Shown here: positions 1 to 64,000 of the stretch, one piece after another
Numbering within the stretch: position 1 is the stretch's first letter
Layout: each line of letters opens with the position of its first letter
Assembly (NCBI RefSeq): GCF_009296185.1
Contig: NZ_WBJR01000005.1
Coordinates: forward strand, 186,001 to 250,000
Source of the DNA: Hydrogenovibrio sp. JE_KL2
GTDB lineage: Bacteria > Pseudomonadota > Gammaproteobacteria > Thiomicrospirales > Thiomicrospiraceae
DNA: 64,000 nt
Reading direction: 5' to 3'
Translations under genes and position numbers: made by a program
The notes under the pieces: model-generated
Database searches by the model: none
The model's input: the letters and a program-made list of their open reading frames with translations, nothing else
What the model was told of the DNA's origin: nothing

Positions 1-326
1 GCGAGCTTGTCGCTCCAGATGTTCATTTTCTTGATGACAAGGCCGATTAAGCGTTTGAGAGCTTTATCGAACTCATTATCGGCAGAGTCGTCATCCGCGA
101 AATATTCGTCATAAAGGCGACGCCCTAGTCGGTCGTTATAACCAAAAGGATCGTTGAGGATCTTGTCCATTTCCTGACGGAATTTTGGATTGTCCCCTTT
201 GTAATATTCGTACCAGATAAAATAATTTAACGGCGTTGGGTTAATCGACTGTTCTTCAAAAATATCGATTAACTGCCCAAAGATACGAATCGATTTTTCA
301 GGTGCGTCGTTAATATCAAGTAACAT
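1..326 (-). CDS. N-terminal part of a probable diguanylate cyclase (partial)
   Basis: The minus-strand frame opens with ATG at 326, preceded by an AAGG ribosome site about 7 nt away, and runs off the left edge of the window, giving 108 residues. The visible part is acidic and helical, with a pattern of the form NPTPLNYFIWYEYYKGDNP followed by short D/E-rich helices. This resembles the all-helical N-terminal region found ahead of GGDEF domains in some proteobacterial diguanylate cyclases. The catalytic domain would lie outside the window, so the function is inferred from this segment only. A palindrome at 370-383 lies just upstream of the start and could be an operator. Confidence 0.6.
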   Translation of the reverse strand, partial: MLLDINDAPEKSIRIFGQLIDIFEEQSINPTPLNYFIWYEYYKGDNPKFRQEMDKILNDPFGYNDRLGRRLYDEYFADDDSADNEFDKALKRLIGLVIKKMNIWSDKL

Positions 327-369
327 GATGTGCCTTAGATTACGAATAATATTTATGTTTCTATTTTAC

Positions 370-383
370 ACAAAACGTTTTGT
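370..383. promoter_or_regulatory. 14-bp perfect palindrome upstream of the leftmost gene
   Basis: ACAAAACGTTTTGT reads the same on both strands, and two further pairs match beyond one mismatch on each side. It lies 44 bp upstream of the minus-strand start at 326 and about 155 bp upstream of ubiK. This is the typical size and place of a dimeric regulator operator. The regulator is unknown. Confidence 0.35.
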
Positions 384-536
384 ATAGAAACAGATTTGAG
401 TGCTTTTGCGTAAGGGATGACTGACGGGAGTGTTGGGTGATTCTAATGGTATTAGAGGAAAAATTCGAGTATAGTTTCTAGCTTAGTTTCTATGTCGTGA
501 TCTTACTCACGGCGTCATCCCCAATTTGGAGACACT

Positions 537-779
537 ATGCTGGATTCGAAACAAATTGCATCTTTGGTGGAAACCGTCTCAAAAGTGTTGCCACAAGGAT
601 TTGGTGAATTGCCGGAACAGGCTCAGAAAAATTTCAAAGCCAGTTTGAGCCGTGCTTTTGAAAAAATGGATTTGGTCTCAAGAGAAGAGTTTGATGTCCA
701 AACGGCCGTGTTAGCCAAGACCCGACAAAAGCTGGAAGCTTTGGAAGCAAAGGTCGACGCACTCGAAAATAAAGAGTAA
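537..779 (+). CDS. ubiK: UbiK (YqiC) ubiquinone biosynthesis accessory factor
   Basis: This 80-residue protein matches the BMFP/YqiC family in length and layout. An N-terminal amphipathic helical part (about 1-45, with LPQGFGELPEQAQKNF) is followed by a C-terminal coiled coil (about 50-80, rich in K, E, L and A). UbiK binds UbiJ and supports the soluble complex that makes ubiquinone under aerobic conditions. The ATG follows a GGAGAC ribosome site. The gene lies 9 bp before comM and is probably co-transcribed with it. This ubiK-comM adjacency is common in gammaproteobacteria. Confidence 0.85.
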   Translation: MLDSKQIASLVETVSKVLPQGFGELPEQAQKNFKASLSRAFEKMDLVSREEFDVQTAVLAKTRQKLEALEAKVDALENKE

Positions 780-788
780 ACGCGCGTT

Positions 789-2321
789 GTGTTAACACAG
801 TATGCCACGCTGGAAACCCGCGCACTTTCCGGTATGGAAGCGCCTGTCGTGCAGGTTGAGGTGCATGTTACCAATGGTTTGCCTCAGTTGTCTTTGGTCG
901 GTCTTCCCGAAGCTGCCGTTAAGGAAAGTAAAGATCGTGTCCGCTCGGCACTGTTAAGCAGTGGTTTCCAACTCCCCCCTAAACGTATTACCGTCAACCT
1001 GGCGCCTGCCGACGTCCCCAAGCAGGGAAGCCGTTATGACTTGCCGATTGCACTCGGTATTCTATTGGCATCAGGCCAACTCAATACCCAACTGGATTTA
1101 ACCAAATTAGAATTTATCGGAGAGCTGGGGCTGAATGGTGAAGTGCGTCGTGTCGATGGCATTTTGTCCGCGGTACTTCAGGCAAAGCAGGCCGGTAAAA
1201 CCCTTATCATCCCTCAGGATAACCTTGCGGAAGCGGCAGTCATTGACGGTGCTGAGATTTTGGCGGCCAGTCATTTATTGGAAGTCAGTGCGTTTTTGAC
1301 CGCATCTGGCGAGCTCCATTCGCCACAAGAGATGACTTCCATTGATGACAAGGGTTGGCACTATCAAGAGGATATCGCGGATATTCAAGGGCAGTTTCAA
1401 GCCAAGCGCGTGCTGGAGTTGTGCGCGGCGGGTGGACATTCGCTACTGATGGTTGGGCCGCCGGGTTCTGGTAAAAGTATGCTGGCGTCCCGATTGATTA
1501 CACTCCTGCCGGATTTGACGCAACAACAGGCGATAGAAGTCGCGGTGATACGTTCTCTTGCCGGAAAGCCGGTGAATGGTCAAGATTTCTTCAAGCGCAT
1601 GTTGGTTCATCCTCACCATACGGCTACGGCACCAGCTATGGTGGGGGGTGGTTCGGGGGCGACGGCAAAACCGGGCGCCTTGTCTTTGGCACACCACTCA
1701 GTGTTGTTTTTAGATGAGTTGACGGAGTTTAACCGTAATGTACTTGAAGCTTTGAGAGAACCGCTGGAAACCAAGCGCGTTGAAATCTCGCGAGTTAACC
1801 AACAGGTGTCCTATCCTGCGGATGTCCAGCTCGTGTGTGCGACCAACCCTAGCCCATCAGGATTTTTTAGTGACGACCCACTAGGGCGATGCACGGATAC
1901 CCCTGAGCAAATCAATCGATACCTGAAAAAGATTTCCGGGCCGTTGTTAGATCGAATTGACTGCCACTTGGAAGTCTCACCAGTCGAGTTTCAGCATTTA
2001 AGCCAAACAGCGAAAGCATCTGGGGAAACCTCCGTAGAAGTTAAGGAGCGTGTTATAGATTGTCAGCAAAGGCAATGGAATCGTCAGGGTAAGCTCAATG
2101 CAAAACTGACCCCTCAGGAGCTGAATGAACTGGTTCAACCCGATGATGCGTCTTTAGCGTTGCTGGAGAAATCGGTGAATCAATTGGGTATGTCAGCCAG
2201 AAGTTACCATAAAGTGTTGCGTGTGGCGTTGTCGTTAGCCGATATGGCAAAGGATGATGTTGTCAGCATCAAGCATATTGCGGAAGCCTTGTCGTACCGT
2301 AAACTGGATAAATTGTCATGA
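789..2321 (+). CDS. comM: ComM / YifB family Mg-chelatase-like AAA+ ATPase
   Basis: The 510-residue protein has the full YifB/ComM architecture. An N-terminal Lon-protease-like fold domain (about 1-165, VEVHVTNGLP and LVGLPEAAVKES) is followed by the AAA+ Mg-chelatase core with Walker A GPPGSGKS near residue 222 and Walker B LFLDEL, then a C-terminal helical Mg-chelatase domain. ComM is a hexameric branch-migration helicase that helps integrate transforming single-stranded DNA into the chromosome, so its presence fits natural competence. The start is GTG at 789, 9 bp after ubiK; the N-terminus aligns with family members only from this region. Length is as expected (about 505 residues). Confidence 0.9.
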   Translation: MLTQYATLETRALSGMEAPVVQVEVHVTNGLPQLSLVGLPEAAVKESKDRVRSALLSSGFQLPPKRITVNLAPADVPKQGSRYDLPIALGILLASGQLNTQLDLTKLEFIGELGLNGEVRRVDGILSAVLQAKQAGKTLIIPQDNLAEAAVIDGAEILAASHLLEVSAFLTASGELHSPQEMTSIDDKGWHYQEDIADIQGQFQAKRVLELCAAGGHSLLMVGPPGSGKSMLASRLITLLPDLTQQQAIEVAVIRSLAGKPVNGQDFFKRMLVHPHHTATAPAMVGGGSGATAKPGALSLAHHSVLFLDELTEFNRNVLEALREPLETKRVEISRVNQQVSYPADVQLVCATNPSPSGFFSDDPLGRCTDTPEQINRYLKKISGPLLDRIDCHLEVSPVEFQHLSQTAKASGETSVEVKERVIDCQQRQWNRQGKLNAKLTPQELNELVQPDDASLALLEKSVNQLGMSARSYHKVLRVALSLADMAKDDVVSIKHIAEALSYRKLDKLS

Positions 2322-2334
2322 AGGGGAATAGCTG

Positions 2335-3027
2335 ATGAATGAATCCTTGCTGTTCACCGCATTGATGGTCGGCTTTTTGGGTGGCGTGCATTGCCTGGGG
2401 ATGTGCAGTGGTGTGGTCGGCACTTTGTCGTTTAATCTCCGTCCCGAGGTGCAACTAAGTCTGTGGCGAATGTTTCCCTATCAGCTTGCCTATAACTTAG
2501 GACGGGTGACCAGTTATGCTCTCATTGGGGCCTTGTTCGGTTGGTTGGGGCATACAGTAACCTCTTTGGCGACTTTCTTACCGGCACAGCAAGCATTGCA
2601 GATTTTTGCGGGTGCATTCATGCTCGCTTTGGGGCTTTATGTTGCAGGCGTCTGGAATGGCGTGGTGGTGGTCGAAAGGCTAGGGAGTTTCATTTGGAAA
2701 CGTCTTCAGCCAGTGGTTTCCAAAATGACTTCGGTGAGAACGATTCCTCAAGCTTGGCTGTATGGCATGGTTTGGGGATGGTTGCCATGCGGTTTGGTTT
2801 ATAGCATGGTGATTATGGCGATTTCAGCCGGAGGCGCACTGCAAGGTGCGGCCGTCATGATTGCATTTGGGTTGGGCACTATGCCGAATTTGCTATTGAT
2901 GGGGTCGTTTGCGTTTTTCTTCACGCGCTTATCGCGCAACCAGCGTGTCAGACGTGTTGCGGGCTTTTTGATTATGCTGATGGGGGCATGGCAAATCTGG
3001 TTGGCGGTGTCTGTACACGTTTCATAA
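2335..3027 (+). CDS. Sulfite exporter TauE/SafE-like membrane protein (COG2836 type)
   Basis: The 230-residue integral membrane protein has about six hydrophobic segments. The first helix carries HCLGMCSG (about residues 19-26) and a later one WLPCGLVYS. This Cys/His pattern is typical of the COG2836 branch of the TauE/SafE family, which often neighbours cytochrome cbb3 oxidase maturation genes and is thought to move metal ions or sulfur compounds. No cbb3 genes are present here, so the substrate is unknown. ATG follows an AAGGGGAA ribosome site, 13 bp after comM. The gene ends 25 bp before the palindromic repeat at 3053-3130. Confidence 0.75.
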   Translation: MNESLLFTALMVGFLGGVHCLGMCSGVVGTLSFNLRPEVQLSLWRMFPYQLAYNLGRVTSYALIGALFGWLGHTVTSLATFLPAQQALQIFAGAFMLALGLYVAGVWNGVVVVERLGSFIWKRLQPVVSKMTSVRTIPQAWLYGMVWGWLPCGLVYSMVIMAISAGGALQGAAVMIAFGLGTMPNLLLMGSFAFFFTRLSRNQRVRRVAGFLIMLMGAWQIWLAVSVHVS

Positions 3028-3052
3028 CCGGAATGGCGTAGCATTTTAAAGA

Positions 3053-3072
3053 CCCCAACCTGGTAGATTTTT
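3053..3072 (-). repeat. Short dispersed repeat, left arm of an inverted pair
   Basis: The plus strand reads CCCCAACCTGGTAGATTTTT, the reverse complement of the consensus AAAATCTRCCAGGTTGGGG. With the copy at 3112-3130 it forms a long inverted repeat. The single T/C difference leaves a G-U pair in RNA. An inner CTCGCC/GGCGAG stem extends the hairpin. It starts 25 bp after the stop of the TauE/SafE gene. Confidence 0.85.
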
Positions 3073-3111
3073 ATCAAATGAAGCGCTCGCCGCCCAAAGG
3101 GGTAAGGCGAG

Positions 3112-3130
3112 AAAATCTGCCAGGTTGGGG
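3112..3130 (+). repeat. Short dispersed repeat, right arm of an inverted pair
   Basis: AAAATCTGCCAGGTTGGGG lies 8 bp beyond the stop codon of the minus-strand TolC-like gene. It is an exact match to the most frequent form of the repeat in this window and is the partner of the copy at 3053. Confidence 0.85.
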
Positions 3131-3138
3131 GCTGAGGT

Positions 3139-4482
3139 TTATTCGCCGTTGTATTGCTTTTCAGCATCAACAAAGCTGTATTGAATGGATAGTGCGTTCA
3201 GTAATTCACCGGTTGCTGCCAAAATGCGGTATTTGGCAATCAATTCATCCGCTTCATTGTTGATCAAAGTACGCAGCGCACTGGTATATTCGTTCTCGGT
3301 GTTCAACAAATCCAGTAGCGATCTGCGTCCCAGGTTGAATTGCTTGCGATAACCGACCAAGGTTTCATGTGTCAGTTTGATGTGCTTGTTGATATAAGGG
3401 ATTTGATCCCCGATATATTGGTAAGCATTCCAAGCATATCTCAGATTTTCAATCACCTGACGACGACTGTTGTTACGTACTTCCGTTGCTTGCATGTATT
3501 CCGATGAAGCTCTCTTAACTTCTGACGAGTCACGACCACCGTTGTATAGGTTATATTTCAAACGCAACATTGCTTGCATGTAGTCGTTTTCTCCCTTAAT
3601 ACCGGAGAGGTTGTTGTTGAAAGTCTTTTCCACTTCAAGGTTGACGGTCGGGTAGTAGTTTTTACCACTGGCATCATATTGTGCTCTGGCCGCAGCAACA
3701 TCCGCATTGGCAGACTCTAGAGTTGGATGGTTTTGCATGGCGATTTTGGTTGCAGCATCCAACGACTGGGGTAGGCTGTATTTGAATTTTGGCTTGATCA
3801 GCGAGTTATCCGGCTGACGCCCTAGGATACGCTGAAACTTTGCCAAAGCATCATAGTAGTTGTTTTGTTCTGATCCAAGATTGGATTGCGCCAAGGCAAG
3901 ACGTGCTTCTGCCTGGTCAACTTCAACTTGGTTACCAATCCCAGCTTGGTTACGCTTCAGGATTTGATCGTGAATCTTAAGGTGAGTGTCCAAACTGTCT
4001 TTCGCCAACTTTAACAGTTCTTTTTCTTTCAGCAGGTTGACGTAAGCGGTTGCCATATCCAATGCGATTGTGCTTGCGGCGGCTTGGGCTTTGTAGGCGG
4101 CGGAGTCCTGACGGTATTTTTGACGTCTGACTTCTTCTTGAGTCGCAAAGCCTTGAAACAGGTTTTGCGTCAATTTGATGGAGCCTTCCTGACGTTCGAG
4201 CCCGTTGCCTTGGTTGTCAACACCACCTGGATAACCTTGCTTGACTTCTTCGTAACCTATGCCCGCGCTGAGGTCAATGCTAGGGTAGTAGCCGCCTTCA
4301 GCGGAACGAACCTGTGCTTGGGTCGCGCGGAAGGCTTTGACTTCCTTTCGGAACTCTGGGTTGTGGACGATGGCGTCTTCAATGGCTTCTTTTAATGTCA
4401 GTGCATGCGCAGCTGGGCTCGCGAGCAGCCCAACTGATAACAAGCCAAGATGTACATAGATAAGTGTGTTTTGAAATTTCAT
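3139..4482 (-). CDS. lapE: TolC-family outer-membrane factor of the Lap type I secretion system
   Basis: This 447-residue protein starts with a signal peptide (about 1-27, ending SPAAHA) followed by LTLKEAIEDAIVHNPEF, the usual opening of TolC-family proteins. Two long alternating helical repeats with many Ala, Gln and Asn follow. As a trimer it would form the outer-membrane channel through which a type I exporter secretes its substrate. It is the last gene of the minus-strand lap operon, 9 bp after the LuxR-type gene, together with a matching ABC exporter (lapB) and adaptor (lapC). The name lapE is from context; TolC-family membership is clear from sequence. Confidence 0.85.
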   Translation of the reverse strand: MKFQNTLIYVHLGLLSVGLLASPAAHALTLKEAIEDAIVHNPEFRKEVKAFRATQAQVRSAEGGYYPSIDLSAGIGYEEVKQGYPGGVDNQGNGLERQEGSIKLTQNLFQGFATQEEVRRQKYRQDSAAYKAQAAASTIALDMATAYVNLLKEKELLKLAKDSLDTHLKIHDQILKRNQAGIGNQVEVDQAEARLALAQSNLGSEQNNYYDALAKFQRILGRQPDNSLIKPKFKYSLPQSLDAATKIAMQNHPTLESANADVAAARAQYDASGKNYYPTVNLEVEKTFNNNLSGIKGENDYMQAMLRLKYNLYNGGRDSSEVKRASSEYMQATEVRNNSRRQVIENLRYAWNAYQYIGDQIPYINKHIKLTHETLVGYRKQFNLGRRSLLDLLNTENEYTSALRTLINNEADELIAKYRILAATGELLNALSIQYSFVDAEKQYNGE

Positions 4483-4491
4483 GGACTGCTT

Positions 4492-5097
4492 CTAATCTTC
4501 ATCCTGCCAGTTTTGTATACACAGTACCAGTGCCAATCGATCCTTGACGGAAAACTTTTCCAATAAATGGCTGATATGTGCTTTGACAGTGCGTTCACTA
4601 ATATGCATTGACTCTGCAATTTCCATATTGCTTAAGCCTTGCATGACTAATTTCAATGTTTCTTCTTCACGTTCCGTCACTTGGTTTTTCCAACTTTCCG
4701 AACGTTTTGGTTGGTTGGCGGCTTGTGAGATGAGTGCTTGCATCACATTTTGCCCTAACCAGATACTACCTGATTGAACAGCGTCAATTGCTTGACGGAT
4801 TCTCTCTTCATTGGCATAAAGATTAAGATAACCCCTAACCCCTAGCGCGAACCATGCCAAAGCTTCTTCTGAAGACGGCAGGCTGGAAAGTAAGATCACC
4901 GGATACTCTTGAGTAATCAGCTGTTCTATTTGTTCCTGTTGAATATTTTCATTCAACGCCACAAGTAACATGACTTCGCTTGGCAAATAACTTAACGTTT
5001 CTTCTAAATCAAAGATAACCTCACAGTCACGGCTTGCTGCAATGGATGCGTTGTTGACGATATTTTCGTCAGTCGTATATAGCAGTAAGTGCGTCAT
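4492..5097 (-). CDS. LuxR-type regulator with a degenerate receiver domain
   Basis: The 201-residue protein has a C-terminal LuxR/FixJ helix-turn-helix (about 138-198, VTEREEETLKLVMQGLSNMEIAESM and SERTVKAHISHLL). Its N-terminal 120 residues have the size and hydrophobic pattern of a response-regulator receiver. The position of the phosphorylated aspartate reads MLLVALNE, with no Asp, so it is probably a phosphorylation-independent pseudo-receiver. No histidine kinase is adjacent. It lies between lapC and the TolC-like gene in the lap operon, suggesting control of adhesin secretion or biofilm genes. The specific role is inference. Confidence 0.8.
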   Translation of the reverse strand: MTHLLLYTTDENIVNNASIAASRDCEVIFDLEETLSYLPSEVMLLVALNENIQQEQIEQLITQEYPVILLSSLPSSEEALAWFALGVRGYLNLYANEERIRQAIDAVQSGSIWLGQNVMQALISQAANQPKRSESWKNQVTEREEETLKLVMQGLSNMEIAESMHISERTVKAHISHLLEKFSVKDRLALVLCIQNWQDED

Positions 5098-5198
5098 GTT
5101 CTGTTACTTTGACTCTAATCTATGGGTTAAGTATTTTTACTATTGTTTAACTAGATGCGACTATTGTACCGATTTTTTTATCTATTTATTAAAAAAAC

Positions 5199-6539
5199 TT
5201 AGGATTCACGTAAAGCTAGGTCCTTGGCTTTAATGATCGGTTTAATCAAGTAGTCCATGATGGTTTGTTTTCCAACCACAACATCAACTGTTGCTTGCAT
5301 CCCTGGTAATAAATAAAGCGGATTCTTGTCTGTTCCCAAGTGGTTTTTGTTGGTTTTAATGCGGGCGATGTAAAAGCTGTTGCCCTTATCATCAACGATG
5401 GTATCCGCAGAAATATTCTCAACAGTCCCTTCCAAGCCGCCATAAATCGCAAAGTCGTAAGCGGTGAATTTAATTTTTGCTTTCAAACCAGGGTAAACAA
5501 ACCCGATATCGGATGGCAGAATTTTGGTTTCCAACACCAATGAAGCATCATTTGGCACAATCTTGATAATGTCACTACCCGGTTTTACCACCTCACCGAT
5601 GGTCGACACCATTAACTGATTGATAACACCGTTAACCGGCGAGCGGATATTGGTACGACGGACCTTATCTTCAATGGCGGTTTGTGAGTTTTGAATTTGT
5701 TCAAGTTTAGCCAGAACTTCATTTAACTTTTCCTGCGCTTTGTTTTGGAAATCCTGTTTCGCTTCTTTTTGTTTCGATTCGGCTTCTTTTACCGCCGATT
5801 GTAGTTTTGGAATGGAAATTCGAGTCGATTGCAGTTTGGTGTAGGCGTCGTTGGCATCACGTCTGGTTTTTAATAAATCCACTTGTGAAGCGATGCCTTC
5901 TCGAACCAAAGGTTCCATGATATGGATTTCCTTTTGTAGCAGTTCGTAGGATTTTTTGAGTTGCGTGGCTTGGTTTTGCGCTTCTTCCAACTCTGAACGG
6001 TGCTGAACAATCTGTTGTTCAAGAATGTGTATATTGGTTTGAAGTTGATTTAACTGGTTTTGGTATAGCGTTTTCTCGCGGTCAAACATTCTGATGACGT
6101 TAGGATCATTGGACGGATATTTTTCGATAAAGGGACGGTCAAATGCCTCAGCCTTCAAACGTTCGGATTGAGCCTGTAAGTCATATTTTTGTGTTTCCGC
6201 TTCACCAAAACTACTGGCAAATTGGGTGTTGTCGAGTTTAATCAGCGTTTCGCCTTTACGAACCTTATCACCGGTTTTGACAAAAATATTAGAGACAATA
6301 CCGCCTTCTAAATTCTGTACAACCTGAATCTGGCTAGAAGGTACAACTTTACCTTCACCTCTTACAATTTTGTCTAGTGTCGTTAGGCTTGCCCAAACAA
6401 TCAAAAAGACGATGACCAAAAAAATCAACCACACCAAAACTTGAGATTTGATGGTGGGTTTTTCCAGAGCAGCTTGGCTCAAACTGGACATGAACTCCAA
6501 ATCAGATTCAGATACGTCAGGGCGCTTTGTAATTTTCAT
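5199..6539 (-). CDS. lapC: HlyD-family periplasmic adaptor of the Lap type I secretion system
   Basis: This 446-residue membrane-fusion protein has a short cytoplasmic N-terminus, one transmembrane helix (about 35-55), a biotinyl-lipoyl half motif (GEGKVVPSSQIQVVQNLEGG), a long coiled coil (about 125-285) and a C-terminal HlyD beta-barrel region (IRSPVNGVINQLMVSTIGEVV). It would link the LapB ABC transporter to the TolC-like channel. Its ATG overlaps the lapB stop in an ATGA tetranucleotide, so translation is probably coupled. Length and order match Lap and related RTX-adhesin secretion loci. Confidence 0.88.
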   Translation of the reverse strand: MKITKRPDVSESDLEFMSSLSQAALEKPTIKSQVLVWLIFLVIVFLIVWASLTTLDKIVRGEGKVVPSSQIQVVQNLEGGIVSNIFVKTGDKVRKGETLIKLDNTQFASSFGEAETQKYDLQAQSERLKAEAFDRPFIEKYPSNDPNVIRMFDREKTLYQNQLNQLQTNIHILEQQIVQHRSELEEAQNQATQLKKSYELLQKEIHIMEPLVREGIASQVDLLKTRRDANDAYTKLQSTRISIPKLQSAVKEAESKQKEAKQDFQNKAQEKLNEVLAKLEQIQNSQTAIEDKVRRTNIRSPVNGVINQLMVSTIGEVVKPGSDIIKIVPNDASLVLETKILPSDIGFVYPGLKAKIKFTAYDFAIYGGLEGTVENISADTIVDDKGNSFYIARIKTNKNHLGTDKNPLYLLPGMQATVDVVVGKQTIMDYLIKPIIKAKDLALRES

Positions 6540-8716
6540 GCATCCACCCGCTGTTTATTCAATTGTCCCGACTTCAAGGCTTCTAGAACCGTGTCTTTTG
6601 GGCCGTCGGCAATCAGTCTGCCGTTGTCTAAAACAATGAGACGATCCACCAATTGTAAAATACTCATCTTATGGGTAACGACAATCATCGTGTTCTGGAT
6701 GGTATTTTCTTTTAGGCGTTGGATCAGCGTCATTTCGGTGCTGGAATCCATCGCATTGGTTGGTTCATCGAACAAGTAAATCGGTGCTGGCAATAGCAGA
6801 GCGCGCGCAACGCCGATACTTTGTCTTTGACCTCCAGAGAGTGAGGTTCCGCCTTCGTTAATCATTAAGCCATATCCGGACGGATGCGTTTTGATAAAGT
6901 CATCCACGCCCGCGAGTTTGGCAGCTCGTAGAATCAAATCATCTTCAATATAAGGTGCTTTGTAGGCGATATTTTCTCTGACATCGCCGCTGAATAGTGT
7001 CACTTCTTGTGGCACGTAATTGATATTGTGTCTCAACGCTGCCGGATCAAGCTGGGTGATATCAATGCCGTCAATTAGAATTGAACCACTGTCCGGTTTG
7101 TAAAAGCCGAGAATCAGTTTTTCGATGGTTGTTTTTCCCGAACCAACGCGACCAATGACTCCGACTTTATCTCCAGCTTCGATTTTGAAGGACACGTCAT
7201 GCAATGCCTCCTTTGAGTCGCCTGGGTAGGTGAATGTGACGTTGCTGAATTCGATTTTTCCATTAAAAACAGGGTGCTGAATGAAGCGCTTACCAACCGG
7301 GCGCTCGGTTTCTTTTTTCATTAAGTCGTTTAGGGAGTTCAGTGCGGTGCGCGTTTGCTGATAGGAGGCTGTGAGATTTGCAAACTGTCCCATCGGCCCG
7401 ATAGCGCGCTGACTCAGCATAACGGTTGCAATCAAGCCCCCCATCGTCAAGTCACCGTTCTTGATTAAGTACACCCCGGCCAATACGATGAAAACGGTAC
7501 TCATTTGTTGCATGAACCCCGTCATTCTGCCGATTGAGCTTTGCATCATCTTGGATTTGATGCTGGCTTTGGCGATCTCACCAACAGCCTGTTCCCACTT
7601 CCATTGCGAGCGCGCTTCAACGCCAAGGGCTTTAATGGTTTCAATGGCGGTAAGGGTTTCTATGAGTACGGCGTTTTTCTGTGCAGAAGCTTCGTAAGTT
7701 GCTTCAATGCTGCTCATGATGCGGTCTTTCATAATCAAACTATAGAGCAGGATAACCATGATAATCAGCATGGGGACCAAGACGATTGCCCCAGCGATGT
7801 AGGTGATTACCAATAAGAAGATGATGACAAACGGTAAATCGACAATTGAGGCGATGGTGCCTGAGGTGAAAAAGTTGCGGATGCTGTCGAACTCTTTTAG
7901 GTTGTTGGCAAATGCACCGATGGAACCTTGGCGGTTCTCCATCGTTAAATCAAGCGTATGCTCAAAGAGTTTTGCCGACATGATCACATCGCTTTTCTTT
8001 CCGGCGATTTCTAGGAAATAAGAGCGCAGTGACTTGAGCAACAAGTCGAACATATATACGACACTGATGCCAAGTGCCAATACCCAAAGCGACTCAACGG
8101 CATTGTTTGGCACAATGCGGTCATAGACGTTCATGACGAACAGCGGGTTGGCGAGTATGAAAATATTGATGACGACAGATGCGATAATGACGTCGCGGTA
8201 AATGGTTCTATTGTCCCAGAAGGTGTGCCAGAACCAATGCCCGTCATCTTTTTTGACCAAACGGTCTTTTTTGTTCGCCTGGCTGACTTTTTTGCCAAGA
8301 TAAATGGCGTAGCCCAAGTAGTCTTTTTCCAGCTCTTTTAACGAAACTGTTTTGAGGCTTCCACCCATGTCCGGCATGATGATATTGGCTTGACTGCCGG
8401 ATATAGAGTCCAAGATACATGCCTGATTGTCTTTAAGATTAATAATGCAAGGCATGACAAGGCTTGGAATGTCGGCAAGCTCGCGCTGAACGAATTTTGC
8501 ATGGATTTGCGCGCGTTCTGCAGCTCGAATGAATAATTCAGGCGTTAGTCGCTCGCCGTCACTGATAGGTAAACCTGCTACGAGAGCATGGCTGGAAAGG
8601 TTTTGTCCCTGCGTTTTGCAATAAAGAACTAAGCAATCAAGCAGTGGATCACGAAAATCTAGATCCTGGCTTTCGGTTTGTTCCGTTTTCAATGCGTTTG
8701 ATCCGGTGTGCGACAT
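6536..8716 (-). CDS. lapB: Type I secretion ABC transporter with C39-like domain
   Basis: The 726-residue exporter has an N-terminal peptidase-C39-like domain (about 20-150) without a catalytic cysteine at the expected place, so it should bind substrate rather than cut it. A six-helix ABC membrane domain (about 170-440) and an ATPase domain follow, with Walker A GRVGSGKTT near residue 525, signature LSGGQRQ and Walker B IYLFDEPT. This is the LapB type that exports giant RTX or Lap adhesins without removing a leader. It overlaps lapC by 4 nt and starts 29 bp after lapD. The adhesin gene is not in the window. Confidence 0.9.
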   Translation of the reverse strand: MSHTGSNALKTEQTESQDLDFRDPLLDCLVLYCKTQGQNLSSHALVAGLPISDGERLTPELFIRAAERAQIHAKFVQRELADIPSLVMPCIINLKDNQACILDSISGSQANIIMPDMGGSLKTVSLKELEKDYLGYAIYLGKKVSQANKKDRLVKKDDGHWFWHTFWDNRTIYRDVIIASVVINIFILANPLFVMNVYDRIVPNNAVESLWVLALGISVVYMFDLLLKSLRSYFLEIAGKKSDVIMSAKLFEHTLDLTMENRQGSIGAFANNLKEFDSIRNFFTSGTIASIVDLPFVIIFLLVITYIAGAIVLVPMLIIMVILLYSLIMKDRIMSSIEATYEASAQKNAVLIETLTAIETIKALGVEARSQWKWEQAVGEIAKASIKSKMMQSSIGRMTGFMQQMSTVFIVLAGVYLIKNGDLTMGGLIATVMLSQRAIGPMGQFANLTASYQQTRTALNSLNDLMKKETERPVGKRFIQHPVFNGKIEFSNVTFTYPGDSKEALHDVSFKIEAGDKVGVIGRVGSGKTTIEKLILGFYKPDSGSILIDGIDITQLDPAALRHNINYVPQEVTLFSGDVRENIAYKAPYIEDDLILRAAKLAGVDDFIKTHPSGYGLMINEGGTSLSGGQRQSIGVARALLLPAPIYLFDEPTNAMDSSTEMTLIQRLKENTIQNTMIVVTHKMSILQLVDRLIVLDNGRLIADGPKDTVLEALKSGQLNKQRVDA

Positions 8717-8745
8717 AGTATAGATTGCCCTAAAGTATACTCTTT

Positions 8746-10692
8746 TTATTGTGGGGAGAATAGAGGTTTGGGTGCGCCGTATAGATATCCTTGGAAAGTG
8801 GTGACCCCAAGCGATTCAAATGCTTGTCGTTGCGCATCATTTTCAATCCCCATGGCAATAACTAGGATATCCAAGCTGGTACACATATCAACCACACTGG
8901 AGACATAAGAGCGGGTTTGTTCGTCATTTTCAATAACATTGGTGAATGACATATCCAGTTTGATGAAGTCAGGGCGCAAGTCTTGAAGGAATGCCAGCTT
9001 CGTGAATTGTGAACCGAAGTTATCAATACCAAACTCATAACCTTGTTTGCTCAAGCTCTTTAGGAAATCTCTGGTTTGATTATCGCTATTTGTAATTAGG
9101 TTTTCCGCCACTTCAAACGCGAAATGTTTGTGGCCATGTTTGTCGATTAGCTCAAGCAGACGCAGTCTTTCTGATACCGATTCCAATGTTGCACCGCTCA
9201 AGTTGATGGACAGCCTTGAAGTGACATTTTGTGGAGAAGTTGTAATGAAGTTTGCTGCCAGCTGCGCGACCAGTTGGTCAATTTCACTCTCTCTGTGTAA
9301 GCGAATAACCGTGGGCATAAAGAATCCAGCAGATTGCAATTCGCCATTATCGTCTTTCATTCGAATGAGAAGCTCGTTCGAGTGAACTTGGCGCTCTGCG
9401 GAGTAAGCGCCTTGTTGGAACAATACGAAACGGCTATCTTTTATTGCACGCTCAATGATGTCATGCCAAATCTGTTCATCGGTTTTTTCTTCATCGTTTG
9501 CGGTATAGCAGTAGGTGTTTTGACCCTTTTGTGCTGCTTCGGTTACTGCTATGTCAAGGTTTGTCAGTAGCGCCCCACGGGTTTGTCCAGGCTCGTAGTG
9601 AATGATGCCGATGTTGACGTTGAGGTACTCTTCCGCCATATTCAGTTCAGCTAAAATGTCTTTTGCAGTTGCTAAGAAGTTTTCCGTTTGTTTGATGACA
9701 ATGTCAGTGCGACTGTTAGGGATAACGGATATCAGCTCGGTACCGTTCAAACGTGCATTGAGCATTTGTTTGAAATTAAGGTGTTGGATTAATTTGGCGG
9801 ACAGTAATTTCACGAACTTGTCCCCGATTGGGTAGCCAAATTGGTCATTAATGTCTTTCAAGTTTTGAATGCGAACCAAAGCCATAACGCCGGGCAGTGC
9901 TTCACTTTTAGGATCAATCAAGCTGTCAATATTCATCTCAAAGTGCAAACGGTTCGACAAACCGGTTACATTGTCTTGGTAAGCAATTTTTTGCAGCTTT
10001 TCTGACATTTTTGCATCACGATCAAAAACATCTTTCATCTTGTGAACCATGGTATTCATCGCTGAGACCACCTGCTTGAATTCAGTGGTATTCGGCAGAT
10101 CTTCTTGCAGTAAATATTCTTTTTTAACGATGGCTTCAGCTTGTTGTTCCAGCTTTTTGAGCGGGTTGAGCATGACTTTCAGTGCATAAATCGCCAGAGC
10201 AATGGCAAGTACGGCGGCGATGACGAACCATATCGTTAAACTAATAGTGGTTTTCCAAAGTTCGATATAGGCATAGCCGGGATGACTTTCAACTTTTAGT
10301 TTTCCGACAGGAATCCACCCGGTTTGTACCAAAGACTCTGCCATGGGAGCCTTAATGCGGATAAGGTGGATGAACCAGTTAGGGATGCCTTGGATGCTAT
10401 CGGAGTTGGTCCGTTTATAAATCACTTTACCATCGACATCATAGAGGGCAATCATGGAGTAGTAACCGCGGTCGAAAACGGCATTGATCATGGTTTCCAT
10501 GGATGAGGTGTCTTCACCGTTGGCAACGGAACTCAGGGATAAGCCAAGTGAGGTGGCGGTGTCCTGTGAGTGGGAGACCAGTTGATGTTCCAAGAAGGTC
10601 TTGGTGTTGTTGAAGTTTAGGATAAATGTTCCTACCAACAGTATCATCAACATACCTGAGATGAATAAAATCATTTGCTTACTTAAGCTCAT
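8746..10692 (-). CDS. lapD: LapD-type c-di-GMP receptor (degenerate GGDEF and EAL)
   Basis: The 648-residue protein has a first transmembrane helix (about 7-27), a periplasmic LapD/MoxY-like output domain (to about 150), a second helix, a HAMP region, then GGDEF and EAL domains. Both catalytic motifs are broken: the GGDEF position reads NGTEL and the EAL position reads NELLI. This is expected for LapD, which binds c-di-GMP through the EAL domain and holds the LapG protease at the inner membrane, so the surface adhesin is kept. Its ATG overlaps the lapG stop by 4 nt, so receptor and protease are translationally coupled. Confidence 0.92.
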   Translation of the reverse strand: MSLSKQMILFISGMLMILLVGTFILNFNNTKTFLEHQLVSHSQDTATSLGLSLSSVANGEDTSSMETMINAVFDRGYYSMIALYDVDGKVIYKRTNSDSIQGIPNWFIHLIRIKAPMAESLVQTGWIPVGKLKVESHPGYAYIELWKTTISLTIWFVIAAVLAIALAIYALKVMLNPLKKLEQQAEAIVKKEYLLQEDLPNTTEFKQVVSAMNTMVHKMKDVFDRDAKMSEKLQKIAYQDNVTGLSNRLHFEMNIDSLIDPKSEALPGVMALVRIQNLKDINDQFGYPIGDKFVKLLSAKLIQHLNFKQMLNARLNGTELISVIPNSRTDIVIKQTENFLATAKDILAELNMAEEYLNVNIGIIHYEPGQTRGALLTNLDIAVTEAAQKGQNTYCYTANDEEKTDEQIWHDIIERAIKDSRFVLFQQGAYSAERQVHSNELLIRMKDDNGELQSAGFFMPTVIRLHRESEIDQLVAQLAANFITTSPQNVTSRLSINLSGATLESVSERLRLLELIDKHGHKHFAFEVAENLITNSDNQTRDFLKSLSKQGYEFGIDNFGSQFTKLAFLQDLRPDFIKLDMSFTNVIENDEQTRSYVSSVVDMCTSLDILVIAMGIENDAQRQAFESLGVTTFQGYLYGAPKPLFSPQ

Positions 10693-11354
10693 GATGAACT
10701 CCTCTTATCTAATTTTTTGAGCAGTGCTTGCCATTGTTCGAGTTGTTTATTTCCGCCTTCCACTGCTTGTCCTCTGCCGCGTTGTTTTGCGAGCCAGAGT
10801 CCGCTACCGTTAAAACTGTAGATAGGGAGCAGGTCAGGGCGTTGGGTTGCTTTGCGGATTTGCGGATTGATATTGTCTAAAACCAAAGGGATGGATTTTG
10901 GCGTTTTGAAGTAGGTTAATACCATGTGCGCTTGTTTGAAGCGTATGGCTTTAACATAAGTCAGATAAAGCTTTTGATCTGGAATGCCAAGTGCCCTGAG
11001 TGTGAAGTATTTGCCGATAACATAGTCTTCACAATCTCCGGCGTCTTTGATGAGCATTTCTATTGGCGTCGCCCAGTAGTCCTGCTTGCCCCAGTTTTTT
11101 TCATCGGACATATATTTGGCGCCGTTGAAAAAGTTATTCACCATGCTCAGTTGCAGCCTTTCCGGTTTGCCATAAGCATCATTAACCAAGCTTTGCCAAG
11201 CCCTTAAGCGGTTAGCCGCCAGCATGCCATATTTTTGATTAACCTTTTGAATCTCGGCGTTACTGACAACTGTTGGCGCTCCAGATGCATCGGCTAACTT
11301 GATGTGGTACAAGCTTAGTGCTATCAATCCCACCCAAAAAATTAACCGTTGCAT
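10689..11354 (-). CDS. lapG: LapG-type periplasmic cysteine protease
   Basis: The 221-residue protein belongs to the bacterial transglutaminase-like cysteine proteases (BTLCP, DUF920). It has a signal peptide (about 1-24) and a visible Cys-His-Asp triad: C108 in DAGDCEDY, H143 in KQAHMVL and D160 in LVLDNI. LapG cuts the N-terminal retention part of LapA-type adhesins when c-di-GMP is low and LapD lets it go, releasing the biofilm. It is encoded directly before lapD with a 4-nt overlap, and 25 bp after the OmpA-family gene. Confidence 0.92.
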   Translation of the reverse strand: MQRLIFWVGLIALSLYHIKLADASGAPTVVSNAEIQKVNQKYGMLAANRLRAWQSLVNDAYGKPERLQLSMVNNFFNGAKYMSDEKNWGKQDYWATPIEMLIKDAGDCEDYVIGKYFTLRALGIPDQKLYLTYVKAIRFKQAHMVLTYFKTPKSIPLVLDNINPQIRKATQRPDLLPIYSFNGSGLWLAKQRGRGQAVEGGNKQLEQWQALLKKLDKRSSS

Positions 11355-11379
11355 CCCGCTAGCCTTTCCTCGATATTGG

Positions 11380-12300
11380 TTACTTCTTCAAACGCATCTC
11401 GGCAGGAATGTCATGACGAGCCAGCGGCGACAGTTTATCCACTTTTAGAACCTGGAATTCAATGCGTCGGTTATGCTCTCTACCGGCCTTGGTGGCGTTT
11501 GAAGCAATCGGATTTTGATCCCCCATCCCAATAATATAAAACTTATCTTTCGGATAGCTGAAGTTGGTCAGGATATAATCTTTAACGCTGCTCGCTCTTT
11601 CCCAAGAGAGCCTCATGTTCGTGTCCGCTTTACCGCTATTGTCGGTGAAGCCGGAAATCAATACCACTTCATCCGGTTGCAGTTCTTTTAGCTTACTGGC
11701 TTGTTTTTCCAACAACTCTTTTTGGTCCGTTGGAATATTCCAAGAACCTACCGGGAAGGTGATTTGGATAGTTACTTTCGTTTGTGGTGGACAGCCGTAT
11801 TTGTTGACGATATAGCCTTTAGGCGTGTTTGGACACTGATCTAACGAGTCAATGACGCCATCACCATCTTTGTCGTTGTTTAATGCACACCCATATTTAT
11901 TGACTTTGGTGCCCAGAGGCGTGCCTGGACATTTATCCTGACTGTCGACAACGCCGTCTTTATCTTCATCACCCTCACAGCCCAAGAAATTGACTGAGAC
12001 ACCCGGTGGAGTGTTCGGGCATTGATCGGTTTTATCGTAGATGCCGTCGCCGTCACTGTCGAGTTCACAACCATGCTTGTCTACTTTCGTGCCTTTGGCT
12101 GTGTTGGCGCAAAAATCGTCTTTGTCGGGAACCCCGTCTTGGTCTAAATCCTTATATTCCTCAACATCCCTTTTAGTATGCTCACCGTCATCCATGAGGG
12201 TCTGCATTGCTGGGGAATTGGCAAAATCGTTGGTGGTATCTTGGGCATAAGCCAAGAAAGGTAACCCGCAAAGGGTGATGAGAGAAAGTGTGCGTAACAT
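11380..12300 (-). CDS. OmpA-family protein with thrombospondin type 3 repeats
   Basis: The protein has a signal peptide (LSLITLCGLPFLAYAQ) and then four calcium-binding thrombospondin type 3 repeats of the form DxDxDGVxDxxDxCPxTPxG. A C-terminal OmpA peptidoglycan-binding domain follows (VVLISGFTDNSGKADTNMRLSWERA). It probably sits in the outer membrane or periplasm and binds the cell wall. The ATG at 12300 is preferred over an in-frame start 39 bp upstream because the signal peptide begins there; this gives 306 residues. It is the first gene of the lap operon, 25 bp before lapG, where such OmpA proteins are often found. Confidence 0.85.
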   Translation of the reverse strand: MLRTLSLITLCGLPFLAYAQDTTNDFANSPAMQTLMDDGEHTKRDVEEYKDLDQDGVPDKDDFCANTAKGTKVDKHGCELDSDGDGIYDKTDQCPNTPPGVSVNFLGCEGDEDKDGVVDSQDKCPGTPLGTKVNKYGCALNNDKDGDGVIDSLDQCPNTPKGYIVNKYGCPPQTKVTIQITFPVGSWNIPTDQKELLEKQASKLKELQPDEVVLISGFTDNSGKADTNMRLSWERASSVKDYILTNFSYPKDKFYIIGMGDQNPIASNATKAGREHNRRIEFQVLKVDKLSPLARHDIPAEMRLKK

Positions 12301-12471
12301 AATTTTTTTATACCTAAATAAAAGACATATCGTCCACAATTCTACTGAAAAATACGAACGCTATCCAGTATTTTGCACAACGTGCCAAATGAAAGTCCCT
12401 TAGAGTGATCGATTCGCACATCCATATTACGCGATTTCGTTGATTATAACGCTTAATTCGTGAAGTTTGGT

Positions 12472-13671
12472 TTACAGTGTTTGATATAAGGCATTTTGTA
12501 ATTGTTGGTCGGAAAGTACAACCGGATTACCGAGCATGCTTCCTGAACGACAGTTTTCGATGACCGGATCCAGTTGGCATGGCGTCATACCGTATTCCGA
12601 TAAGGAAATTGGTGCGTAGCGTTCTGTCAGAAGTTGCAGGTTTGAGATTAAATTCGACAAGTCGTTTTCAAGCGTTTCTGGTGATGGCTCAATAACCTTT
12701 TCGTCAGTCAGCAATCGGCCGATGCGAGCATATTTGTGGAGCGTTGCCTGCGAAAAGGCATTCTCTTGTTTTTGTAAGGTTTCGATATTGGCTGCAGTAA
12801 TCGGCGCCAGTAATTTCGCGCAAACGATGCCGTGTGGTGCTTCAAAAAATGCACCGATCGGTCCAGCTAGACCGTGAACTGCGCCCAGCCCGGCGTTAGC
12901 CAATGTTATTCCAGACAAGCTGGCTGCCAGCATCAGGTTGCCATAACCGGTTTCTTTGTCAGCGTCTGAAGGGCTTTCCAATAACTCGAATGCGCCTTTG
13001 AAGAGGGTCATGCCTTGCCAAGCTAAAGCGTTGGTGACTGGATTGGCTTTGAGTGTGGTGTAAGATTCCAGTAATTGGGTAAAAGCATCCATACCTGTGC
13101 TGTAGAGTACAGGTTGCGGGCAGCTCATCAAAAGTTCCGGGTCAAGCCAAACACTTTTGGCGAGGAGTTTGTTGTCTCGGAAAGATTTTTTGAATTGCCC
13201 CAGTCTCGACAGTACCGCATTTTTAGTGGTCTCACTGCCGGTGCCAGCGGTGGTCGGCACGGCGATAAAGGGTAGCGTTTCCACATCAAAAGGCTCACCT
13301 TTGCCGACGCCTTCCAAATAGTTCATTACCGAGTTACCGCTGGGAATCAGTCCAGCGACCGCTTTGGCGGTGTCTAGGACGCTACCGCCGCCAATGCCGA
13401 TAACTGCTTGCGCATTGTTAGGACAGCCTTCAACAATGTTGTCGACCATCTCTGGTGAAGGCTCGCCGGAAACCAGAAACAACGCAACGCGTGTTCCTTG
13501 TTCTTGAAGTTGAGTGAGTAAATCCGCTGAAAATCTGCCAGGTTGGGCTAGGGTGCGGCTGGAAATTAATACCACAGAGGCATATTCCGACACGCTTTTC
13601 GCCAAGTCTTGTCGGCAGCCCCAGCCAAAACGTATTTCAGGAATTTGTGCAATTTGAAAGGGGGCGATCAT
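12472..13671 (-). CDS. Iron-containing alcohol dehydrogenase family protein
   Basis: The 399-residue protein has the group III (iron-type) alcohol dehydrogenase fold. GIGGGSVLDTAK (about 95-106) is the nucleotide-binding motif, and the metal-site region reads AVHGLAGPIGAFFEAPHGIVCAKLL with the expected histidines. Substrate cannot be told from sequence. The gene is monocistronic, 26 bp after rep on the same strand. Oddly, bases 13530-13547 inside the coding region match the dispersed repeat exactly, encoding Q-P-G-R-F-S in the N-terminal domain without breaking the frame. Confidence 0.85.
   Translation of the reverse strand: MIAPFQIAQIPEIRFGWGCRQDLAKSVSEYASVVLISSRTLAQPGRFSADLLTQLQEQGTRVALFLVSGEPSPEMVDNIVEGCPNNAQAVIGIGGGSVLDTAKAVAGLIPSGNSVMNYLEGVGKGEPFDVETLPFIAVPTTAGTGSETTKNAVLSRLGQFKKSFRDNKLLAKSVWLDPELLMSCPQPVLYSTGMDAFTQLLESYTTLKANPVTNALAWQGMTLFKGAFELLESPSDADKETGYGNLMLAASLSGITLANAGLGAVHGLAGPIGAFFEAPHGIVCAKLLAPITAANIETLQKQENAFSQATLHKYARIGRLLTDEKVIEPSPETLENDLSNLISNLQLLTERYAPISLSEYGMTPCQLDPVIENCRSGSMLGNPVVLSDQQLQNALYQTL
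13530..13547 (+). repeat. Dispersed repeat copy inside a coding sequence
   Basis: AAAATCTGCCAGGTTGGG, 18 of 19 bases of the repeat, lies within the iron-type alcohol dehydrogenase gene. On the coding strand it reads in frame as part of A-Q-P-G-R-F-S. A chance match of this length in both strands of 64 kb is very unlikely (about 128,000/4^18). Confidence 0.75.
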
Positions 13672-13696
13672 GTTGTCTACTCCTGTCGAGTTAGGT

Positions 13697-15733
13697 TTAG
13701 CCGTTTGAGGCCAGCATGGCTTTGAGGCTATCTAGCGCGGCATTGCCTTTTTCCAGTTTTTCTTCGGCGGAAATTTCAACACCGGGCTTGCCTTCCCAAT
13801 CAAGCAAGTCTTCCGGCAACTCATGTAAGAAGCGGCTCGGTTCGCAGCGCATTTCCTCACCGTATTTACGGCGCTTTTTCGCATAGGTCATGGTCAGGCT
13901 GCGTTGCGCGCGGGTAATGCCTACGTAAGCTAATCGGCGTTCTTCTTCTAAGCCAGGGGATTCCAAGTTCTGTTTATGAGGCAGCAGCTCTTCTTCCATG
14001 CCGATGAGAAAGACGTGAGGGAACTCAAGACCTTTCGAGGCATGAAGGGTCATCAATGTGACTTCATTTTGCTCGACTTCCTCTTCATTACGTTCCAACA
14101 TGTCCATCAAGGTCATGTAGGACACGATTTTATTGAGCATGATGTCTTCGTCGTCTTCGTTCTTGGCTTTGTCGATAATGCGCTCAATCCATTGGAACAA
14201 ATCGCGCGTATTCTCCATACGCTTTTCCGCTTGTCTTGGAGTGTTCGAGGTTTCGCGCAACCAGTTGTCATATTCGATGTTTTCATTCAGCTTGCGAATG
14301 AACTCGATAACTTCGGTGCCCGCCAAGGTTTCCGAGTCTTTGATCCACTTAAGAATCAGGTCGCCGAAATAGCTCACGCGTTTCAATGCCTTTTCATCCA
14401 GAACTGTGCTTAAACCCAGCTCTTGCGTGGCGTCAAATAAACTCACATGGCGTTGTGTGGCGTAGCTTGCCAGCTTGGTTAAAGTGGTGGCGCCAATCTC
14501 GCGGCGAGGGGTGTTGACCACACGTAAAAACGCCGCGTCATCATCCGGGTTTACAATCAGTTTCAGGTAAGACAGCAGGTCTTTGATTTCCGTTTTGTCG
14601 AAGAACGATTGCCCGCCCGACAGTTTGTAAGGAATGTTTTGCTCACGCAAGGCACGCTCAAACAAACGTGACTGGAAATTCCCGCGATACAGAATCGCAT
14701 AGTCTTTGAACTGGGTGCGGTTCTTGAACTTATGCACGATGATTTCAGAAATAACGCGTTCCGCCTCGTGGTTTTCATCATTGCAGGCGATGACGCGAAG
14801 CATATCTCCCATCCCCATTTCCGACCAAAGCGATTTCTCGAATTCATGCGGGTTGTTGGCAATCAAGGCGTTGGCTGATTGCAGGATACGGTTTGACGAA
14901 CGGTAGTTTTGTTCCAGCTTGATGACTTCAAGATTCGGGAAGTCTTCTTTCAGCAGTGACAGGTTTTCCGGTTGGGCACCACGCCAAGCGTAAATGGACT
15001 GGTCATCATCCCCAACCACGGTGAAGCGCGCCTGAATACCGACCAATTGTTTTACCAATGCGTACTGTGCGGCATTAGTGTCTTGATACTCATCGACCAA
15101 TAAATAACGGACTTTGTTCTGCCACTTGTCGAGAATCTCGCGGTTTTCGTCAAACAATCGAACCGGTAACCCAATCAGATCATCAAAATCCACCGCATTG
15201 TAGGCTTTGAGTTGCTGCTGATAGAGGTCATACAAAATTGCACGGGCCTGTTGCAGGTTGTCTTCAGCTTGCTCCAATGCCTGCTGCGGAGAAATATGCG
15301 CGTTTTTCCAGTTGGAAATATCCCATTGCGCATTTTCCAAGGCTTCTTCGTCTAGAGATTGTTTTTTTAGCAAGTCCTTGATGATTTGACGGGTGTCCGT
15401 CGCGTCCATAATCGAGAAGTTCGACTTATAACCCAGTGCTTTGTATTCCTGACGGATGATGTTTAATCCAAGGTTATGGAAAGTCGAGACGTTCAGCCCT
15501 TTGGACGGATCATCTTTCAGAAGTTTGCTGACACGCTCCTTCATCTCCCTCGCAGCTTTGTTGGTGAAGGTCAGGGCGTAGATGTTATGAGGCTTGATGT
15601 CGTGCTTGCGAATCAGGTGCGCGATTTTCTCGGTGATTACCCGCGTTTTTCCAGAGCCGGCACCTGCCAACACCAAAGCAGGGGTGTGGACATGAAGAAC
15701 AGCTTCCAATTGACGTTTATTGAGTGAATGCAT
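13697..15733 (-). CDS. rep: ATP-dependent DNA helicase Rep
   Basis: The 678-residue superfamily 1A helicase is close in length to E. coli Rep (673) and starts with the Rep-like LNKRQLEAVLHVHTPALVLAGAGSGKT. Motif I (GAGSGKT), motif II (LLVDEYQDTN), motif III (GDDDQSIYAWRG), motif IV (LEQNYRSS) and motif VI (VGITRAQRSL) are all visible. Rep is a 3'-5' helicase that moves with the replication fork and clears bound proteins. It lacks the longer C-terminal tail typical of UvrD. It is divergent from the methyltransferase gene at 15956. Confidence 0.92.
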   Translation of the reverse strand: MHSLNKRQLEAVLHVHTPALVLAGAGSGKTRVITEKIAHLIRKHDIKPHNIYALTFTNKAAREMKERVSKLLKDDPSKGLNVSTFHNLGLNIIRQEYKALGYKSNFSIMDATDTRQIIKDLLKKQSLDEEALENAQWDISNWKNAHISPQQALEQAEDNLQQARAILYDLYQQQLKAYNAVDFDDLIGLPVRLFDENREILDKWQNKVRYLLVDEYQDTNAAQYALVKQLVGIQARFTVVGDDDQSIYAWRGAQPENLSLLKEDFPNLEVIKLEQNYRSSNRILQSANALIANNPHEFEKSLWSEMGMGDMLRVIACNDENHEAERVISEIIVHKFKNRTQFKDYAILYRGNFQSRLFERALREQNIPYKLSGGQSFFDKTEIKDLLSYLKLIVNPDDDAAFLRVVNTPRREIGATTLTKLASYATQRHVSLFDATQELGLSTVLDEKALKRVSYFGDLILKWIKDSETLAGTEVIEFIRKLNENIEYDNWLRETSNTPRQAEKRMENTRDLFQWIERIIDKAKNEDDEDIMLNKIVSYMTLMDMLERNEEEVEQNEVTLMTLHASKGLEFPHVFLIGMEEELLPHKQNLESPGLEEERRLAYVGITRAQRSLTMTYAKKRRKYGEEMRCEPSRFLHELPEDLLDWEGKPGVEISAEEKLEKGNAALDSLKAMLASNG

Positions 15734-15800
15734 ACCTGTGACTAGTAAAAAGCTCGTTAATCATGATTTCGATGAATCAAGCTGTGAACGATGAATCCTG

Positions 15801-15806
15801 TATAAT
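15801..15806 (+). promoter_or_regulatory. Candidate -10 box for the methyltransferase gene
   Basis: A perfect TATAAT lies in the divergent gap between rep and the methyltransferase gene, about 150 bp before the latter's start. No convincing -35 box was seen at the usual spacing, so this is a weak call. Confidence 0.3.
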
Positions 15807-15955
15807 TTCCGATAACTTCGGGAAACGGCATCAAATCGGCATTTTCAGCCACCGTTTTTGTAATGAATTTTATGGGTGAATATTTTATCAGCTAGCGCAA
15901 AGTTTAAGCGTGAATTTGATGGTTATTTGTAACAGGATATATCGGGGCAACGCGA

Positions 15956-16537
15956 GTGAGCACAATCGACGAACTTAAAAAAGACATTCAGTTTCAAGCG
16001 GAACTTAAAGGGCACAGCTTGACCCTTAACTCAACTTGGGGCATTTTTTCACCACGAGAAATCGACTCTGGTACTGACTTGTTGCTGAGACACCTCGATA
16101 TTCAGCCGAACGAAGTGGCATTGGATATCGGTTGTGGTTACGGACCTATCGGTCTAACCATTGCCGCCTGTGCGCCGCAAGGTGAAGTGCACATGGTGGA
16201 TAAAGATTTCGTTGCGGTGGATTATGCCAATAAGAACGCCCAGCAAAATGGACTGAGTCACGCCAAGGCGTATTTGTCGAACGGCTTAAGCGCAGTGCCG
16301 AAAGATAAGGTTTTCACCACCGTGGTATCCAATATTCCGGCAAAAGTCGGTAAGGAAATGTTGTCGATTATCTTGCATGACGTGCATCAGCAGTTAGCGC
16401 CGGGTGGTCAGTTTGTGGTGGTGACCATTAATGGGCTGAGACAATACATGAAGCGCAACTTTATGGAAGTGTTTGGCAATTATGACAAGGTCAAGCAAGG
16501 AAAAGACTACACCATTTCCCGTTGCGTTAAGTCTTAA
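15956..16537 (+). CDS. Class I SAM-dependent methyltransferase (MTS / RsmC-like)
   Basis: The 193-residue protein is a single class I methyltransferase domain of the MTS type found in RsmC and RlmG. Motif I reads ALDIGCGYGPIGLTIA (about 60-75), followed by MVDKDFVAVDYA. The motif that is NPPF/Y in RsmC reads SNIPAKVGKE, a known variant in stand-alone bacterial and archaeal members. The N-terminal inactive half of RsmC is absent. The substrate is probably RNA or a small molecule, but is unknown. The start is GTG at 15956 with only a weak ribosome site. Confidence 0.75.
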   Translation: MSTIDELKKDIQFQAELKGHSLTLNSTWGIFSPREIDSGTDLLLRHLDIQPNEVALDIGCGYGPIGLTIAACAPQGEVHMVDKDFVAVDYANKNAQQNGLSHAKAYLSNGLSAVPKDKVFTTVVSNIPAKVGKEMLSIILHDVHQQLAPGGQFVVVTINGLRQYMKRNFMEVFGNYDKVKQGKDYTISRCVKS

Positions 16538-16541
16538 CCGC

Positions 16542-17498
16542 TTATAACCAACCTTTGCGCTTGAAATAAAAGTAAGGCGCAAAGCCCGCCAAAATCATTA
16601 GTCCGATTGCCCAAGGGTAGCCCAACAACCAATCCAATTCCGGCATGTGCTTGAAGTTCATGCCATAGATGCTTGCCACCAATGTAGGGGGTAGAAAGAC
16701 CACTGCTGCAATCGAGAAAATCTTGATGATTTGGTTCTGCTGGATATTGATAAAACCCTGTGTTGAGTTCATCAAAAAGTTGATTTTGTCGAACAGGAAG
16801 GTGGAGTGGGACATCAGGGTGTTAATGTCTCGGGTGATTTCTCTCAGGGTTTTGTCCTGGCTCTTCTCGGTTTTGAGATGACGAATCAAGAATGAAATAT
16901 CGCGCTGCGCATCCATCAGACACAAGCGGGTTTTCCCATTGGAGTCTTCCAAACGAGCAAGTTTGTCGATACAGGCTTCATACTCTGTGTTGCCTTCTTC
17001 CAGCACGGCATAACTGACTTTTTCCAACTGAAAATGAATGTCTTCTAGGTAGTCGGCGTGGTTTTCGACTTTTTGTTCCAACAGTGTGATGAATAGCGCT
17101 TGTGCATTGGCACACACGATTTGCTCTTTGCGGGCACGCAGGCGGAAAAGACGAAAGTCGACAATATCCGCTTCGCGAATAGAAATCAGGCGGTTGGTTT
17201 GAAGAATGAAAGCAACGGTTTCTGTGGTATAGCGTCCTTCCGAAGGGCTGAGGTAAAGCGAGTGGACATGGAGCCCGGCGCTGTCGATGAAATAACGCGC
17301 CGAGTCTTCGATTTCATTCACTTCGTCGCTTTCAGGTAGGTCGATTCTCAGCAAACCGCTGATCAGTTCACGTTCTTCGTCCGTCGGGTCGTGGGCATCA
17401 ATCCAATTGGCGGTGGCAACCAGCTCAGCCGGGGGTGTGTCAGGTTGGAAAGTGATGTCGCGAATGATACCTTGGTCAATTTTAAAGAAACGAAGCAT
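16542..17498 (-). CDS. corA: CorA-family magnesium/divalent cation transporter
   Basis: The 318-residue protein has a large cytoplasmic N-terminal alpha/beta domain and long helices, ending in two transmembrane helices. The signature YGMNF lies at the end of the first one, followed by the acidic loop KHMPELDW. These are the defining marks of CorA channels, which bring in Mg2+ (and Co2+ or Ni2+) as pentamers. The C-terminus KRKGWL is typical. It is convergent with the methyltransferase gene, with 4 bp between stops. The MITE-like element at 17556 lies just upstream of its start. Confidence 0.88.
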   Translation of the reverse strand: MLRFFKIDQGIIRDITFQPDTPPAELVATANWIDAHDPTDEERELISGLLRIDLPESDEVNEIEDSARYFIDSAGLHVHSLYLSPSEGRYTTETVAFILQTNRLISIREADIVDFRLFRLRARKEQIVCANAQALFITLLEQKVENHADYLEDIHFQLEKVSYAVLEEGNTEYEACIDKLARLEDSNGKTRLCLMDAQRDISFLIRHLKTEKSQDKTLREITRDINTLMSHSTFLFDKINFLMNSTQGFINIQQNQIIKIFSIAAVVFLPPTLVASIYGMNFKHMPELDWLLGYPWAIGLMILAGFAPYFYFKRKGWL

Positions 17499-17555
17499 AA
17501 CGAGAATCCTAAAAAAGTCACAATATTTCGGTTAACCGGAATGAGAAAATCTTAA

Positions 17556-17717
17556 AGAGAGCTTTGCACGAGATGGATGCACGGCTAAAAATGGCTAAAA
17601 TCCCCCTGAATGTTGTTAAAAAACTTGTCAATAGCCAGCTATTAGCTGCGTTTTTCGCCTAATTCAGAGAAATTTTATCTCATTTTTACCTCGTGCCCCA
17701 CTCGTGCAAAGCTCTCT
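17556..17717. mobile_element. MITE-like element, 162 bp
   Basis: The element has perfect 17-bp terminal inverted repeats, AGAGAGCTTTGCACGAG at 17556-17572 and its reverse complement at 17701-17717. They are flanked by a direct TAA on both sides (17553-17555 and 17718-17720), which looks like a 3-bp target duplication. Sub-terminal CGTGC motifs repeat inside each end. There is no ORF. GAG-n-CTTTGCA ends and a TNA duplication recall some IS5-family elements, so it is probably a non-autonomous derivative; that family assignment is tentative. It lies between corA and the next minus-strand gene and fills most of this intergenic gap. Confidence 0.8.
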
Positions 17718-17794
17718 TAAATTTTTGAAGTTATGCTGTATTTAAACAGATTTAAGGCAGGGTGTGGATGAAGTTAAGCTGTGCAAAGTCAGTT

Positions 17795-18199
17795 TTAGCA
17801 AGCAAATAGCGCCGTGAGTCCTATCCCCAATATAAAAAATATCAGACCGACAATGGATGACAATCGAATGGGGTGCTCATTAAATCTTGTGCGCCATTTC
17901 GTGCGAAAGTGACCTTCTCGGCTGAAAAAGGAATGCGGCATGGCTTCGAGTTTTTCAATGGCTTCGTTGACGGTATCAATGGCAATATTGATTTGTTCGA
18001 TGGCGCTTTGTGTTGGTCCATAGGGTAGATCCAACGCTGCCTTTAAACGTGCGCGGTTAAAGCGTTGCGACAAGGGGTCGTTGAACTTCAATAGCGGGTA
18101 AACTTCATCTGCCCATTTCTCAAATTGGACAAGAGATTTGAAGGGAATGGTGTCCGTGTGTTCTTTACGCAGCTGTTTGAGTTTCTCTAAACTGTCCAT
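17795..18199 (-). CDS. Hypothetical protein with C-terminal membrane anchor
   Basis: This protein of about 134 residues is mostly charged helix (EKLKQLRKEHTDTIPFKSLVQFEKWADEVYPLL, then two further helices). It ends in a single transmembrane helix (IRLSSIVGLIFFILGIGLTALFAC). It is therefore probably tail-anchored in the inner membrane with a cytoplasmic helical domain. No family was recognised. Three in-frame starts lie close together (GTG 18208, ATG 18202, ATG 18199); the ATG at 18199 has the best distance from the AGGTG ribosome site. It stands alone. Confidence 0.6.
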   Translation of the reverse strand: MDSLEKLKQLRKEHTDTIPFKSLVQFEKWADEVYPLLKFNDPLSQRFNRARLKAALDLPYGPTQSAIEQINIAIDTVNEAIEKLEAMPHSFFSREGHFRTKWRTRFNEHPIRLSSIVGLIFFILGIGLTALFAC

Positions 18200-18433
18200 C
18201 ATAAGCACCTCGATAGATGACTGTCGCTAGTCGTAAGTGCGTAGTGTTATATTTAGATTTTTATATGGTGACCTGTCTGAGTTTTTAACTCTTTTATATA
18301 TCATACATTTTTTATGGTATCTTTGTGTTAATTTGTTGAATCTTATAGGATTTTTGATATGAAAAGTTGCGTACGACTTTCAGAGAAATCTTAAGTGATA
18401 TTTGCGAAAATATGACAGTTTTGAGAAAAAGCA

Positions 18434-18451
18434 CCCAACCTGGTAGATTTT
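18434..18451 (-). repeat. Short dispersed repeat copy
   Basis: CCCAACCTGGTAGATTTT on the plus strand, in the divergent gap 56 bp before the Tim44-like gene. It is the only intergenic copy in this window that is not near a stop codon. The rest of the 18200-18506 gap holds no other clear feature. Confidence 0.8.
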
Positions 18452-18506
18452 GTCAGCAAAAAGGGTAAGCTAGCGCGCTGCTAGATGTTCTAAGAGGAAT
18501 TATAAA

Positions 18507-19409
18507 ATGAAGAAAACGTTGGTACTCATGATGACACTTGTCTCCTTCCTGGCTTTTGCGCAAGTGGCGGAAGCGAAGCGATTCGGTTTTGGTGGCAATT
18601 TCGGTTATTCGAAAAAGATGGCTCCTCAACAGTACAACAAGCGTCCAAGCTCTTCGAACACGCAGCAAACAAAACCTCAACAAGCCCCTTATGGTCAAAG
18701 ACCGTCAACAGGGGCATCCAAGTGGCTTGGTCCATTGGCTGGGATTGCCGCCGGTGGTCTGTTGGCAGCAATGCTTTTTGGAGACGGTTTTCATGGCATC
18801 CAGCCTTTCGATATTTTGGTATTCATTTTGATAGCAATGGTGTTGATGAGTCTGTTCCGCCGACGTCAGCAACCTGTGCATAGCAGCTATCAGCCAGAGC
18901 ATGATGAACCTATGCATCAGCCGAATCATTATGAAAAGAGTGCTCACCAAGATTGGCAGGCTCCTGAGTCTGCTTATCAACAAGGATCAATAATTGGTTC
19001 TGCGCTTTCTGAAAATGCACAAACAGTGGACGAAGCGCCGAGCTGGTTTGACAAAGACAGCTTTATAGAAAATGCCAAGCATCACTTTGTAGCAATACAA
19101 AAGGCTTGGGATGCGCAAGATATGAGCGAAGTCCGCGCATATTGTTCACCAGAGTTGGCGTTAGCGCTGGAAAGCGAGATGGAAGGTATGGACATGGCCG
19201 GAAATTTCACTCAGGTTGACGAGCTACGTGCCGATATCGTCGATATGGCAACCGAAAGCGAATACTTTATTGTCAGTGTGCGTTTTTCAGGGTTCATTAT
19301 TGAAGAACAGGGTGGCTTTGCCCATGCTTTCAATGAAGTTTGGCATATTCGCCGTCTGCTTCAGGGGGAAGGGGATTGGCAAATTGCAGGTATTCAGCAG
19401 GTGAGCTGA
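18507..19409 (+). CDS. Tim44-domain membrane protein
   Basis: The 300-residue protein has a signal peptide (1-23, ending QVAEA). A low-complexity Gln/Pro/Ser/Asn-rich stretch (about 35-70) and two transmembrane segments (about 73-112, with a Gly-rich turn) follow. A Tim44-like domain makes up the C-terminal half (about 165-300, ARG-rich SPELALALESEM and FIVSVRFSGFI). Bacterial homologues (COG4395) are thought to be lipid-binding or transport-related proteins of the inner membrane, but their function is not settled. ATG follows an AGAGGAA ribosome site. It is monocistronic. Confidence 0.78.
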   Translation: MKKTLVLMMTLVSFLAFAQVAEAKRFGFGGNFGYSKKMAPQQYNKRPSSSNTQQTKPQQAPYGQRPSTGASKWLGPLAGIAAGGLLAAMLFGDGFHGIQPFDILVFILIAMVLMSLFRRRQQPVHSSYQPEHDEPMHQPNHYEKSAHQDWQAPESAYQQGSIIGSALSENAQTVDEAPSWFDKDSFIENAKHHFVAIQKAWDAQDMSEVRAYCSPELALALESEMEGMDMAGNFTQVDELRADIVDMATESEYFIVSVRFSGFIIEEQGGFAHAFNEVWHIRRLLQGEGDWQIAGIQQVS

Positions 19410-19519
19410 ACGGCTTCGCTAGGCAAATCAAAAATTCAAAAGAGCGGTTTTTTTTGTTAAGGTAACATCGGCAATGCCAACCCAAGCGGCTTTGGCCGAA
19501 TTATCAAGAGGGATTTGTG

Positions 19520-19966
19520 ATGAAAGTAAAACAGGTAATGCTCCTACTGCTCACCTTGTCGTTTCTGACCTTAACGGCCTGTTCGAAAGACCCGGTGAAG
19601 ATCGTTTCAGCCAAGTTGGTCGATAACATCGACCGCGGTTCGGGTAATTTTGACCGTATGCTCCAAATCTGTTTCGATAAACCGCTCACGTCGGACTACT
19701 ATCACAAAGTCATTATTGTCACTCAGCAGAACTTCAAGCTTGAAGGGGGCAATATGTTGCGTCCGCAGGCATCCGATCCCGATAACAAGTGTATGTTGAG
19801 AAACCTGTATAATTACATTAATAAGGATTCTCCGGTCGGCGCCCGTCAGATGATCAAAGATTACATGACGCCAGGTAACATCAGTCAAATACTCATCCAA
19901 GTATATGACGATAAACCGGAAGGTAAAGGAAAACCAATCGCTCAGGCATTGTTTAAAAACCTATAA
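19520..19966 (+). CDS. Hypothetical lipoprotein
   Basis: The protein of 148 residues begins with a lipoprotein signal peptide whose lipobox reads LTAC, so the mature protein starts at a lipidated Cys near residue 21. The remaining part (CSKDPVKIVSAKLVDNIDRGSG, two further Cys, FDKPLTSDYYHKVIIV) matches no family I recognise. It is probably a small periplasmic lipoprotein. The ATG at 19520 lies 7 nt after an AAGAGGGA ribosome site and is preferred to the GTG at 19517. It ends just before a strong terminator. Confidence 0.65.
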   Translation: MKVKQVMLLLLTLSFLTLTACSKDPVKIVSAKLVDNIDRGSGNFDRMLQICFDKPLTSDYYHKVIIVTQQNFKLEGGNMLRPQASDPDNKCMLRNLYNYINKDSPVGARQMIKDYMTPGNISQILIQVYDDKPEGKGKPIAQALFKNL

Positions 19967-19985
19967 CTGCCGACACTGGTTAACG

Positions 19986-20009
19986 AACCCGGCCTTAGCC
20001 GGGTTTTTT
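19986..20009 (+). terminator. Rho-independent terminator after the lipoprotein gene
   Basis: AACCCGGC, a CTTA loop and GCCGGGTT form an 8-bp stem followed by a run of T. It lies 19 bp after the lipoprotein stop and 21 bp before the truD start. Confidence 0.85.
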
Positions 20010-20029
20010 GTGTCATAAAGGAACGTAAA

Positions 20030-21070
20030 TTGACGACAGATACCCCTTGCTTTGATATGAAAATGCTCGCTTTTGCTTATGGCGAACCTCAAGAAACCGC
20101 TGTTTTAAAGTGGTCTCCCGAGGACTTTAGGGTTGAAGAACAAATTGCCTACGAACTGAGTGGTGAGGGTGAGCACCTGTGGCTGTGGGTTGAAAAGATC
20201 GGCCAAAACACCGATTGGGTGATGAAGCAACTGGCGGCATTCGCAGGAGTTACTTCCCGAGAAATGGGGGCGGCGGGTAAAAAAGATCGTCAAGCGGTGA
20301 CCTATCAATGGATGAGTTGTCATTTGCCCGGCAAGGCAGATCCAGACTTTTCAAAGTTAGCGATTCCGGGAGTGAAGGTTCTTAAAGCAATAAGGCATCA
20401 TCGTAAGTTGCAAACAGGTGGTCTGAGCGGCAATCGGTTTGAGCTGCGTTTAACCGAGGTGCAGGGGGATAAAGACGCTATTGAAACCCGCTTAAAGACC
20501 ATACAGGCACAAGGCATTCCTAATTACTTTGGTGAGCAACGCTTTGGTATTGAGATGCAGAATCTTATGCAGGTTTCTCGACTGTTTTCTGGAGAGATAC
20601 GCCCCAAACGCCACCAAAAGTCCCTTTACTTGTCAGCAGCACGATCGTGGATGTTTAATGTCGAACTGAGCGAGCGTATCCGACAAGGTAATTGGAATCA
20701 GGCTATTGAGGGTGATGTCTTTCAGCTACAAGGATCGCAAAAGTGCTTTGTAAACGAAGTTGATGCGGATATTCAGCGTCGAATTGCAGAGTTGGATATT
20801 CACCCGACGGGCATGATGACTGGGCGTGGACGGAGCTTGGCTAGCGGTCAAGTTGCAGAGCAAGAGCAAAAAATCATGGCGACGTTTGCGGATTGGCAAC
20901 AAGGATTGGAAAAGGTCGGATTGAAGCAGGAACGACGTGCGTTACGTGTGCTGCCACAAGATTTATCCTGGCAGTGGCAAAATGGCTCTGATTTGTTGTT
21001 GAGTTTTACGCTACCAGCAGGCTCTTATGCCACCATGGTAGTTAGGGAAGTGGTTTCAGTCACTTCCTGA
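20030..21070 (+). CDS. truD: tRNA pseudouridine synthase D
   Basis: The 346-residue protein matches TruD, which makes pseudouridine 13 in tRNA-Glu. The catalytic motif reads AAGKKDRQAVT with the nucleophilic Asp, and the family motifs SGNRFELRLTE, IPNYFGEQRFG and LSAARSWMFN are present. The insertion domain (about 150-290) has the usual length. The start is TTG at 20030, about 7 nt after an AAAGGAA ribosome site; the first in-frame ATGs lie 27-33 bp further in and lack such a site. Its end overlaps the convergent diguanylate cyclase by 15 bp. Confidence 0.9.
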   Translation: MTTDTPCFDMKMLAFAYGEPQETAVLKWSPEDFRVEEQIAYELSGEGEHLWLWVEKIGQNTDWVMKQLAAFAGVTSREMGAAGKKDRQAVTYQWMSCHLPGKADPDFSKLAIPGVKVLKAIRHHRKLQTGGLSGNRFELRLTEVQGDKDAIETRLKTIQAQGIPNYFGEQRFGIEMQNLMQVSRLFSGEIRPKRHQKSLYLSAARSWMFNVELSERIRQGNWNQAIEGDVFQLQGSQKCFVNEVDADIQRRIAELDIHPTGMMTGRGRSLASGQVAEQEQKIMATFADWQQGLEKVGLKQERRALRVLPQDLSWQWQNGSDLLLSFTLPAGSYATMVVREVVSVTS

Positions 21071-22159
21071 CTGTTGCACGGTAACATCTTCAGGGTCTTC
21101 TGCATTTTCCGGTGCCAGACAAAACTGGTTTCGCCCTTTTTCTTTTGCCTTGTAGAGCGCCTCGTCTGCAGACTTGAATAGCTCTTTGAAGGAGGAATGT
21201 TGCGGGTTAAGTTGGGCAATTCCCGCCGAGAAGCGGATGTGTACGACTTCAGAGCCGATGGTCATCGGGTTGTCAGACAACACCATTTGAATTTTCTTCA
21301 TCAACTTTTCAGCTTGGTGTGCATTGGTTTCAGGCAATAGCAGAACAAACTCATCCCCGCCCATACGTGCAATCAAGTCACTCTTTCTTAGGGTTTTTGT
21401 TACCAGTTTGGCAATGAGCTTAATGGATTTATCTCCAGTCAGATGCCCGTAGTTGTCATTGATAGATTTGAAGAAGTCGATGTCGAAAACCACGAGGCAA
21501 AGTGACGAAATATAATGTCGACTTGCAAGGTTGAAGTATTGCCCAGAGGCTTCCAGTATACCTTGGCGGTTTAGAACGCCTGTCATCTGATCGTGCGTGA
21601 CCAACTCCTGAAGTTGTTGGTTTTGCTCCGCGATGGCGGCTTCATAAGCATAAATCTGTTTACTGAAATGATGTGCCAAAATCGCAATAGCAATCAGGCA
21701 CAGCAGCAAAGAAGATAAGGCTTCCTGCGATAGATAATCTGGAATATAGGTCTGTGACAGTAGAATAAAACACAGCGTTAGCAACAGTGTCGTTAGTCCA
21801 ATCAACGCAGTGGTAAAGAAAAAGCTGAAGATGACGAGCGGTAGAAACCAGATCAATCTAAAACTATTTTCAGGCACCCACAGCGCCATCAGGCAGAAGA
21901 AAGCAAAACCGGAAAAAGCCAGAACGGTCGATATGGAAAATAAGCTTTCCGGCCGTCGGCACAGAGAGTAGTACAGCCACAGGGTTTCAACACTGAAAGC
22001 CAAGTTAGTCCAAGCCATCAGATTTCCATCAGGCAGCAGGCCGAAAAACACAAACGCAGAATACCCCAAGTTTATTAGGGTTGCCAGAATGAGAATCAGC
22101 TTCAGCGTACCAACCTTGAAGTCGATAAAACTCGATGGAGTCATATTCTCAGTTTGCAT
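21056..22159 (-). CDS. Membrane diguanylate cyclase (GGDEF)
   Basis: The 367-residue protein has an N-terminal membrane region of about six helices (about 18-180) and a short coiled linker (EAAIAEQNQQLQELVTHD). A C-terminal GGDEF domain follows with an intact active site MGGDEFVLLLPE. The inhibitory site RKSD lies five residues before GGDEF, so product feedback is likely. It should make c-di-GMP from two GTP at the inner membrane. The ligand of the membrane domain is unknown. It could feed the LapD system at 8746-11354, but this is only a possible link. Confidence 0.9.
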   Translation of the reverse strand: MQTENMTPSSFIDFKVGTLKLILILATLINLGYSAFVFFGLLPDGNLMAWTNLAFSVETLWLYYSLCRRPESLFSISTVLAFSGFAFFCLMALWVPENSFRLIWFLPLVIFSFFFTTALIGLTTLLLTLCFILLSQTYIPDYLSQEALSSLLLCLIAIAILAHHFSKQIYAYEAAIAEQNQQLQELVTHDQMTGVLNRQGILEASGQYFNLASRHYISSLCLVVFDIDFFKSINDNYGHLTGDKSIKLIAKLVTKTLRKSDLIARMGGDEFVLLLPETNAHQAEKLMKKIQMVLSDNPMTIGSEVVHIRFSAGIAQLNPQHSSFKELFKSADEALYKAKEKGRNQFCLAPENAEDPEDVTVQQSGSD

Positions 22160-22225
22160 GATTGAAGCCTATTTCAATTTTATGTTTATTGTACGTTGTA
22201 ACGCTTAGTCTTGTAATGCTCTTTA

Positions 22226-22669
22226 TTATTTAGGTTTGGCGTATAACTCGTCCGGACTGATTAGCGGATCTGTCAAAATGGTTGCAGACGACGTCGACAC
22301 CTCGGTATAAAAACAGCTTTTTCTGCCTGTGTGACAAGCAGGGCCTGTTTGGTCAACCAGTAGCAAAATGGTGTCACCATCACAATCCAAACGCAGGGAT
22401 TTCAGTAGTTGAATTTGTCCGGATTCTTCGCCTTTCCGCCAGTAAGACTGACGTGAGCGAGACCAATAACAGACGCGCCCTGTCTTTAGCGTTTCTTCGA
22501 TAGAGGCGGCGTTCATCCATGCCATCATCAGGACTTCGCCGGTATCATGCTGTTGGGCGATGGCGGGAATCAATCCGTTATCATCAAATTTAAGCTGAGA
22601 TTTAAGTTCATCCCAAGCGAATTGATCGCCTTTTTGGGCTTTTTCCAGTGATTTGAATGTCGTTGTCAT
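22226..22669 (-). CDS. hisI: Phosphoribosyl-AMP cyclohydrolase
   Basis: The 147-residue protein carries the HisI signatures VLMMAWMNAASIEETL, CYWSRSRQSYWRKGEESG and LRLDCDGDTILLLVDQTGPACHTG, including the metal-binding Cys and Asp residues. It opens the purine ring of phosphoribosyl-AMP in histidine synthesis. It is the stand-alone form without a fused HisE domain, and no other his gene is nearby. It lies 38 bp after the exonuclease gene on the same strand. Confidence 0.92.
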   Translation of the reverse strand: MTTTFKSLEKAQKGDQFAWDELKSQLKFDDNGLIPAIAQQHDTGEVLMMAWMNAASIEETLKTGRVCYWSRSRQSYWRKGEESGQIQLLKSLRLDCDGDTILLLVDQTGPACHTGRKSCFYTEVSTSSATILTDPLISPDELYAKPK

Positions 22670-22707
22670 GGTCGTTCCTGTTCCTCGGTTCGCTTGCTTA
22701 CTTTTGC

Positions 22708-23817
22708 CTATTTGCGTTTTGCTTGGGCGAAAGCAGCGGCGAACAGGTTGTTGGAAATGGTGTTTTTCACCGGTTCCGGTTTCTTGGCTTTAATTTGTGA
22801 TTTGCGGCCAATCGCCAACATGGCGTTGAACAATTCCGCGGTGGCTTGCGCATCGGCCAAAGCATCATGCGCATCTCCCGGGAAAGGTTTGCCTAAAATC
22901 TTTTCATAAGCGTCGGTCAGCTTAGGGGTTTTGTAGAACCAATACATTTTCTCCGACTGCCAGCGTAATGCACCGACCAAATCCGTTGCCAGTTTGGCGA
23001 CATCCAACCACCGATTATAGTCCAACTCGAAAGTCAGTAGCTTTTTCTCGGCGCTCTTTTGCAGGTAGGCAAAATCGGACTCGGTGCTGTAAGCCAGTAC
23101 CACATCCGCATCCATCAGCGTTTGATGGATGGTGTCCCATGTTTGCGCTAGGAAAGGCGCATCCTGCACCATCTCTGTGGTGATGTTGTGCTTTTCGTTT
23201 TCCGGGATATCATAGCCTGGGTTGATCAGCTGGTTCAGGATTTCTTTGCCTTCCAAATCGCAAATGGAAATCTGAATCACATCCGCGTTATCGCTGGTGC
23301 AAACGTCAGTGGCTTCAATGTCGATACAATAAACTTTCTTGCCCTTAAGCTCTTGGTCGTGTTCTTTTAACTTGAACTGCGCGTCATTACGACGCTCCTG
23401 CAACAGGTTGATGACTTCTGAAGAGGTAAATTCACCGACTAGGTCTGTGAGCTTGCTACGAAGCTTTTTGACAGAACGTGTTAAGGATTTACGTACCTCT
23501 TCATCGTCACTCGCGCGCTCGATAAAGGCTTCCACAGTCAAGACTTCTTCATTGATGATCAGGTTCTGCATAATCGAATCGACAATCTTCGTGTCTTTGA
23601 AGTCCATTGCTTCCAGTGATGGAATTCTCAAATTCGCGCTCAATAACGCCTTTTGACCTTTAGCAGGCGAAGCGATGATTTGAATGCCCTTGATGTCCAG
23701 TCCATCGGAGGCGGCAACCGCAACAATATATTCTTTAATTGGTTGATTGCGTTTGTCGATAAAAATGAGTTGCGCATTGCTGCTAGCGCTTTTTGCCGCG
23801 GGCGTTTCTGTGTTCAT
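22708..23817 (-). CDS. DEDDh 3'-5' exonuclease with an unrecognised N-terminal region
   Basis: The C-terminal 200 residues of this 369-residue protein form a DnaQ-type exonuclease. ExoI reads YCIDIEATDV, ExoII lies around AYSTESDFAYLQ, and ExoIII reads HDALADAQATAELF, giving the DEDDh metal-binding residues. The N-terminal part (about 1-160) starts with a beta-rich stretch (LIFIDKRNQPIKEYIVAVAASDG) and contains a charged helical part; I do not recognise it. Possible roles are DNA proofreading or repair, or RNA processing. It is followed by hisI in the same direction. Confidence 0.75.
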   Translation of the reverse strand: MNTETPAAKSASSNAQLIFIDKRNQPIKEYIVAVAASDGLDIKGIQIIASPAKGQKALLSANLRIPSLEAMDFKDTKIVDSIMQNLIINEEVLTVEAFIERASDDEEVRKSLTRSVKKLRSKLTDLVGEFTSSEVINLLQERRNDAQFKLKEHDQELKGKKVYCIDIEATDVCTSDNADVIQISICDLEGKEILNQLINPGYDIPENEKHNITTEMVQDAPFLAQTWDTIHQTLMDADVVLAYSTESDFAYLQKSAEKKLLTFELDYNRWLDVAKLATDLVGALRWQSEKMYWFYKTPKLTDAYEKILGKPFPGDAHDALADAQATAELFNAMLAIGRKSQIKAKKPEPVKNTISNNLFAAAFAQAKRK

Positions 23818-23943
23818 TGGTTCTCAGTTAAAAGATTTTAAGATAAAGGTCGTATTGTACCAGTTTCGATGGTGGCGAGAAATGCTTAGTCTGTGTCAGC
23901 TTTATGAAATTTTGTGTGGCGTTTTAGCCTATCAGAATCGGTA

Positions 23944-23962
23944 AAAATCTGCCAGGTTGGGG
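23944..23962 (+). repeat. Short dispersed repeat copy
   Basis: AAAATCTGCCAGGTTGGGG lies directly after the stop codon of the minus-strand NlpC/P60 gene, so the repeat starts the 3' untranslated part of that mRNA. Confidence 0.85.
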
Positions 23963-24532
23963 TTAGGGCTTTTGGGCAAGCGAGGTGCCTATGCGTCGGG
24001 CGGTCCAGTAGTGTCGTCGCCAGAAATCATTTTCCAGGCTCGATATGGTGACGCCTTCGCTGCTGGAGGCGTGCATGAAGTGATGATTGCCTAAGTAGAT
24101 GCCATTGTGATGCCCGCTATCAAAAACGCCCAGACCGATGTTGAAAAATACCACATCACCTGGTTTGAGTTTTGACATGGGTACGTAGCGCCCGGCTTTG
24201 ACTTGTTGTTTGGTGGTTCTGGGAAGAATCAAACCGAACTGCTGTTTGAAAGTGGTTTGGACGAATGCAGAGCAATCAATGCCTTTCTTGGTTCGCCCGC
24301 CGTAACGGTAGGGCGTTTGTTTCCATTGAGAGTATTCTCGTAACAGCTTTTTTCTCACCGCTTTGGTGTTGGCAAAGTCGGTTTTGAGTTTGGTATAGCT
24401 TTGGGTGTGGTGAACCGGGTAGCTTGCCTGTTTGGGCGGTGTGCTGGCGCAGCCGACCAGCCAGAATGGCTGTAGGACTGCCAGCGCGAGGAGGGCGCTA
24501 AGTTTTCCGAAGTGTGGTAAACGTGCCAACAT
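23963..24532 (-). CDS. NlpC/P60 family lipoprotein endopeptidase
   Basis: The 189-residue protein has a lipoprotein signal peptide with lipobox VGC (about residue 28). A C40 cysteine peptidase domain follows (about 65-185), with catalytic Cys in KKGIDCSAFVQ and His in DSGHHNGIYLG, plus FMHAS. Members cut peptide stems of peptidoglycan, often the D-Glu-DAP bond. It resembles the Spr/MepS and NlpC group of outer-membrane lipoproteins. It lies 24 bp after the thioredoxin-like gene on the same strand. Confidence 0.87.
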   Translation of the reverse strand: MLARLPHFGKLSALLALAVLQPFWLVGCASTPPKQASYPVHHTQSYTKLKTDFANTKAVRKKLLREYSQWKQTPYRYGGRTKKGIDCSAFVQTTFKQQFGLILPRTTKQQVKAGRYVPMSKLKPGDVVFFNIGLGVFDSGHHNGIYLGNHHFMHASSSEGVTISSLENDFWRRHYWTARRIGTSLAQKP

Positions 24533-24556
24533 AGTTTAAGCCATTGTCTTTTCCAT

Positions 24557-25114
24557 TTAAGCTTTCCACTTGATGGAGCAACCCATTGATGGAATCTGCT
24601 CTAACGGGCCTTGCCCGGTCTGCGCGACTTGTTTCATCGCCTCTAGCAAGTCTCGGCGTACGCCTTCAGGAGACGTTTCTTTACGAGATTCGTCCAGACG
24701 ACCACGGTATTGCAGTTTTAACTCGGCGTTATAACCGAAAAAGTCAGGCGTGCAAACCGCGCCATAGGCCTTGGCGACCGACTGAGTTTCGTCAAGCACA
24801 TAGGGGAAAGGAAACTGCCACTGCTCGGCTACGGCTTTCATGTTCTCAAAAGAGTCTTCTGCATATTCGTTGGGGTTATTACTCATGATGGCGATACTGT
24901 TGATGCCGTATTCGTCACGCAAAATACGCGTGTCTTCCACCAGCCGCTTTTGAATGGCTTTTACATAAGGGCAATGGTTGCAGATAAACATCACCAGTAG
25001 TCCGTTTTCACCCTTTGCCTTTTCCAACGTCCAGGTCTGACCGTCTGTTCCCGGCAGACTGAAATCGATAGCGGGTTGGTTGAAATCGCAAACTGGGGTC
25101 GTCAAACTGACCAT
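24557..25114 (-). CDS. Thioredoxin-fold redoxin family protein
   Basis: The 185-residue protein has an AhpC/TSA-like thioredoxin fold: the substrate-entry part DFSLPGTDGQTWTLEKAKGENG is followed by VMFICNHCPYVKAI, a CxxC motif with the unusual sequence CNHC. Proteins of this type (often annotated as thioredoxin family or peroxiredoxin-like) are cytoplasmic; there is no signal peptide. The exact redox partner is unknown. ATG follows a GGAG ribosome site. It is between mscS and the NlpC gene. Confidence 0.8.
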   Translation of the reverse strand: MVSLTTPVCDFNQPAIDFSLPGTDGQTWTLEKAKGENGLLVMFICNHCPYVKAIQKRLVEDTRILRDEYGINSIAIMSNNPNEYAEDSFENMKAVAEQWQFPFPYVLDETQSVAKAYGAVCTPDFFGYNAELKLQYRGRLDESRKETSPEGVRRDLLEAMKQVAQTGQGPLEQIPSMGCSIKWKA

Positions 25115-25144
25115 TGTGTGTCTCCTGTGTTGTTTTACTGTGGA

Positions 25145-26917
25145 TTAGTCGTGGTCTTTTTTCGGGCTCCCCTCGGGAGGGTAAGCCAAGGTGTCTTTAA
25201 TCGCCGCTTTCTCTTCGTCCGAAAAGTTCGGGAAAGGCAGTTTTTCCTGTTCAATCAGTGCCTGTATTTTCGCTTCGGCTTCTTTTTGAACTGTTTCCGA
25301 AACCGGTTCCGCTTTGGTGATGACGATGCGTTGCTCCGGTGTGGCAAGGCGAATATTGAGCTTGTGCAATATGTCGAGAATATGGAAGTTTAAATCTTCT
25401 GCAATGGCTTTGAACTCCGGCATGGATTTGGTGCTGACATAAGCATTTACTACGATCAGGAAAGCATCGCGCTCAATTTCTTCGAATCTTGCTCTGGCGG
25501 CGACATCCAGTGTTTTGGGGTGCGAGATAATCAGCTCTCTCAGCGCAATCAGCAATAGGCGGAGTTGTTCCGATGTGGTATCGAGGCGTACGCGTAGTTC
25601 TCGTTTGTAAAGTCTGCGGTCGATTTCCGCAAAATTCTCCAGTTCTTTGGAGGCGAAAACCGAGTTAGGGACATGCACGATGGAACGGTTGAGTTTGCGG
25701 ATGCGGGTAGAACGTAAGCCGATTTCTTCAACGGTTCCGGTGATGTCGCCAAACTGACAGAAATCTCCGGGCTTGATGGGGCGGGCAATATAGAGCGTAA
25801 AGGCACCGAAAACGTTTTCCAATGTTTTTTGCGCTGCCAAGGCAATGGCTAAAGACCCAATCCCTAACCCGGTTAACACGGTGGTTAAGCTATAACCGGC
25901 ATCGCTCAGCCAGCTAAGAATCAGTACGATGACGACCAGCACTTTTACCGTCGTGGAGAGGGGGCGAATCAAGGCACGCGAGAATTTTTCGTTCAATTTG
26001 CTGGTCAAGCGTTGGGCAACTAATTCGACGATGCCGAGTATCAGGAACATAATGGCGAGGTAGTCCAAAATGCCGGAGGCAAAGATGACTTTGGCCTGAA
26101 GCGATAATCCGAGTTTGCTGATACCGTACTGTATGGTCCACATAGTCATGGCGTAACGTAACCCGCCTGTCAGGAAATGATGGAATGCGGTTTTTTCAGG
26201 GTAAAGTCTCGACCAGATGAAACTGAGCAGGTTGGTGAGTAGCTTAATCAGATACCAGCTAGCGATGATAATGACAACGACACTGACGAACTGCCAGTTT
26301 TCCATGTGGAAAACTTTGAATTCCGGTAGATAGCTGGAAACAGCGGTTGCCCAATCTGGATAGCCGAACTCTGCCCATAATGTCGGAATTTGCACGAGTG
26401 TCTGGTTGGAGATTTTCCAGATATAGCCAACGGTCGGATCTGAAATTTTTTGCAGATAGACGGGCACTTTTCCTTGAGAACTATTGATGTAGCCCATCAG
26501 GTCTCGGTAAGAGGGGAGCCCATCGTTTTGAGCGCCTTCGGGAGCGTTGCTGATGGCGGTTAAATCAAGCAAATTTTGTTGTTGCCAGATGATGATAAGG
26601 CGTCTTAAAAGCTCTTTGGCGCCGATACTCTTAACTCGTGCAGGTAGGTAACGCATATCAAGGTATTTGGCGGCTTCATCGTACTTGCCTTGTTTGACCA
26701 ACTCCGTCATGGTCAAAAGGGTTGAGAGGGGCGTACTACCCGGACGAATTTTTTGTTTGCCGCTGTCGGACTTGTCTAGCAAGGCTTGAGAGCGCTGTTG
26801 GGTCTCTACCGCTTGTTTGATGGTGGTTTCAGTATCAGAATAGGCTTGTTGAGTGGCGCTTAAGCAAAGGGCAGCGAGAAAAATTTTTAAAAAAAGAAAA
26901 AAGCGCTGTTTTTGCAT
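25145..26917 (-). CDS. MscS-family mechanosensitive channel with extended N-terminus
   Basis: A signal peptide (QKQRFFLFLKIFLAALCLSATQQAYS) is followed by a periplasmic helical region (to about 200) and about five transmembrane helices. The conserved MscS pore and beta domain comes next (GLGIGSLAIALAAQKTLENVFGAF, then IKPGDFCQFGDITGTVEEIGLRSTRIR), and then a cytoplasmic tail. It should gate on membrane tension and release solutes after osmotic down-shock. At about 590 residues it is a mid-size member. The ATG at 26917 is chosen because the signal peptide starts there; a GTG at 26944 is also possible. Confidence 0.85.
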   Translation of the reverse strand: MQKQRFFLFLKIFLAALCLSATQQAYSDTETTIKQAVETQQRSQALLDKSDSGKQKIRPGSTPLSTLLTMTELVKQGKYDEAAKYLDMRYLPARVKSIGAKELLRRLIIIWQQQNLLDLTAISNAPEGAQNDGLPSYRDLMGYINSSQGKVPVYLQKISDPTVGYIWKISNQTLVQIPTLWAEFGYPDWATAVSSYLPEFKVFHMENWQFVSVVVIIIASWYLIKLLTNLLSFIWSRLYPEKTAFHHFLTGGLRYAMTMWTIQYGISKLGLSLQAKVIFASGILDYLAIMFLILGIVELVAQRLTSKLNEKFSRALIRPLSTTVKVLVVIVLILSWLSDAGYSLTTVLTGLGIGSLAIALAAQKTLENVFGAFTLYIARPIKPGDFCQFGDITGTVEEIGLRSTRIRKLNRSIVHVPNSVFASKELENFAEIDRRLYKRELRVRLDTTSEQLRLLLIALRELIISHPKTLDVAARARFEEIERDAFLIVVNAYVSTKSMPEFKAIAEDLNFHILDILHKLNIRLATPEQRIVITKAEPVSETVQKEAEAKIQALIEQEKLPFPNFSDEEKAAIKDTLAYPPEGSPKKDHD

Positions 26918-27055
26918 AAGTATTAAGCCCAAAAGGATGTTCACGAGAAGATAGGTGTTGGGTCAAAATATACCTTAAATGTGGCTTCACAGTCTAGTTT
27001 TTAGCAGGCAAAACAGAAGGTTAGCGTTAGAAATGTGTTGAAGCGTAGCGTAAAA

Positions 27056-27092
27056 GCAAAAAGAAACCGCTGAAATGACAGAAACAGCGGTT
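27056..27092 (-). terminator. Orphan minus-strand terminator hairpin
   Basis: AACCGCTG (27065-27072) and CAGCGGTT (27085-27092) form a perfect 8-bp stem with a 12-nt loop. Read on the minus strand it is followed by a T-rich tail (TTCTTTTTGC). No minus-strand gene is annotated upstream within 400 bp, so it points to an unknown transcript. Confidence 0.55.
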
Positions 27093-27295
27093 AAGGTTAA
27101 TGATAGTGATGCTGGGGGAACCAGCTATGAGTTGATCTGCAAAAAGAAAATATTTCAAAACACAGGATTGAAATGATTTTCATAACTGAACATTGCACAT
27201 TCAACCAGTGTCTGTTCGTGAAACACGATTGCTTAAAGTAAAAGGCTGAGGCACTTATATTTTTATTCACGATAAGCTTTTGGGTGCTAAAGAAC

Positions 27296-27307
27296 AAACG
27301 TTCGTTT
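27296..27307. promoter_or_regulatory. TetR-operator-like palindrome
   Basis: AAACG-TT-CGTTT has two perfect 5-bp arms, a pattern common for TetR-family operators. It lies 227 bp before the TetR-type gene at 27534. The pairing with that regulator is inferred from proximity only. Confidence 0.35.
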
Positions 27308-27533
27308 CTATTCTTGCCTTTAAAGGGATAAATAGCAATAGCAAATAAAATTTAATTTTTTTTCTGGTGATAAGGCGTGTCTATGATCCAGTCGCCTTCA
27401 GTGTTTTCTATCGCCTGAAAGATAGAGTTTTGAGGAATAATTGATCTTTTATAAAGACATTCAACGAAAGTCATTCAAGCGGCGGTTTCGAGTAAAATAA
27501 CCTCAGAGACTGAATATTTAAGGTAATGATGAC

Positions 27534-28112
27534 ATGAGTTCTTATGATCGCATACTGATGTGCGCTACAGAGTTGTTCTCTAAAGAAGGTTATGAAGCCG
27601 TCTCCATGAGAGAGATCGCCAAATCAGCAGGATTGCATACGGTGTCTTCTGTGTATAACCATTTTAAAGATAAACAAAGTCTGTATGAGGCGACATTAAA
27701 ATCAGTTTGTGATCATCACAACTCTGAAGTTTGCTCGGTACTTTGCGGAGATGAAAGGGCGGAAGACAAACTTAAAAAGATGATTGCCCTAAATATCAAA
27801 AGGATGGCGGACAATATGACGTTTCGACGTTTGATTTTGAGGGAGCTGGTGCAGAATGATCCCGATAAATTAAAGTTCTTGGCGGAGAAAGCCTTGTCGG
27901 AAAGTTGTCGGCAATTGGAGGCGGTATTGGCTGACATCAATCCGAATGCCGACCATCACTATGTCATTACTTCTTTGCTTGGGTTGATTTTGTTTCATTT
28001 GCAGGTGGCTGGCATGAGAGATTACTTACCCGCAGTAGAACAAAAGCATCATAATATAGATTATTTGGCAGAGAAAATTTTTGCAACGACCATGGCCAAT
28101 CTGGCTATTTAG
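27534..28112 (+). CDS. TetR-family transcriptional regulator
   Basis: The 192-residue protein has an N-terminal TetR helix-turn-helix (about 5-50, MREIAKSAGLHTVSSVYNHFKDKQSLYEA) and a helical ligand-binding domain with several Cys (SVLCG, SCRQLEA). It probably represses a target until a small ligand binds. No obvious target gene is adjacent; a self-operator at 27296 is possible. ATG at 27534, preceded by a weak AAGG. A strong two-way terminator separates it from sodB. Confidence 0.88.
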   Translation: MSSYDRILMCATELFSKEGYEAVSMREIAKSAGLHTVSSVYNHFKDKQSLYEATLKSVCDHHNSEVCSVLCGDERAEDKLKKMIALNIKRMADNMTFRRLILRELVQNDPDKLKFLAEKALSESCRQLEAVLADINPNADHHYVITSLLGLILFHLQVAGMRDYLPAVEQKHHNIDYLAEKIFATTMANLAI

Positions 28113-28146
28113 CACTCAATTGACAAGTATGGGTTGTCAAGAGACA

Positions 28147-28174
28147 TAAAAAAACCGGCATAGGCCGGTTTTTT
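28147..28174. terminator. Bidirectional terminator between the TetR gene and sodB
   Basis: A run of A, then CCGGC, an ATAG loop, GCCGG and a run of T form a 5-bp GC core extended by seven A-T pairs, usable from both strands. The convergent stops are at 28112 and 28201. Confidence 0.9.
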
Positions 28175-28200
28175 TGGTTTGTGCTTTTGTGCTTAAGCGA

Positions 28201-28812
28201 TTAAGCTTTTGCAGCCGTGTAAAGTTCAGAAACTTTATCCCAGTTAACCACATCCCACCAAGCTTGCATATAAGCTGGGCGAAGATTTTGATAACGTAGG
28301 TAATAAGCATGTTCCCAAACGTCAAGACCAAGGATTGGTGTTCCTTTGACTTCAGCAACGTCCATTAGCGGGTTGTCTTGGTTAGGCGTTGAAGAGATTT
28401 CCAACTTACCGTCAGCAGAAACTGTCAACCATGCCCAACCTGAACCGAAGCGCGTTGCACCAGCTGTGTTGAACTTTTCTTTCATAGCGTCCAAGCCGCC
28501 GAAAGTGGCATTGATGTCATCAGCCAACGCACCTTTTGGCGCGCCCATGCTGTCGCCAGTCATGATGTTCCAGAAGAAAGCATGGTTCCAGTGACCACCG
28601 CCGTTGTTACGCACAGCTGGAGAGATAGAACCAGCGTTCGCACAAAGTTCCTCAATAGACTTATCTTCGTACTCTGTACCTGCAATCGCGTTATTCAGAT
28701 TGGTGATGTAAGTGTTGTGGTGTTTGGTGTGGTGAATTTCCATGGTGCGAGCATCGATGGAAACTTCAAGCGCATCATAATCATAAGGTAGATCTGGAAG
28801 CGTAAAAGCCAT
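28201..28812 (-). CDS. sodB: Superoxide dismutase [Fe]
   Basis: The 203-residue protein matches iron superoxide dismutase. Metal ligands are visible: His in [15 protein letters not shown], His in [11 protein letters not shown], and Asp/His in [16 protein letters not shown]. The AGxTxxGSGWAWL part ([13 protein letters not shown]) is the usual Fe/Mn family signature. The lack of a signal peptide places it in the cytoplasm. It is monocistronic with its own promoter region at 28813-28986, in which no operator was recognised. Confidence 0.95.
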
Positions 28813-28986
28813 GTGTCTGTCCTTTTCTGTTTGGTTTGTTTAGCTTGCCTAAAGTGTTTAGACAAAGTTGAATGACTAATTGGTTATTTTAGCGAGTTAA
28901 TCTCGATTGTAAATATCGCGAGGGCAAATAACCGAGTAAAACCCTTGGTTATTTGCCGATGTGCAGAGTTTGTCAGTAGTTTGGGT

Positions 28987-29280
28987 TTAAAAGATATTGT
29001 CTAAATGCTCTGGAGGCGGCGCGATATCCGATAGTTTTTCGACCTCATTTGGCGGCATTTGCATGTAATAGCCTTTAATGGCAATATGTTCAAGCACCTC
29101 TTTGGCGTCCGCTCGTGGCAGCTTTCGGTCGGCAGTGAGCTCAAAGTCAATGACGTGTTCAGGCTCACCGAACATCACAAAAAACTCTTGTGGCAATTCC
29201 TCCAACCCTTTTTCTTTGAGCACATAAAGGTAAAGTTCCTGTTTCTTCGGACTTTTGTATGCGGAGATGGTTTGTGTCAT
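28987..29280 (-). CDS. YcgL-domain protein
   Basis: The 97-residue protein matches the YcgL family (DUF709): SAYKSPKKQELYLYVLKEKG at the N-terminus, LPQEFFVMFGEPEHVIDFELT, and GYYMQMPP near residue 75. The family is common in gammaproteobacteria, often near rnd (RNase D) or minC, but its function is unknown. Here it stands alone. ATG follows AAGGAACG. Confidence 0.88.
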   Translation of the reverse strand: MTQTISAYKSPKKQELYLYVLKEKGLEELPQEFFVMFGEPEHVIDFELTADRKLPRADAKEVLEHIAIKGYYMQMPPNEVEKLSDIAPPPEHLDNIF

Positions 29281-29554
29281 GAACGTTCCTTAGCAATTGG
29301 TGGTCGAGCTTAGTTTTTTGCAAGCTTCTGTGAAAATAAAGGCGGTATTTTAACGGTCTTGCGCCTAAAAGTGAATGTTGTGGACGTTTTTGGGCGAATA
29401 ATTTCTTGACCTTAACCGTTGATTTTTTTATGCTTATTCGCCGCTTTTTGCCCGCTGTAGCGAAAAAGAATACAAGAATAAGCTGTTTTAGCTGGGTGTT
29501 TGTAGAGATTTTCTATAAAAAGTGAAGGTCAGTTTTAAGAGCAAAGGAAATAAC

Positions 29555-30526
29555 ATGTTTGGGAAAAGGGTCGTAGTATTAGGTGGCGCAGGATTCGTTG
29601 GGCGTGCGGTTGTCAATGAGCTGTCGAAGCAAGGCTATGAAGTCCGTGTCGGTGTGCGTCGCCCTGAACGTTTCCGTGATTACGCGTTGTTCCCGAACAC
29701 GAAATTGTTTGCCATCAAAGATTACCAGGACGAAGCTTTACTGAAAGGCACATTCGAGAACTGCGATATTGTGGTGAATCTTTTGGCGGATTTGACTGCG
29801 GGGATCGAAGCGCTTCCAAGTAAAGACCTAGTGTTAGCCAATCAAAAAGTGAAGAAAGCCATTGAGCTGTCTCAGGCAAAAAGAGTGGTGTCACTCTCTC
29901 AGATTGGCGCGGACGCTACTCGAGCAGAAAATACGCGTTTGCAGCAGTTGGGCGAATCAGATGCGATTATGTTGGCGATTGCCAATACCCAAAACACCAT
30001 TCTACGTTCCAGCCTATTGCTAGGGGAAGGGGATATGGTAACAACGTTTTTCCGTAAGCAATTGACCTTGGCCAGTATTTTGCCTGTCGTTAACGCGTCT
30101 TCAATGGTGCAGCCATTGGCTGTGGATGAGTTTGCAAAAGCCTTGGTTGTGACATTAAACGACACGGCTTCCTATGGTCAAAAAGTAGAAATCGCCGGTG
30201 AAGAACGTCTGACCGTGCGTCAGCTGGCGGAGCTGGTTGCTGAGTTGATGGGCAAAGAATCTGCATTGGTCTTTCCAATGTGCAAGCTGAATGCGAAGTT
30301 TATGTTGAAGCTGGGTATGTTGGCGCCTGTTAAATCCGTAAGTGCGGTATCTATGGACATGTTGGCGATTGATTTGGTGACGGACAATGATTTCTCCAGC
30401 CAGTTCGGGTTTGTTCCGCGTAGCTTAGAGCAGGTATTGTCTGCCTATTTGTTACCGACAAAAGTTCGTGACCGTTATAATTTCTTCCGTAAGGAAGCCG
30501 GGCGTAATACGGATGACTTGGTTTAA
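29555..30526 (+). CDS. NDUFA9-like NAD(P)-binding protein (atypical SDR)
   Basis: The protein of 323 residues is an atypical short-chain dehydrogenase, starting with the Rossmann motif VVVLGGAGFVGRAVVNEL. The family (complex I NDUFA9 subunit family in bacteria) is NAD(P)H-binding with unclear enzymatic role; some relatives act in ubiquinone or sugar-nucleotide metabolism. The start is placed at ATG 29555, 6 nt after an AAAGGA ribosome site, rather than at an in-frame GTG 33 bp upstream. It is followed by a good terminator and stands alone. Confidence 0.82.
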   Translation: MFGKRVVVLGGAGFVGRAVVNELSKQGYEVRVGVRRPERFRDYALFPNTKLFAIKDYQDEALLKGTFENCDIVVNLLADLTAGIEALPSKDLVLANQKVKKAIELSQAKRVVSLSQIGADATRAENTRLQQLGESDAIMLAIANTQNTILRSSLLLGEGDMVTTFFRKQLTLASILPVVNASSMVQPLAVDEFAKALVVTLNDTASYGQKVEIAGEERLTVRQLAELVAELMGKESALVFPMCKLNAKFMLKLGMLAPVKSVSAVSMDMLAIDLVTDNDFSSQFGFVPRSLEQVLSAYLLPTKVRDRYNFFRKEAGRNTDDLV

Positions 30527-30544
30527 GTCGATAAGTTTTTAAGT

Positions 30545-30569
30545 AAAAAGCGCCGCTGGCGCTTTTTTT
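30545..30569 (+). terminator. Rho-independent terminator after the NDUFA9-like gene
   Basis: AAAAAGCGCC, a GCT loop, GGCGCTTTTT and more T residues form a 10-bp stem, 18 bp after the stop. Confidence 0.88.
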
Positions 30570-30726
30570 ATATCTACTGATTCAGGATTCCTTCATAAAT
30601 CGGCGCTGGGTTTTCGTTGAGGCTTTTCCAAAACTTGGTATATGATACCGACAGGTGAGTCGTGTTTGATGTGAACACTTTTTCATTAAAGTAATAGATG
30701 AAGGTCTCAGCCAAAGGAGCATTAAA

Positions 30727-30921
30727 ATGGGATGTAATGTAGGTGGACTTGATAGAAAATTACGGATTCTTGTCGGTATTATCATACTGTTGATCGGTAT
30801 GGGGATGAGCAGCTGGTGGGCGCTTATCGGCTTGATTCCATTGATTACCGGAATTATGGGATGGTGTCCGGCGTATCTATTGTTTGGCGCAAACACCTGT
30901 AAAACGGAAGACAAGCAATAA
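30727..30921 (+). CDS. DUF2892 small membrane protein (YgaP-like transmembrane domain)
   Basis: The 64-residue protein has the DUF2892 layout: NVGGLDRKLRILVGIIILLIGMG and then ALIGLIPLITGIMGWCPAYLLFG. There are two transmembrane helices and the conserved WCP-Y-LLG-like end, with a Cys near residue 47. This is the membrane part of the rhodanese YgaP, here without the rhodanese domain. Such proteins are frequent in sulfur oxidisers. ATG follows AAAGGAG. Confidence 0.85.
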   Translation: MGCNVGGLDRKLRILVGIIILLIGMGMSSWWALIGLIPLITGIMGWCPAYLLFGANTCKTEDKQ

Positions 30922-30975
30922 GCTTGGAATGCACAAAATTATTTACCTGAGATTAAGTTGTCAGGTAAAAAAATA

Positions 30976-31001
30976 AAAACCTAGTCCATGACTAGGTTTT
31001 T
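30976..31001 (+). terminator. Rho-independent terminator after the DUF2892 gene
   Basis: AAAACCTAGT, a CCATG loop, ACTAGGTTTT and more T. A second hairpin just upstream (TTACCTGA at 30943 with TCAGGTAA at 30961) would work better for minus-strand transcripts. Confidence 0.85.
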
Positions 31002-31054
31002 TTATCTTTATAATTTAATAAGATAACAATGCTTTGTGGCAAAAAGGGTAATGA

Positions 31055-32326
31055 ATGCAAATTTACTTGGTAGGTGGCGCGGTTCGAGATGAACTGCTAG
31101 GGCTGAAACCTCATGAGCATGACTGGGTTGTAGTCGGTGCGTCGCCGCAAGAATTGCTTGATAAAGGATTTCAGCAGGTTGGAAAAGATTTTCCTGTCTT
31201 TTTGCATCCGGACACCAAGGAAGAATATGCGTTGGCTCGAACCGAGCGCAAAGCGGGAAAAGGGTATCACGGCTTTGAGGTTTTTGCCGACCCTTCAGTT
31301 ACTTTGGAGGACGATTTGATCCGCCGGGATTTGACGATTAATGCCATTGCCAAGTCAGATGAAGGCGAGTTGATTGATCCTTATGGTGGTGTCAAAGACC
31401 TTGAAGACAGAAAGTTGCGTCATGTCTCGGATGCGTTTGTGGAAGACCCTTTGCGTGTGCTGAGAGTTGCGCGTTTCGCCGCCAAGCTTGCACCTTTTGG
31501 CTTTACATTGGCAGAAGAAACGCGAGCATTGATGCAGGAAATGGTACATTCCGGCGAATTGTCTGATCTGACCCCAGAGCGCGTGTGGCAAGAAGTGACG
31601 AAAGCGCTTAAAACCGCTAAGCCGAGTATTTTCTTTGAGGTTCTAAACGAGGTCGGGGCTGTAGCCGTTTTATTCCCTGAGCTTTACCAGTTGCACGATG
31701 TCACGCAGCCGGTTCAATACCATCCAGAAGGCGATGTGTGGATTCATACCATGATGGTGTTGGATGCGGCGGCGGATTTGTCGGATAGTTTGAATGTCCG
31801 CTTCGCTGCGTTAGTTCATGATTTAGGGAAAGGCATCACCCCTAAAGAACTTTGGCCGAAACACCACGGACATGAAAAAGCGGGACTGCCTTTGGTGAAA
31901 GCGATGTCGGAGCGTTATCGTTTGCCAAAGCAAACCTTGAGCTTTGCCTTGAAGGTCACCGAGTATCATGGCATTGTCCACAAGGTGCTGGATTCTGAAG
32001 GCAAGCCACATTTAAAGCCTCAAACGTGTCTGAAATTGCTGAACTTAACCAAGGCATTCAAGCAAACGGATGAGTTGGCTGAACTCTTGACCGCTTGCGA
32101 AGCCGATGCGAGAGGACGCTTGGGGTTTGAAAACAGGCCTTATCCGCAAAAAGCATTTTGGTTGGCGTTGGCTGAAGCGGGTAGCCAAGTCGATAATCAA
32201 GCCATTTTGGCGACGGGTGTTCAGGGCGCAGAGATTGCAGAAGCCATCGAGCGAAAACGTATTGAACTGATTGAAGCCTACATGACTCATTATGCGGCGA
32301 AAACAGACGGCGCTGCAAATGTATGA
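31055..32326 (+). CDS. cca: CCA tRNA nucleotidyltransferase (multifunctional CCA protein)
   Basis: The 423-residue protein is the gammaproteobacterial CCA-adding enzyme. The nucleotidyltransferase start [14 protein letters not shown] and EHDWVVVG are followed by the NTP-selection region ([15 protein letters not shown]). A C-terminal HD domain ([32 protein letters not shown]) is typical of the forms with extra phosphatase and phosphodiesterase activity. It adds and repairs tRNA 3' CCA. The stop codon TGA overlaps the first base of a dispersed repeat at 32326. The fieF-like gene starts 22-25 bp later. Confidence 0.95.
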
Positions 32327-32344
32327 AAATCTGCCAGGTTGGGG
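32326..32344 (+). repeat. Short dispersed repeat at the cca-fieF junction
   Basis: AAAATCTGCCAGGTTGGGG begins on the last base of the cca stop codon. Its G-run (extended to 32346) is the only purine-rich stretch before the next start, so it may act as the ribosome site of the fieF-like gene. Confidence 0.85.
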
Positions 32345-32347
32345 GGC

Positions 32348-33334
32348 ATGATGTTGGATAACCAGAGGAAAGAATACAGGCTGGTGAGAATTGCAACCTA
32401 CGCTTCAGTGTCTGTCGCTATCCTTTTGATGGTGATTAAGGCATTTGCTTGGCTGGAAACCGGCTCAGTAGGGATTTTGGCATCGCTATTGGATTCGGCG
32501 GTTGATATTGTTGCTTCGCTGATGATTTTGTTTGCAGTGCGTTTGGCGCAAGAGCCGGCGGATTATGAGCATCGATTTGGTCATGGCAAGGCGGAACCGT
32601 TGGCGGCATTGGCGCAAAGTGTGTTCATTGCCGGTTCAGCGCTTTATTTGATGATTCATGCCTTGCAACGCCTGATTGATCCGGTCGAAGTGCAGGATCC
32701 TCAGCTCGGTGCTTGGGCAATGTTGTTGTCGTTATTGATGACCACTTTGCTGGTGATGTTCCAGAAGTACGTGGTTCGTAAAACCAATTCCACGGCGATC
32801 GAGGCCGATGCACTACATTATTTTTCTGACTGGATAGCCAACCTGGCAGTTTTGTTAGGTCTGTTGTTGTCCGTTTATGGTTGGATTGATTCCACACTAG
32901 GTCTATTGATTGGGGCTTGGATCGGTTGGCAAGCGCTTGTGCTGGCTAAACAGTCTGGCAACCAGTTGCTGGATCACGAGCTTCCTGAAGATATTCGTAA
33001 CCAAATACGCGATATCGTGCTGGCGCATGAAGATGTAGAAGGGTTTAACGACTTAAGAACTTACCGATCAGGACCAACGATTTTTATTCAATTGGATTTG
33101 GAGTTGGATGACCACTTGAGTTTGGTGGATGCCCATCATATTACCGAAGAAGTCACGCGGTCATTGGTTGAGGCTTTTGAAAATGCTGATGTATTAATTC
33201 ACCAAGAGCCGGTGAGTATTCGTGACGACCCGGAACATCATCAGTGGGAAATGGAAAATCGCGAAGACTTTGTTTCAGAACTAGAAAGCCAAGTGGAAGA
33301 GCATACTGAAGAGCAATCAGGCACTAAGACCTGA
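32348..33334 (+). CDS. fieF: Cation diffusion facilitator (FieF-like metal efflux)
   Basis: The protein of about 328 residues has six transmembrane helices and the FieF-type metal-site motifs ASLLDSAVDIVAS and DALHYFSDWIANLAV. The cytoplasmic C-terminal domain (about 215-300) has the ferredoxin-like fold with VEGFNDLRTYRSGP and DAHHITEEV. The family exports Zn2+ or Fe2+ in exchange for protons. An acidic tail rich in Glu follows. ATG 32348 or 32351 are both possible; an upstream TTG lies inside the repeat and is unlikely. It is close after cca. Confidence 0.87.
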   Translation: MMLDNQRKEYRLVRIATYASVSVAILLMVIKAFAWLETGSVGILASLLDSAVDIVASLMILFAVRLAQEPADYEHRFGHGKAEPLAALAQSVFIAGSALYLMIHALQRLIDPVEVQDPQLGAWAMLLSLLMTTLLVMFQKYVVRKTNSTAIEADALHYFSDWIANLAVLLGLLLSVYGWIDSTLGLLIGAWIGWQALVLAKQSGNQLLDHELPEDIRNQIRDIVLAHEDVEGFNDLRTYRSGPTIFIQLDLELDDHLSLVDAHHITEEVTRSLVEAFENADVLIHQEPVSIRDDPEHHQWEMENREDFVSELESQVEEHTEEQSGTKT

Positions 33335-33346
33335 TTGCCGTTTGTA

Positions 33347-33925
33347 TTAAAGGGTTTTCGAGAAGCTGAATGCGCCGCGAATATCGCCTTTGTTAAAGCC
33401 GACGGCTTTATCATGAGGGTAGAGTTCATTAAGTTTCTGTTTAACTGCTGGCGCAATGTGTGTGCCGTGGCAGCTTAAGCAAACCGCTCCTGTCGGAATG
33501 GGTTTCATATAACGGTAGGTCGGTTTGCCATCCACTTTGATGACTTCGCTATATTCCATTTGTTTGACAGGAATGCCCGCCATTTTTTGCGCTTCAAAAT
33601 CGTTTAGAACCGCCACTTCCCATTTGTCAGGTGTCGCTGATGCCCCACGAGGCTTTAAGCTGACGCGGTTGACGTGCCATCCACTAGACTTGGAAAGGTT
33701 TGCAGCAATTTCTGGTGCTTTGGTCTTACAGAAAGATAAAGCGTGAACCGGGCCGCCATTTTTCATGGCGTGCATCAATTCAGGCTTGAGCTTTCCGAGA
33801 AATTCTTTTGCAAGTACTCGGCTCTGTTGGTCAAGTTTTTGCGTGTCTGTCTGAGCGTAGGCAACAAGAGGGGTTGCTAAACTCAGAGAGATAAGTGTTG
33901 CACTGACGAAGGTTTGTGTTTTCAT
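33347..33925 (-). CDS. Periplasmic c-type haem protein with DUF3365 (Tll0287-like) domain
   Basis: The 192-residue protein has a signal peptide (1-24, ending AYAQ) and a DUF3365/Tll0287-like domain, with a single haem c site CLSCH near the C-terminus (about 153). Family members bind one haem and are proposed to act as redox sensors or electron carriers. ATG follows GGAGTC. It is convergent with the fieF-like gene, with only 12 bp between stops. Confidence 0.82.
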   Translation of the reverse strand: MKTQTFVSATLISLSLATPLVAYAQTDTQKLDQQSRVLAKEFLGKLKPELMHAMKNGGPVHALSFCKTKAPEIAANLSKSSGWHVNRVSLKPRGASATPDKWEVAVLNDFEAQKMAGIPVKQMEYSEVIKVDGKPTYRYMKPIPTGAVCLSCHGTHIAPAVKQKLNELYPHDKAVGFNKGDIRGAFSFSKTL

Positions 33926-33961
33926 GCTGACTCCTTATGCTTGGGACTGAAAATGAGTTGT

Positions 33962-34000
33962 CTATAAATTAATTTAATTTATAAAATAAATTATTTATAG
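33962..34000. promoter_or_regulatory. AT-rich inverted repeat between divergent genes
   Basis: CTATAAATTAATTTA and TAAATTATTTATAG form 14-bp arms with a one-base bulge and a loop of about 10 nt. It lies between the divergent haem protein gene (start 33925) and the efflux adaptor gene (start 34176). It may be a promoter or regulator site. Confidence 0.35.
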
Positions 34001-34175
34001 TTAGCATAGTTTAACTCTAATTTTTCAATCCTTGAAACACTATGGAAAAACGTGGAATTCAGCCAAAACAAAGTTTGAATTCTGGGTTTTGGGGGATTAA
34101 CCGTTATAATGCAGCATAGCTAAAAACGGGTTTTAGTGGTTTTGTTAATGTGACTCGAAGAAGAAGGAAGGCGCT

Positions 34176-35426
34176 GTGGGATTGCCGAAAATTGAAAATC
34201 CAAGTTTGAAGAACGGGATAATAGCGATTCTGATTCTGGTATTTGTGTTTCTGATTGTTGGTTACATGATTAGCACTAAACCCAAACCGCCTACTGTCGA
34301 GATCAAGCAAAAAGTCTGGCCGATTGAGGCCAAAACCATTTCTTTGGGAGATGTTGTTCCGGTTCAGTCGTTGTTTGGAACGGTTGAGTCGAATGCGTTG
34401 GTAACGGCGTCTTCTCCAGTTGCCGGTGTGGTCGAGCAGGTTTGGGTGAAAGATGGGGATGAAGTGAAAAAAGGTCAGACTCTTGTGGCCTTGTCGGATG
34501 CTGATATCGAGTTGCCTTACCAAATCGCCAAAGCAGACGTTGAAGATACTCAAGCGCAGCTACAGTTACAGGCGCTCGCCTATAAGTCGAATCAAGCAAA
34601 ATTGGACAACGAGAAAAAAGTTTTGTCGATTCGTGAAGCGGATGTGCAGCGTAATCAAGAATTGATTAAAAAGAATCTTGCCTCGCAATCCACGTTGGAT
34701 ATCACCAAAGAAGCTTTGTTGAAGCAAAAGTTGTCGGTGGTTAATGCAAACTTGTCGGTAGAAGAAAATAAATTGAAAGTCACCCAGCTCAAAGCTCGCT
34801 TGGAGAAGGCGAAGGCCAATTTAAAGCAGGCGGAGATCAATCGTAGTCGCGGGGTGGTGATTGCACCTTATGATGCCCGTGTTGCCAAGTTGTCGGTGTC
34901 AGCGGGTGATAGAGTTGGCGTTGGTGCGGCGCTGGTCAGCTACTATGGACTGAATAGTTTGGAGCTAAAAGCCAGAATTCCAGTATCGGAAGTGAAGAAG
35001 ATTTACCATGCAATGCAACAGGGCAATCAATACTATGCTGAGTATGTTGCTTATGGTGAACACTACAAATTGCCTTTGAAGCGCTTGGCGGGGGAGGCCT
35101 CGACCAGCGGTTTGGATGCGTATTTTGCCTTGCCGGACAGTCTTGCCAGTGTCAGACCCGGAGATTTGTTGCAAGTAAGCCTTCAACGTGAAGCGATTCC
35201 GAATGGGTTTGCGGCGCCTTACTCCGCGCTTTATGGTTCGAATCGAATTTATATCGTCAAAAACGGCATGCTGGAACGTAGAACGGTTGAGGTATTGGGC
35301 GAAACTCAGGTCAATCAGCAGACTTGGGTGTTGCTGAAAGGCGATGTTGCAAATGGCGATCAACTTGCGATAACTCATTTGCCGAATGCAATTACCGGAC
35401 TCAGAGTGTCGGTGATGGGGCATTAA
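34176..35426 (+). CDS. RND efflux periplasmic adaptor (HlyD/AcrA family)
   Basis: The 416-residue protein has one N-terminal transmembrane helix (about 12-33). A lipoyl half motif (VTASSPVAGVVEQVWVKDGDEVKKGQTLVALSD), a long coiled-coil hairpin (about 115-215), the second lipoyl half (GVVIAPYDARVAKLSVSAGDRV) and a beta-barrel part follow. It would link the RND pump encoded 1 bp downstream with an outer-membrane channel. No TolC gene is in this operon. The start is GTG at 34176, after a GAAGGAAGG ribosome site. Confidence 0.88.
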   Translation: MGLPKIENPSLKNGIIAILILVFVFLIVGYMISTKPKPPTVEIKQKVWPIEAKTISLGDVVPVQSLFGTVESNALVTASSPVAGVVEQVWVKDGDEVKKGQTLVALSDADIELPYQIAKADVEDTQAQLQLQALAYKSNQAKLDNEKKVLSIREADVQRNQELIKKNLASQSTLDITKEALLKQKLSVVNANLSVEENKLKVTQLKARLEKAKANLKQAEINRSRGVVIAPYDARVAKLSVSAGDRVGVGAALVSYYGLNSLELKARIPVSEVKKIYHAMQQGNQYYAEYVAYGEHYKLPLKRLAGEASTSGLDAYFALPDSLASVRPGDLLQVSLQREAIPNGFAAPYSALYGSNRIYIVKNGMLERRTVEVLGETQVNQQTWVLLKGDVANGDQLAITHLPNAITGLRVSVMGH

Positions 35427-35427
35427 C

Positions 35428-38400
35428 ATGACGCAATCATCGGAATTTGAGCACCTAAAAAGGCCGGACGAGCATCCAGAAGATTTTTCCGGCTACCATC
35501 CTAAACACGAAAAGTTCAAGTCTACCGGTTTTATCGGTATGTTCGCGCGCCACAAGGTCGCGCCGAATCTTTTGATGTTCATCATGATTTTGATGGGCAT
35601 CGTCGCTTTGTTGAAGCTTAATGTACAGTTTTTCCCTAACTTCGAGCTTGATTACGCCCAAGTGAAAGTGGTTTGGCCAGGTGCCAATGGAGAGGATGTT
35701 GAACGCTCCATTACCGATCCGGTAGAGCGGGTGTTGAGGAATATCGACAATTTGGATGAGATGACTTCAACTTCGGCTTTAGGGGTGTCGGTAGTGACGC
35801 TGAAGTTTAAGGAAGGCACTGATATGATCGAAGCGGTCGATCAGATCAATCAAAAGGTCAGCGAGTTGCGAAACCTGCCGCAGGATTCTGAAAAGCCGAT
35901 TATTGAACGCATTATTCGTTATGAACCAGTCGCCAGGCTGTTGCTGATTGGTGATAACAGTAATTTGAAAGAGTTGCGTTACCTAGCAAGAGAGTTTGAA
36001 CGCCAGTTGCTAGATAAGGGGATTGATAAGGTCGAGTTTGTTGGATTGCCAACAGACGAAATGGCAATCAATGTTTCTAAAGATAAGTTGGAACAGTATG
36101 GACTGACGTTGGATCAGCTGAGTAGCCGAATTGCTTCGATGAGTAAGGATATTCCGGCTGGTTCGGTGGGAGATGATGACAGTGTTCGTGATTTGCGCGC
36201 CATTCATCAGGGGCGCACCGAAACGCAGTTTAACCGTATGACGGTGATTTCCAATGATACGCAAAAAATCACATTGGGGCAGTTGGCGGATGTAGAAAAG
36301 CGTCCAGTTAAAGATGCACCTTATTTGATGGTGGACGGACATCCGGCAATCGAATTACGTTTGATGCGTTCGGAAAGTGGTGACACTTTGAAATCTTCCG
36401 AGATTATGCAAAAGTGGTTGGCGAAAACTGAACCAGCTTTGCCAAAAGGCGTGAAAATCAAGGTCTATGATGAAACTTGGTCGTTGGTTAATCAGCGGAT
36501 CATGCTGTTGGTGAACAATGGTATCGGCGGTTTGGTGCTGGTTATCCTGATTTTGTATATATTCATGAACGGTCGTGTGGCATTTTGGGTTGCGGTGGGA
36601 ATTCCGGTTTCTTTCATGGCGACTTTGATGATCATGTATTTGGCTGGCGGCAGCATCAATATGGTCAGCTTGTTTGGTCTGATTATGGCACTGGGGATTA
36701 TCGTTGATGATGCCATTGTGGTTGGTGAGGATGCATTGGCGCATCATGAAGCCGGTGAGCCCGACCTTCAAGCCGCAGAAGGCGGTGCGCATCGTATGCT
36801 TGCGCCTGTGACGGCATCTTCTATCACTACCATAGCCGCGTTTGTGCCGTTGATGATGATTGGCGCTGAGATGGGGAAAATTCTGTTTGCGATTCCTTTG
36901 GTGATTATTGCGGTTATTATCGCCTCTTTGTTTGAAAGCTTTACCGTTTTGCCAGGGCACTTGAAACACGCGTTCAAGAAAGTCAAGCCGGCGGAGCCGG
37001 GTAGCATCCGCTATCGACTTGACCGGGTTATTGATCATTTCCGAGAGCGTCAGTTCCGAATGGTGATTCGTTGGGTGTTAAGTCATAGAGCGATTACGAT
37101 TTCCATCACGCTGGCGATGATGATTTTTGTCATAGGTTTATTGGCTGGGGGGCGAATGTCCTTTGTATTTTTCCCATCTCCTGAATCGACCAAATTAACG
37201 GCAGATATTCGTTTTGTTGCAGGGACACCTGCCAAGGTAACGGCGAATTATTTGAATCAAGTCTACCGTGCGCTTTTGAAAACCGAGCAAGAGTTAGAGT
37301 CGGGGATCGTTAAGGTGGCTGTTGTTCATTACAACGAGTCGAGCACCGAGAAGGGGGCAAATTTTGGTAGTGTGACGGTTGAGTTGGCAGAACCGGATCA
37401 TCGTAAAACGCGAAACGCGCAATTTATCAGGGTGTGGCAAAAAAATGCAGGAACGGTTCCTGGGTTGGATGTCTTGTCGATAGAAGCACCGAGAGCCGGG
37501 CCTCCGGGTAGTGATCTGGATGTTCGTATGTGGGGCGTAGCGCCGCAGCAACTGAAAAAGGCATCGCTGGAAGTTCAGCAGGTATTGGATCAAATACCTG
37601 GTGTGAGCGGTGTGCGAGATGATTTACCTTATGGTCGCGACCAGTTGGTCTATGAGTTGACTCCGCAAGGTAAGGCGTTAGGGTTTACCTATACTGGGTT
37701 AGGGCAACAGCTTTCAGATGCCTTCTCAGGGCGCTTGTCACAAATCTTTACTCAAGGCGAAGACGAGGTTGAGGTTAGAGTTCAGTACCCAAGAGATGAG
37801 CAAAAAAGTTTGGCAACACTGGATTCAATGATGGTGACGGCGCCGGATGGTCAGCGTGTGCTACTGAAGTCAGTAGTTCATTGGAAGAGCCAACAAGGGT
37901 TTGATGTGATGCGTCATGTCGATGGGCACTTGGCGGTCAATGTGATCGGAGAAGTTGATAAGACGCGTAACAACGCCAACCGCATTTTGGCGCAGTTGGA
38001 GCAACATACGATGCCCCAGCTGGCGGCGAAATATGGATTCAGTTACTCGTTTGAAGGGCAGAATGCGAATCAGCAAGAAACGCTTGGCGATATGAAAATC
38101 GGACTGCTGATCGGCTTGACCACCATTTACATTGTGTTGGCGTGGGTGTTCGGTTCTTATGGTTGGCCGTTGGTGGTCATGTTGGCGATTCCGTTTGGTT
38201 TGGTAGGTGCAATTATGGGGCACTGGTGGATGGGGCTGGATATGACCATCCTATCGCTGTTCGGTTTCTTCGGTTTGTCTGGAATTGTGGTGAACGATTC
38301 AATTATCTTGGTGAGTTTCTATAAGCGGCTTCGGGAAGAAGGGATGGCAATCAACCAAGCGTTGGAAGAAGCTTCCGTGCAGCGTGTCAGAGCGGTACTC

Positions 38401-38610
38401 TTGACCTCTTTGACGACTATTGCCGGTTTGACCCCATTGTTGTTTGAAACTTCGTTGCAAGCGCAGTTTTTGATACCGATGGCGGCTGCAATTGCATTTG
38501 GTTTGATGTTCTCGACTTTGTTGATTTTATTGGTGATTCCAAGCGTGCTGTCGCTGTATGAGCAGGTTTATGAGCGGCTAACTAGCCGCTCAAAACCTCA
38601 GGATGCGTAG
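35428..38610 (+). CDS. RND-family efflux pump, inner-membrane permease
   Basis: The 1060-residue protein is an AcrB/CusA-like RND pump with twelve transmembrane helices in two homologous halves and two large periplasmic loops. Visible family motifs are FPNFELDYAQVKVVWPGANGEDVE, the helix IV region GLIMALGIIVDDAIVVGEDALAH with adjacent Asp-Asp for proton relay, and FFGLSGIVVNDSIILVSFYK in the second half. The hydrophobe/amphiphile type (HAE) is more likely than a heavy-metal pump, since no Met cluster was seen. Substrates are unknown. It follows its adaptor with 1 bp spacing. Confidence 0.88.
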   Translation: MTQSSEFEHLKRPDEHPEDFSGYHPKHEKFKSTGFIGMFARHKVAPNLLMFIMILMGIVALLKLNVQFFPNFELDYAQVKVVWPGANGEDVERSITDPVERVLRNIDNLDEMTSTSALGVSVVTLKFKEGTDMIEAVDQINQKVSELRNLPQDSEKPIIERIIRYEPVARLLLIGDNSNLKELRYLAREFERQLLDKGIDKVEFVGLPTDEMAINVSKDKLEQYGLTLDQLSSRIASMSKDIPAGSVGDDDSVRDLRAIHQGRTETQFNRMTVISNDTQKITLGQLADVEKRPVKDAPYLMVDGHPAIELRLMRSESGDTLKSSEIMQKWLAKTEPALPKGVKIKVYDETWSLVNQRIMLLVNNGIGGLVLVILILYIFMNGRVAFWVAVGIPVSFMATLMIMYLAGGSINMVSLFGLIMALGIIVDDAIVVGEDALAHHEAGEPDLQAAEGGAHRMLAPVTASSITTIAAFVPLMMIGAEMGKILFAIPLVIIAVIIASLFESFTVLPGHLKHAFKKVKPAEPGSIRYRLDRVIDHFRERQFRMVIRWVLSHRAITISITLAMMIFVIGLLAGGRMSFVFFPSPESTKLTADIRFVAGTPAKVTANYLNQVYRALLKTEQELESGIVKVAVVHYNESSTEKGANFGSVTVELAEPDHRKTRNAQFIRVWQKNAGTVPGLDVLSIEAPRAGPPGSDLDVRMWGVAPQQLKKASLEVQQVLDQIPGVSGVRDDLPYGRDQLVYELTPQGKALGFTYTGLGQQLSDAFSGRLSQIFTQGEDEVEVRVQYPRDEQKSLATLDSMMVTAPDGQRVLLKSVVHWKSQQGFDVMRHVDGHLAVNVIGEVDKTRNNANRILAQLEQHTMPQLAAKYGFSYSFEGQNANQQETLGDMKIGLLIGLTTIYIVLAWVFGSYGWPLVVMLAIPFGLVGAIMGHWWMGLDMTILSLFGFFGLSGIVVNDSIILVSFYKRLREEGMAINQALEEASVQRVRAVLLTSLTTIAGLTPLLFETSLQAQFLIPMAAAIAFGLMFSTLLILLVIPSVLSLYEQVYERLTSRSKPQDA

Positions 38611-38611
38611 G

Positions 38612-39052
38612 TTAGTTGTTGGTATAGCCAGGATTCCAAGGATGGTCGCATCGGATTAAGCCGTTTTCAATAGGCGGGCAGAAAGTTTCTCCGTTGGATG
38701 CTTTCCATTCACCAAAGCCGCCTGCAAGGTTCACTACGTCGGTGTACCCCATCTTTTGCATGGTGTCGGCAGCTAAAGCTCCTCTTCCGCCGCTTTGGCA
38801 AAAAATCAACCATGGCTGGTTCAAATCGCCCAATTTGGGGTTGTGTCCTGCAAATTCCGGGTCGCACATAGGTTCAAGCATGCCGCGAGGAATGTGCAAA
38901 GCCATTGGCATGGTTCCATCCAAGTACTCAGCAGCTTCTCTGACGTCTAAGGGTTTGTAGCCTTGGTTAATAAGGTCTTTTGCCGCTTCGCAATCAGCTT
39001 CACGGATATGTGATTTCGCTTCCGCTACAAATGATTTCAAGGATGCGTTCAT
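38612..39052 (-). CDS. Rhodanese-like domain protein
   Basis: The 146-residue protein is a single rhodanese domain with the active-site loop FCQSGGRG (Cys near residue 90). The family motif LDVREAAEYLDGTMPMALHIPRGMLE comes before it. It probably carries sulfane sulfur in the cytoplasm; a sulfur-oxidising lifestyle would make such proteins useful. ATG follows CAGGAG. It ends 1 bp from the convergent RND gene. Confidence 0.88.
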   Translation of the reverse strand: MNASLKSFVAEAKSHIREADCEAAKDLINQGYKPLDVREAAEYLDGTMPMALHIPRGMLEPMCDPEFAGHNPKLGDLNQPWLIFCQSGGRGALAADTMQKMGYTDVVNLAGGFGEWKASNGETFCPPIENGLIRCDHPWNPGYTNN

Positions 39053-39408
39053 GGTGTTCTCCTGTCGGGTGAGTAATCATCGCCAATCTAGCAAAAAAAT
39101 GGGGCTGTCGTAAATCGTGGAAATGATAAAAAAACTTCATATTTTTGTGACATATATGTGACATGAGTCAAGTAGCCTTGATAAATGATGGATTCAGGGT
39201 TTTTTGTTGGTATGTCAATAAATTAAATTAGATTGACCAATGAATAAGAAAACTTGATGATTTTTGCGTTTTGAGCGAAAATGTCCGTCCAAATTTTTAC
39301 AAAGCGGTTTTGGATTAAACGAATAAGTCGAAATTTTACGTAAAATTTTAATGGCTCAAATCAATTACCTGCTGATACCGAATTTTTTTAACTTGAGGGA
39401 AGTTGTCA
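39053..39408. other. Promoter region upstream of the Calvin-cycle cluster
   Basis: This 356-bp AT-rich divergent gap serves the rhodanese gene and tkt. It holds a perfect 18-bp palindrome at 39331-39348, and a tandem GTGACAT repeat around 39147-39163. No protein gene is seen. Confidence 0.5.
39331..39348. promoter_or_regulatory. Perfect 18-bp palindrome upstream of tkt
   Basis: AAATTTTACGTAAAATTT is fully self-complementary and ends 60 bp before the tkt start. It may be an operator for a regulator of the cluster. A LysR-type CbbR site is one option, since such sites contain T-N11-A palindromes, but this is not shown. Confidence 0.4.
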
Positions 39409-41397
39409 ATGCCAACTCGTAGAGAACTTGCAAATGCTATCCGCGCACTAAGTATGGATGCAGTACAAAAAGCCAAATCAGGTCACCCTGGTGCCCCAAT
39501 GGGTATGGCGGATATTGCCGAAGTACTGTGGAATAGCCATATGAAATTTAACCCAACCAATGCAAAATGGGCGGATAGAGACCGTTTCGTATTGTCAAAC
39601 GGTCATGGTTCAATGTTGATCTATTCATTGCTACATTTGACTGGTTTCGACTTGGGCATGGAAGACTTGAAAAACTTCCGTCAGTTGCACGCTAAAACAG
39701 CGGGTCACCCTGAGTACGGTTATGCTGATGGTATCGAAACAACAACGGGTCCTCTAGGGCAAGGGGTTACCAATGCTGTAGGTATGGCGATTGCAGAACG
39801 CACTTTGGCGGCGCAATTTAACAAACCAGGCCACACCATTGTTGATCACAACACTTATGTATTCATGGGTGACGGCTGTTTGATGGAAGGTCTGTCTCAC
39901 GAATCGGCTGCCATGGCAGGTACGCTTGGTCTAGGTAAGTTGATTGCTTTCTGGGATGACAATGATATTTCTATCGATGGTCACATTTCTGACTGGATGG
40001 AGCGTGATGTTGCAGGTCGTTTTGAATCTTACGACTGGCACGTTATTCGTGATGTTGATGGTCACAATGCTGATGCTATTAATGCAGCAATCGAAGCGGC
40101 TAAAGCAGAAACTGGTAAGCCAACATTGATTTGTACTCGTACAACAATCGGTTTCGGTTCACCAAATCTATGTGGTACGCATGACTGTCACGGTGCGCCT
40201 CTTGGGGACGAAGAAATCAAACTAACACGTGAAAACCTTGGTTGGGAATACGAGCCTTTCGTTATTCCACAAGAGATTTACGAGGGTTGGGATCATAAAG
40301 CACAAGGTGCTGCTGATGAAGCGGCTTGGAATGCTAAGTTTGAAGCTTACCGTGCTGAATACCCAGCTGAAGCTGCTGAGTTTGAACGTCGTATGGCGGG
40401 TGATTTGCCTGCAAACTTTGAAGTTGAGATGGATAAGTTTATCGCTAAAACTCAAGAAGAAATGCCAAACATCGCTTCTCGTAAAGCGTCTCAAAACGCA
40501 ATCGAGGCAATGGGTCCATTACTACCAGAAATGTTCGGTGGTTCAGCTGACTTGACAGGTTCTAACCTAACCAACTGGTCTGGTACGGTTAAAGTCAACA
40601 ATGCGAATGCGAATGGTAACTACCTGTCATGGGGTGTTCGTGAATTCGGTATGGCGCACATGATGAACGGTATGGTTCTTCATGGTGGTTTCAAAGTTTA
40701 TGGTGGTACTTTCTTCATGTTCATGGAGTTCATGCGTAACGCGTTGCGTATGTCTGCATTGATGAAGATCGGTACAATCTATGTTTTCACACATGACTCA
40801 ATCGGTTTGGGTGAAGATGGTCCTACGCATCAGCCAGTAGAGCAATTGGCAACGATGCGTGTGATTCCTAATTTCCAAACTTGGCGTGGATGTGACGCAG
40901 TTGAATCTGCGGTTTCTTGGAAATTGGCTATGTTGCGCGGTAACGCGCCAACTGCGTTGGTATTCTCTCGTCAAAACTTGACGCCAATGCCTCGTACTGC
41001 TGAGCAAGTTAAGAACATCGAGAAGGGTGGTTATGTTCTGAAAGATTGTGCAGGTACACCAGACATCATCTTTATTGCGACTGGTTCTGAAGTTGGTTTG
41101 GCGGTTGAAGCGGCTGAAGCAATGAGCGCGAACGTTCGCGTTGTTTCAATGCCATGTACAGATGCATTCGACGAGCAAGATCAAGCTTATAAGGATTCTG
41201 TGTTGATTCCTGGTGTTAAGCGTGTTGCGATCGAAGCAGGTGTAGCGGATTCTTGGTACAAGTATGTTGGCCTTGATGGTGGGTTCGTTTGCATGAAGAG
41301 CTTCGGTGAGTCTGCACCGGCTGGTGATCTATTCAAAGAATTTGGCTTCACAGTTGAAAACGTTGTTGCGACTGCGAATAAGGTTCTTGGTAAATAA
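39409..41397 (+). CDS. tkt: Transketolase
   Basis: The 662-residue protein matches transketolase throughout: [19 protein letters not shown], the thiamine diphosphate motif [12 protein letters not shown] ending in DDNDISIDG, and [20 protein letters not shown]. It moves two-carbon units between sugar phosphates and is part of the Calvin and pentose phosphate pathways. ATG 39409 follows GAGGGA by 8 nt and is preferred to a TTG two codons upstream. It leads the tkt-gap-pgk-pyk-fba cluster, the layout of Calvin-cycle (cbb) operons in autotrophic proteobacteria. Confidence 0.96.
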
Positions 41398-41435
41398 TTT
41401 TAGTTAAATGAAACTCAGGTCGGTATCAGCGATGA

Positions 41436-42464
<1,029 letters not shown>

Positions 42465-42483
42465 TCAAAAGTTGTAGACTCCT

Positions 42484-42513
42484 GAAAGGCGAGAATTTTA
42501 TCTCGCCTTTCTA
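42484..42513 (+). terminator. Hairpin between gap and pgk
   Basis: AAAGGCGAGA and TCTCGCCTTT form a 10-bp stem with a short loop, followed by a T-containing tail (CTATTATT). It may stop or slow part of the transcription from gap into pgk, or stabilise the gap mRNA end. A second hairpin with CATTTCAG and CTGAAATG arms lies just after it. Confidence 0.65.
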
Positions 42514-42642
42514 TTATTAAATTTTCATTTCAGTATTTTTTGAGTGCTGAAATGTAAATTTAATATTTCAAACTTATCATTAAAATCCAATATTGCCTTT
42601 TTGACCGAAGGTAATGTTTAAACATTAAAAAGAGGACACACT

Positions 42643-43824
42643 ATGTCTGTTATTAAGATGTCTGACCTAAACCTAGCTGGTAAGCGCGTATTGATCCGTG
42701 AAGATTTGAACGTGCCAGTCAAGGATGGGAAAGTAACTTCTGATGCACGTATCCGTGCTTCACTACCAACGATTAAAATGGCTGCTGAAGCAGGTGCAAA
42801 AGTAATGTTGATGTCTCACTTGGGTCGTCCTAGCGAAGGCGAATATGCTGAAGAGTTCTCTTTGGCGCCGGTTGCAGCGGATCTTTCAGCTAAATTGGGA
42901 AAAGAAGTTCGTTTGGTCAAAGACTATCTAGATGGTGGTTTTGATGTGGCAGAAGGTGAAGTTGTTCTACTTGAAAACGTACGTTTCAACGTGGGTGAAA
43001 AGAAAAACGACGAAACTTTGTCTAAAAAATATGCAGCACTTTGCGATGTTTACGTTATGGACGCGTTCGGTACAGCTCACCGTGCTCAAGCATCTACTCA
43101 TGGCGCGGGCGCATTTGCTGATACAGCTTGTGCTGGACCTTTGTTGGCGGCAGAGTTGGATGCACTTGGTAAAGCATTGAACAACCCAGCACGCCCAATG
43201 GTTGCAATCGTTGGTGGTTCTAAAGTTTCTACTAAATTGACTGTTCTTGAGTCTCTATCTGAGAAAGTAGATCAGTTGGTTGTTGGTGGTGGTATTGCTA
43301 ACACTTTCATCGAAGCGGCTGGTTACAACGTTGGTAAATCTTTGTCAGAATCTGACTTGATTCCTACTTGTAAAAAGTTAAACGAGATCATGGAAGCGCG
43401 TGGTGCGGCTATTCCTCTAGCATCTGATGTTGTTTGTGGTAAAGAATTCTCTGAGTCAGCTGCTGCTGAAACTAAGAACGTAGCGGACGTTGCTGATGAT
43501 GATATGATTTTTGACATCGGTCCTGATTCTGCTGCAGAATTGGCGACAATCATCAAAAATGCTGGAACAGTTGTTTGGAACGGTCCAGTAGGTGTATTCG
43601 AGTTTGATCAGTTTGGTGAAGGGACTAAAGCAATCTCTATGGCGATTGCAGAATCTTCAGCCTTCTCTATTGCTGGTGGCGGGGATACTTTGGCGGCGAT
43701 TGATAAGTACGATATCGCTGACAAAGTTTCTTACATCTCTACTGGTGGTGGCGCTTTCCTTGAGTTCTTGGAAGGTAAAAAACTACCAGCTGTTGAAATG
43801 TTGGAAAACGCAGCTAAGAAGTAA
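42643..43824 (+). CDS. pgk: Phosphoglycerate kinase
   Basis: The 393-residue protein shows the family motifs [26 protein letters not shown] and LLENVRF, and the nucleotide-binding GGSKVSTKL and [18 protein letters not shown]. It phosphorylates 3-phosphoglycerate with ATP during carbon fixation. Codon bias is strong. AGAGGA precedes the ATG. It sits third in the cluster. Confidence 0.97.
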
Positions 43825-44009
43825 TTTTTTTGTATGGTCAGCTGAATTTTCGGTTGGCCATTTTCATTCATTTAGGCATCCATGGTATTTTAGAAAGGCG
43901 AGAGGGTGTCTCGGAAAATAAACCTCGGTCAGATTTGATGGTGTGTATTTTTCGAGTCATCTTGCTTTCTGAATAGAAATGGATCAAAAGTAAGAGGTAA
44001 AAAAATTAA

Positions 44010-45452
44010 ATGTCATCTGGATTAAGACGTACTAAAATCGTTGCAACTTTAGGGCCTGCTACAGATCGCGAAGGCGAACTGGAAAAAATGATTAAAGCAG
44101 GTGTTGATGTTGTACGTATCAACATGTCACACGGTAACCCTCAGGAGCATGTCGAAAGAGCAGCTAGAGTTCGCGAGTTGGCAGCTCAGTTGGATAGAGA
44201 GGTCGGTGTACTTGTCGATTTGCAAGGGCCGAAAATTCGTATTGCACGTTTTGCTGAGGGCGCGATCTTTTTAGATCCGGGCGCTAAGTTTGCATTGGAT
44301 AATAATGTAGACCCACATCAAGGTAATAAAAACGAAGTTGGTTTGACTTATAAAAGTCTGCCTTACGATGTTAAGCCAGGTAACCGCCTGTTGCTAGACG
44401 ATGGTCGCGTTGTACTTGATGTTGATGCGGTTGAAGGTGAGCGTGTGCTTTGTACTGTTGTTGTTGGTGGAAAACTTTCCAATAACAAAGGTATTAACTT
44501 GCTAGGTGGAGGTTTGTCTGCTTCTGCGCTAACAGATAAAGACAAAGAAGATATTTTGACGGCAGCCGAAATCCAGGCGGATTACTTGGCGTTGTCTTTC
44601 CCACGCTCTGCTGACGATGTTGAATATTGCAGAAGCTTGGCAGAAAAGGCTGGTTTGCATTGTAGTATCGTTTCAAAAATCGAGCGTGCTGAAGCAGTTA
44701 ATGATGACTTTACATTGGATAGCATTATTTTGGCTTCGGATGTCATCATGATTGCGCGTGGTGACTTGGGTGTTGAAGTCGGTGATGCTCAGTTGCCAGC
44801 ACTACAGAAGAAAATGATCAAGCGTGCGCGTCAATTGAACCGTGTCACCATTACTGCGACGCAGATGATGGAAACCATGATCGAAAACGCTATTCCAACT
44901 CGTGCGGAAGTGTTCGACGTTGCCAACGCGGTCATGGATGGTACAGATGCCGTGATGTTGTCTGGTGAGACAGCGACGGGACACTCTCCAAGCTTGGTTA
45001 TCCAAACCATGTCGAACATTGCGCATGAAGCTGAGAAGAGTCGTACCGTGCGTTCGTCAACACACCGTATGGATGAATCTTTCACTGCGGTTGATGAAAC
45101 AATTGCGATGGCAGCCATGTACGCAGCGAACCATTTTGACGTGAAGTGTATTGCTACCCTGACTGAGTCTGGTAACACGCCGTTGTTGATGTCTCGTATC
45201 AGTTCCGGTATCCCAATCATTGCGTTGACGCCACACATTGAAACGCGTAGAAAAGTGACTTTGTATCGCGGTGTTTATCCAACAAGCGTTGACTATACTG
45301 GCATGACGGACGAAGAAGTTCAGCAAAACATCATGAAAGAATTGGTTGCTAGAGGTACTGCCAAGTCAGGTGATCTAGTAATTCTTACCCGTGGTCAAGC
45401 AAGAGGCGAAATGGGTGGAACCAATCAAATGGAAATTGTAAAACTGCCTTAA
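44010..45452 (+). CDS. pyk: Pyruvate kinase
   Basis: The 480-residue protein shows RRTKIVATLGPATD, VDVVRINMSHG, LVDLQGPKIRI, the active site MIARGDLGVEVG and the C-terminal domain (ATGHSPSLVIQTMSNIA and TLTESGNTPLLMS). It makes pyruvate and ATP from phosphoenolpyruvate. Its place between pgk and fba is typical of cbb clusters in several chemolithoautotrophs. AAGAGG precedes the ATG. Start codon and length are as in the family. Confidence 0.95.
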   Translation: MSSGLRRTKIVATLGPATDREGELEKMIKAGVDVVRINMSHGNPQEHVERAARVRELAAQLDREVGVLVDLQGPKIRIARFAEGAIFLDPGAKFALDNNVDPHQGNKNEVGLTYKSLPYDVKPGNRLLLDDGRVVLDVDAVEGERVLCTVVVGGKLSNNKGINLLGGGLSASALTDKDKEDILTAAEIQADYLALSFPRSADDVEYCRSLAEKAGLHCSIVSKIERAEAVNDDFTLDSIILASDVIMIARGDLGVEVGDAQLPALQKKMIKRARQLNRVTITATQMMETMIENAIPTRAEVFDVANAVMDGTDAVMLSGETATGHSPSLVIQTMSNIAHEAEKSRTVRSSTHRMDESFTAVDETIAMAAMYAANHFDVKCIATLTESGNTPLLMSRISSGIPIIALTPHIETRRKVTLYRGVYPTSVDYTGMTDEEVQQNIMKELVARGTAKSGDLVILTRGQARGEMGGTNQMEIVKLP

Positions 45453-45559
45453 GAAAGTCTGGTAGGTTTTAACCTTAATTTTTTTAACTTTTTAACAGGC
45501 ATAAAGCTTGTTAGAATACGACGATTTACTTTTAAACTACTAATAGAGGAGTCTCGCAC

Positions 45560-46624
45560 ATGGCGATGATTACACTTCGTGAATTGATGGACTACGCGGC
45601 AGAAAACAGCTTTGGTATGCCTGCGTTCAACGTAAACAACATGGAACAAGTTCGCGCTATCATGCGTGCTGCGGATGCTTGTGATTCACCAGTTATCCTT
45701 CAGGGTTCTGCTGGTGCGCGTAAATATGCTGGTGAGCCAATGCTTCGTCATATGGTTGCAGCTGCGGTTGAAATGTATCCACACATCCCAGTTGTTATGC
45801 ACCAAGACCACGGTTCTGATGTTGGTGTTTGTTTGCGTGCTATCCAGTCTGGATTCACTTCTGTCATGATGGACGGTTCTTTGATGTCTGACATGAAGAC
45901 TCCTGCTTCTTACGAGTACAACGCTGGTATTACTGCTGAAGTTGTTAAGATCGCTCACGCTGGCGGTGTTTCTGTTGAAGGTGAGCTTGGATGTCTAGGT
46001 TCTCTAGAAACTGGTAAGATGGGTGAAGAAGATGGTCACGGTTCTGATGAAGAACTAGATCACTCAATGCTTTTGACTGATCCTGAAGAAGCTGCGCAGT
46101 TCGTTAAAGATACTAACGTTGACTGTTTGGCTGTTGCGGTTGGTACTTCTCACGGTGCTTACAAGTTCACTTCTAAGCCATCTGACGATGTTCTTAAAAT
46201 TGACCAAATCGCTAAAATCCACAAGCGTATCCCTGATACTCACATCGTAATGCACGGTTCTTCTTCTGTTCCAGAAGAGTGGTTGGAAATTATCAACAAC
46301 TACGGTGGTGATATGGGTCAAACCTACGGTGTTCCTGTTGAAGCTATTGTTGAAGGTATCAAGCACGGTGTTCGTAAAGTTAACATCGATACTGACTTGC
46401 GTATGGCGTCTACTGGTGCGATCCGTAAGCACTTGCATGACAACCCAGCTAACTTCGATCCACGTAAGTTCTTCAACGCTGCTGAAAACGCAATGATGGA
46501 AATCTGTAAAGCACGTTTCGAAGCATTTGGTTGTGCGGGTCACGCTTCTAAGATCAAGTCAGTTGGTCTTGAAGTAATGCAAGCTCGTTACGCTTCTGGT
46601 TCTTTGGATCAACGCGTTAATTAA
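45560..46624 (+). CDS. fba: Fructose-bisphosphate aldolase, class II
   Basis: The 354-residue protein is a class II (metal-dependent) aldolase of the CbbA type. The Zn-binding motif HQDHGSD (about 78-84), [11 protein letters not shown], and [10 protein letters not shown] are visible. It condenses dihydroxyacetone phosphate with glyceraldehyde 3-phosphate, and erythrose 4-phosphate in the Calvin cycle. Codon use is strongly biased, as in gap and pgk. AGAGGAG precedes the ATG. A clear terminator follows and ends this cluster. Confidence 0.96.
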
Positions 46625-46676
46625 TCCGAGTGAATATCAAAAGGTTAACTTTGTTAATCGCTTTTGATTAAGCCTG

Positions 46677-46704
46677 AAAAAGCCCGATTTTATCGGGCTT
46701 TTTT
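46677..46704 (+). terminator. Rho-independent terminator after fba
   Basis: AAAAGCCCGAT, a TTT loop and ATCGGGCTTTT form an 11-bp stem with a T tail, about 50 bp after the fba stop. Confidence 0.92.
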
Positions 46705-46731
46705 GTTTCCGGGAGATAAAAAGGAAAAGCT

Positions 46732-46950
46732 ATGTGTGTTGGAATCGTTCTAGCGTTGGCACTGCTGCTACTGTACTACTCCGATGTGGTGGTAAGTGAT
46801 ATGGCATTGACCGAACAGCTGGGTAATCAGTCTGTGGTTATCGCCACGGGGTGGGAGGTTGCTGGACAGCTTTGGCCTCTGATGTTGCTGGCGGCAATGG
46901 TGGGAATCATGCTGTTACTGATTTTTTTGAAAGTGAAGAAGATATTGTAA
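46732..46950 (+). CDS. Small membrane protein of unknown function
   Basis: The 72-residue frame has two hydrophobic helices (VGIVLALALLLLYYS and PLMLLAAMVGIMLLLIFLKV) joined by a polar loop and a basic C-terminal tail (KVKKIL). An AAGGA ribosome site 8 nt before the ATG supports translation. No family was recognised. It lies between the fba terminator and the convergent bioD gene. Confidence 0.55.
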   Translation: MCVGIVLALALLLLYYSDVVVSDMALTEQLGNQSVVIATGWEVAGQLWPLMLLAAMVGIMLLLIFLKVKKIL

Positions 46951-46970
46951 AACGACAGTCGGAACGTCAG

Positions 46971-47666
46971 TTAAGGCTTCGGTTGAATAAGGGTGTTCAC
47001 CAGTTCATGGCTTAGCGTGTTCGGCTCTCGATTCACCGAGTAGGGGCTGTAGAATACCGGACTTTCGATTAGCGATTCAATACCTTGGGTAAATCGATCC
47101 GTTGGGTGTAAATGATTGATGATGACCGCGGCAGTGGTTAACCCTCTGTTAGATATTGCTTCTAGGGTCAGTAAGGCGTGATTGATGCAGCCCAAACGAT
47201 CACCAACGACCAGAATCACTGGGTAACCAAGTTTGACTGCTAAATCAGCGTTCAAGCCGTCTGTAGCTAAGGGTGAGTAGAAACCTCCGGCACCTTCCAC
47301 AAAAACCATTTCATCTGCATTGCCAGTTTGGCAGTTCTGAGCCAAATCATCAGTCGTCAAAAGGGTGTTATTCAGTTTCATTGCCAGTTTGGGAGAAACA
47401 GGTTGTTCAAAAAGGAAAGGGCAGACTTGCTCTAGGCTGTTGCTCGTTTTAAAGGCTGAGTGGAGGAAAACGGCATCCTCGGATTCAAGGCTTCCATCCG
47501 GTTTGACAATGCAACCAGAAGCGACAGGTTTGCGTGGTGTGGCGCGAATGCCATGGGTGAAAAGGGTGTGTCCAATCGAACCGGTTACAAAGGTTTTTCC
47601 AATTTCGGTATCGGTGCCCGTAATGAAAAAGCCTTTGTTATTTGTAGGGTTGATTGTTTTGCTCAT
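46971..47666 (-). CDS. bioD: Dethiobiotin synthetase
   Basis: The 231-residue protein has the P-loop FITGTDTEIGKTFVTG, the substrate Lys in RKPVASGC, and VFVEGAGGFYSPL. It closes the ureido ring of dethiobiotin using CO2 and ATP. The bio genes are scattered here: bioA is at 60478 and no bioB or bioF is in the window. The dispersed repeat at 47689 lies between it and purC. Confidence 0.92.
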   Translation of the reverse strand: MSKTINPTNNKGFFITGTDTEIGKTFVTGSIGHTLFTHGIRATPRKPVASGCIVKPDGSLESEDAVFLHSAFKTSNSLEQVCPFLFEQPVSPKLAMKLNNTLLTTDDLAQNCQTGNADEMVFVEGAGGFYSPLATDGLNADLAVKLGYPVILVVGDRLGCINHALLTLEAISNRGLTTAAVIINHLHPTDRFTQGIESLIESPVFYSPYSVNREPNTLSHELVNTLIQPKP

Positions 47667-47688
47667 GAGTTTGTCAGTTAAGCCTTTA

Positions 47689-47707
47689 CCCCAACCTGGT
47701 AGATTTT
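47689..47707 (-). repeat. Short dispersed repeat copy
   Basis: CCCCAACCTGGTAGATTTT on the plus strand, between purC (stop 5 bp away) and bioD (start 22 bp away). It has the A form (AAAATCTACC) of the consensus when read on the coding strand. Confidence 0.85.
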
Positions 47708-47712
47708 TGCAA

Positions 47713-48600
47713 TTACAGGTTTTCCATCAAGCGAGATTGAGCTTCTTGATATTTTTGCAGTGTCATATCAACGATTTCTTCTGGAAGTTCTGGGCCGGGT
47801 GCGGTTTTGTTCCAGTCCAGTGATTCCAAGTAATCGCGAATGTACTGTTTATCGAAGCTGTCAGGGTTTTTCCCGACCTGGTAAGTCTTGGCTGGCCAGA
47901 AGCGAGAGCTGTCTGGCGTCAGTGCTTCATCAATCAAGTGGATGACGCCATTTTCATCTTCACCAAACTCGAACTTAGTATCGGCAATGATGATGCCGCG
48001 TTCGGCCGCAAATTCTGAAGCCATTTTGTAAAGTGCTAGACTGTATTCCTTAACCTTCTGTGCGCGTTCTTCACCCATCAGTTTGACCACTTCTTCAAAA
48101 GAGATGTTTTCATCATGCTCGCCAACAGCGGCTTTGGTGGATGGTGTGAAAAGTGGTTCAGGTAGCTGTTCCGCCTTTTTAAGCCCTTCCGGCAGAGGAA
48201 TGCCACAGACAGTTTGCGTTTTCTTGTACTCTTTCCAGCCTGAACCTACTAAGTAACCGCGAACGATGGCTTCAACCAGTAGCGGCTTAAGCTTCTTAAC
48301 AATCATGCCTCTGTCTTGGATCTGTTCAAGCTCTTCAGGAGTAAGGACATCTGCAACGGTAATGTCATCTGCCAGTTGGTTGGGTAGAATGTCGGCGGCC
48401 TTTTTCATCCAGAAAACCGCGGTGTCTGTCAGTATGCGCCCTTTGCCAGGGATGGGGGTTGGTAACACTACATCAAAGGCAGAAATGCGGTCTGTGGTGA
48501 CAATCAATAGGTGTTTGTCATCAACATCATAAAGATCGCGCACTTTCCCTTTGTTGATTAAAGGAAGGCTGGTTAGGTTTGATTCGTACAGAGGTTTCAT
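47713..48600 (-). CDS. purC: Phosphoribosylaminoimidazole-succinocarboxamide synthase
   Basis: The 295-residue protein shows KGKVRDLYDVDDKHLLIVTTDRISAFDVVLP, the central VEAIVRGYLVGSGWKEY and IIADTKFEFGEDENG, as in SAICAR synthase. It is the longer form (about 295 residues) rather than the about 237-residue E. coli type. It ligates aspartate to CAIR in purine synthesis. Its ATG overlaps the psiE-like stop in ATGA, so the two genes are translationally coupled. Confidence 0.93.
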   Translation of the reverse strand: MKPLYESNLTSLPLINKGKVRDLYDVDDKHLLIVTTDRISAFDVVLPTPIPGKGRILTDTAVFWMKKAADILPNQLADDITVADVLTPEELEQIQDRGMIVKKLKPLLVEAIVRGYLVGSGWKEYKKTQTVCGIPLPEGLKKAEQLPEPLFTPSTKAAVGEHDENISFEEVVKLMGEERAQKVKEYSLALYKMASEFAAERGIIIADTKFEFGEDENGVIHLIDEALTPDSSRFWPAKTYQVGKNPDSFDKQYIRDYLESLDWNKTAPGPELPEEIVDMTLQKYQEAQSRLMENL

Positions 48601-49058
48601 TTGTCGGATTCCTGCTGAATGTCCTTGGACTTTTCGTTGTTCATAAGGCTTCGTTCTAAATTGTTACGATCATCGTAAGGCAGTTTCAAATGACCATAGC
48701 GAATAATTAAGACGGTGGCAGCAATCATCACCATGGTCACTGAAATCGCAATGATTTGCATGCTGTCCAGATTTTTCATGTCTAGGATAAGGTAGCGCGC
48801 TAAAGCGATGATGGCAATGTAGAGTGGAAAACGAATCGGTAATTTACCTGAATCAAGATAGATGGCGACCATTGCCAGCACCTCAAGATAGAGGAACATC
48901 AAGAGTAAGTCTGCCAGTGTGACCTTCATGGCTTTGAACATGCTGATCACTTCTGTCGCACCTGCGACAACGGTCGCGATGGCGATAATGATTAGACCAA
49001 TGACTTCTGTCATACGGATGGATCGCTTGACGGTTCTTAGACCTGGGTAGTGTTCCAT
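48597..49058 (-). CDS. PsiE-like membrane protein
   Basis: The 153-residue protein has four hydrophobic helices and the PsiE family pattern: LLLMFLYLEVLAMVAIYLDSGKLPIRFPLYIAIIALAR. E. coli PsiE is induced by phosphate starvation; the function is unknown. Here it is coupled to purC by an ATGA overlap, a link for which I see no known reason. A GAGAAG ribosome site precedes the ATG. Confidence 0.82.
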   Translation of the reverse strand: MEHYPGLRTVKRSIRMTEVIGLIIIAIATVVAGATEVISMFKAMKVTLADLLLMFLYLEVLAMVAIYLDSGKLPIRFPLYIAIIALARYLILDMKNLDSMQIIAISVTMVMIAATVLIIRYGHLKLPYDDRNNLERSLMNNEKSKDIQQESDK

Positions 49059-49274
49059 TTGCTTCTCATAGCTCCTAAAAATTTTTCGCTTATTATCACA
49101 AATTTGGAAAGGAATCGGGTGGTTTTTCTGAATCAGAATCTTTTATATCGCATAAGTCTAAAATACCTAGATGAAACTTATGCGAAACGGGCATGAAATC
49201 ATGGTTAATTTTGATCGTCTCTGCTAAAATTAGCTCAATTTTTTAACAAGTTTAGAATGCTAAGGATATAAATC

Positions 49275-49979
49275 ATGGCTAAAAAAGAAAACTGGATTGC
49301 GCCTTCCATTTTGTCAGCTGACTTTGCGCAATTAGGTAAAGATGTAAAAGACGTTATTGCTGCGGGTGCGGATGTTGTTCATTTTGACGTAATGGATAAC
49401 CATTATGTTCCTAACTTGACGATTGGACCTTTGGTTTGTGAGTCATTGAAAAACTTCATGGTTCGCGAAGACGTTAAAGCGCCAATCGATGTGCATTTGA
49501 TGGTAAAGCCAGTCGATCAAATGATCGGTGACTTCGCGAATGCCGGTGCGGATTATATTACGTTCCATCCAGAAGCTTCTGAACACATTGATCGTTCTTT
49601 GCAATTGATTAAAGGCGCTGGCTGTAAAGCAGGTTTGGTATTTAACCCCGCAACCTCTTTGAGCTACCTTGAGCACGTTTTGGATAAGATTGATATGATT
49701 TTGATCATGTCTGTTAACCCTGGTTTCGGTGGTCAAGCATTCATTCCTCAAGCACTAGAGAAATTGAAAGCTGCTCGTAAGATGATTGACGAGTCAGGTC
49801 GTGATATCCGCCTTGAAATCGATGGTGGTGTTAAAGTAGAAAACATTGCTGAAGTGGCAGCGGCTGGTTGCGATACATTCGTATCTGGTTCAGGTATTTT
49901 CGGTAAGGCGAATGCTTCTGATGCGAACCGTTATGACACGGTTATCAAGCAAATGCGTGAAGAGCTAGCGAAAGCTTAA
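49275..49979 (+). CDS. rpe: Ribulose-phosphate 3-epimerase
   Basis: The 234-residue protein shows [15 protein letters not shown], the metal-site [17 protein letters not shown] and VHLMV, and [12 protein letters not shown]. It converts xylulose 5-phosphate to ribulose 5-phosphate and is a Calvin-cycle enzyme. Codon use is biased to highly expressed codons. AAGGA precedes the ATG. Gene order rpe-gph-trpE is common in autotrophic proteobacteria (cbbE-cbbZ). Confidence 0.96.
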
Positions 49980-50008
49980 TTTTTAAAACGCATTCACTAA
50001 GCATTGTG

Positions 50009-50057
50009 CCCCTTCGTCATGAAGGGGTTGTTGATACGCCAGCCTTGCTGGCGTTTT
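50009..50057 (+). terminator. Two hairpins after rpe
   Basis: CCCCTTC and GAAGGGG (50009-50027) form one hairpin. CGCCAGC and GCTGGCG (50037-50053) followed by TTTTT form the actual terminator-like one. They may reduce read-through from rpe into gph. Confidence 0.75.
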
Positions 50058-50175
50058 TGCCATTAAAAACTATAAAGAATTTGCAAGGCAGAAAACTCTG
50101 CCAACTGATTTGCTTACAGAGAAGAAGCACTCATAAGAGGTAGGTTGCAAACCTAACGAATAATTGGAAAACAAG

Positions 50176-50862
50176 ATGTCGATTGAAAAAATTAAACCAG
50201 GATTTGTGTTGATTGATTTGGACGGGACGTTGATTGACAGCATACCGGATTTGGCCTACTGTGTTGATGAGATGATGAAGCAACTGGGTATGCCGGTTCG
50301 CGGCGAAGAGGCAGTGAGAGACTGGGTTGGTAACGGCGTTCAACGTTTGACCGAACGTGCATTGATTAACTCTGTCGATGGAATGCCGGATCAGGAATTG
50401 ATGGACAAAGCCTATCCGATTTTCTTGGAATTGTACAAACACAATACTTCGCAACGCTCTTGCGTCTATGATGGCGTTGTGGATGGTATCAAGTGGATGA
50501 AAGCGCAGGGCTATCGAGTCGCTTGCGTGACCAATAAAGCTGAAGCTTTCACGATTCCGCTATTGAAAGATAAAGGTCTTTTTGACTTCTTTGAAGTGGT
50601 GGTTTCCGGTGATACTTGTGCCGAGAAAAAACCGCACCCAATGCCGTTGCTATATGCTGCAGAGCAGTTGGGTGTAGAACCTGAAAATGCTTTGATGATT
50701 GGGGATTCTCAGTCAGACGTCAAAGCAGCAAGAGCAGCAGGATTCCATATTTTCTGTATGACTTACGGGTACAATCATGGTGAAGACATCCGTAACTATC
50801 ACCCAGATGCAGTCATGGATTCCTTCATGGAATTGCCGAACTACTTAGAAGCGGCAAATTGA
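50176..50862 (+). CDS. gph: Phosphoglycolate phosphatase
   Basis: The protein of 228 residues is a HAD hydrolase with LIDLDGTLIDSIPDLA (nucleophile Asp), VTNKAEA (motif II), KKPHPMPL (motif III Lys) and MIGDSQSDVKAA (motif IV). It removes phosphate from 2-phosphoglycolate, the product of RuBisCO oxygenation, so it is the cbbZ partner of rpe. ATG 50176 lies 7 nt after GGA and is preferred to a TTG four codons upstream. Confidence 0.93.
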   Translation: MSIEKIKPGFVLIDLDGTLIDSIPDLAYCVDEMMKQLGMPVRGEEAVRDWVGNGVQRLTERALINSVDGMPDQELMDKAYPIFLELYKHNTSQRSCVYDGVVDGIKWMKAQGYRVACVTNKAEAFTIPLLKDKGLFDFFEVVVSGDTCAEKKPHPMPLLYAAEQLGVEPENALMIGDSQSDVKAARAAGFHIFCMTYGYNHGEDIRNYHPDAVMDSFMELPNYLEAAN

Positions 50863-50893
50863 TTCAAAATTAACTAAAGGAAGCTTGTTAGAT

Positions 50894-51019
50894 ATGTCTT
50901 TTATCAAATCGTTTTTCATTGTTGTGACGAAACCCCTATGGTGCTCAGTACAGGGTTTGTGGCAACTTTGGCGATTGAAAAGATATGAAAGACAGCAAAC
51001 AAACATCCGAAAAAGTTAA
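50894..51019 (+). CDS. Candidate 41-residue small protein
   Basis: An ATG 10 nt after an AAAGGAAG ribosome site opens a 41-codon frame between gph and trpE. The protein has a hydrophobic N-terminus (MSFIKSFFIVVTKPLW), a Trp-rich middle (GLWQLWRLKRY) and a strongly basic tail ending RKS. This suggests a membrane-associated amphipathic peptide. The frame ends 17 bp before trpE. It contains three Trp codons, but there is no terminator after it, so a classic trp leader attenuator is not supported. No known family. Confidence 0.45.
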   Translation: MSFIKSFFIVVTKPLWCSVQGLWQLWRLKRYERQQTNIRKS

Positions 51020-51035
51020 TTGAGAGATCAACAAA

Positions 51036-52541
51036 ATGAGCAATCCACATTTTAGCCGATTGGCTAACCAAGGCTACAAAACCACTCCGGTCATGCATAC
51101 CATGCTGTCCGATTATGAAACTCCATTGAGCGTTTACCATAAGGTCGCCAACCAGCCGCAAAGCTACTTGTTTGAATCGGTACAGGGTGGCGACAAATGG
51201 GGGCGTTATTCGATTATCGGTTTGCCATGTTCCAAGCGCCTTATCGTGAAAGGTCAGCAGATCACACTGATGGATGGGGATACGGTGCTTGAGCAGCAAG
51301 TTTCCGATGACCCGCTGGCTTGGATTGAAGCTTTCCAAAACCGTTTCAAGGTGTACCCGGAAGCAGGCATGCCGGCATTCAGTGGTGGGTTAGTCGGTTA
51401 CTTCGGTTATGACGCTGTGCGTTATATGGAAAAACGTCTTCAAAACTCCGTGCCCGCGCGTGATGACATCGGTGCACCGGACATCGTGTTGTTGGTTTCT
51501 GAAGAAGTCGTGGTGTTCGACAATCTAAGCGGACAGTTACATATCATTGTGCATGCCGATTTGTCGCTGTCGGATGCAGAAGCCAAAGCACAAAGCCGCA
51601 TCTCGGCCATTGCCGATCAAATCCGCACTGCCATGCCGGTACCGAGTGAACCTGAACCTTCTGAGCTGTTGGGCGAGCAGGATTTTCATTCCAGTTTTGG
51701 TGAGGAAGCATTCAAGCAAGCGGTTGCGCGCATTAAAGAATACATCTTGGCGGGTGATGCGATGCAGATTGTGATCTCGCAGCAAATGTCGGTGGATTTC
51801 GAGCACGAGCCAATGGACTTGTATCGCGCATTACGTCACCTGAATCCATCGCCTTACATGTTCTTTGTTGATTTGGGTGAGTTGCAAATTGTCGGTTCAT
51901 CGCCTGAAATTCTGGTGCGTCTGGAAGACAAAAAAGTAACAGTTCGCCCGATTGCCGGTACACGCCGTCGAGGTACGACACCGGAAAGAGACAAGGCGTT
52001 GGAAGAAGACTTATTGTCAGATCCTAAAGAGATTGCCGAGCATTTGATGCTGATTGACTTGGGACGTAATGACGTCGGCCGTATCGCGCAGGTCGGAAGT
52101 GTCGAGTTGACAGAAAAAATGGTCGTTGAACGCTATTCGCATGTGATGCACATCGTCTCAAATGTAAATGGTGATTTGAAGCCGGGAATGAGCCCGATGG
52201 ATGTGTTGCGTGCCACTTTCCCAGCAGGAACGGTCTCAGGCGCGCCGAAAATTCGTGCAATGGAAATCATTGATGAACTGGAACCAGTCAAGCGTGGGAT
52301 TTATGCCGGCGCAGTCGGTTATCTTGGATGGCACGGTAATATGGATACCGCCATCGCGATCCGTACGGCTGTGATTAAAGATAAGAAATTGTTCGTGCAG
52401 GCGGGTGCTGGTGTTGTGGCTGACTCTGTGCCTCAGTCAGAGTGGGATGAAACCATGAACAAGGGACGTGCGGTATTTAAAGCCGTCGAGTTTGTTCAAA
52501 ATGGTTTGAAAGCCGTAAATCCTGATGCTGGGCATCGCTAG
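51036..52541 (+). CDS. trpE: Anthranilate synthase component I
   Basis: The 501-residue protein belongs to the chorismate-binding family. The catalytic C-terminal domain shows GDAMQIVISQQMSV, PSPYMFFVDLGELQIVGSSPEILVR, PIAGTRRRG, AEHLMLIDLGRNDVGR and FPAGTVSGAPKIRAMEII. An N-terminal domain contains the usual Trp-feedback site region. It makes anthranilate from chorismate with ammonia from TrpG. It starts a trpE-G-D-C run directly after gph, a known link between Calvin and trp genes in autotrophs. Confidence 0.95.
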   Translation: MSNPHFSRLANQGYKTTPVMHTMLSDYETPLSVYHKVANQPQSYLFESVQGGDKWGRYSIIGLPCSKRLIVKGQQITLMDGDTVLEQQVSDDPLAWIEAFQNRFKVYPEAGMPAFSGGLVGYFGYDAVRYMEKRLQNSVPARDDIGAPDIVLLVSEEVVVFDNLSGQLHIIVHADLSLSDAEAKAQSRISAIADQIRTAMPVPSEPEPSELLGEQDFHSSFGEEAFKQAVARIKEYILAGDAMQIVISQQMSVDFEHEPMDLYRALRHLNPSPYMFFVDLGELQIVGSSPEILVRLEDKKVTVRPIAGTRRRGTTPERDKALEEDLLSDPKEIAEHLMLIDLGRNDVGRIAQVGSVELTEKMVVERYSHVMHIVSNVNGDLKPGMSPMDVLRATFPAGTVSGAPKIRAMEIIDELEPVKRGIYAGAVGYLGWHGNMDTAIAIRTAVIKDKKLFVQAGAGVVADSVPQSEWDETMNKGRAVFKAVEFVQNGLKAVNPDAGHR

Positions 52542-52560
52542 TTAGCCGGAGAAAAAAATT

Positions 52561-53154
52561 ATGTTATTGATGATTGATAATTACGATTCCTTCACCTACA
52601 ACCTGGTGCAGTATTTCGGTGAGTTGGGTCAGCAGGTTGAAGTGTATCGCAACGATCAGATTGATTTGCAAACCATCGAAAACCTTAACCCGGATTATCT
52701 GGTGATTTCTCCTGGGCCCTGTACGCCGACTGAAGCGGGCATTTCGGTGGAAGCCATTCACCACTTTGCCGGTAAAGTGCCGATTTTAGGGGTTTGCCTT
52801 GGGCATCAATCCATCGGTCAGGCATTTGGTGGAAATATCATTCGCGCCAAGCATGTCATGCACGGTAAGACGTCACCGGTTTATCACCATAATGTTGGCT
52901 GCTTTACCGGGTTACCGAACCCAGTGCAAACAACACGTTACCATTCATTGGTTATTGAACAGAGCACTTTGCCAGATTGTCTTGAAGTCACCGCTTGGAC
53001 GCAGGATGAAGACGGTCATTTTGATGAGATCATGGGCGTTCGTCACAAAACCCTGTCGATTGAAGGAGTGCAATTCCATCCTGAATCGATTTTGACCGAG
53101 GAAGGTCATGCCATGCTGAAAAATTTCTTAGAACAAAAAAACGGGCAAAAGTAG
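52561..53154 (+). CDS. trpG: Anthranilate synthase component II (glutamine amidotransferase)
   Basis: The 197-residue class I amidotransferase starts [23 protein letters not shown] and has the catalytic Cys79 in [15 protein letters not shown], and the His-Glu pair in GVQFHPESI. It supplies ammonia to TrpE. It may also serve PabB (TrpG/PabA dual use), since such proteins look alike. It is 19 bp after trpE and 11 bp before the trpD ATG. Confidence 0.93.
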
Positions 53155-53165
53155 AGGTGGCTTCA

Positions 53166-54188
53166 ATGAATGTGAAAGACGTGCTGAATCAATTATTGGA
53201 TCGTAGAGACCTCACTTCCGAACAAATGGAAATGGTGATGAATGCGTTGATGTCCGGTGAAACGACAGATGCGCAAACCGCTGCCATCCTGATTGCCCTG
53301 AGAGTCAAAGGCGAAACCGTGGAAGAAATGACTGCCGCCGCTAAAGTCATGCGCGGTCTTTCTACTAAAGTCGAGATTGAAGACAATGAACACCTGTTGG
53401 ATACCTGTGGCACTGGCGGTGACGGCATCAATGCATTCAATGTGTCTACCGCATCAGCGTTTGTTGCGGCAACGGCTGGCGTGAAGGTTGCCAAGCATGG
53501 TGGTCGTAGCAATGCAGGAAAATCCGGCAGTGCAGATGTGTTGGAAGCCGCAGGTGTCAACCTGGATTTAACCGCAGACCAAGTTGCGGAGTGTGTGAAA
53601 GAGTTGGGCATCGGTTTTATGTTCGCGCCAGCGCACCATTCTGCAATGAAGCATGTTGTGGGGGTTCGACGAGAGTTAGGTGTCAGGACCTTGTTTAATA
53701 TTCTTGGGCCTTTGGCTAATCCGGCAGCGGCACCAAACCAAGTTTTGGGTGTTTACAGTAAAGATTTGTTGATGCCGTTTGCAAAAGTATTGCAGGCGCT
53801 GGGTTCCAAGCATGTCATGGTCGTGCATGCTGAAGATGGCATGGATGAGATTTCTATTGCCAGTTTGACCCATGTGGTTGAGTTGAAAGACGGCGTGATT
53901 ACCGAGTGGACAATAGACCCTTATGATTACGACATGGATCATGCAGACTTATCAGAGTTGGCGATCGAATCAGCGCAAGAGAGTGTCAATATCATCACCG
54001 CAGTGTTTGCTAACGATGAAGGCGCTGCCAAAGACATCGTCTGTTTGAATGCCGGCGCAGGGATTTACACCGCAGGCATGGCGAAGGACTATGCAGAAGG
54101 GGTTTTGATTGCAAAACGCCTGATTACCGAAGGTAAGGTCATGCAAAAGTTTCATGCCTTTATCGAAAAAACCCAAACGTTCAAATAA
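53166..54188 (+). CDS. trpD: Anthranilate phosphoribosyltransferase
   Basis: The protein of 340 residues shows the PRPP-binding DTCGTGGDGINAFNVSTASAFVAA, KHGGRSNAGKSGSADVLEA and FNILGPLANPA. It joins anthranilate and PRPP. ATG 53166 lies about 8 nt after AGAGG and is preferred to GTG 53157, which overlaps that ribosome site. It follows trpG directly. A repeat copy lies between it and trpC. Confidence 0.95.
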   Translation: MNVKDVLNQLLDRRDLTSEQMEMVMNALMSGETTDAQTAAILIALRVKGETVEEMTAAAKVMRGLSTKVEIEDNEHLLDTCGTGGDGINAFNVSTASAFVAATAGVKVAKHGGRSNAGKSGSADVLEAAGVNLDLTADQVAECVKELGIGFMFAPAHHSAMKHVVGVRRELGVRTLFNILGPLANPAAAPNQVLGVYSKDLLMPFAKVLQALGSKHVMVVHAEDGMDEISIASLTHVVELKDGVITEWTIDPYDYDMDHADLSELAIESAQESVNIITAVFANDEGAAKDIVCLNAGAGIYTAGMAKDYAEGVLIAKRLITEGKVMQKFHAFIEKTQTFK

Positions 54189-54206
54189 TAATCTGCCATC
54201 GTAAAA

Positions 54207-54225
54207 CCCCAACCTGGCAGATTTT
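54207..54225 (-). repeat. Short dispersed repeat between trpD and trpC
   Basis: CCCCAACCTGGCAGATTTT on the plus strand, 18 bp after the trpD stop. An upstream AATCTGCCA (54190-54198) is a shorter inverted partner, so this copy can fold into a hairpin with TGGCAGATT followed by T residues, like a terminator inside the trp operon. Confidence 0.85.
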
Positions 54226-54254
54226 TAAGTCAAAATAACAAGAAGAGTTACGCA

Positions 54255-55058
54255 ATGAAAGCGCACCAGACCCCTGACATTCTAAAGAAAATCATTTTCC
54301 GCAAGTTGGAAGAAATCCAAGAAGGCTGTGAGAAAATTTCTCTGCGCGAGATGAAGCAAAAGGCGATGATGATGCCCCAAGCGAAAGGCTTTGCCGGTGC
54401 GTTACAGGCAAAGTTGGATCAAGGTAAATCAGCGGTGATTGCCGAAATCAAGAAAGCCTCTCCAAGCAAGGGCGTTCTACGTGACCCATTTGAGCCAGTG
54501 GAGATTGCCAAGAGCTATCAGGCGCATGGTGCCGCTTGTTTGTCTGTATTGACGGATAGAGACTTTTTTCAAGGGGGCAATGAATACTTACAAGCCGTGC
54601 GCGAAGCAGTTGATTTGCCGATTATCCGTAAAGACTTTATTGTCGATGATTATCAGGTTTACGAAGCCCGTGCGATTGGGGCTGATTGTATTCTGTTGAT
54701 TGCCGCCGCCATCGGTGATGCGCAAATGTACGAGTTGACGCAAACTGCCTTGCAACTGGGTATGGATGTGTTGGTTGAAGTGCATAACGAAGAAGAGATG
54801 GAGCGTGCGTTGCAGCTGCCTTTGCCGATGATTGGTATCAACAACCGCGACCTGCACACGTTTGATGTTTCTCTGGAAACCACGTTCAGAATGTTGGAAA
54901 TGATTCCAGATAACCGTATCGTCGTTACTGAGAGCGGAATCTTGGCACCTGGCGACGTCGCGCAAATGCGTGAGCACAACGTAAACAGTTTTCTTGTTGG
55001 GGAAGCGTTTATGCGCGCTGATAATCCTGGCGAGAAACTGGCTGAGTTATTTAAATAA
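54255..55058 (+). CDS. trpC: Indole-3-glycerol phosphate synthase
   Basis: The 267-residue protein is a stand-alone TrpC (no TrpF fusion), with [53 protein letters not shown] and [13 protein letters not shown]. It closes the indole ring. Length is typical. It is separated from trpD by 66 bp containing the repeat hairpin. Confidence 0.95.
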
Positions 55059-55202
55059 TCGTCAAAAATTCCCTTGGTGGAGTGGTATCAGCCGCTTCAC
55101 CTTCAAATTCCTATCTTTAAAAATCTCTAGCAGTCTTTTTTTATTCTGTGTATCCTTTGAAAACGCTATGAAAGCGGTTTGCTATTGAAAAGGAGATAAC
55201 AG

Positions 55203-56405
55203 GTGTCTTATTTAAAAAATTTACCGAATAAAGATGGGTATTTTGGTGACTTTGGTGGTGCTTTTTTACCGCCGGAGCTGGTGCCGCATTTTGAAGAAAT
55301 CAACAAAGCCTACAGAGAGTTGGGGCGTTCGGCAGACTTTTTAAATGAGTTGAAATACATCCGTAAGCACTATCAAGGGCGTCCAACCCCTGTCTATTAT
55401 GCGCATAACCTGAGTAAGGAAGTCGGCGCACATATTTACTTGAAACGTGAAGATTTGAATCATTCTGGTGCGCATAAGTTGAACCACTGTATGGCGGAAG
55501 CATTGTTGGCAAAACACATGGGTAAAACCAAGTTGATTGCCGAAACCGGGGCAGGCCAGCATGGTGTTGCATTGGCAACTGCCGCAGCCTATTTCGGAAT
55601 GGAGTGTGAGATTCACATGGGCGAAATCGACATTGCCAAAGAAGCACCAAACGTGACGCGCATGAAACTATTGGGTGCAACGGTTGTACCTGTTGGTTTT
55701 GGTGGGCGTAGTTTGAAAGAAGCGGTTGATTCTGCGTTTCAATCTTATGTGCCTCAAGCCGATACTGCACTGTTTGCCATTGGGTCAGTTGTGGGGCCGC
55801 ATCCTTTCCCATTGATGGTGCGTGACTTTCAGTCGGTAGTAGGTTTTGAAGCACGTGAGCAGTATTTGGAAATGACAGGCGAGCTGCCGGATCATGTTGG
55901 CGCTTGTGTGGGTGGTGGCTCCAATTCCATGGGCTTGTTTGCCGGGTTTATGGACGATGAACAAGTCGTTAAGAACGGCGTTGAACCCCTTGGGCGAGGC
56001 ACGAAATTGGGTGAGCATTCTGCAACCATGACTTATGGTAAGCCGGGGATGATCCATGGTTTTAAATGCCTGTTGCTGGAAGATGAAGAAGGTAACCCTG
56101 CGCCAGTGCATTCAATTGCTTCTGGTTTGGATTATCCTGGCGTTGGACCTGAGCATTCATTCCTGAAAACAGCAGGTAAGGTGAACTATCATGCTGTGAC
56201 CGATGGCGAGACATTGGATGCATTCTATAAGCTGTCTCGTTTGGAAGGTATTATTCCGGCGCTGGAAAGCTCGCATGCCGTGGCTTGGGCAATGAAGCAC
56301 GCTAAAGAACAGCCAGGTTGCACGATGTTAATTAATCTGTCAGGCCGTGGTGATAAAGATATCGATTATGTTGTTGATAACTTTGGCACCGGCGAACCGA
56401 AATAA
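55203..56405 (+). CDS. trpB: Tryptophan synthase beta chain, divergent, without adjacent trpA
   Basis: The 400-residue PLP enzyme keeps the TrpB core: [15 protein letters not shown] with the PLP Lys92, [15 protein letters not shown] with the catalytic Glu114, [31 protein letters not shown] and LSGRGDKD. It differs from the usual protein near the active site (HKLNH where most have HKTNQ) and at the N-terminus (GGAFLPPEL where most have GGMYVP). No trpA or trpF is present. It may be an indole-using beta chain or a paralogue; a second, canonical trpFBA copy elsewhere is likely. GTG start after AAGGAG. Confidence 0.85.
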
Positions 56406-56755
56406 GTTGTTTTAATTTTGATTGCCAGTCTTTAATTTCGGTGTGTATGTCCCTAAAAGCCTGGCAATGCCTCTCATGGAAAAATTTATTTTCATTTCAT
56501 TGATTTGTAATAAAAATATTACTTGCAAAACGTTACAAAAGCGGAATAATACGCTTCTCCTTTTTCACACAGAAACCTAACGGTCTGACCGAAGGAAACA
56601 GAAAGAAAAATGGTTAAACCTCACGCCAAGAAAATACTTTTCAAGGGCGTGGTTGGGGTTCAGTGGACTAGCCTTTGTTCATCTGAATTGTTATTAATCA
56701 TTCATCCGTATTCACTTCTAATTTCATGCGGGTGTTTTATAAAGGTATTCTCATA
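56406..56755. other. Leader region of the speD-speE-odc operon
   Basis: This 350-bp gap holds an AT-rich inverted repeat (GTAATA and TATTAC, 56509-56524), a candidate promoter (56523-56551), a small CGGTC/GACCG hairpin near 56581, a 48-codon frame (56610-56756) and a strong hairpin inside it (56622-56651). Together they look like a regulated leader of about 200 nt for the polyamine genes. Confidence 0.5.
56523..56551 (+). promoter_or_regulatory. Candidate sigma-70 promoter for the polyamine operon
   Basis: TTGCAA (56523-56528), a 17-bp spacer and ATAATA (56546-56551) fit a moderate sigma-70 promoter. Transcription would start near 56558 and give a leader of about 200 nt before speD. Confidence 0.4.
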
Positions 56756-56756
56756 A
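56610..56756 (+). CDS. Candidate 48-codon upstream ORF of speD
   Basis: ATG at 56610 follows a GAAGGAAA ribosome site, and the frame of 48 codons ends with TAA at 56754-56756. Its last base is the A of the speD ATG (TAATG overlap), so speD translation may be coupled to it. The peptide has a basic start (MVKPHAKK) and a hydrophobic, Cys- and Leu-rich C-terminal half (SELLLIIHPYSLLISCGCF). The sequence carries a hairpin with CACGCC/GGCGTG and GAAAA/TTTTC stems. No family is known; a regulatory uORF is inference. Confidence 0.4.
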   Translation: MVKPHAKKILFKGVVGVQWTSLCSSELLLIIHPYSLLISCGCFIKVFS

Positions 56757-57259
56757 TGTCACCACATGCTGAAAATATATTGGTCACAGCTAATGACCAT
56801 TTCGAAGTTATTGAAAAAACAACGGTTATCGATGACACTTGGCCAACTCATGATCAAGCCGTAGAAGACCAAACACTGGATCACTTTATTTGTCGCGATG
56901 GTAAAACCTTTGCCGGAACGCATTTGATTGCGGATTTCTGGGGTGCAAGCCGTTTGGATGATTTGCAATTGATGGAGCAAGCTTTGCGCGAAGGCGTAGA
57001 GAAAGCCAAGGCAACCTTATTACATATTCACCTACACCACTTCACACCAAATGGTGGGATTTCAGGTGTTGCCGTTTTGGCGGAGTCTCACATTAGTGTG
57101 CACTCTTGGCCTGAAAGAAACTATGCTGCATTTGACGTTTTCATGTGTGGTGATGCCGAGCCTGAAAAAGCAATTGAAGTGCTAAGAGAAGCCTTCATGC
57201 CATCTGAAGTAAAATTAGATACGATGCTTAGAGGCGAGGTGGAAAAAGATGGCGAATAA
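56756..57259 (+). CDS. speD: S-adenosylmethionine decarboxylase proenzyme (short type)
   Basis: The protein of 167 residues matches the small prokaryotic AdoMet decarboxylase (SpeH/SpeD class 1B). The self-cleavage region reads [24 protein letters not shown], where the Ser becomes the pyruvoyl group, with the catalytic Cys in FMCG. Length is a little above the about 125-residue Bacillus type because of an N-terminal extension. It supplies decarboxylated SAM to SpeE. It overlaps the speE start by 11 bp. ATG 56756 follows AAAGG by 10 nt. Confidence 0.9.
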
Positions 57260-58100
57260 TTATCTGGAAACCCTTTACCCTACTTGGGGTCAACAGTTTG
57301 TGATGAACGAAGTGTTGTTTGAGGTGGATACCGGACATCAGAAGTTGGTCATTTTTAAAAATGACCAATGGGGTACTGTAATGGCGCTGGATGGCGTTAT
57401 TCAAACCACTGAGAAAGACGAGTTTATCTATCACGAGATGATGACGCATGTGCCATTGTTTGCGCATGGCAATGCTAAAAAGGTATTGATCATTGGTGGG
57501 GGTGACGGTGGTATTTTACGCGAAGTGTTGAAACACCCAGAAGTCGAGTCAGTCACGCAGGTTGAAATCGATCAGCAAGTCATTGATATGTGTATTCAAT
57601 ATTTGCCGAATCATTCAGCGGGCGCTTATGATAGTCCGAAAGCCAACATCGTGATTGCTGATGGTGTTGATTTTGTTAACGAATGTACTGAAAAATTCGA
57701 TGTGATCATTTCTGATTCAACCGATCCTATGGGGCCGGGTGAAGTATTGTTCACGTCTTGTTTTTACCAAGGTATTAAAAACTGTCTGACTGAAGACGGT
57801 GTGTTTGTTGCGCAAAACGGAGTAAGTTTCATGCAAACGGATGAAGTAGCAACAACGTTCAAACGTTTGTCTCCTTTGTTCAAGCAAGCAAGCTTCTACT
57901 CCGGTGCAGTGCCGACTTACGTAGGGGGAATCATGACCTTTGCGTGGGCAACGGACAATTTGGCATTAAAAGAAGTGTCGCAAGAAATGATCGAAGAACG
58001 TTTCAAGGCTTCTGGTATCACCACGCGTTTTTATACTCCAGCGTTGCATAAAGGTGCTTTTGCCCTACCGCAATACGTTTTAGACGTGATTAAGGATTAA
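57249..58100 (+). CDS. speE: Spermidine synthase
   Basis: The 283-residue protein shows [19 protein letters not shown], the SAM-type fold motif [18 protein letters not shown], and the catalytic [16 protein letters not shown]. It transfers the aminopropyl group from decarboxylated SAM to putrescine. It overlaps speD by 11 bp and lies 7 bp before the decarboxylase gene, so all three genes form one operon. Confidence 0.96.
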
Positions 58101-58107
58101 TAAGCTG

Positions 58108-59307
58108 ATGGACTCACAAGAGCTGGTTCAGCATTTTGCTGAACAAAGTCATCCGGATGAACTAGAGCAGTTTGACCGTGCTAGTTTAGAAGAGTTGGTT
58201 GCCAAGCATGAAACACCTTTTATGGTGTTGGACTTGGAAGAAGTGGATTATCAATACAAGTCCTTGCAAGCTGCGTTGCCAGGGGTGAAGTTGTTCTATG
58301 CGCTAAAATCTTTGTCACATCCAGAGTTGATTAAACGTCTGAAAGGACTTGGGTGTCATTTTGATTTGGCGACCATCGGTGAAGTTGATTTGGTTGAATC
58401 TTTGGGGATTAAGGGGGATCGTTGTATTCATACCCACCCTATTAAGAAAGATAAAGAAATCAAACGTGCGCTTGAGTTCGGCTGTAAACGCTTTGTGGTA
58501 GATAATTTCGAAGAAATGAAGAAATTCTACAAGTATGCAGGGCAGGTCGAGCTGATTATTCGTGTCAGTTTCCGCAGCAAACAAGCTGTTGTCGACTTAT
58601 CACGTAAGTTTGGTTGCTCTTTAGAAGAACTGCCTGTGCTGGTTGAAATGGCGCAGAGTAACGGCATTGAAGTAGTTGGTTTGTCTTTCCATGTTGGATC
58701 GCAATCACTGTCTCCTGCAACACAGGTTAATGCCATTCGTTCAAGCGTTGCAGCAATGAAAGTTATGAACAACGTGAAATGGAAGTTTTTGGATATTGGC
58801 GGCAGCTTCCCGGTTTCATACCAAGAAGAAGTGACTCCAATTGAAGAATTTTGTGCACCGGTAATGGAAGCATTGTCTGAACTACCAGAGCATATTGAAG
58901 TTTTTGCCGAGCCGGGTCGTTTTATTTCTGCGCCGTCAATGATTGAAGTGGTTTCTGTGGTTGGTAAGGCCAAGCGCGGGTCTCGTACTTGGTACTATTT
59001 GGATGATGGTGTCTATGGTGGGTTCAGTGGTCAAATGTTTGATCACGCCTCTTACCCGATAGCACCTTTGAAGCCGTTTGATCCGCTAGGAGAGTTTTAC
59101 CCAAGCGTATTGGCAGGGCCAACTTGTGATTCCATTGATGTGGTCGCCGAAGATATTGAGCTGCCAGAATTGGAGGTAGGTGATATTTTGATCGGTAAGC
59201 AAATGGGGGCCTATACCATTGCATCTGCAACGGAATTTAACTATTATCCTAAGCCAAAAATAGTGGTTGTAGAGGATATCTTTGATCCGACAACTGAAGC
59301 GTTGTAA
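58108..59307 (+). CDS. Ornithine decarboxylase (fold III, alanine-racemase type)
   Basis: The 399-residue protein is a group IV PLP decarboxylase. The PLP Lys is in FYALKSLSHPELIKRL, the Gly-rich PLP phosphate site around LDIGGSFP, and the substrate/Cys motif GPTCDSIDVV. This motif is typical of eukaryotic-like ornithine decarboxylases, although lysine or dual activity cannot be excluded. It should make putrescine for SpeE. Together with speD and speE this is a complete route from ornithine and SAM to spermidine. Confidence 0.87.
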   Translation: MDSQELVQHFAEQSHPDELEQFDRASLEELVAKHETPFMVLDLEEVDYQYKSLQAALPGVKLFYALKSLSHPELIKRLKGLGCHFDLATIGEVDLVESLGIKGDRCIHTHPIKKDKEIKRALEFGCKRFVVDNFEEMKKFYKYAGQVELIIRVSFRSKQAVVDLSRKFGCSLEELPVLVEMAQSNGIEVVGLSFHVGSQSLSPATQVNAIRSSVAAMKVMNNVKWKFLDIGGSFPVSYQEEVTPIEEFCAPVMEALSELPEHIEVFAEPGRFISAPSMIEVVSVVGKAKRGSRTWYYLDDGVYGGFSGQMFDHASYPIAPLKPFDPLGEFYPSVLAGPTCDSIDVVAEDIELPELEVGDILIGKQMGAYTIASATEFNYYPKPKIVVVEDIFDPTTEAL

Positions 59308-59326
59308 GCAAACTAAGGAGTCGTTC

Positions 59327-59743
59327 ATGGCAATTCAAGTAAAGTGGCAAGGCGGAAAAGCCTTTGAAGCAACCTCATCAACTGGTCATAAAGTGATGAT
59401 GGATGCGTCTAAGGAAGTAGGCGGGGAAGATCGTGGTTCTCGCCCTATGGAATTGCTGCTGATGGGCTTGGGCGGCTGCTCTGGTATTGATGTCATTATG
59501 ATGCTGGAAAAAGGTAAGCAAGACGTTAAGGATTGCCAGATGGAAATCACATCTGAGCGTGCCGATGCCGTACCTGCGGTCTACACTAAAATTCATCTAC
59601 ACTTTAAAGTGACGGGCACCGATCTGAATGAAAAGAAAGTTGCCCGTGCGGTTGAGTTGTCTGCGGAAAAGTATTGTTCTGTTTCTAAAATGCTTGAAAA
59701 GACAGCTGAAATGACCCATACCTATGAAATAATTGAAGCCTAA
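59327..59743 (+). CDS. OsmC/Ohr-family protein
   Basis: The protein of 138 residues shows the OsmC layout with RPMELLLMGLGGCSGIDVIMML (first Cys) and SAEKYCSVSKML (second Cys), the two redox cysteines of thiol peroxidases. It is of the YhfA-like type. The ATG at 59327 lies 6 nt after AAGGAG; an in-frame start 45 bp upstream overlaps the decarboxylase gene and is not preferred. A strong terminator follows. Confidence 0.87.
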   Translation: MAIQVKWQGGKAFEATSSTGHKVMMDASKEVGGEDRGSRPMELLLMGLGGCSGIDVIMMLEKGKQDVKDCQMEITSERADAVPAVYTKIHLHFKVTGTDLNEKKVARAVELSAEKYCSVSKMLEKTAEMTHTYEIIEA

Positions 59744-59762
59744 TTAGGCGTCAAGATTCATC

Positions 59763-59790
59763 AAAAAAGCCACCAGTCGGTGGCTTTTTT
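59763..59790 (+). terminator. Rho-independent terminator after the OsmC-family gene
   Basis: AAAAAAGCCACC, an AGTC loop and GGTGGCTTTTTT form a 12-bp stem. It lies 20 bp after the stop. Confidence 0.92.
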
Positions 59791-59809
59791 GTTTTCTGGA
59801 GTTTAAAAA

Positions 59810-60481
59810 ATGTCACCTAAAATGTTTAGTCGACTCATGAGACTTATCAAGTATTTAGTTTCTGAAAAGACCTTGGCGCATCAAGCAAGAAAGCCAACCG
59901 GGTTTTTGGGGAAGTATATTTTGCAGCCGATGTTTGTTCACGGAAATGCAGCTTTGAATGCCTTTATGCTTGAAAAACTCAATGTGAAACCCTCGGATTG
60001 CATTCTTGAAATCGGCTTTGGTCCGGGGGTGATGTTAGGGGATCTGTCTGAGCGTATTGAAGAAGGCAAGGTGCATGGTATCGACTTTTCCAAAACCATG
60101 ATTGAGCAGGCGACCATTCGCAATCAACCGCATATTGAATCCGGTTGCTTGGAGTTGTGTGAAGGTTGTAGCGATAAGATGCCTTATGAAGATAATCACT
60201 TTGACAAGGTTGTTACGGGTAATACCTTGTATTTCTGGCATCCGCCTGAACCGCATCTGAAAGAAGTGCTTCGTGTCCTGAAACCCGGCGGTTTGTTTGT
60301 GATGGGCTTTCGCGACAAAGCGCAGATCGACCAGATGCAATTGAATAGAGAAGTTTTCTTCCGCTACACACAACAGGAGGTTGTTGCTCTGCTTGAGTCG
60401 GTTGGCTTTGTCGATGTGTCTGTTGAGGTCAAAGGTAGTGTGCCTGTAGACTCTTATGTCGCTGTTGCTAAACGGTCTTAG
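59810..60481 (+). CDS. Class I SAM-dependent methyltransferase (UbiE-like fold)
   Basis: The 223-residue protein has a methyltransferase type 11 domain with ILEIGFGPGVMLGDL (motif I), the acidic loop HGIDFSKTM and FDKVVTGNTLYFWHPPEPHLKEVLRVLKPGG. The substrate is unknown. An N-terminal extension of about 35 residues may bind membranes (RLMRLIKYLV). The stop overlaps the convergent bioA stop by 4 bp. Confidence 0.8.
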   Translation: MSPKMFSRLMRLIKYLVSEKTLAHQARKPTGFLGKYILQPMFVHGNAALNAFMLEKLNVKPSDCILEIGFGPGVMLGDLSERIEEGKVHGIDFSKTMIEQATIRNQPHIESGCLELCEGCSDKMPYEDNHFDKVVTGNTLYFWHPPEPHLKEVLRVLKPGGLFVMGFRDKAQIDQMQLNREVFFRYTQQEVVALLESVGFVDVSVEVKGSVPVDSYVAVAKRS

Positions 60482-61785
60482 TTAATGGTGATGCTTTGCA
60501 CAATTCCAGAAGTTAATTTGGAAAGATTCGACTGAGAAATATTATAAGCAGGCATGGCATAAACCAGTTTGCCGAAAGGTCTGAGCCAAATACCGTTTTC
60601 AATGCCTTTTGCCTGAACCTGTGGGCCGAGGTCACTTCTTTCCAGTTCAATCACGCCAATCGCACCCAGTACGCGAGTATCGGCAACGCCGTCCAATTCT
60701 TTTAGTGGCAATAATGTCTCCGTAAAGTGCTCTTCAATGCGTTGAATGTTGTCCTGCCAAGGAGAGTTCATTAAAACATCAATATTGGCGATAGCGGCAG
60801 CGCAGGCGAGTGGGTTGCCCATAAAAGTCGGGCCGTGCATTAGTAGACCGGGATTTCCTTGACTAATGGTGTCGCTAACCTCCGAAGAGGCTAGCGTTGC
60901 CGCCAAGCTGATATGTCCACCCGTTAGGGTTTTGCCGAGTGCCATAATATCGGGGGTAATGTCAGCCCATTCGCAGGCAAAGAGTTTGCCGGTACGTCCG
61001 AATCCGGTGGCGATTTCATCGGCTATCAACAAAACATCAAACTCGTTGCAAAGTTGTCGGAGCTGTTTGAGGTAATCTGGTCGGTAAAAGCGCATGCCGC
61101 CAGCACCTTGAACTATCGGTTCAATCGTCATTGCCGCAATGTTCTGGTGATGTTGTTCAAGCATGGCCTTGAGAGCGTTAATATCTTCATTGTCAGACTC
61201 AATATCAAAGCCCATTTGTGGCGCTGGAGCGAAGCAGTGTTGTGTCAGTACCTCTGAAAACAAACTATGCATGCCATTGACGGGGTCGCACACTGCCATA
61301 GTGGCGAAGGTGTCACCATGGTAGCCATTTCGCACCGTCAAGAGCCGGTTTTTGTTTGGTTGTTCTTTGCTTGCCCAATATTGCAATGCCATTTTAATGG
61401 CCACTTCCATCGCGACCGAACCTGAGTCAACCAGGAAGACTTTATCCAATCCTTCGGGTGTCAGTTTGACAAGACGCTTTGACAACTCAATTGCCGGTTC
61501 ATGCGTCAAGCCACCGAACATAATATGAGGCATGGTGTCGATTTGCTCATGCATGGCTTGCTGGATTTTCGGGTGGTTATAGCCGTGAAGAGCCGCCCAC
61601 CAAGAAGACATGCCGTCGACCAGTTCGGTACCGTCAGCCAATGTAATGATGGAGCCTTGTGTTTTAGCAACGCCGATGGCTGGTGTGTCAGCAGGCATTT
61701 TGGCATAAGGATGCCAGATGTGTTGTTGGTCAAATTCGAGTAGCGATTGCCAGTGTTCAGAAAGTTTCGGCTTTGAAGTTGTCAT
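60478..61785 (-). CDS. bioA: Adenosylmethionine-8-amino-7-oxononanoate aminotransferase
   Basis: The 435-residue class III aminotransferase shows HIWHPYAKM, DGMSSWWAALHGYNHP, VFLVDSGSVAMEVAIKMALQYW, LLIADEIATGFGRTGKLFACEWADITPDIMALGKTLTGGH with the PLP Lys, and HGPTFMGNPLACAAAIAN. These are BioA motifs. It uses SAM as amino donor to make 7,8-diaminopelargonate in biotin synthesis. It stands apart from bioD (46971). A dispersed repeat lies 38 bp upstream of its start. Confidence 0.95.
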   Translation of the reverse strand: MTTSKPKLSEHWQSLLEFDQQHIWHPYAKMPADTPAIGVAKTQGSIITLADGTELVDGMSSWWAALHGYNHPKIQQAMHEQIDTMPHIMFGGLTHEPAIELSKRLVKLTPEGLDKVFLVDSGSVAMEVAIKMALQYWASKEQPNKNRLLTVRNGYHGDTFATMAVCDPVNGMHSLFSEVLTQHCFAPAPQMGFDIESDNEDINALKAMLEQHHQNIAAMTIEPIVQGAGGMRFYRPDYLKQLRQLCNEFDVLLIADEIATGFGRTGKLFACEWADITPDIMALGKTLTGGHISLAATLASSEVSDTISQGNPGLLMHGPTFMGNPLACAAAIANIDVLMNSPWQDNIQRIEEHFTETLLPLKELDGVADTRVLGAIGVIELERSDLGPQVQAKGIENGIWLRPFGKLVYAMPAYNISQSNLSKLTSGIVQSITIN

Positions 61786-61823
61786 AGTTTACTGTCTTGT
61801 TGTTGGAGTGCACATTTTGACAA

Positions 61824-61841
61824 AAATCTGCCAGGTTGGGT
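61824..61841 (+). repeat. Short dispersed repeat copy
   Basis: AAAATCTGCCAGGTTGGG lies between truC (stop 23 bp away) and bioA (start 38 bp away), in reverse to the coding direction of both genes. Confidence 0.85.
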
Positions 61842-61864
61842 AGGGTAAAAAGTGTAATGAGATA

Positions 61865-62626
61865 TTACTCGATGTGTTCGTTCAAGAGTGTATCTGGCCA
61901 AAGTTTGTTTAGGGTTTCTTTGAAACTGTTTTCTAGCGGTGCTGTGAGAGTCATTCTGTCACCGGTAATCGGGTGGGTAAATTTCAAAGCGGTGGCGGCG
62001 AGGTATAAGCGGTGGTATCCAAGCCAGTCATTAAAGAAGTGGTTGTGGTGTCGGTCACCATGTTGTACATCGCCGATAATCGGGTGGCTGATGTGGTTGA
62101 GGTGGCGCCGAAGTTGGTGCTTGCGCCCGGTGCTGGGTTGCAGTTTCACTAGGGAGTAGCGCTGAAAATCGAATCTGCCTATTTTGTGTTCCACTTGAGT
62201 CGTTGCCAAACGTTGGTAATGGGTAAAGGCATCCTGAAAAATGTCTTCTGCGCGCTTGTCTTTATCGGCAATTTTGTCTTTTTGATATTTAAGCGGTTTG
62301 TCGATGTCTCCGGTTTCCGGTGTCCAGCCACGGCACAAGGCAAGATAGGTTTTTTCGATGCTGTGTGTCATGAACTGGTCGCTGAGATGTCGGGCGGCAT
62401 CGGCATTAAGCGCGAACAAGAGTAGACCTGAAGTGGGTTTGTCTAGACGGTGCACAGGAAAGACGGGTTTATTAATCGCATCCCGGGTCATTTGCACTGC
62501 GAACTCAGTTTCGTGTTTATCAATGGGGGAGCGGTGTACCAATAAGCCGGCGGGTTTGTGAATGGCGACAAGGGTTTTATCCTGATAAAGGATGTTGAAG
62601 GCATCTAGATTGCGATGGGTTTCCAA
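61865..62626 (-). CDS. truC: tRNA pseudouridine(65) synthase TruC-like protein (RluA family)
   Basis: The 253-residue protein is an RluA-family pseudouridine synthase without an S4 domain. LVAIHKPAGLLVHRSPID and the catalytic-Asp motif PVHRLDKPTSGLLLFAL are followed by LQPSTGRKHQLRRHLNHISHPIIGD. Length and the HRS motif fit TruC, which acts on U65 of tRNA, better than RluA or RluC. It is upstream of bioA on the same strand, with the repeat between them. Confidence 0.88.
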   Translation of the reverse strand: METHRNLDAFNILYQDKTLVAIHKPAGLLVHRSPIDKHETEFAVQMTRDAINKPVFPVHRLDKPTSGLLLFALNADAARHLSDQFMTHSIEKTYLALCRGWTPETGDIDKPLKYQKDKIADKDKRAEDIFQDAFTHYQRLATTQVEHKIGRFDFQRYSLVKLQPSTGRKHQLRRHLNHISHPIIGDVQHGDRHHNHFFNDWLGYHRLYLAATALKFTHPITGDRMTLTAPLENSFKETLNKLWPDTLLNEHIE

Positions 62627-62774
62627 ACTGTTTTTTCCTATTGAAATTTTGTTAGTATTTTACCAGTCAGATGAAGTGGTGTTGAGCGGATGTGGATGAA
62701 ACCGGAGACATGTGTTTTGTGAAAGCGTTAAAATAAAGAAAGCATATCTAAGATAGCGTTATCGAGGTGACGGG

Positions 62775-63782
62775 TTGCAGAGCTTTTTTGAATTAATGAT
62801 GGTGAATATTGGATACCTGGGCCTTGCGCTAGTGTCTCTGGCGTTTGCCTTCTATATTTGGCGTAGGAGGCAACCTGCTGGGAAAAAGTGCCTGGAATTG
62901 ATGGCGCATTTGGTTCCACTATTGAAGAAAGTCCCTCTATCAAAAATGGAAAATGCCTATATCGAGCAGGTACTACAGCACTTTAAGCCTCAAAGTTACC
63001 AGAAAATCAGCAAGCCTCTCACACAAGTGTTGTTCCATGCACACGAATTTATGGTTCCCTCTCTGAGTGGACAGTCCCATTATGTTTTTAGTCCAAAGCT
63101 TTCTGGTGACCCTTATTCTGCTGATGATGCCGGATGGACGGAAATGATTTTGTTCATTGCCAGAGAGGTGGAGGTTTCCAAACGGCAAAGGTGGATTGGG
63201 GTTCAAGAAGAGCGTCAGCGTATTCGCCGAGACCTGCATGATGAATTGACGCAGGATTTGATTGCATTGATGCGCAGTTCAAAGGACGAACGCCAATATC
63301 AACTTGCTTTGAGTGCGATGGCGTCTTTGAGAAGTATTTTGTCTGCATTGTCTGATGAAGAAAATACTTTGGAGAGCTTTTTGGTGACGGCACAAGCACA
63401 AATGCGTGAACGTTTGTTGCTGCACGGATTTGAGTTGGAGTGGTATGAGAAAAATATTGCTTCAGATATTGTTGTTTCGTCGAAAGAAGTCAGTAACGTC
63501 CTAAAGGTGTTGAAAGAATTGGGGTGCAATATTCTCAAACATGCCGAGATTGATAGGGTCAAAGTGGTCGTGAATCAATTTGGCGGGCGTCTAGAGATGA
63601 GGGTTGAGAATAAAGTCAAAGAACACAAAGTGCTGCATGAGTCGAACCAACTCGGGATGATGAATATTGAAACAAGGATTCAAGAGCTGAACGGAAAGTT
63701 AACTGTGCAGGAAACTCCCAATGAGTTTGTTGTGGTGTTTTCTTTTCCATTAGAAGGGGCTTGGGAAAATGCCAATGTTTAA
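62775..63782 (+). CDS. Sensor histidine kinase (NarX/DesK-type HisKA_3)
   Basis: The 335-residue protein has one or two N-terminal transmembrane segments (about 8-30) and a linker. A HisKA_3 dimerisation domain follows with RRDLHDELTQDLIALM (phospho-His about 157), and then an ATPase-like C-terminal domain with a weak N box (ELGCNILKHAEI). It has no large periplasmic sensor domain. The start TTG 62775 follows GAGGTGA; ATG 62796 is an alternative. The response regulator overlaps its end, so they form a pair. Confidence 0.82.
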   Translation: MQSFFELMMVNIGYLGLALVSLAFAFYIWRRRQPAGKKCLELMAHLVPLLKKVPLSKMENAYIEQVLQHFKPQSYQKISKPLTQVLFHAHEFMVPSLSGQSHYVFSPKLSGDPYSADDAGWTEMILFIAREVEVSKRQRWIGVQEERQRIRRDLHDELTQDLIALMRSSKDERQYQLALSAMASLRSILSALSDEENTLESFLVTAQAQMRERLLLHGFELEWYEKNIASDIVVSSKEVSNVLKVLKELGCNILKHAEIDRVKVVVNQFGGRLEMRVENKVKEHKVLHESNQLGMMNIETRIQELNGKLTVQETPNEFVVVFSFPLEGAWENANV

Positions 63783-64000
63783 AAAGGTGTTGGTGCTGGA
63801 AGATCGGCAAGAGCACTTGGAGTTTTTGCGGCAAGCGCTTGAAAATATCTGTTCGGATGTCGAGATACTGACGGCAAAAAATATTCAGGAAGCACGTCAA
63901 AAACTTTCGAAGGATATTGAACTTTATATTCTCGACTTGGAACTGCCTGATGGTGCAGGTATAGAATTGATTCCATTGATAAGAGGGTTGCGCTCATCCG
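63769..64000 (+). CDS. Response regulator, N-terminal part (partial)
   Basis: The frame starts with ATG at 63769 (or ATG 63775), 14 bp inside the end of the kinase gene in another frame, and runs off the right edge. The receiver domain shows KKVLVLEDRQEHLEFL with the acidic pair and LYILDLELPDGAG with the phosphorylated Asp. A LuxR-type output is likely because HisKA_3 kinases usually pair with NarL/FixJ regulators, but it is not visible here. Confidence 0.85.
   Translation, partial: MPMFKKVLVLEDRQEHLEFLRQALENICSDVEILTAKNIQEARQKLSKDIELYILDLELPDGAGIELIPLIRGLRSS

Follow-up and report, generated by a model that had tools for sequence, protein, structure and literature searches.

The locus considered here raises the question of how the first gene of a polyamine operon is controlled, whether by a short peptide encoded ahead of it or by the RNA of its leader. 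In the window, which is the whole stretch of 64,000 nucleotides that was analysed, three polyamine biosynthesis genes follow one another on the plus strand: speD, encoding S-adenosylmethionine decarboxylase (56756..57259; TIGR03330, E 2.1e-38); then speE, encoding spermidine synthase (57249..58100; NF002010 and TIGR00417, both above cut-off); and then a relative of lysine/ornithine decarboxylases, here called odc (58108..59307; best PDB match 2plj, E 1.2e-118). The speD start was taken to be 56756. An in-frame start further upstream, at 56726, was considered and rejected; an ATG at the same place was found only in L028 and L029, in-frame upstream ATGs lay elsewhere in L032 and L043, and none was present within 30 codons in the other loci.

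The leader is preceded by a promoter-like site on the plus strand (56523..56550; -35 TTGCAA at 56523-28 and -10 AATAAT at 56545-50), which has 9 of 12 consensus matches. The window holds one such match against a shuffle mean of 1.2, which makes the site weak when taken alone. AATAATA precedes the motif TCCTTTTT in 29/29 leaders, and a TTG stands about 20 bases upstream of AATAATA in the leaders inspected. The site appears to be kept in relatives, and a transcription start downstream of 56610, which the initial annotation had named as counter-evidence to its own proposal of an upstream frame, was not seen. TCCTTTTT itself (56558..56565, plus strand) was invariant in all 29 leaders and lies near the expected transcription start, and the pattern AATAATACN{3,8}TCCTTTTT has a single occurrence in the organism's own genome. 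The motif stands directly 3' of the -10 box and may pair with the Shine-Dalgarno sequence or with purine runs of the leader, or may affect the transcription start.

At 56539-56556, spanning the -10 box of the window, a weak inverted repeat with T residues behind it resembles a terminator on the plus strand; it was dropped as a candidate because 28 of 1000 exchanged-arm controls were equally good. This was the sole plus-strand terminator-like match, and it overlaps the promoter-like site. From 56557 to 56755, a simple consensus scan of the window detected nothing terminator-like on the plus strand, and the lack of such a site between the leader and speD favours translational control.

A conserved three-way junction before speD

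A conserved three-way junction, in which P1 closes P2 and P3, lies with an adjoining hairpin, P4, directly upstream of the speD ribosome-binding site. The conserved RNA measures about 165 nt, and it was described by a covariance model, R1, that runs through the junction, P4 and the ribosome-binding site (56598..56761, plus strand). R1 scored 144.6 bits (E 1.8e-29) on the organism's own genome, the window itself being among the sequences from which the model was built. Two alignments were used: A1, with 26 of 29 leaders (L041 and L053 were left out for long insertions, and L045 as a duplicate of L042), and A2, with 29 of 30 model hits (L095 was left out as a duplicate of L094).

In the RNAalifold consensus, the strand AAUGGUUA (56609..56616, plus strand) pairs with UAAUCAUU (56695..56702, plus strand) to form P1, which encloses P2 and P3, and P4 comes next. 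The eight pairs of P1 were kept in 26/26 sequences and never varied. P2 (56619..56656, plus strand) is built from CCUCACGCC and GGCGUGG-UU-GG with a bulge at 56653-54; 3 of its 9 pairs were altered on both sides, and 97.4% of its cells were paired. P3 (56657..56689, plus strand) carries the loop UAGCCUUU at 56669-56676 on a stem of 11 pairs, of which 8 were altered on both sides. P4 (56703..56734, plus strand) joins CAUCCGUA to UGCGGGUG; R1 contains 8 pairs, 4 of them altered on both sides, and in the window a ninth pair extends the helix. A small predicted 5' hairpin, P0 (56576..56595, plus strand), was recovered in 20/29 leaders and is therefore not found in all relatives. RNAalifold also proposed a small helix between the ribosome site and the start codon (columns 173-176/188-191), which was omitted from the model because its letters are conserved for other reasons; it is a possible part of the fold. 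Long insertions were seen in the P2 and P4 loops of G031 (L041/L105) and between P3 and P1 in L103, and L104/L120 carried a long insertion also between the motif and speD.

Among the 26 aligned leaders, 58 of the 192 alignment columns were invariant, with freely varying stretches between them, and the loops varied freely. Over 36 pairs and 933 cells, 96.5% were paired, against 88.4% in shuffled alignments and 29-45% with slid partners; since the structure was taken from the same sequences, this by itself favours the fold over the slid controls. Both sides were altered in 15 of the 36 pairs (shuffled mean 9.4), and the covariation score was 0.290, compared with 0.135 (sd 0.009) after shuffling and at most 0.070 with slid partners. 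A speD DNA tree of the 26 sequences, built with FastTree and rooted at its midpoint, further served for a parsimony count of changes. This gave 46 double and 41 single changes that kept the pair and 32 breaks or regains, whereas slid partners on the same tree gave 1-5 double changes and 104-173 breaks; the counts are rough, as the tree comes from one short gene. Because P1 and the core of the pseudoknot considered below are invariant, covariation is silent on both, and P1 is consistent with the data, not proven by covariation. A conserved and covarying structure in the 5' leader, as expected of a riboswitch, was thus found, with P1 as its invariant part.

On average, the single helices folded better than their shuffles. 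When the elements were excised from 27 of 29 sequences per helix and compared with shuffles, the mean z was -2.05 for P2, -3.44 for P3 and -3.39 for P4; P2 of L099 folded worse than its shuffles. Whole leaders were only moderately unusual (z of -2.12 in the window and from -3.12 to 0.03 in six relatives), and the minimum-energy structures of two of these six relatives, L035 and L057, were without P1.

Distribution of the leader

The family sample comprised 62 genomes, and the whole order sample falls in this family. A speD match was present in 46 of them, and R1 was found in 30 (8 of genus g1, 21 of g3 and 1 of g4), with the best R1 match before speD in 30/30. In G060, an insertion of about 400 nt separates the motif from speD. 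The R1 search of the family genomes did not find the motif in 16 of the 46 speD genomes, which belong to genera g2, g6 and g7, or in any of the 16 genomes without a speD match, several of which are incomplete. Beyond the family, R1 matched 2 of 369 genomes of an even sample of the class (E<=0.1), both from this family, and 1 of 398 genomes of the phylum sample (E<=0.01), which was the organism's own; these searches used strict filters through which weak copies may be lost. The named records with the core pattern numbered 12 and were Thiomicrorhabdus, Hydrogenovibrio, a Piscirickettsiaceae MAG and Thiotrichales MAGs. The distribution of the motif is narrow, with copies in three genera of one family of sulfur-oxidising sea bacteria, and the organism's own genome has one copy.

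Weak R1 hits in G058 (31.6 bits) and G008 (31.3 bits) were taken as chance; by eye, the adjoining ORFs had no evident polyamine link, and one of the two hits also matched on the opposite strand with 16.8 bits. A decayed copy of the leader was seen before trpB in G003 (L073 1583-1725, that is G003:C1:265582-265724; also L020 1501-1546) at 25.2 bits; no speD lies directly behind it, and 46 of its bases align with window positions 56668-56712 at 96% identity. The speD leaders of genus g7 (L051, L056 and L059) contain other G+C-rich hairpins, unmatched by R1, which by eye are terminator-like with a T run and are possibly another kind of attenuator.

Possible regulation through the ribosome-binding site

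CCUU is conserved in the P3 loop above a variable stem, and the loop is complementary to AAGG, which is invariant in the ribosome site of speD. Pairing of the strand GCCUUU in this loop (56671..56676, plus strand) with the speD Shine-Dalgarno sequence AAAGG(U) (56741..56746, plus strand; AAGGT invariant in 26/26) is proposed, so that the loop would mask the ribosome site. In the 28 of 29 leaders that could be parsed (L104 was the exception), loop and Shine-Dalgarno sequence offered 5-7 contiguous pairs including G-U in 28/28, and just 5 in 6 of them. Where the loop reads CCUUG(U), it meets GUAAGG in 7/7 cases, giving G-U,U-G; the 21 loops with CCUUUG face AAAGG in 12 and UAAGG in 9, where the next pair fails, and U-A,G-U outside the core was found in 11 of them. 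Shuffled loops equalled the observed pairing at frequencies of 0.02-0.36 in the 16 of 28 sequences used for this control. Since shuffled loops often pair as well, the pseudoknot between GCCUUU and AAAGGU is plausible, not established, and the complementarity lends it moderate support.

Taken together, we consider it rather probable that translation of speD-speE-odc is controlled in cis by the structured RNA of the speD leader, most likely a riboswitch that represses when a metabolite of the polyamine pathway is abundant. The initial annotation had thought a polyamine- or SAM-responsive leader possible; the covarying RNA before speD bears out the leader, and its responsiveness, like the identity of the ligand and the switching, is inferred. 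A metabolite of the polyamine pathway would stabilise the junction and the pseudoknot, the stabilised fold would hide the ribosome site and turn the speD-speE-odc operon off, and without ligand the P3 loop would release the ribosome site so that speD could be translated. Spermidine would be the first candidate for the ligand, another polyamine the next, and SAM or decarboxylated SAM the last. The single copy in the organism's own genome, standing before speD, makes a polyamine-specific signal likelier than a general SAM signal. End-product feedback by spermidine would be the simplest choice, and a precedent for it exists (PMC10853860). Weighing against the riboswitch reading are the narrow distribution, the 16 speD genomes of the family without the motif, the insertion in G060, the moderate folding of whole leaders and the loops with just 5 pairs to the ribosome site. 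More specifically, and only tentatively, the leader may represent a new riboswitch class unrelated to SAM-I, whose junction would bind spermidine or another free polyamine, dock the P3 loop onto the Shine-Dalgarno sequence and so stop translation of speD-speE-odc; it would then be the second independent natural polyamine aptamer.

In the main rival reading, a regulatory protein binds the fold and so blocks the ribosome site, the RNA itself binding no metabolite; such a protein might, for example, be SpeD or SpeE acting autogenously, or a repressor that binds RNA. A protein site would account for the 58 invariant columns and the single target gene no less well than an aptamer, and the narrow distribution is also in its favour. 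However, a junction with a possible pseudoknot exceeds what most protein sites are generally known to need, and speD occurs without the motif in more than a third of the speD genomes of the family, so that we regard a protein target as unlikely, if still worth serious weight. Still less probable, in our judgement, is a constitutive structured leader that sets the level of speD without sensing a ligand, through stability, RNase protection, translational enhancement or a response to temperature. Such an element would agree with the fact that structure and gene link are what has been shown here and that no computation proves switching, but invariant junction nucleotides beside covarying stems are, from general knowledge, typical of binding sites, and the tie to one biosynthetic operon also speaks against it.

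The riboswitch reading was compared with known RNA classes. With Rfam 15, nothing exceeded the curated cut-off in the window stretch or in the loci of six relatives. The window stretch gave three matches far below cut-off, one of which, SNORA17 (16.2 of 29 bits), lay over P3; the six loci gave 12 matches below cut-off, which is chance level, including STnc240 and L20 leader over the L084 leader (E 4 and 4.7). A set of 224 motifs that has reportedly been published was compared here as far as Rfam includes it. SAM-II, SAM-V and preQ1-II riboswitches are translational switches that draw the ribosome site into a pseudoknot, and all three were absent among the Rfam matches at E<=5 in the window stretch and the six loci. 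The SAM-I model (RF00162), by which alone the comparison with SAM-I was made, had no match in the leader (E<=5) or in the organism's own genome (E<=0.1); a control search with it found matches in 3/14 genomes.

According to Salvail et al. (2023; PMC10853860), the confirmed spermidine riboswitch is a rare variant of SAM-I with its four stems, known from 13 examples in Gram-positive bacteria. It is found before spermidine and polyamine genes including speD, and it acts by transcription termination as an OFF switch in feedback by spermidine. The speD leader likewise precedes polyamine genes, and OFF feedback by spermidine is proposed for it here. Unlike that riboswitch as there described, it is a three-way junction with P4, occurs in Gammaproteobacteria, and has neither a SAM-I match nor, in the simple scan, a terminator-like site. 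The odc1 motif (Brewer et al. 2021; PMC8632094) consists of a single extended hairpin that carries two UUG starts and encodes a conserved uORF of 11 aa, located before ornithine decarboxylase in Alphaproteobacteria. Like odc1, the speD leader is a structured proteobacterial RNA ahead of a polyamine gene; for it, too, a pseudoknot is proposed, and its ribosome site would likewise be masked. It differs in having no conserved peptide and another fold. In the searched sections of PMC2864571 and PMC8632094, no RNA element upstream of speD was mentioned for these bacteria. No earlier report of such an element was found in the literature searched, which consisted of main texts and few subscription papers, and a search with the same small share of subscription papers found no gammaproteobacterial polyamine aptamer of this kind.

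The short upstream frame and the meaning of the leader

The initial annotation had read the leader as a translationally coupled upstream ORF with its own ribosome site and a hairpin. The 48-codon ATG frame is indeed present (56610..56756, plus strand), its TAA stop and the ATG of speD have one A in common in the sequence TAATG (56754-56758), and the hairpin exists and folds (CACGCC/GGCGTG at 56622-27/56646-51, with an inner GAAAA/TTTTC at 56630-34/56638-42). This hairpin proved to be P2 of the larger covarying fold, and a 48-codon frame is unremarkable where 85 ORFs of at least 30 aa were listed over about 8 kb. The AAGG taken as the ribosome site of the frame (56592-95) stops 14 nt short of the ATG; it forms the 3' strand of P0 and is absent in leaders without P0.

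Frames were compared in 29 leaders with AATGGTTA within 420 nt upstream of speD, which represent 29 of the 30 motif genomes, G060 falling outside the 420 nt taken. The TAATG overlap was absent in 28/28 relatives, and the frame itself was lost through stops or shifts in 27/28; across the 29 leaders, frames spanned 6-55 codons. The exception was the nearest relative, L028 (G010), whose leader is 93% identical to that of the window and which has a near-identical 47-codon frame with its stop 2 nt before the speD ATG; only L028 resembles the window peptide along its length. The ATG was present in 29/29 leaders, all of which had been chosen by AATGGTTA, and it lies in the invariant 5' strand of P1, which explains its conservation. 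The supposed uORF is accordingly judged non-coding and would be a by-product of the P1 strand AAUGGUUA.

The initial annotation knew of no bacterial counterpart to the eukaryotic uORFs that control AdoMet decarboxylase, yet bacterial uORFs of polyamine genes had already been published: PMC7815308 describes speFL and mdtU of Escherichia coli as leaders that respond to ornithine or spermidine and depend on a translated uORF and Rho, and odc1 (PMC8632094) is another. The speD leader is, like speFL and mdtU, a gammaproteobacterial leader; unlike what is described for them, its frame is not conserved. That a translated 48-codon peptide couples to speD, or stalls before it, in a polyamine response is thus very improbable and was rejected: these precedents, the frame, its ATG and TAATG in the window, and the frame kept in L028 speak for it, but the frames in the other relatives contradict it, with no peptide conservation past the nearest relative, an overlap confined to the window, an ATG that P1 accounts for and a ribosome site that goes where P0 goes.

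Claims of polyamine sensing by RNA are of long standing, and demonstrations are rare. If the riboswitch reading is true, a second RNA of different architecture would reveal how a small polycation can be distinguished by RNA against the ionic background, and the speD leader, at about 165 nt, is a compact and conserved object for testing this. The locus also illustrates that an apparent uORF can be the by-product of a folded leader. For the organisms themselves, the leader, if it acts as proposed, would explain how spermidine synthesis is controlled in these chemolithoautotrophs.
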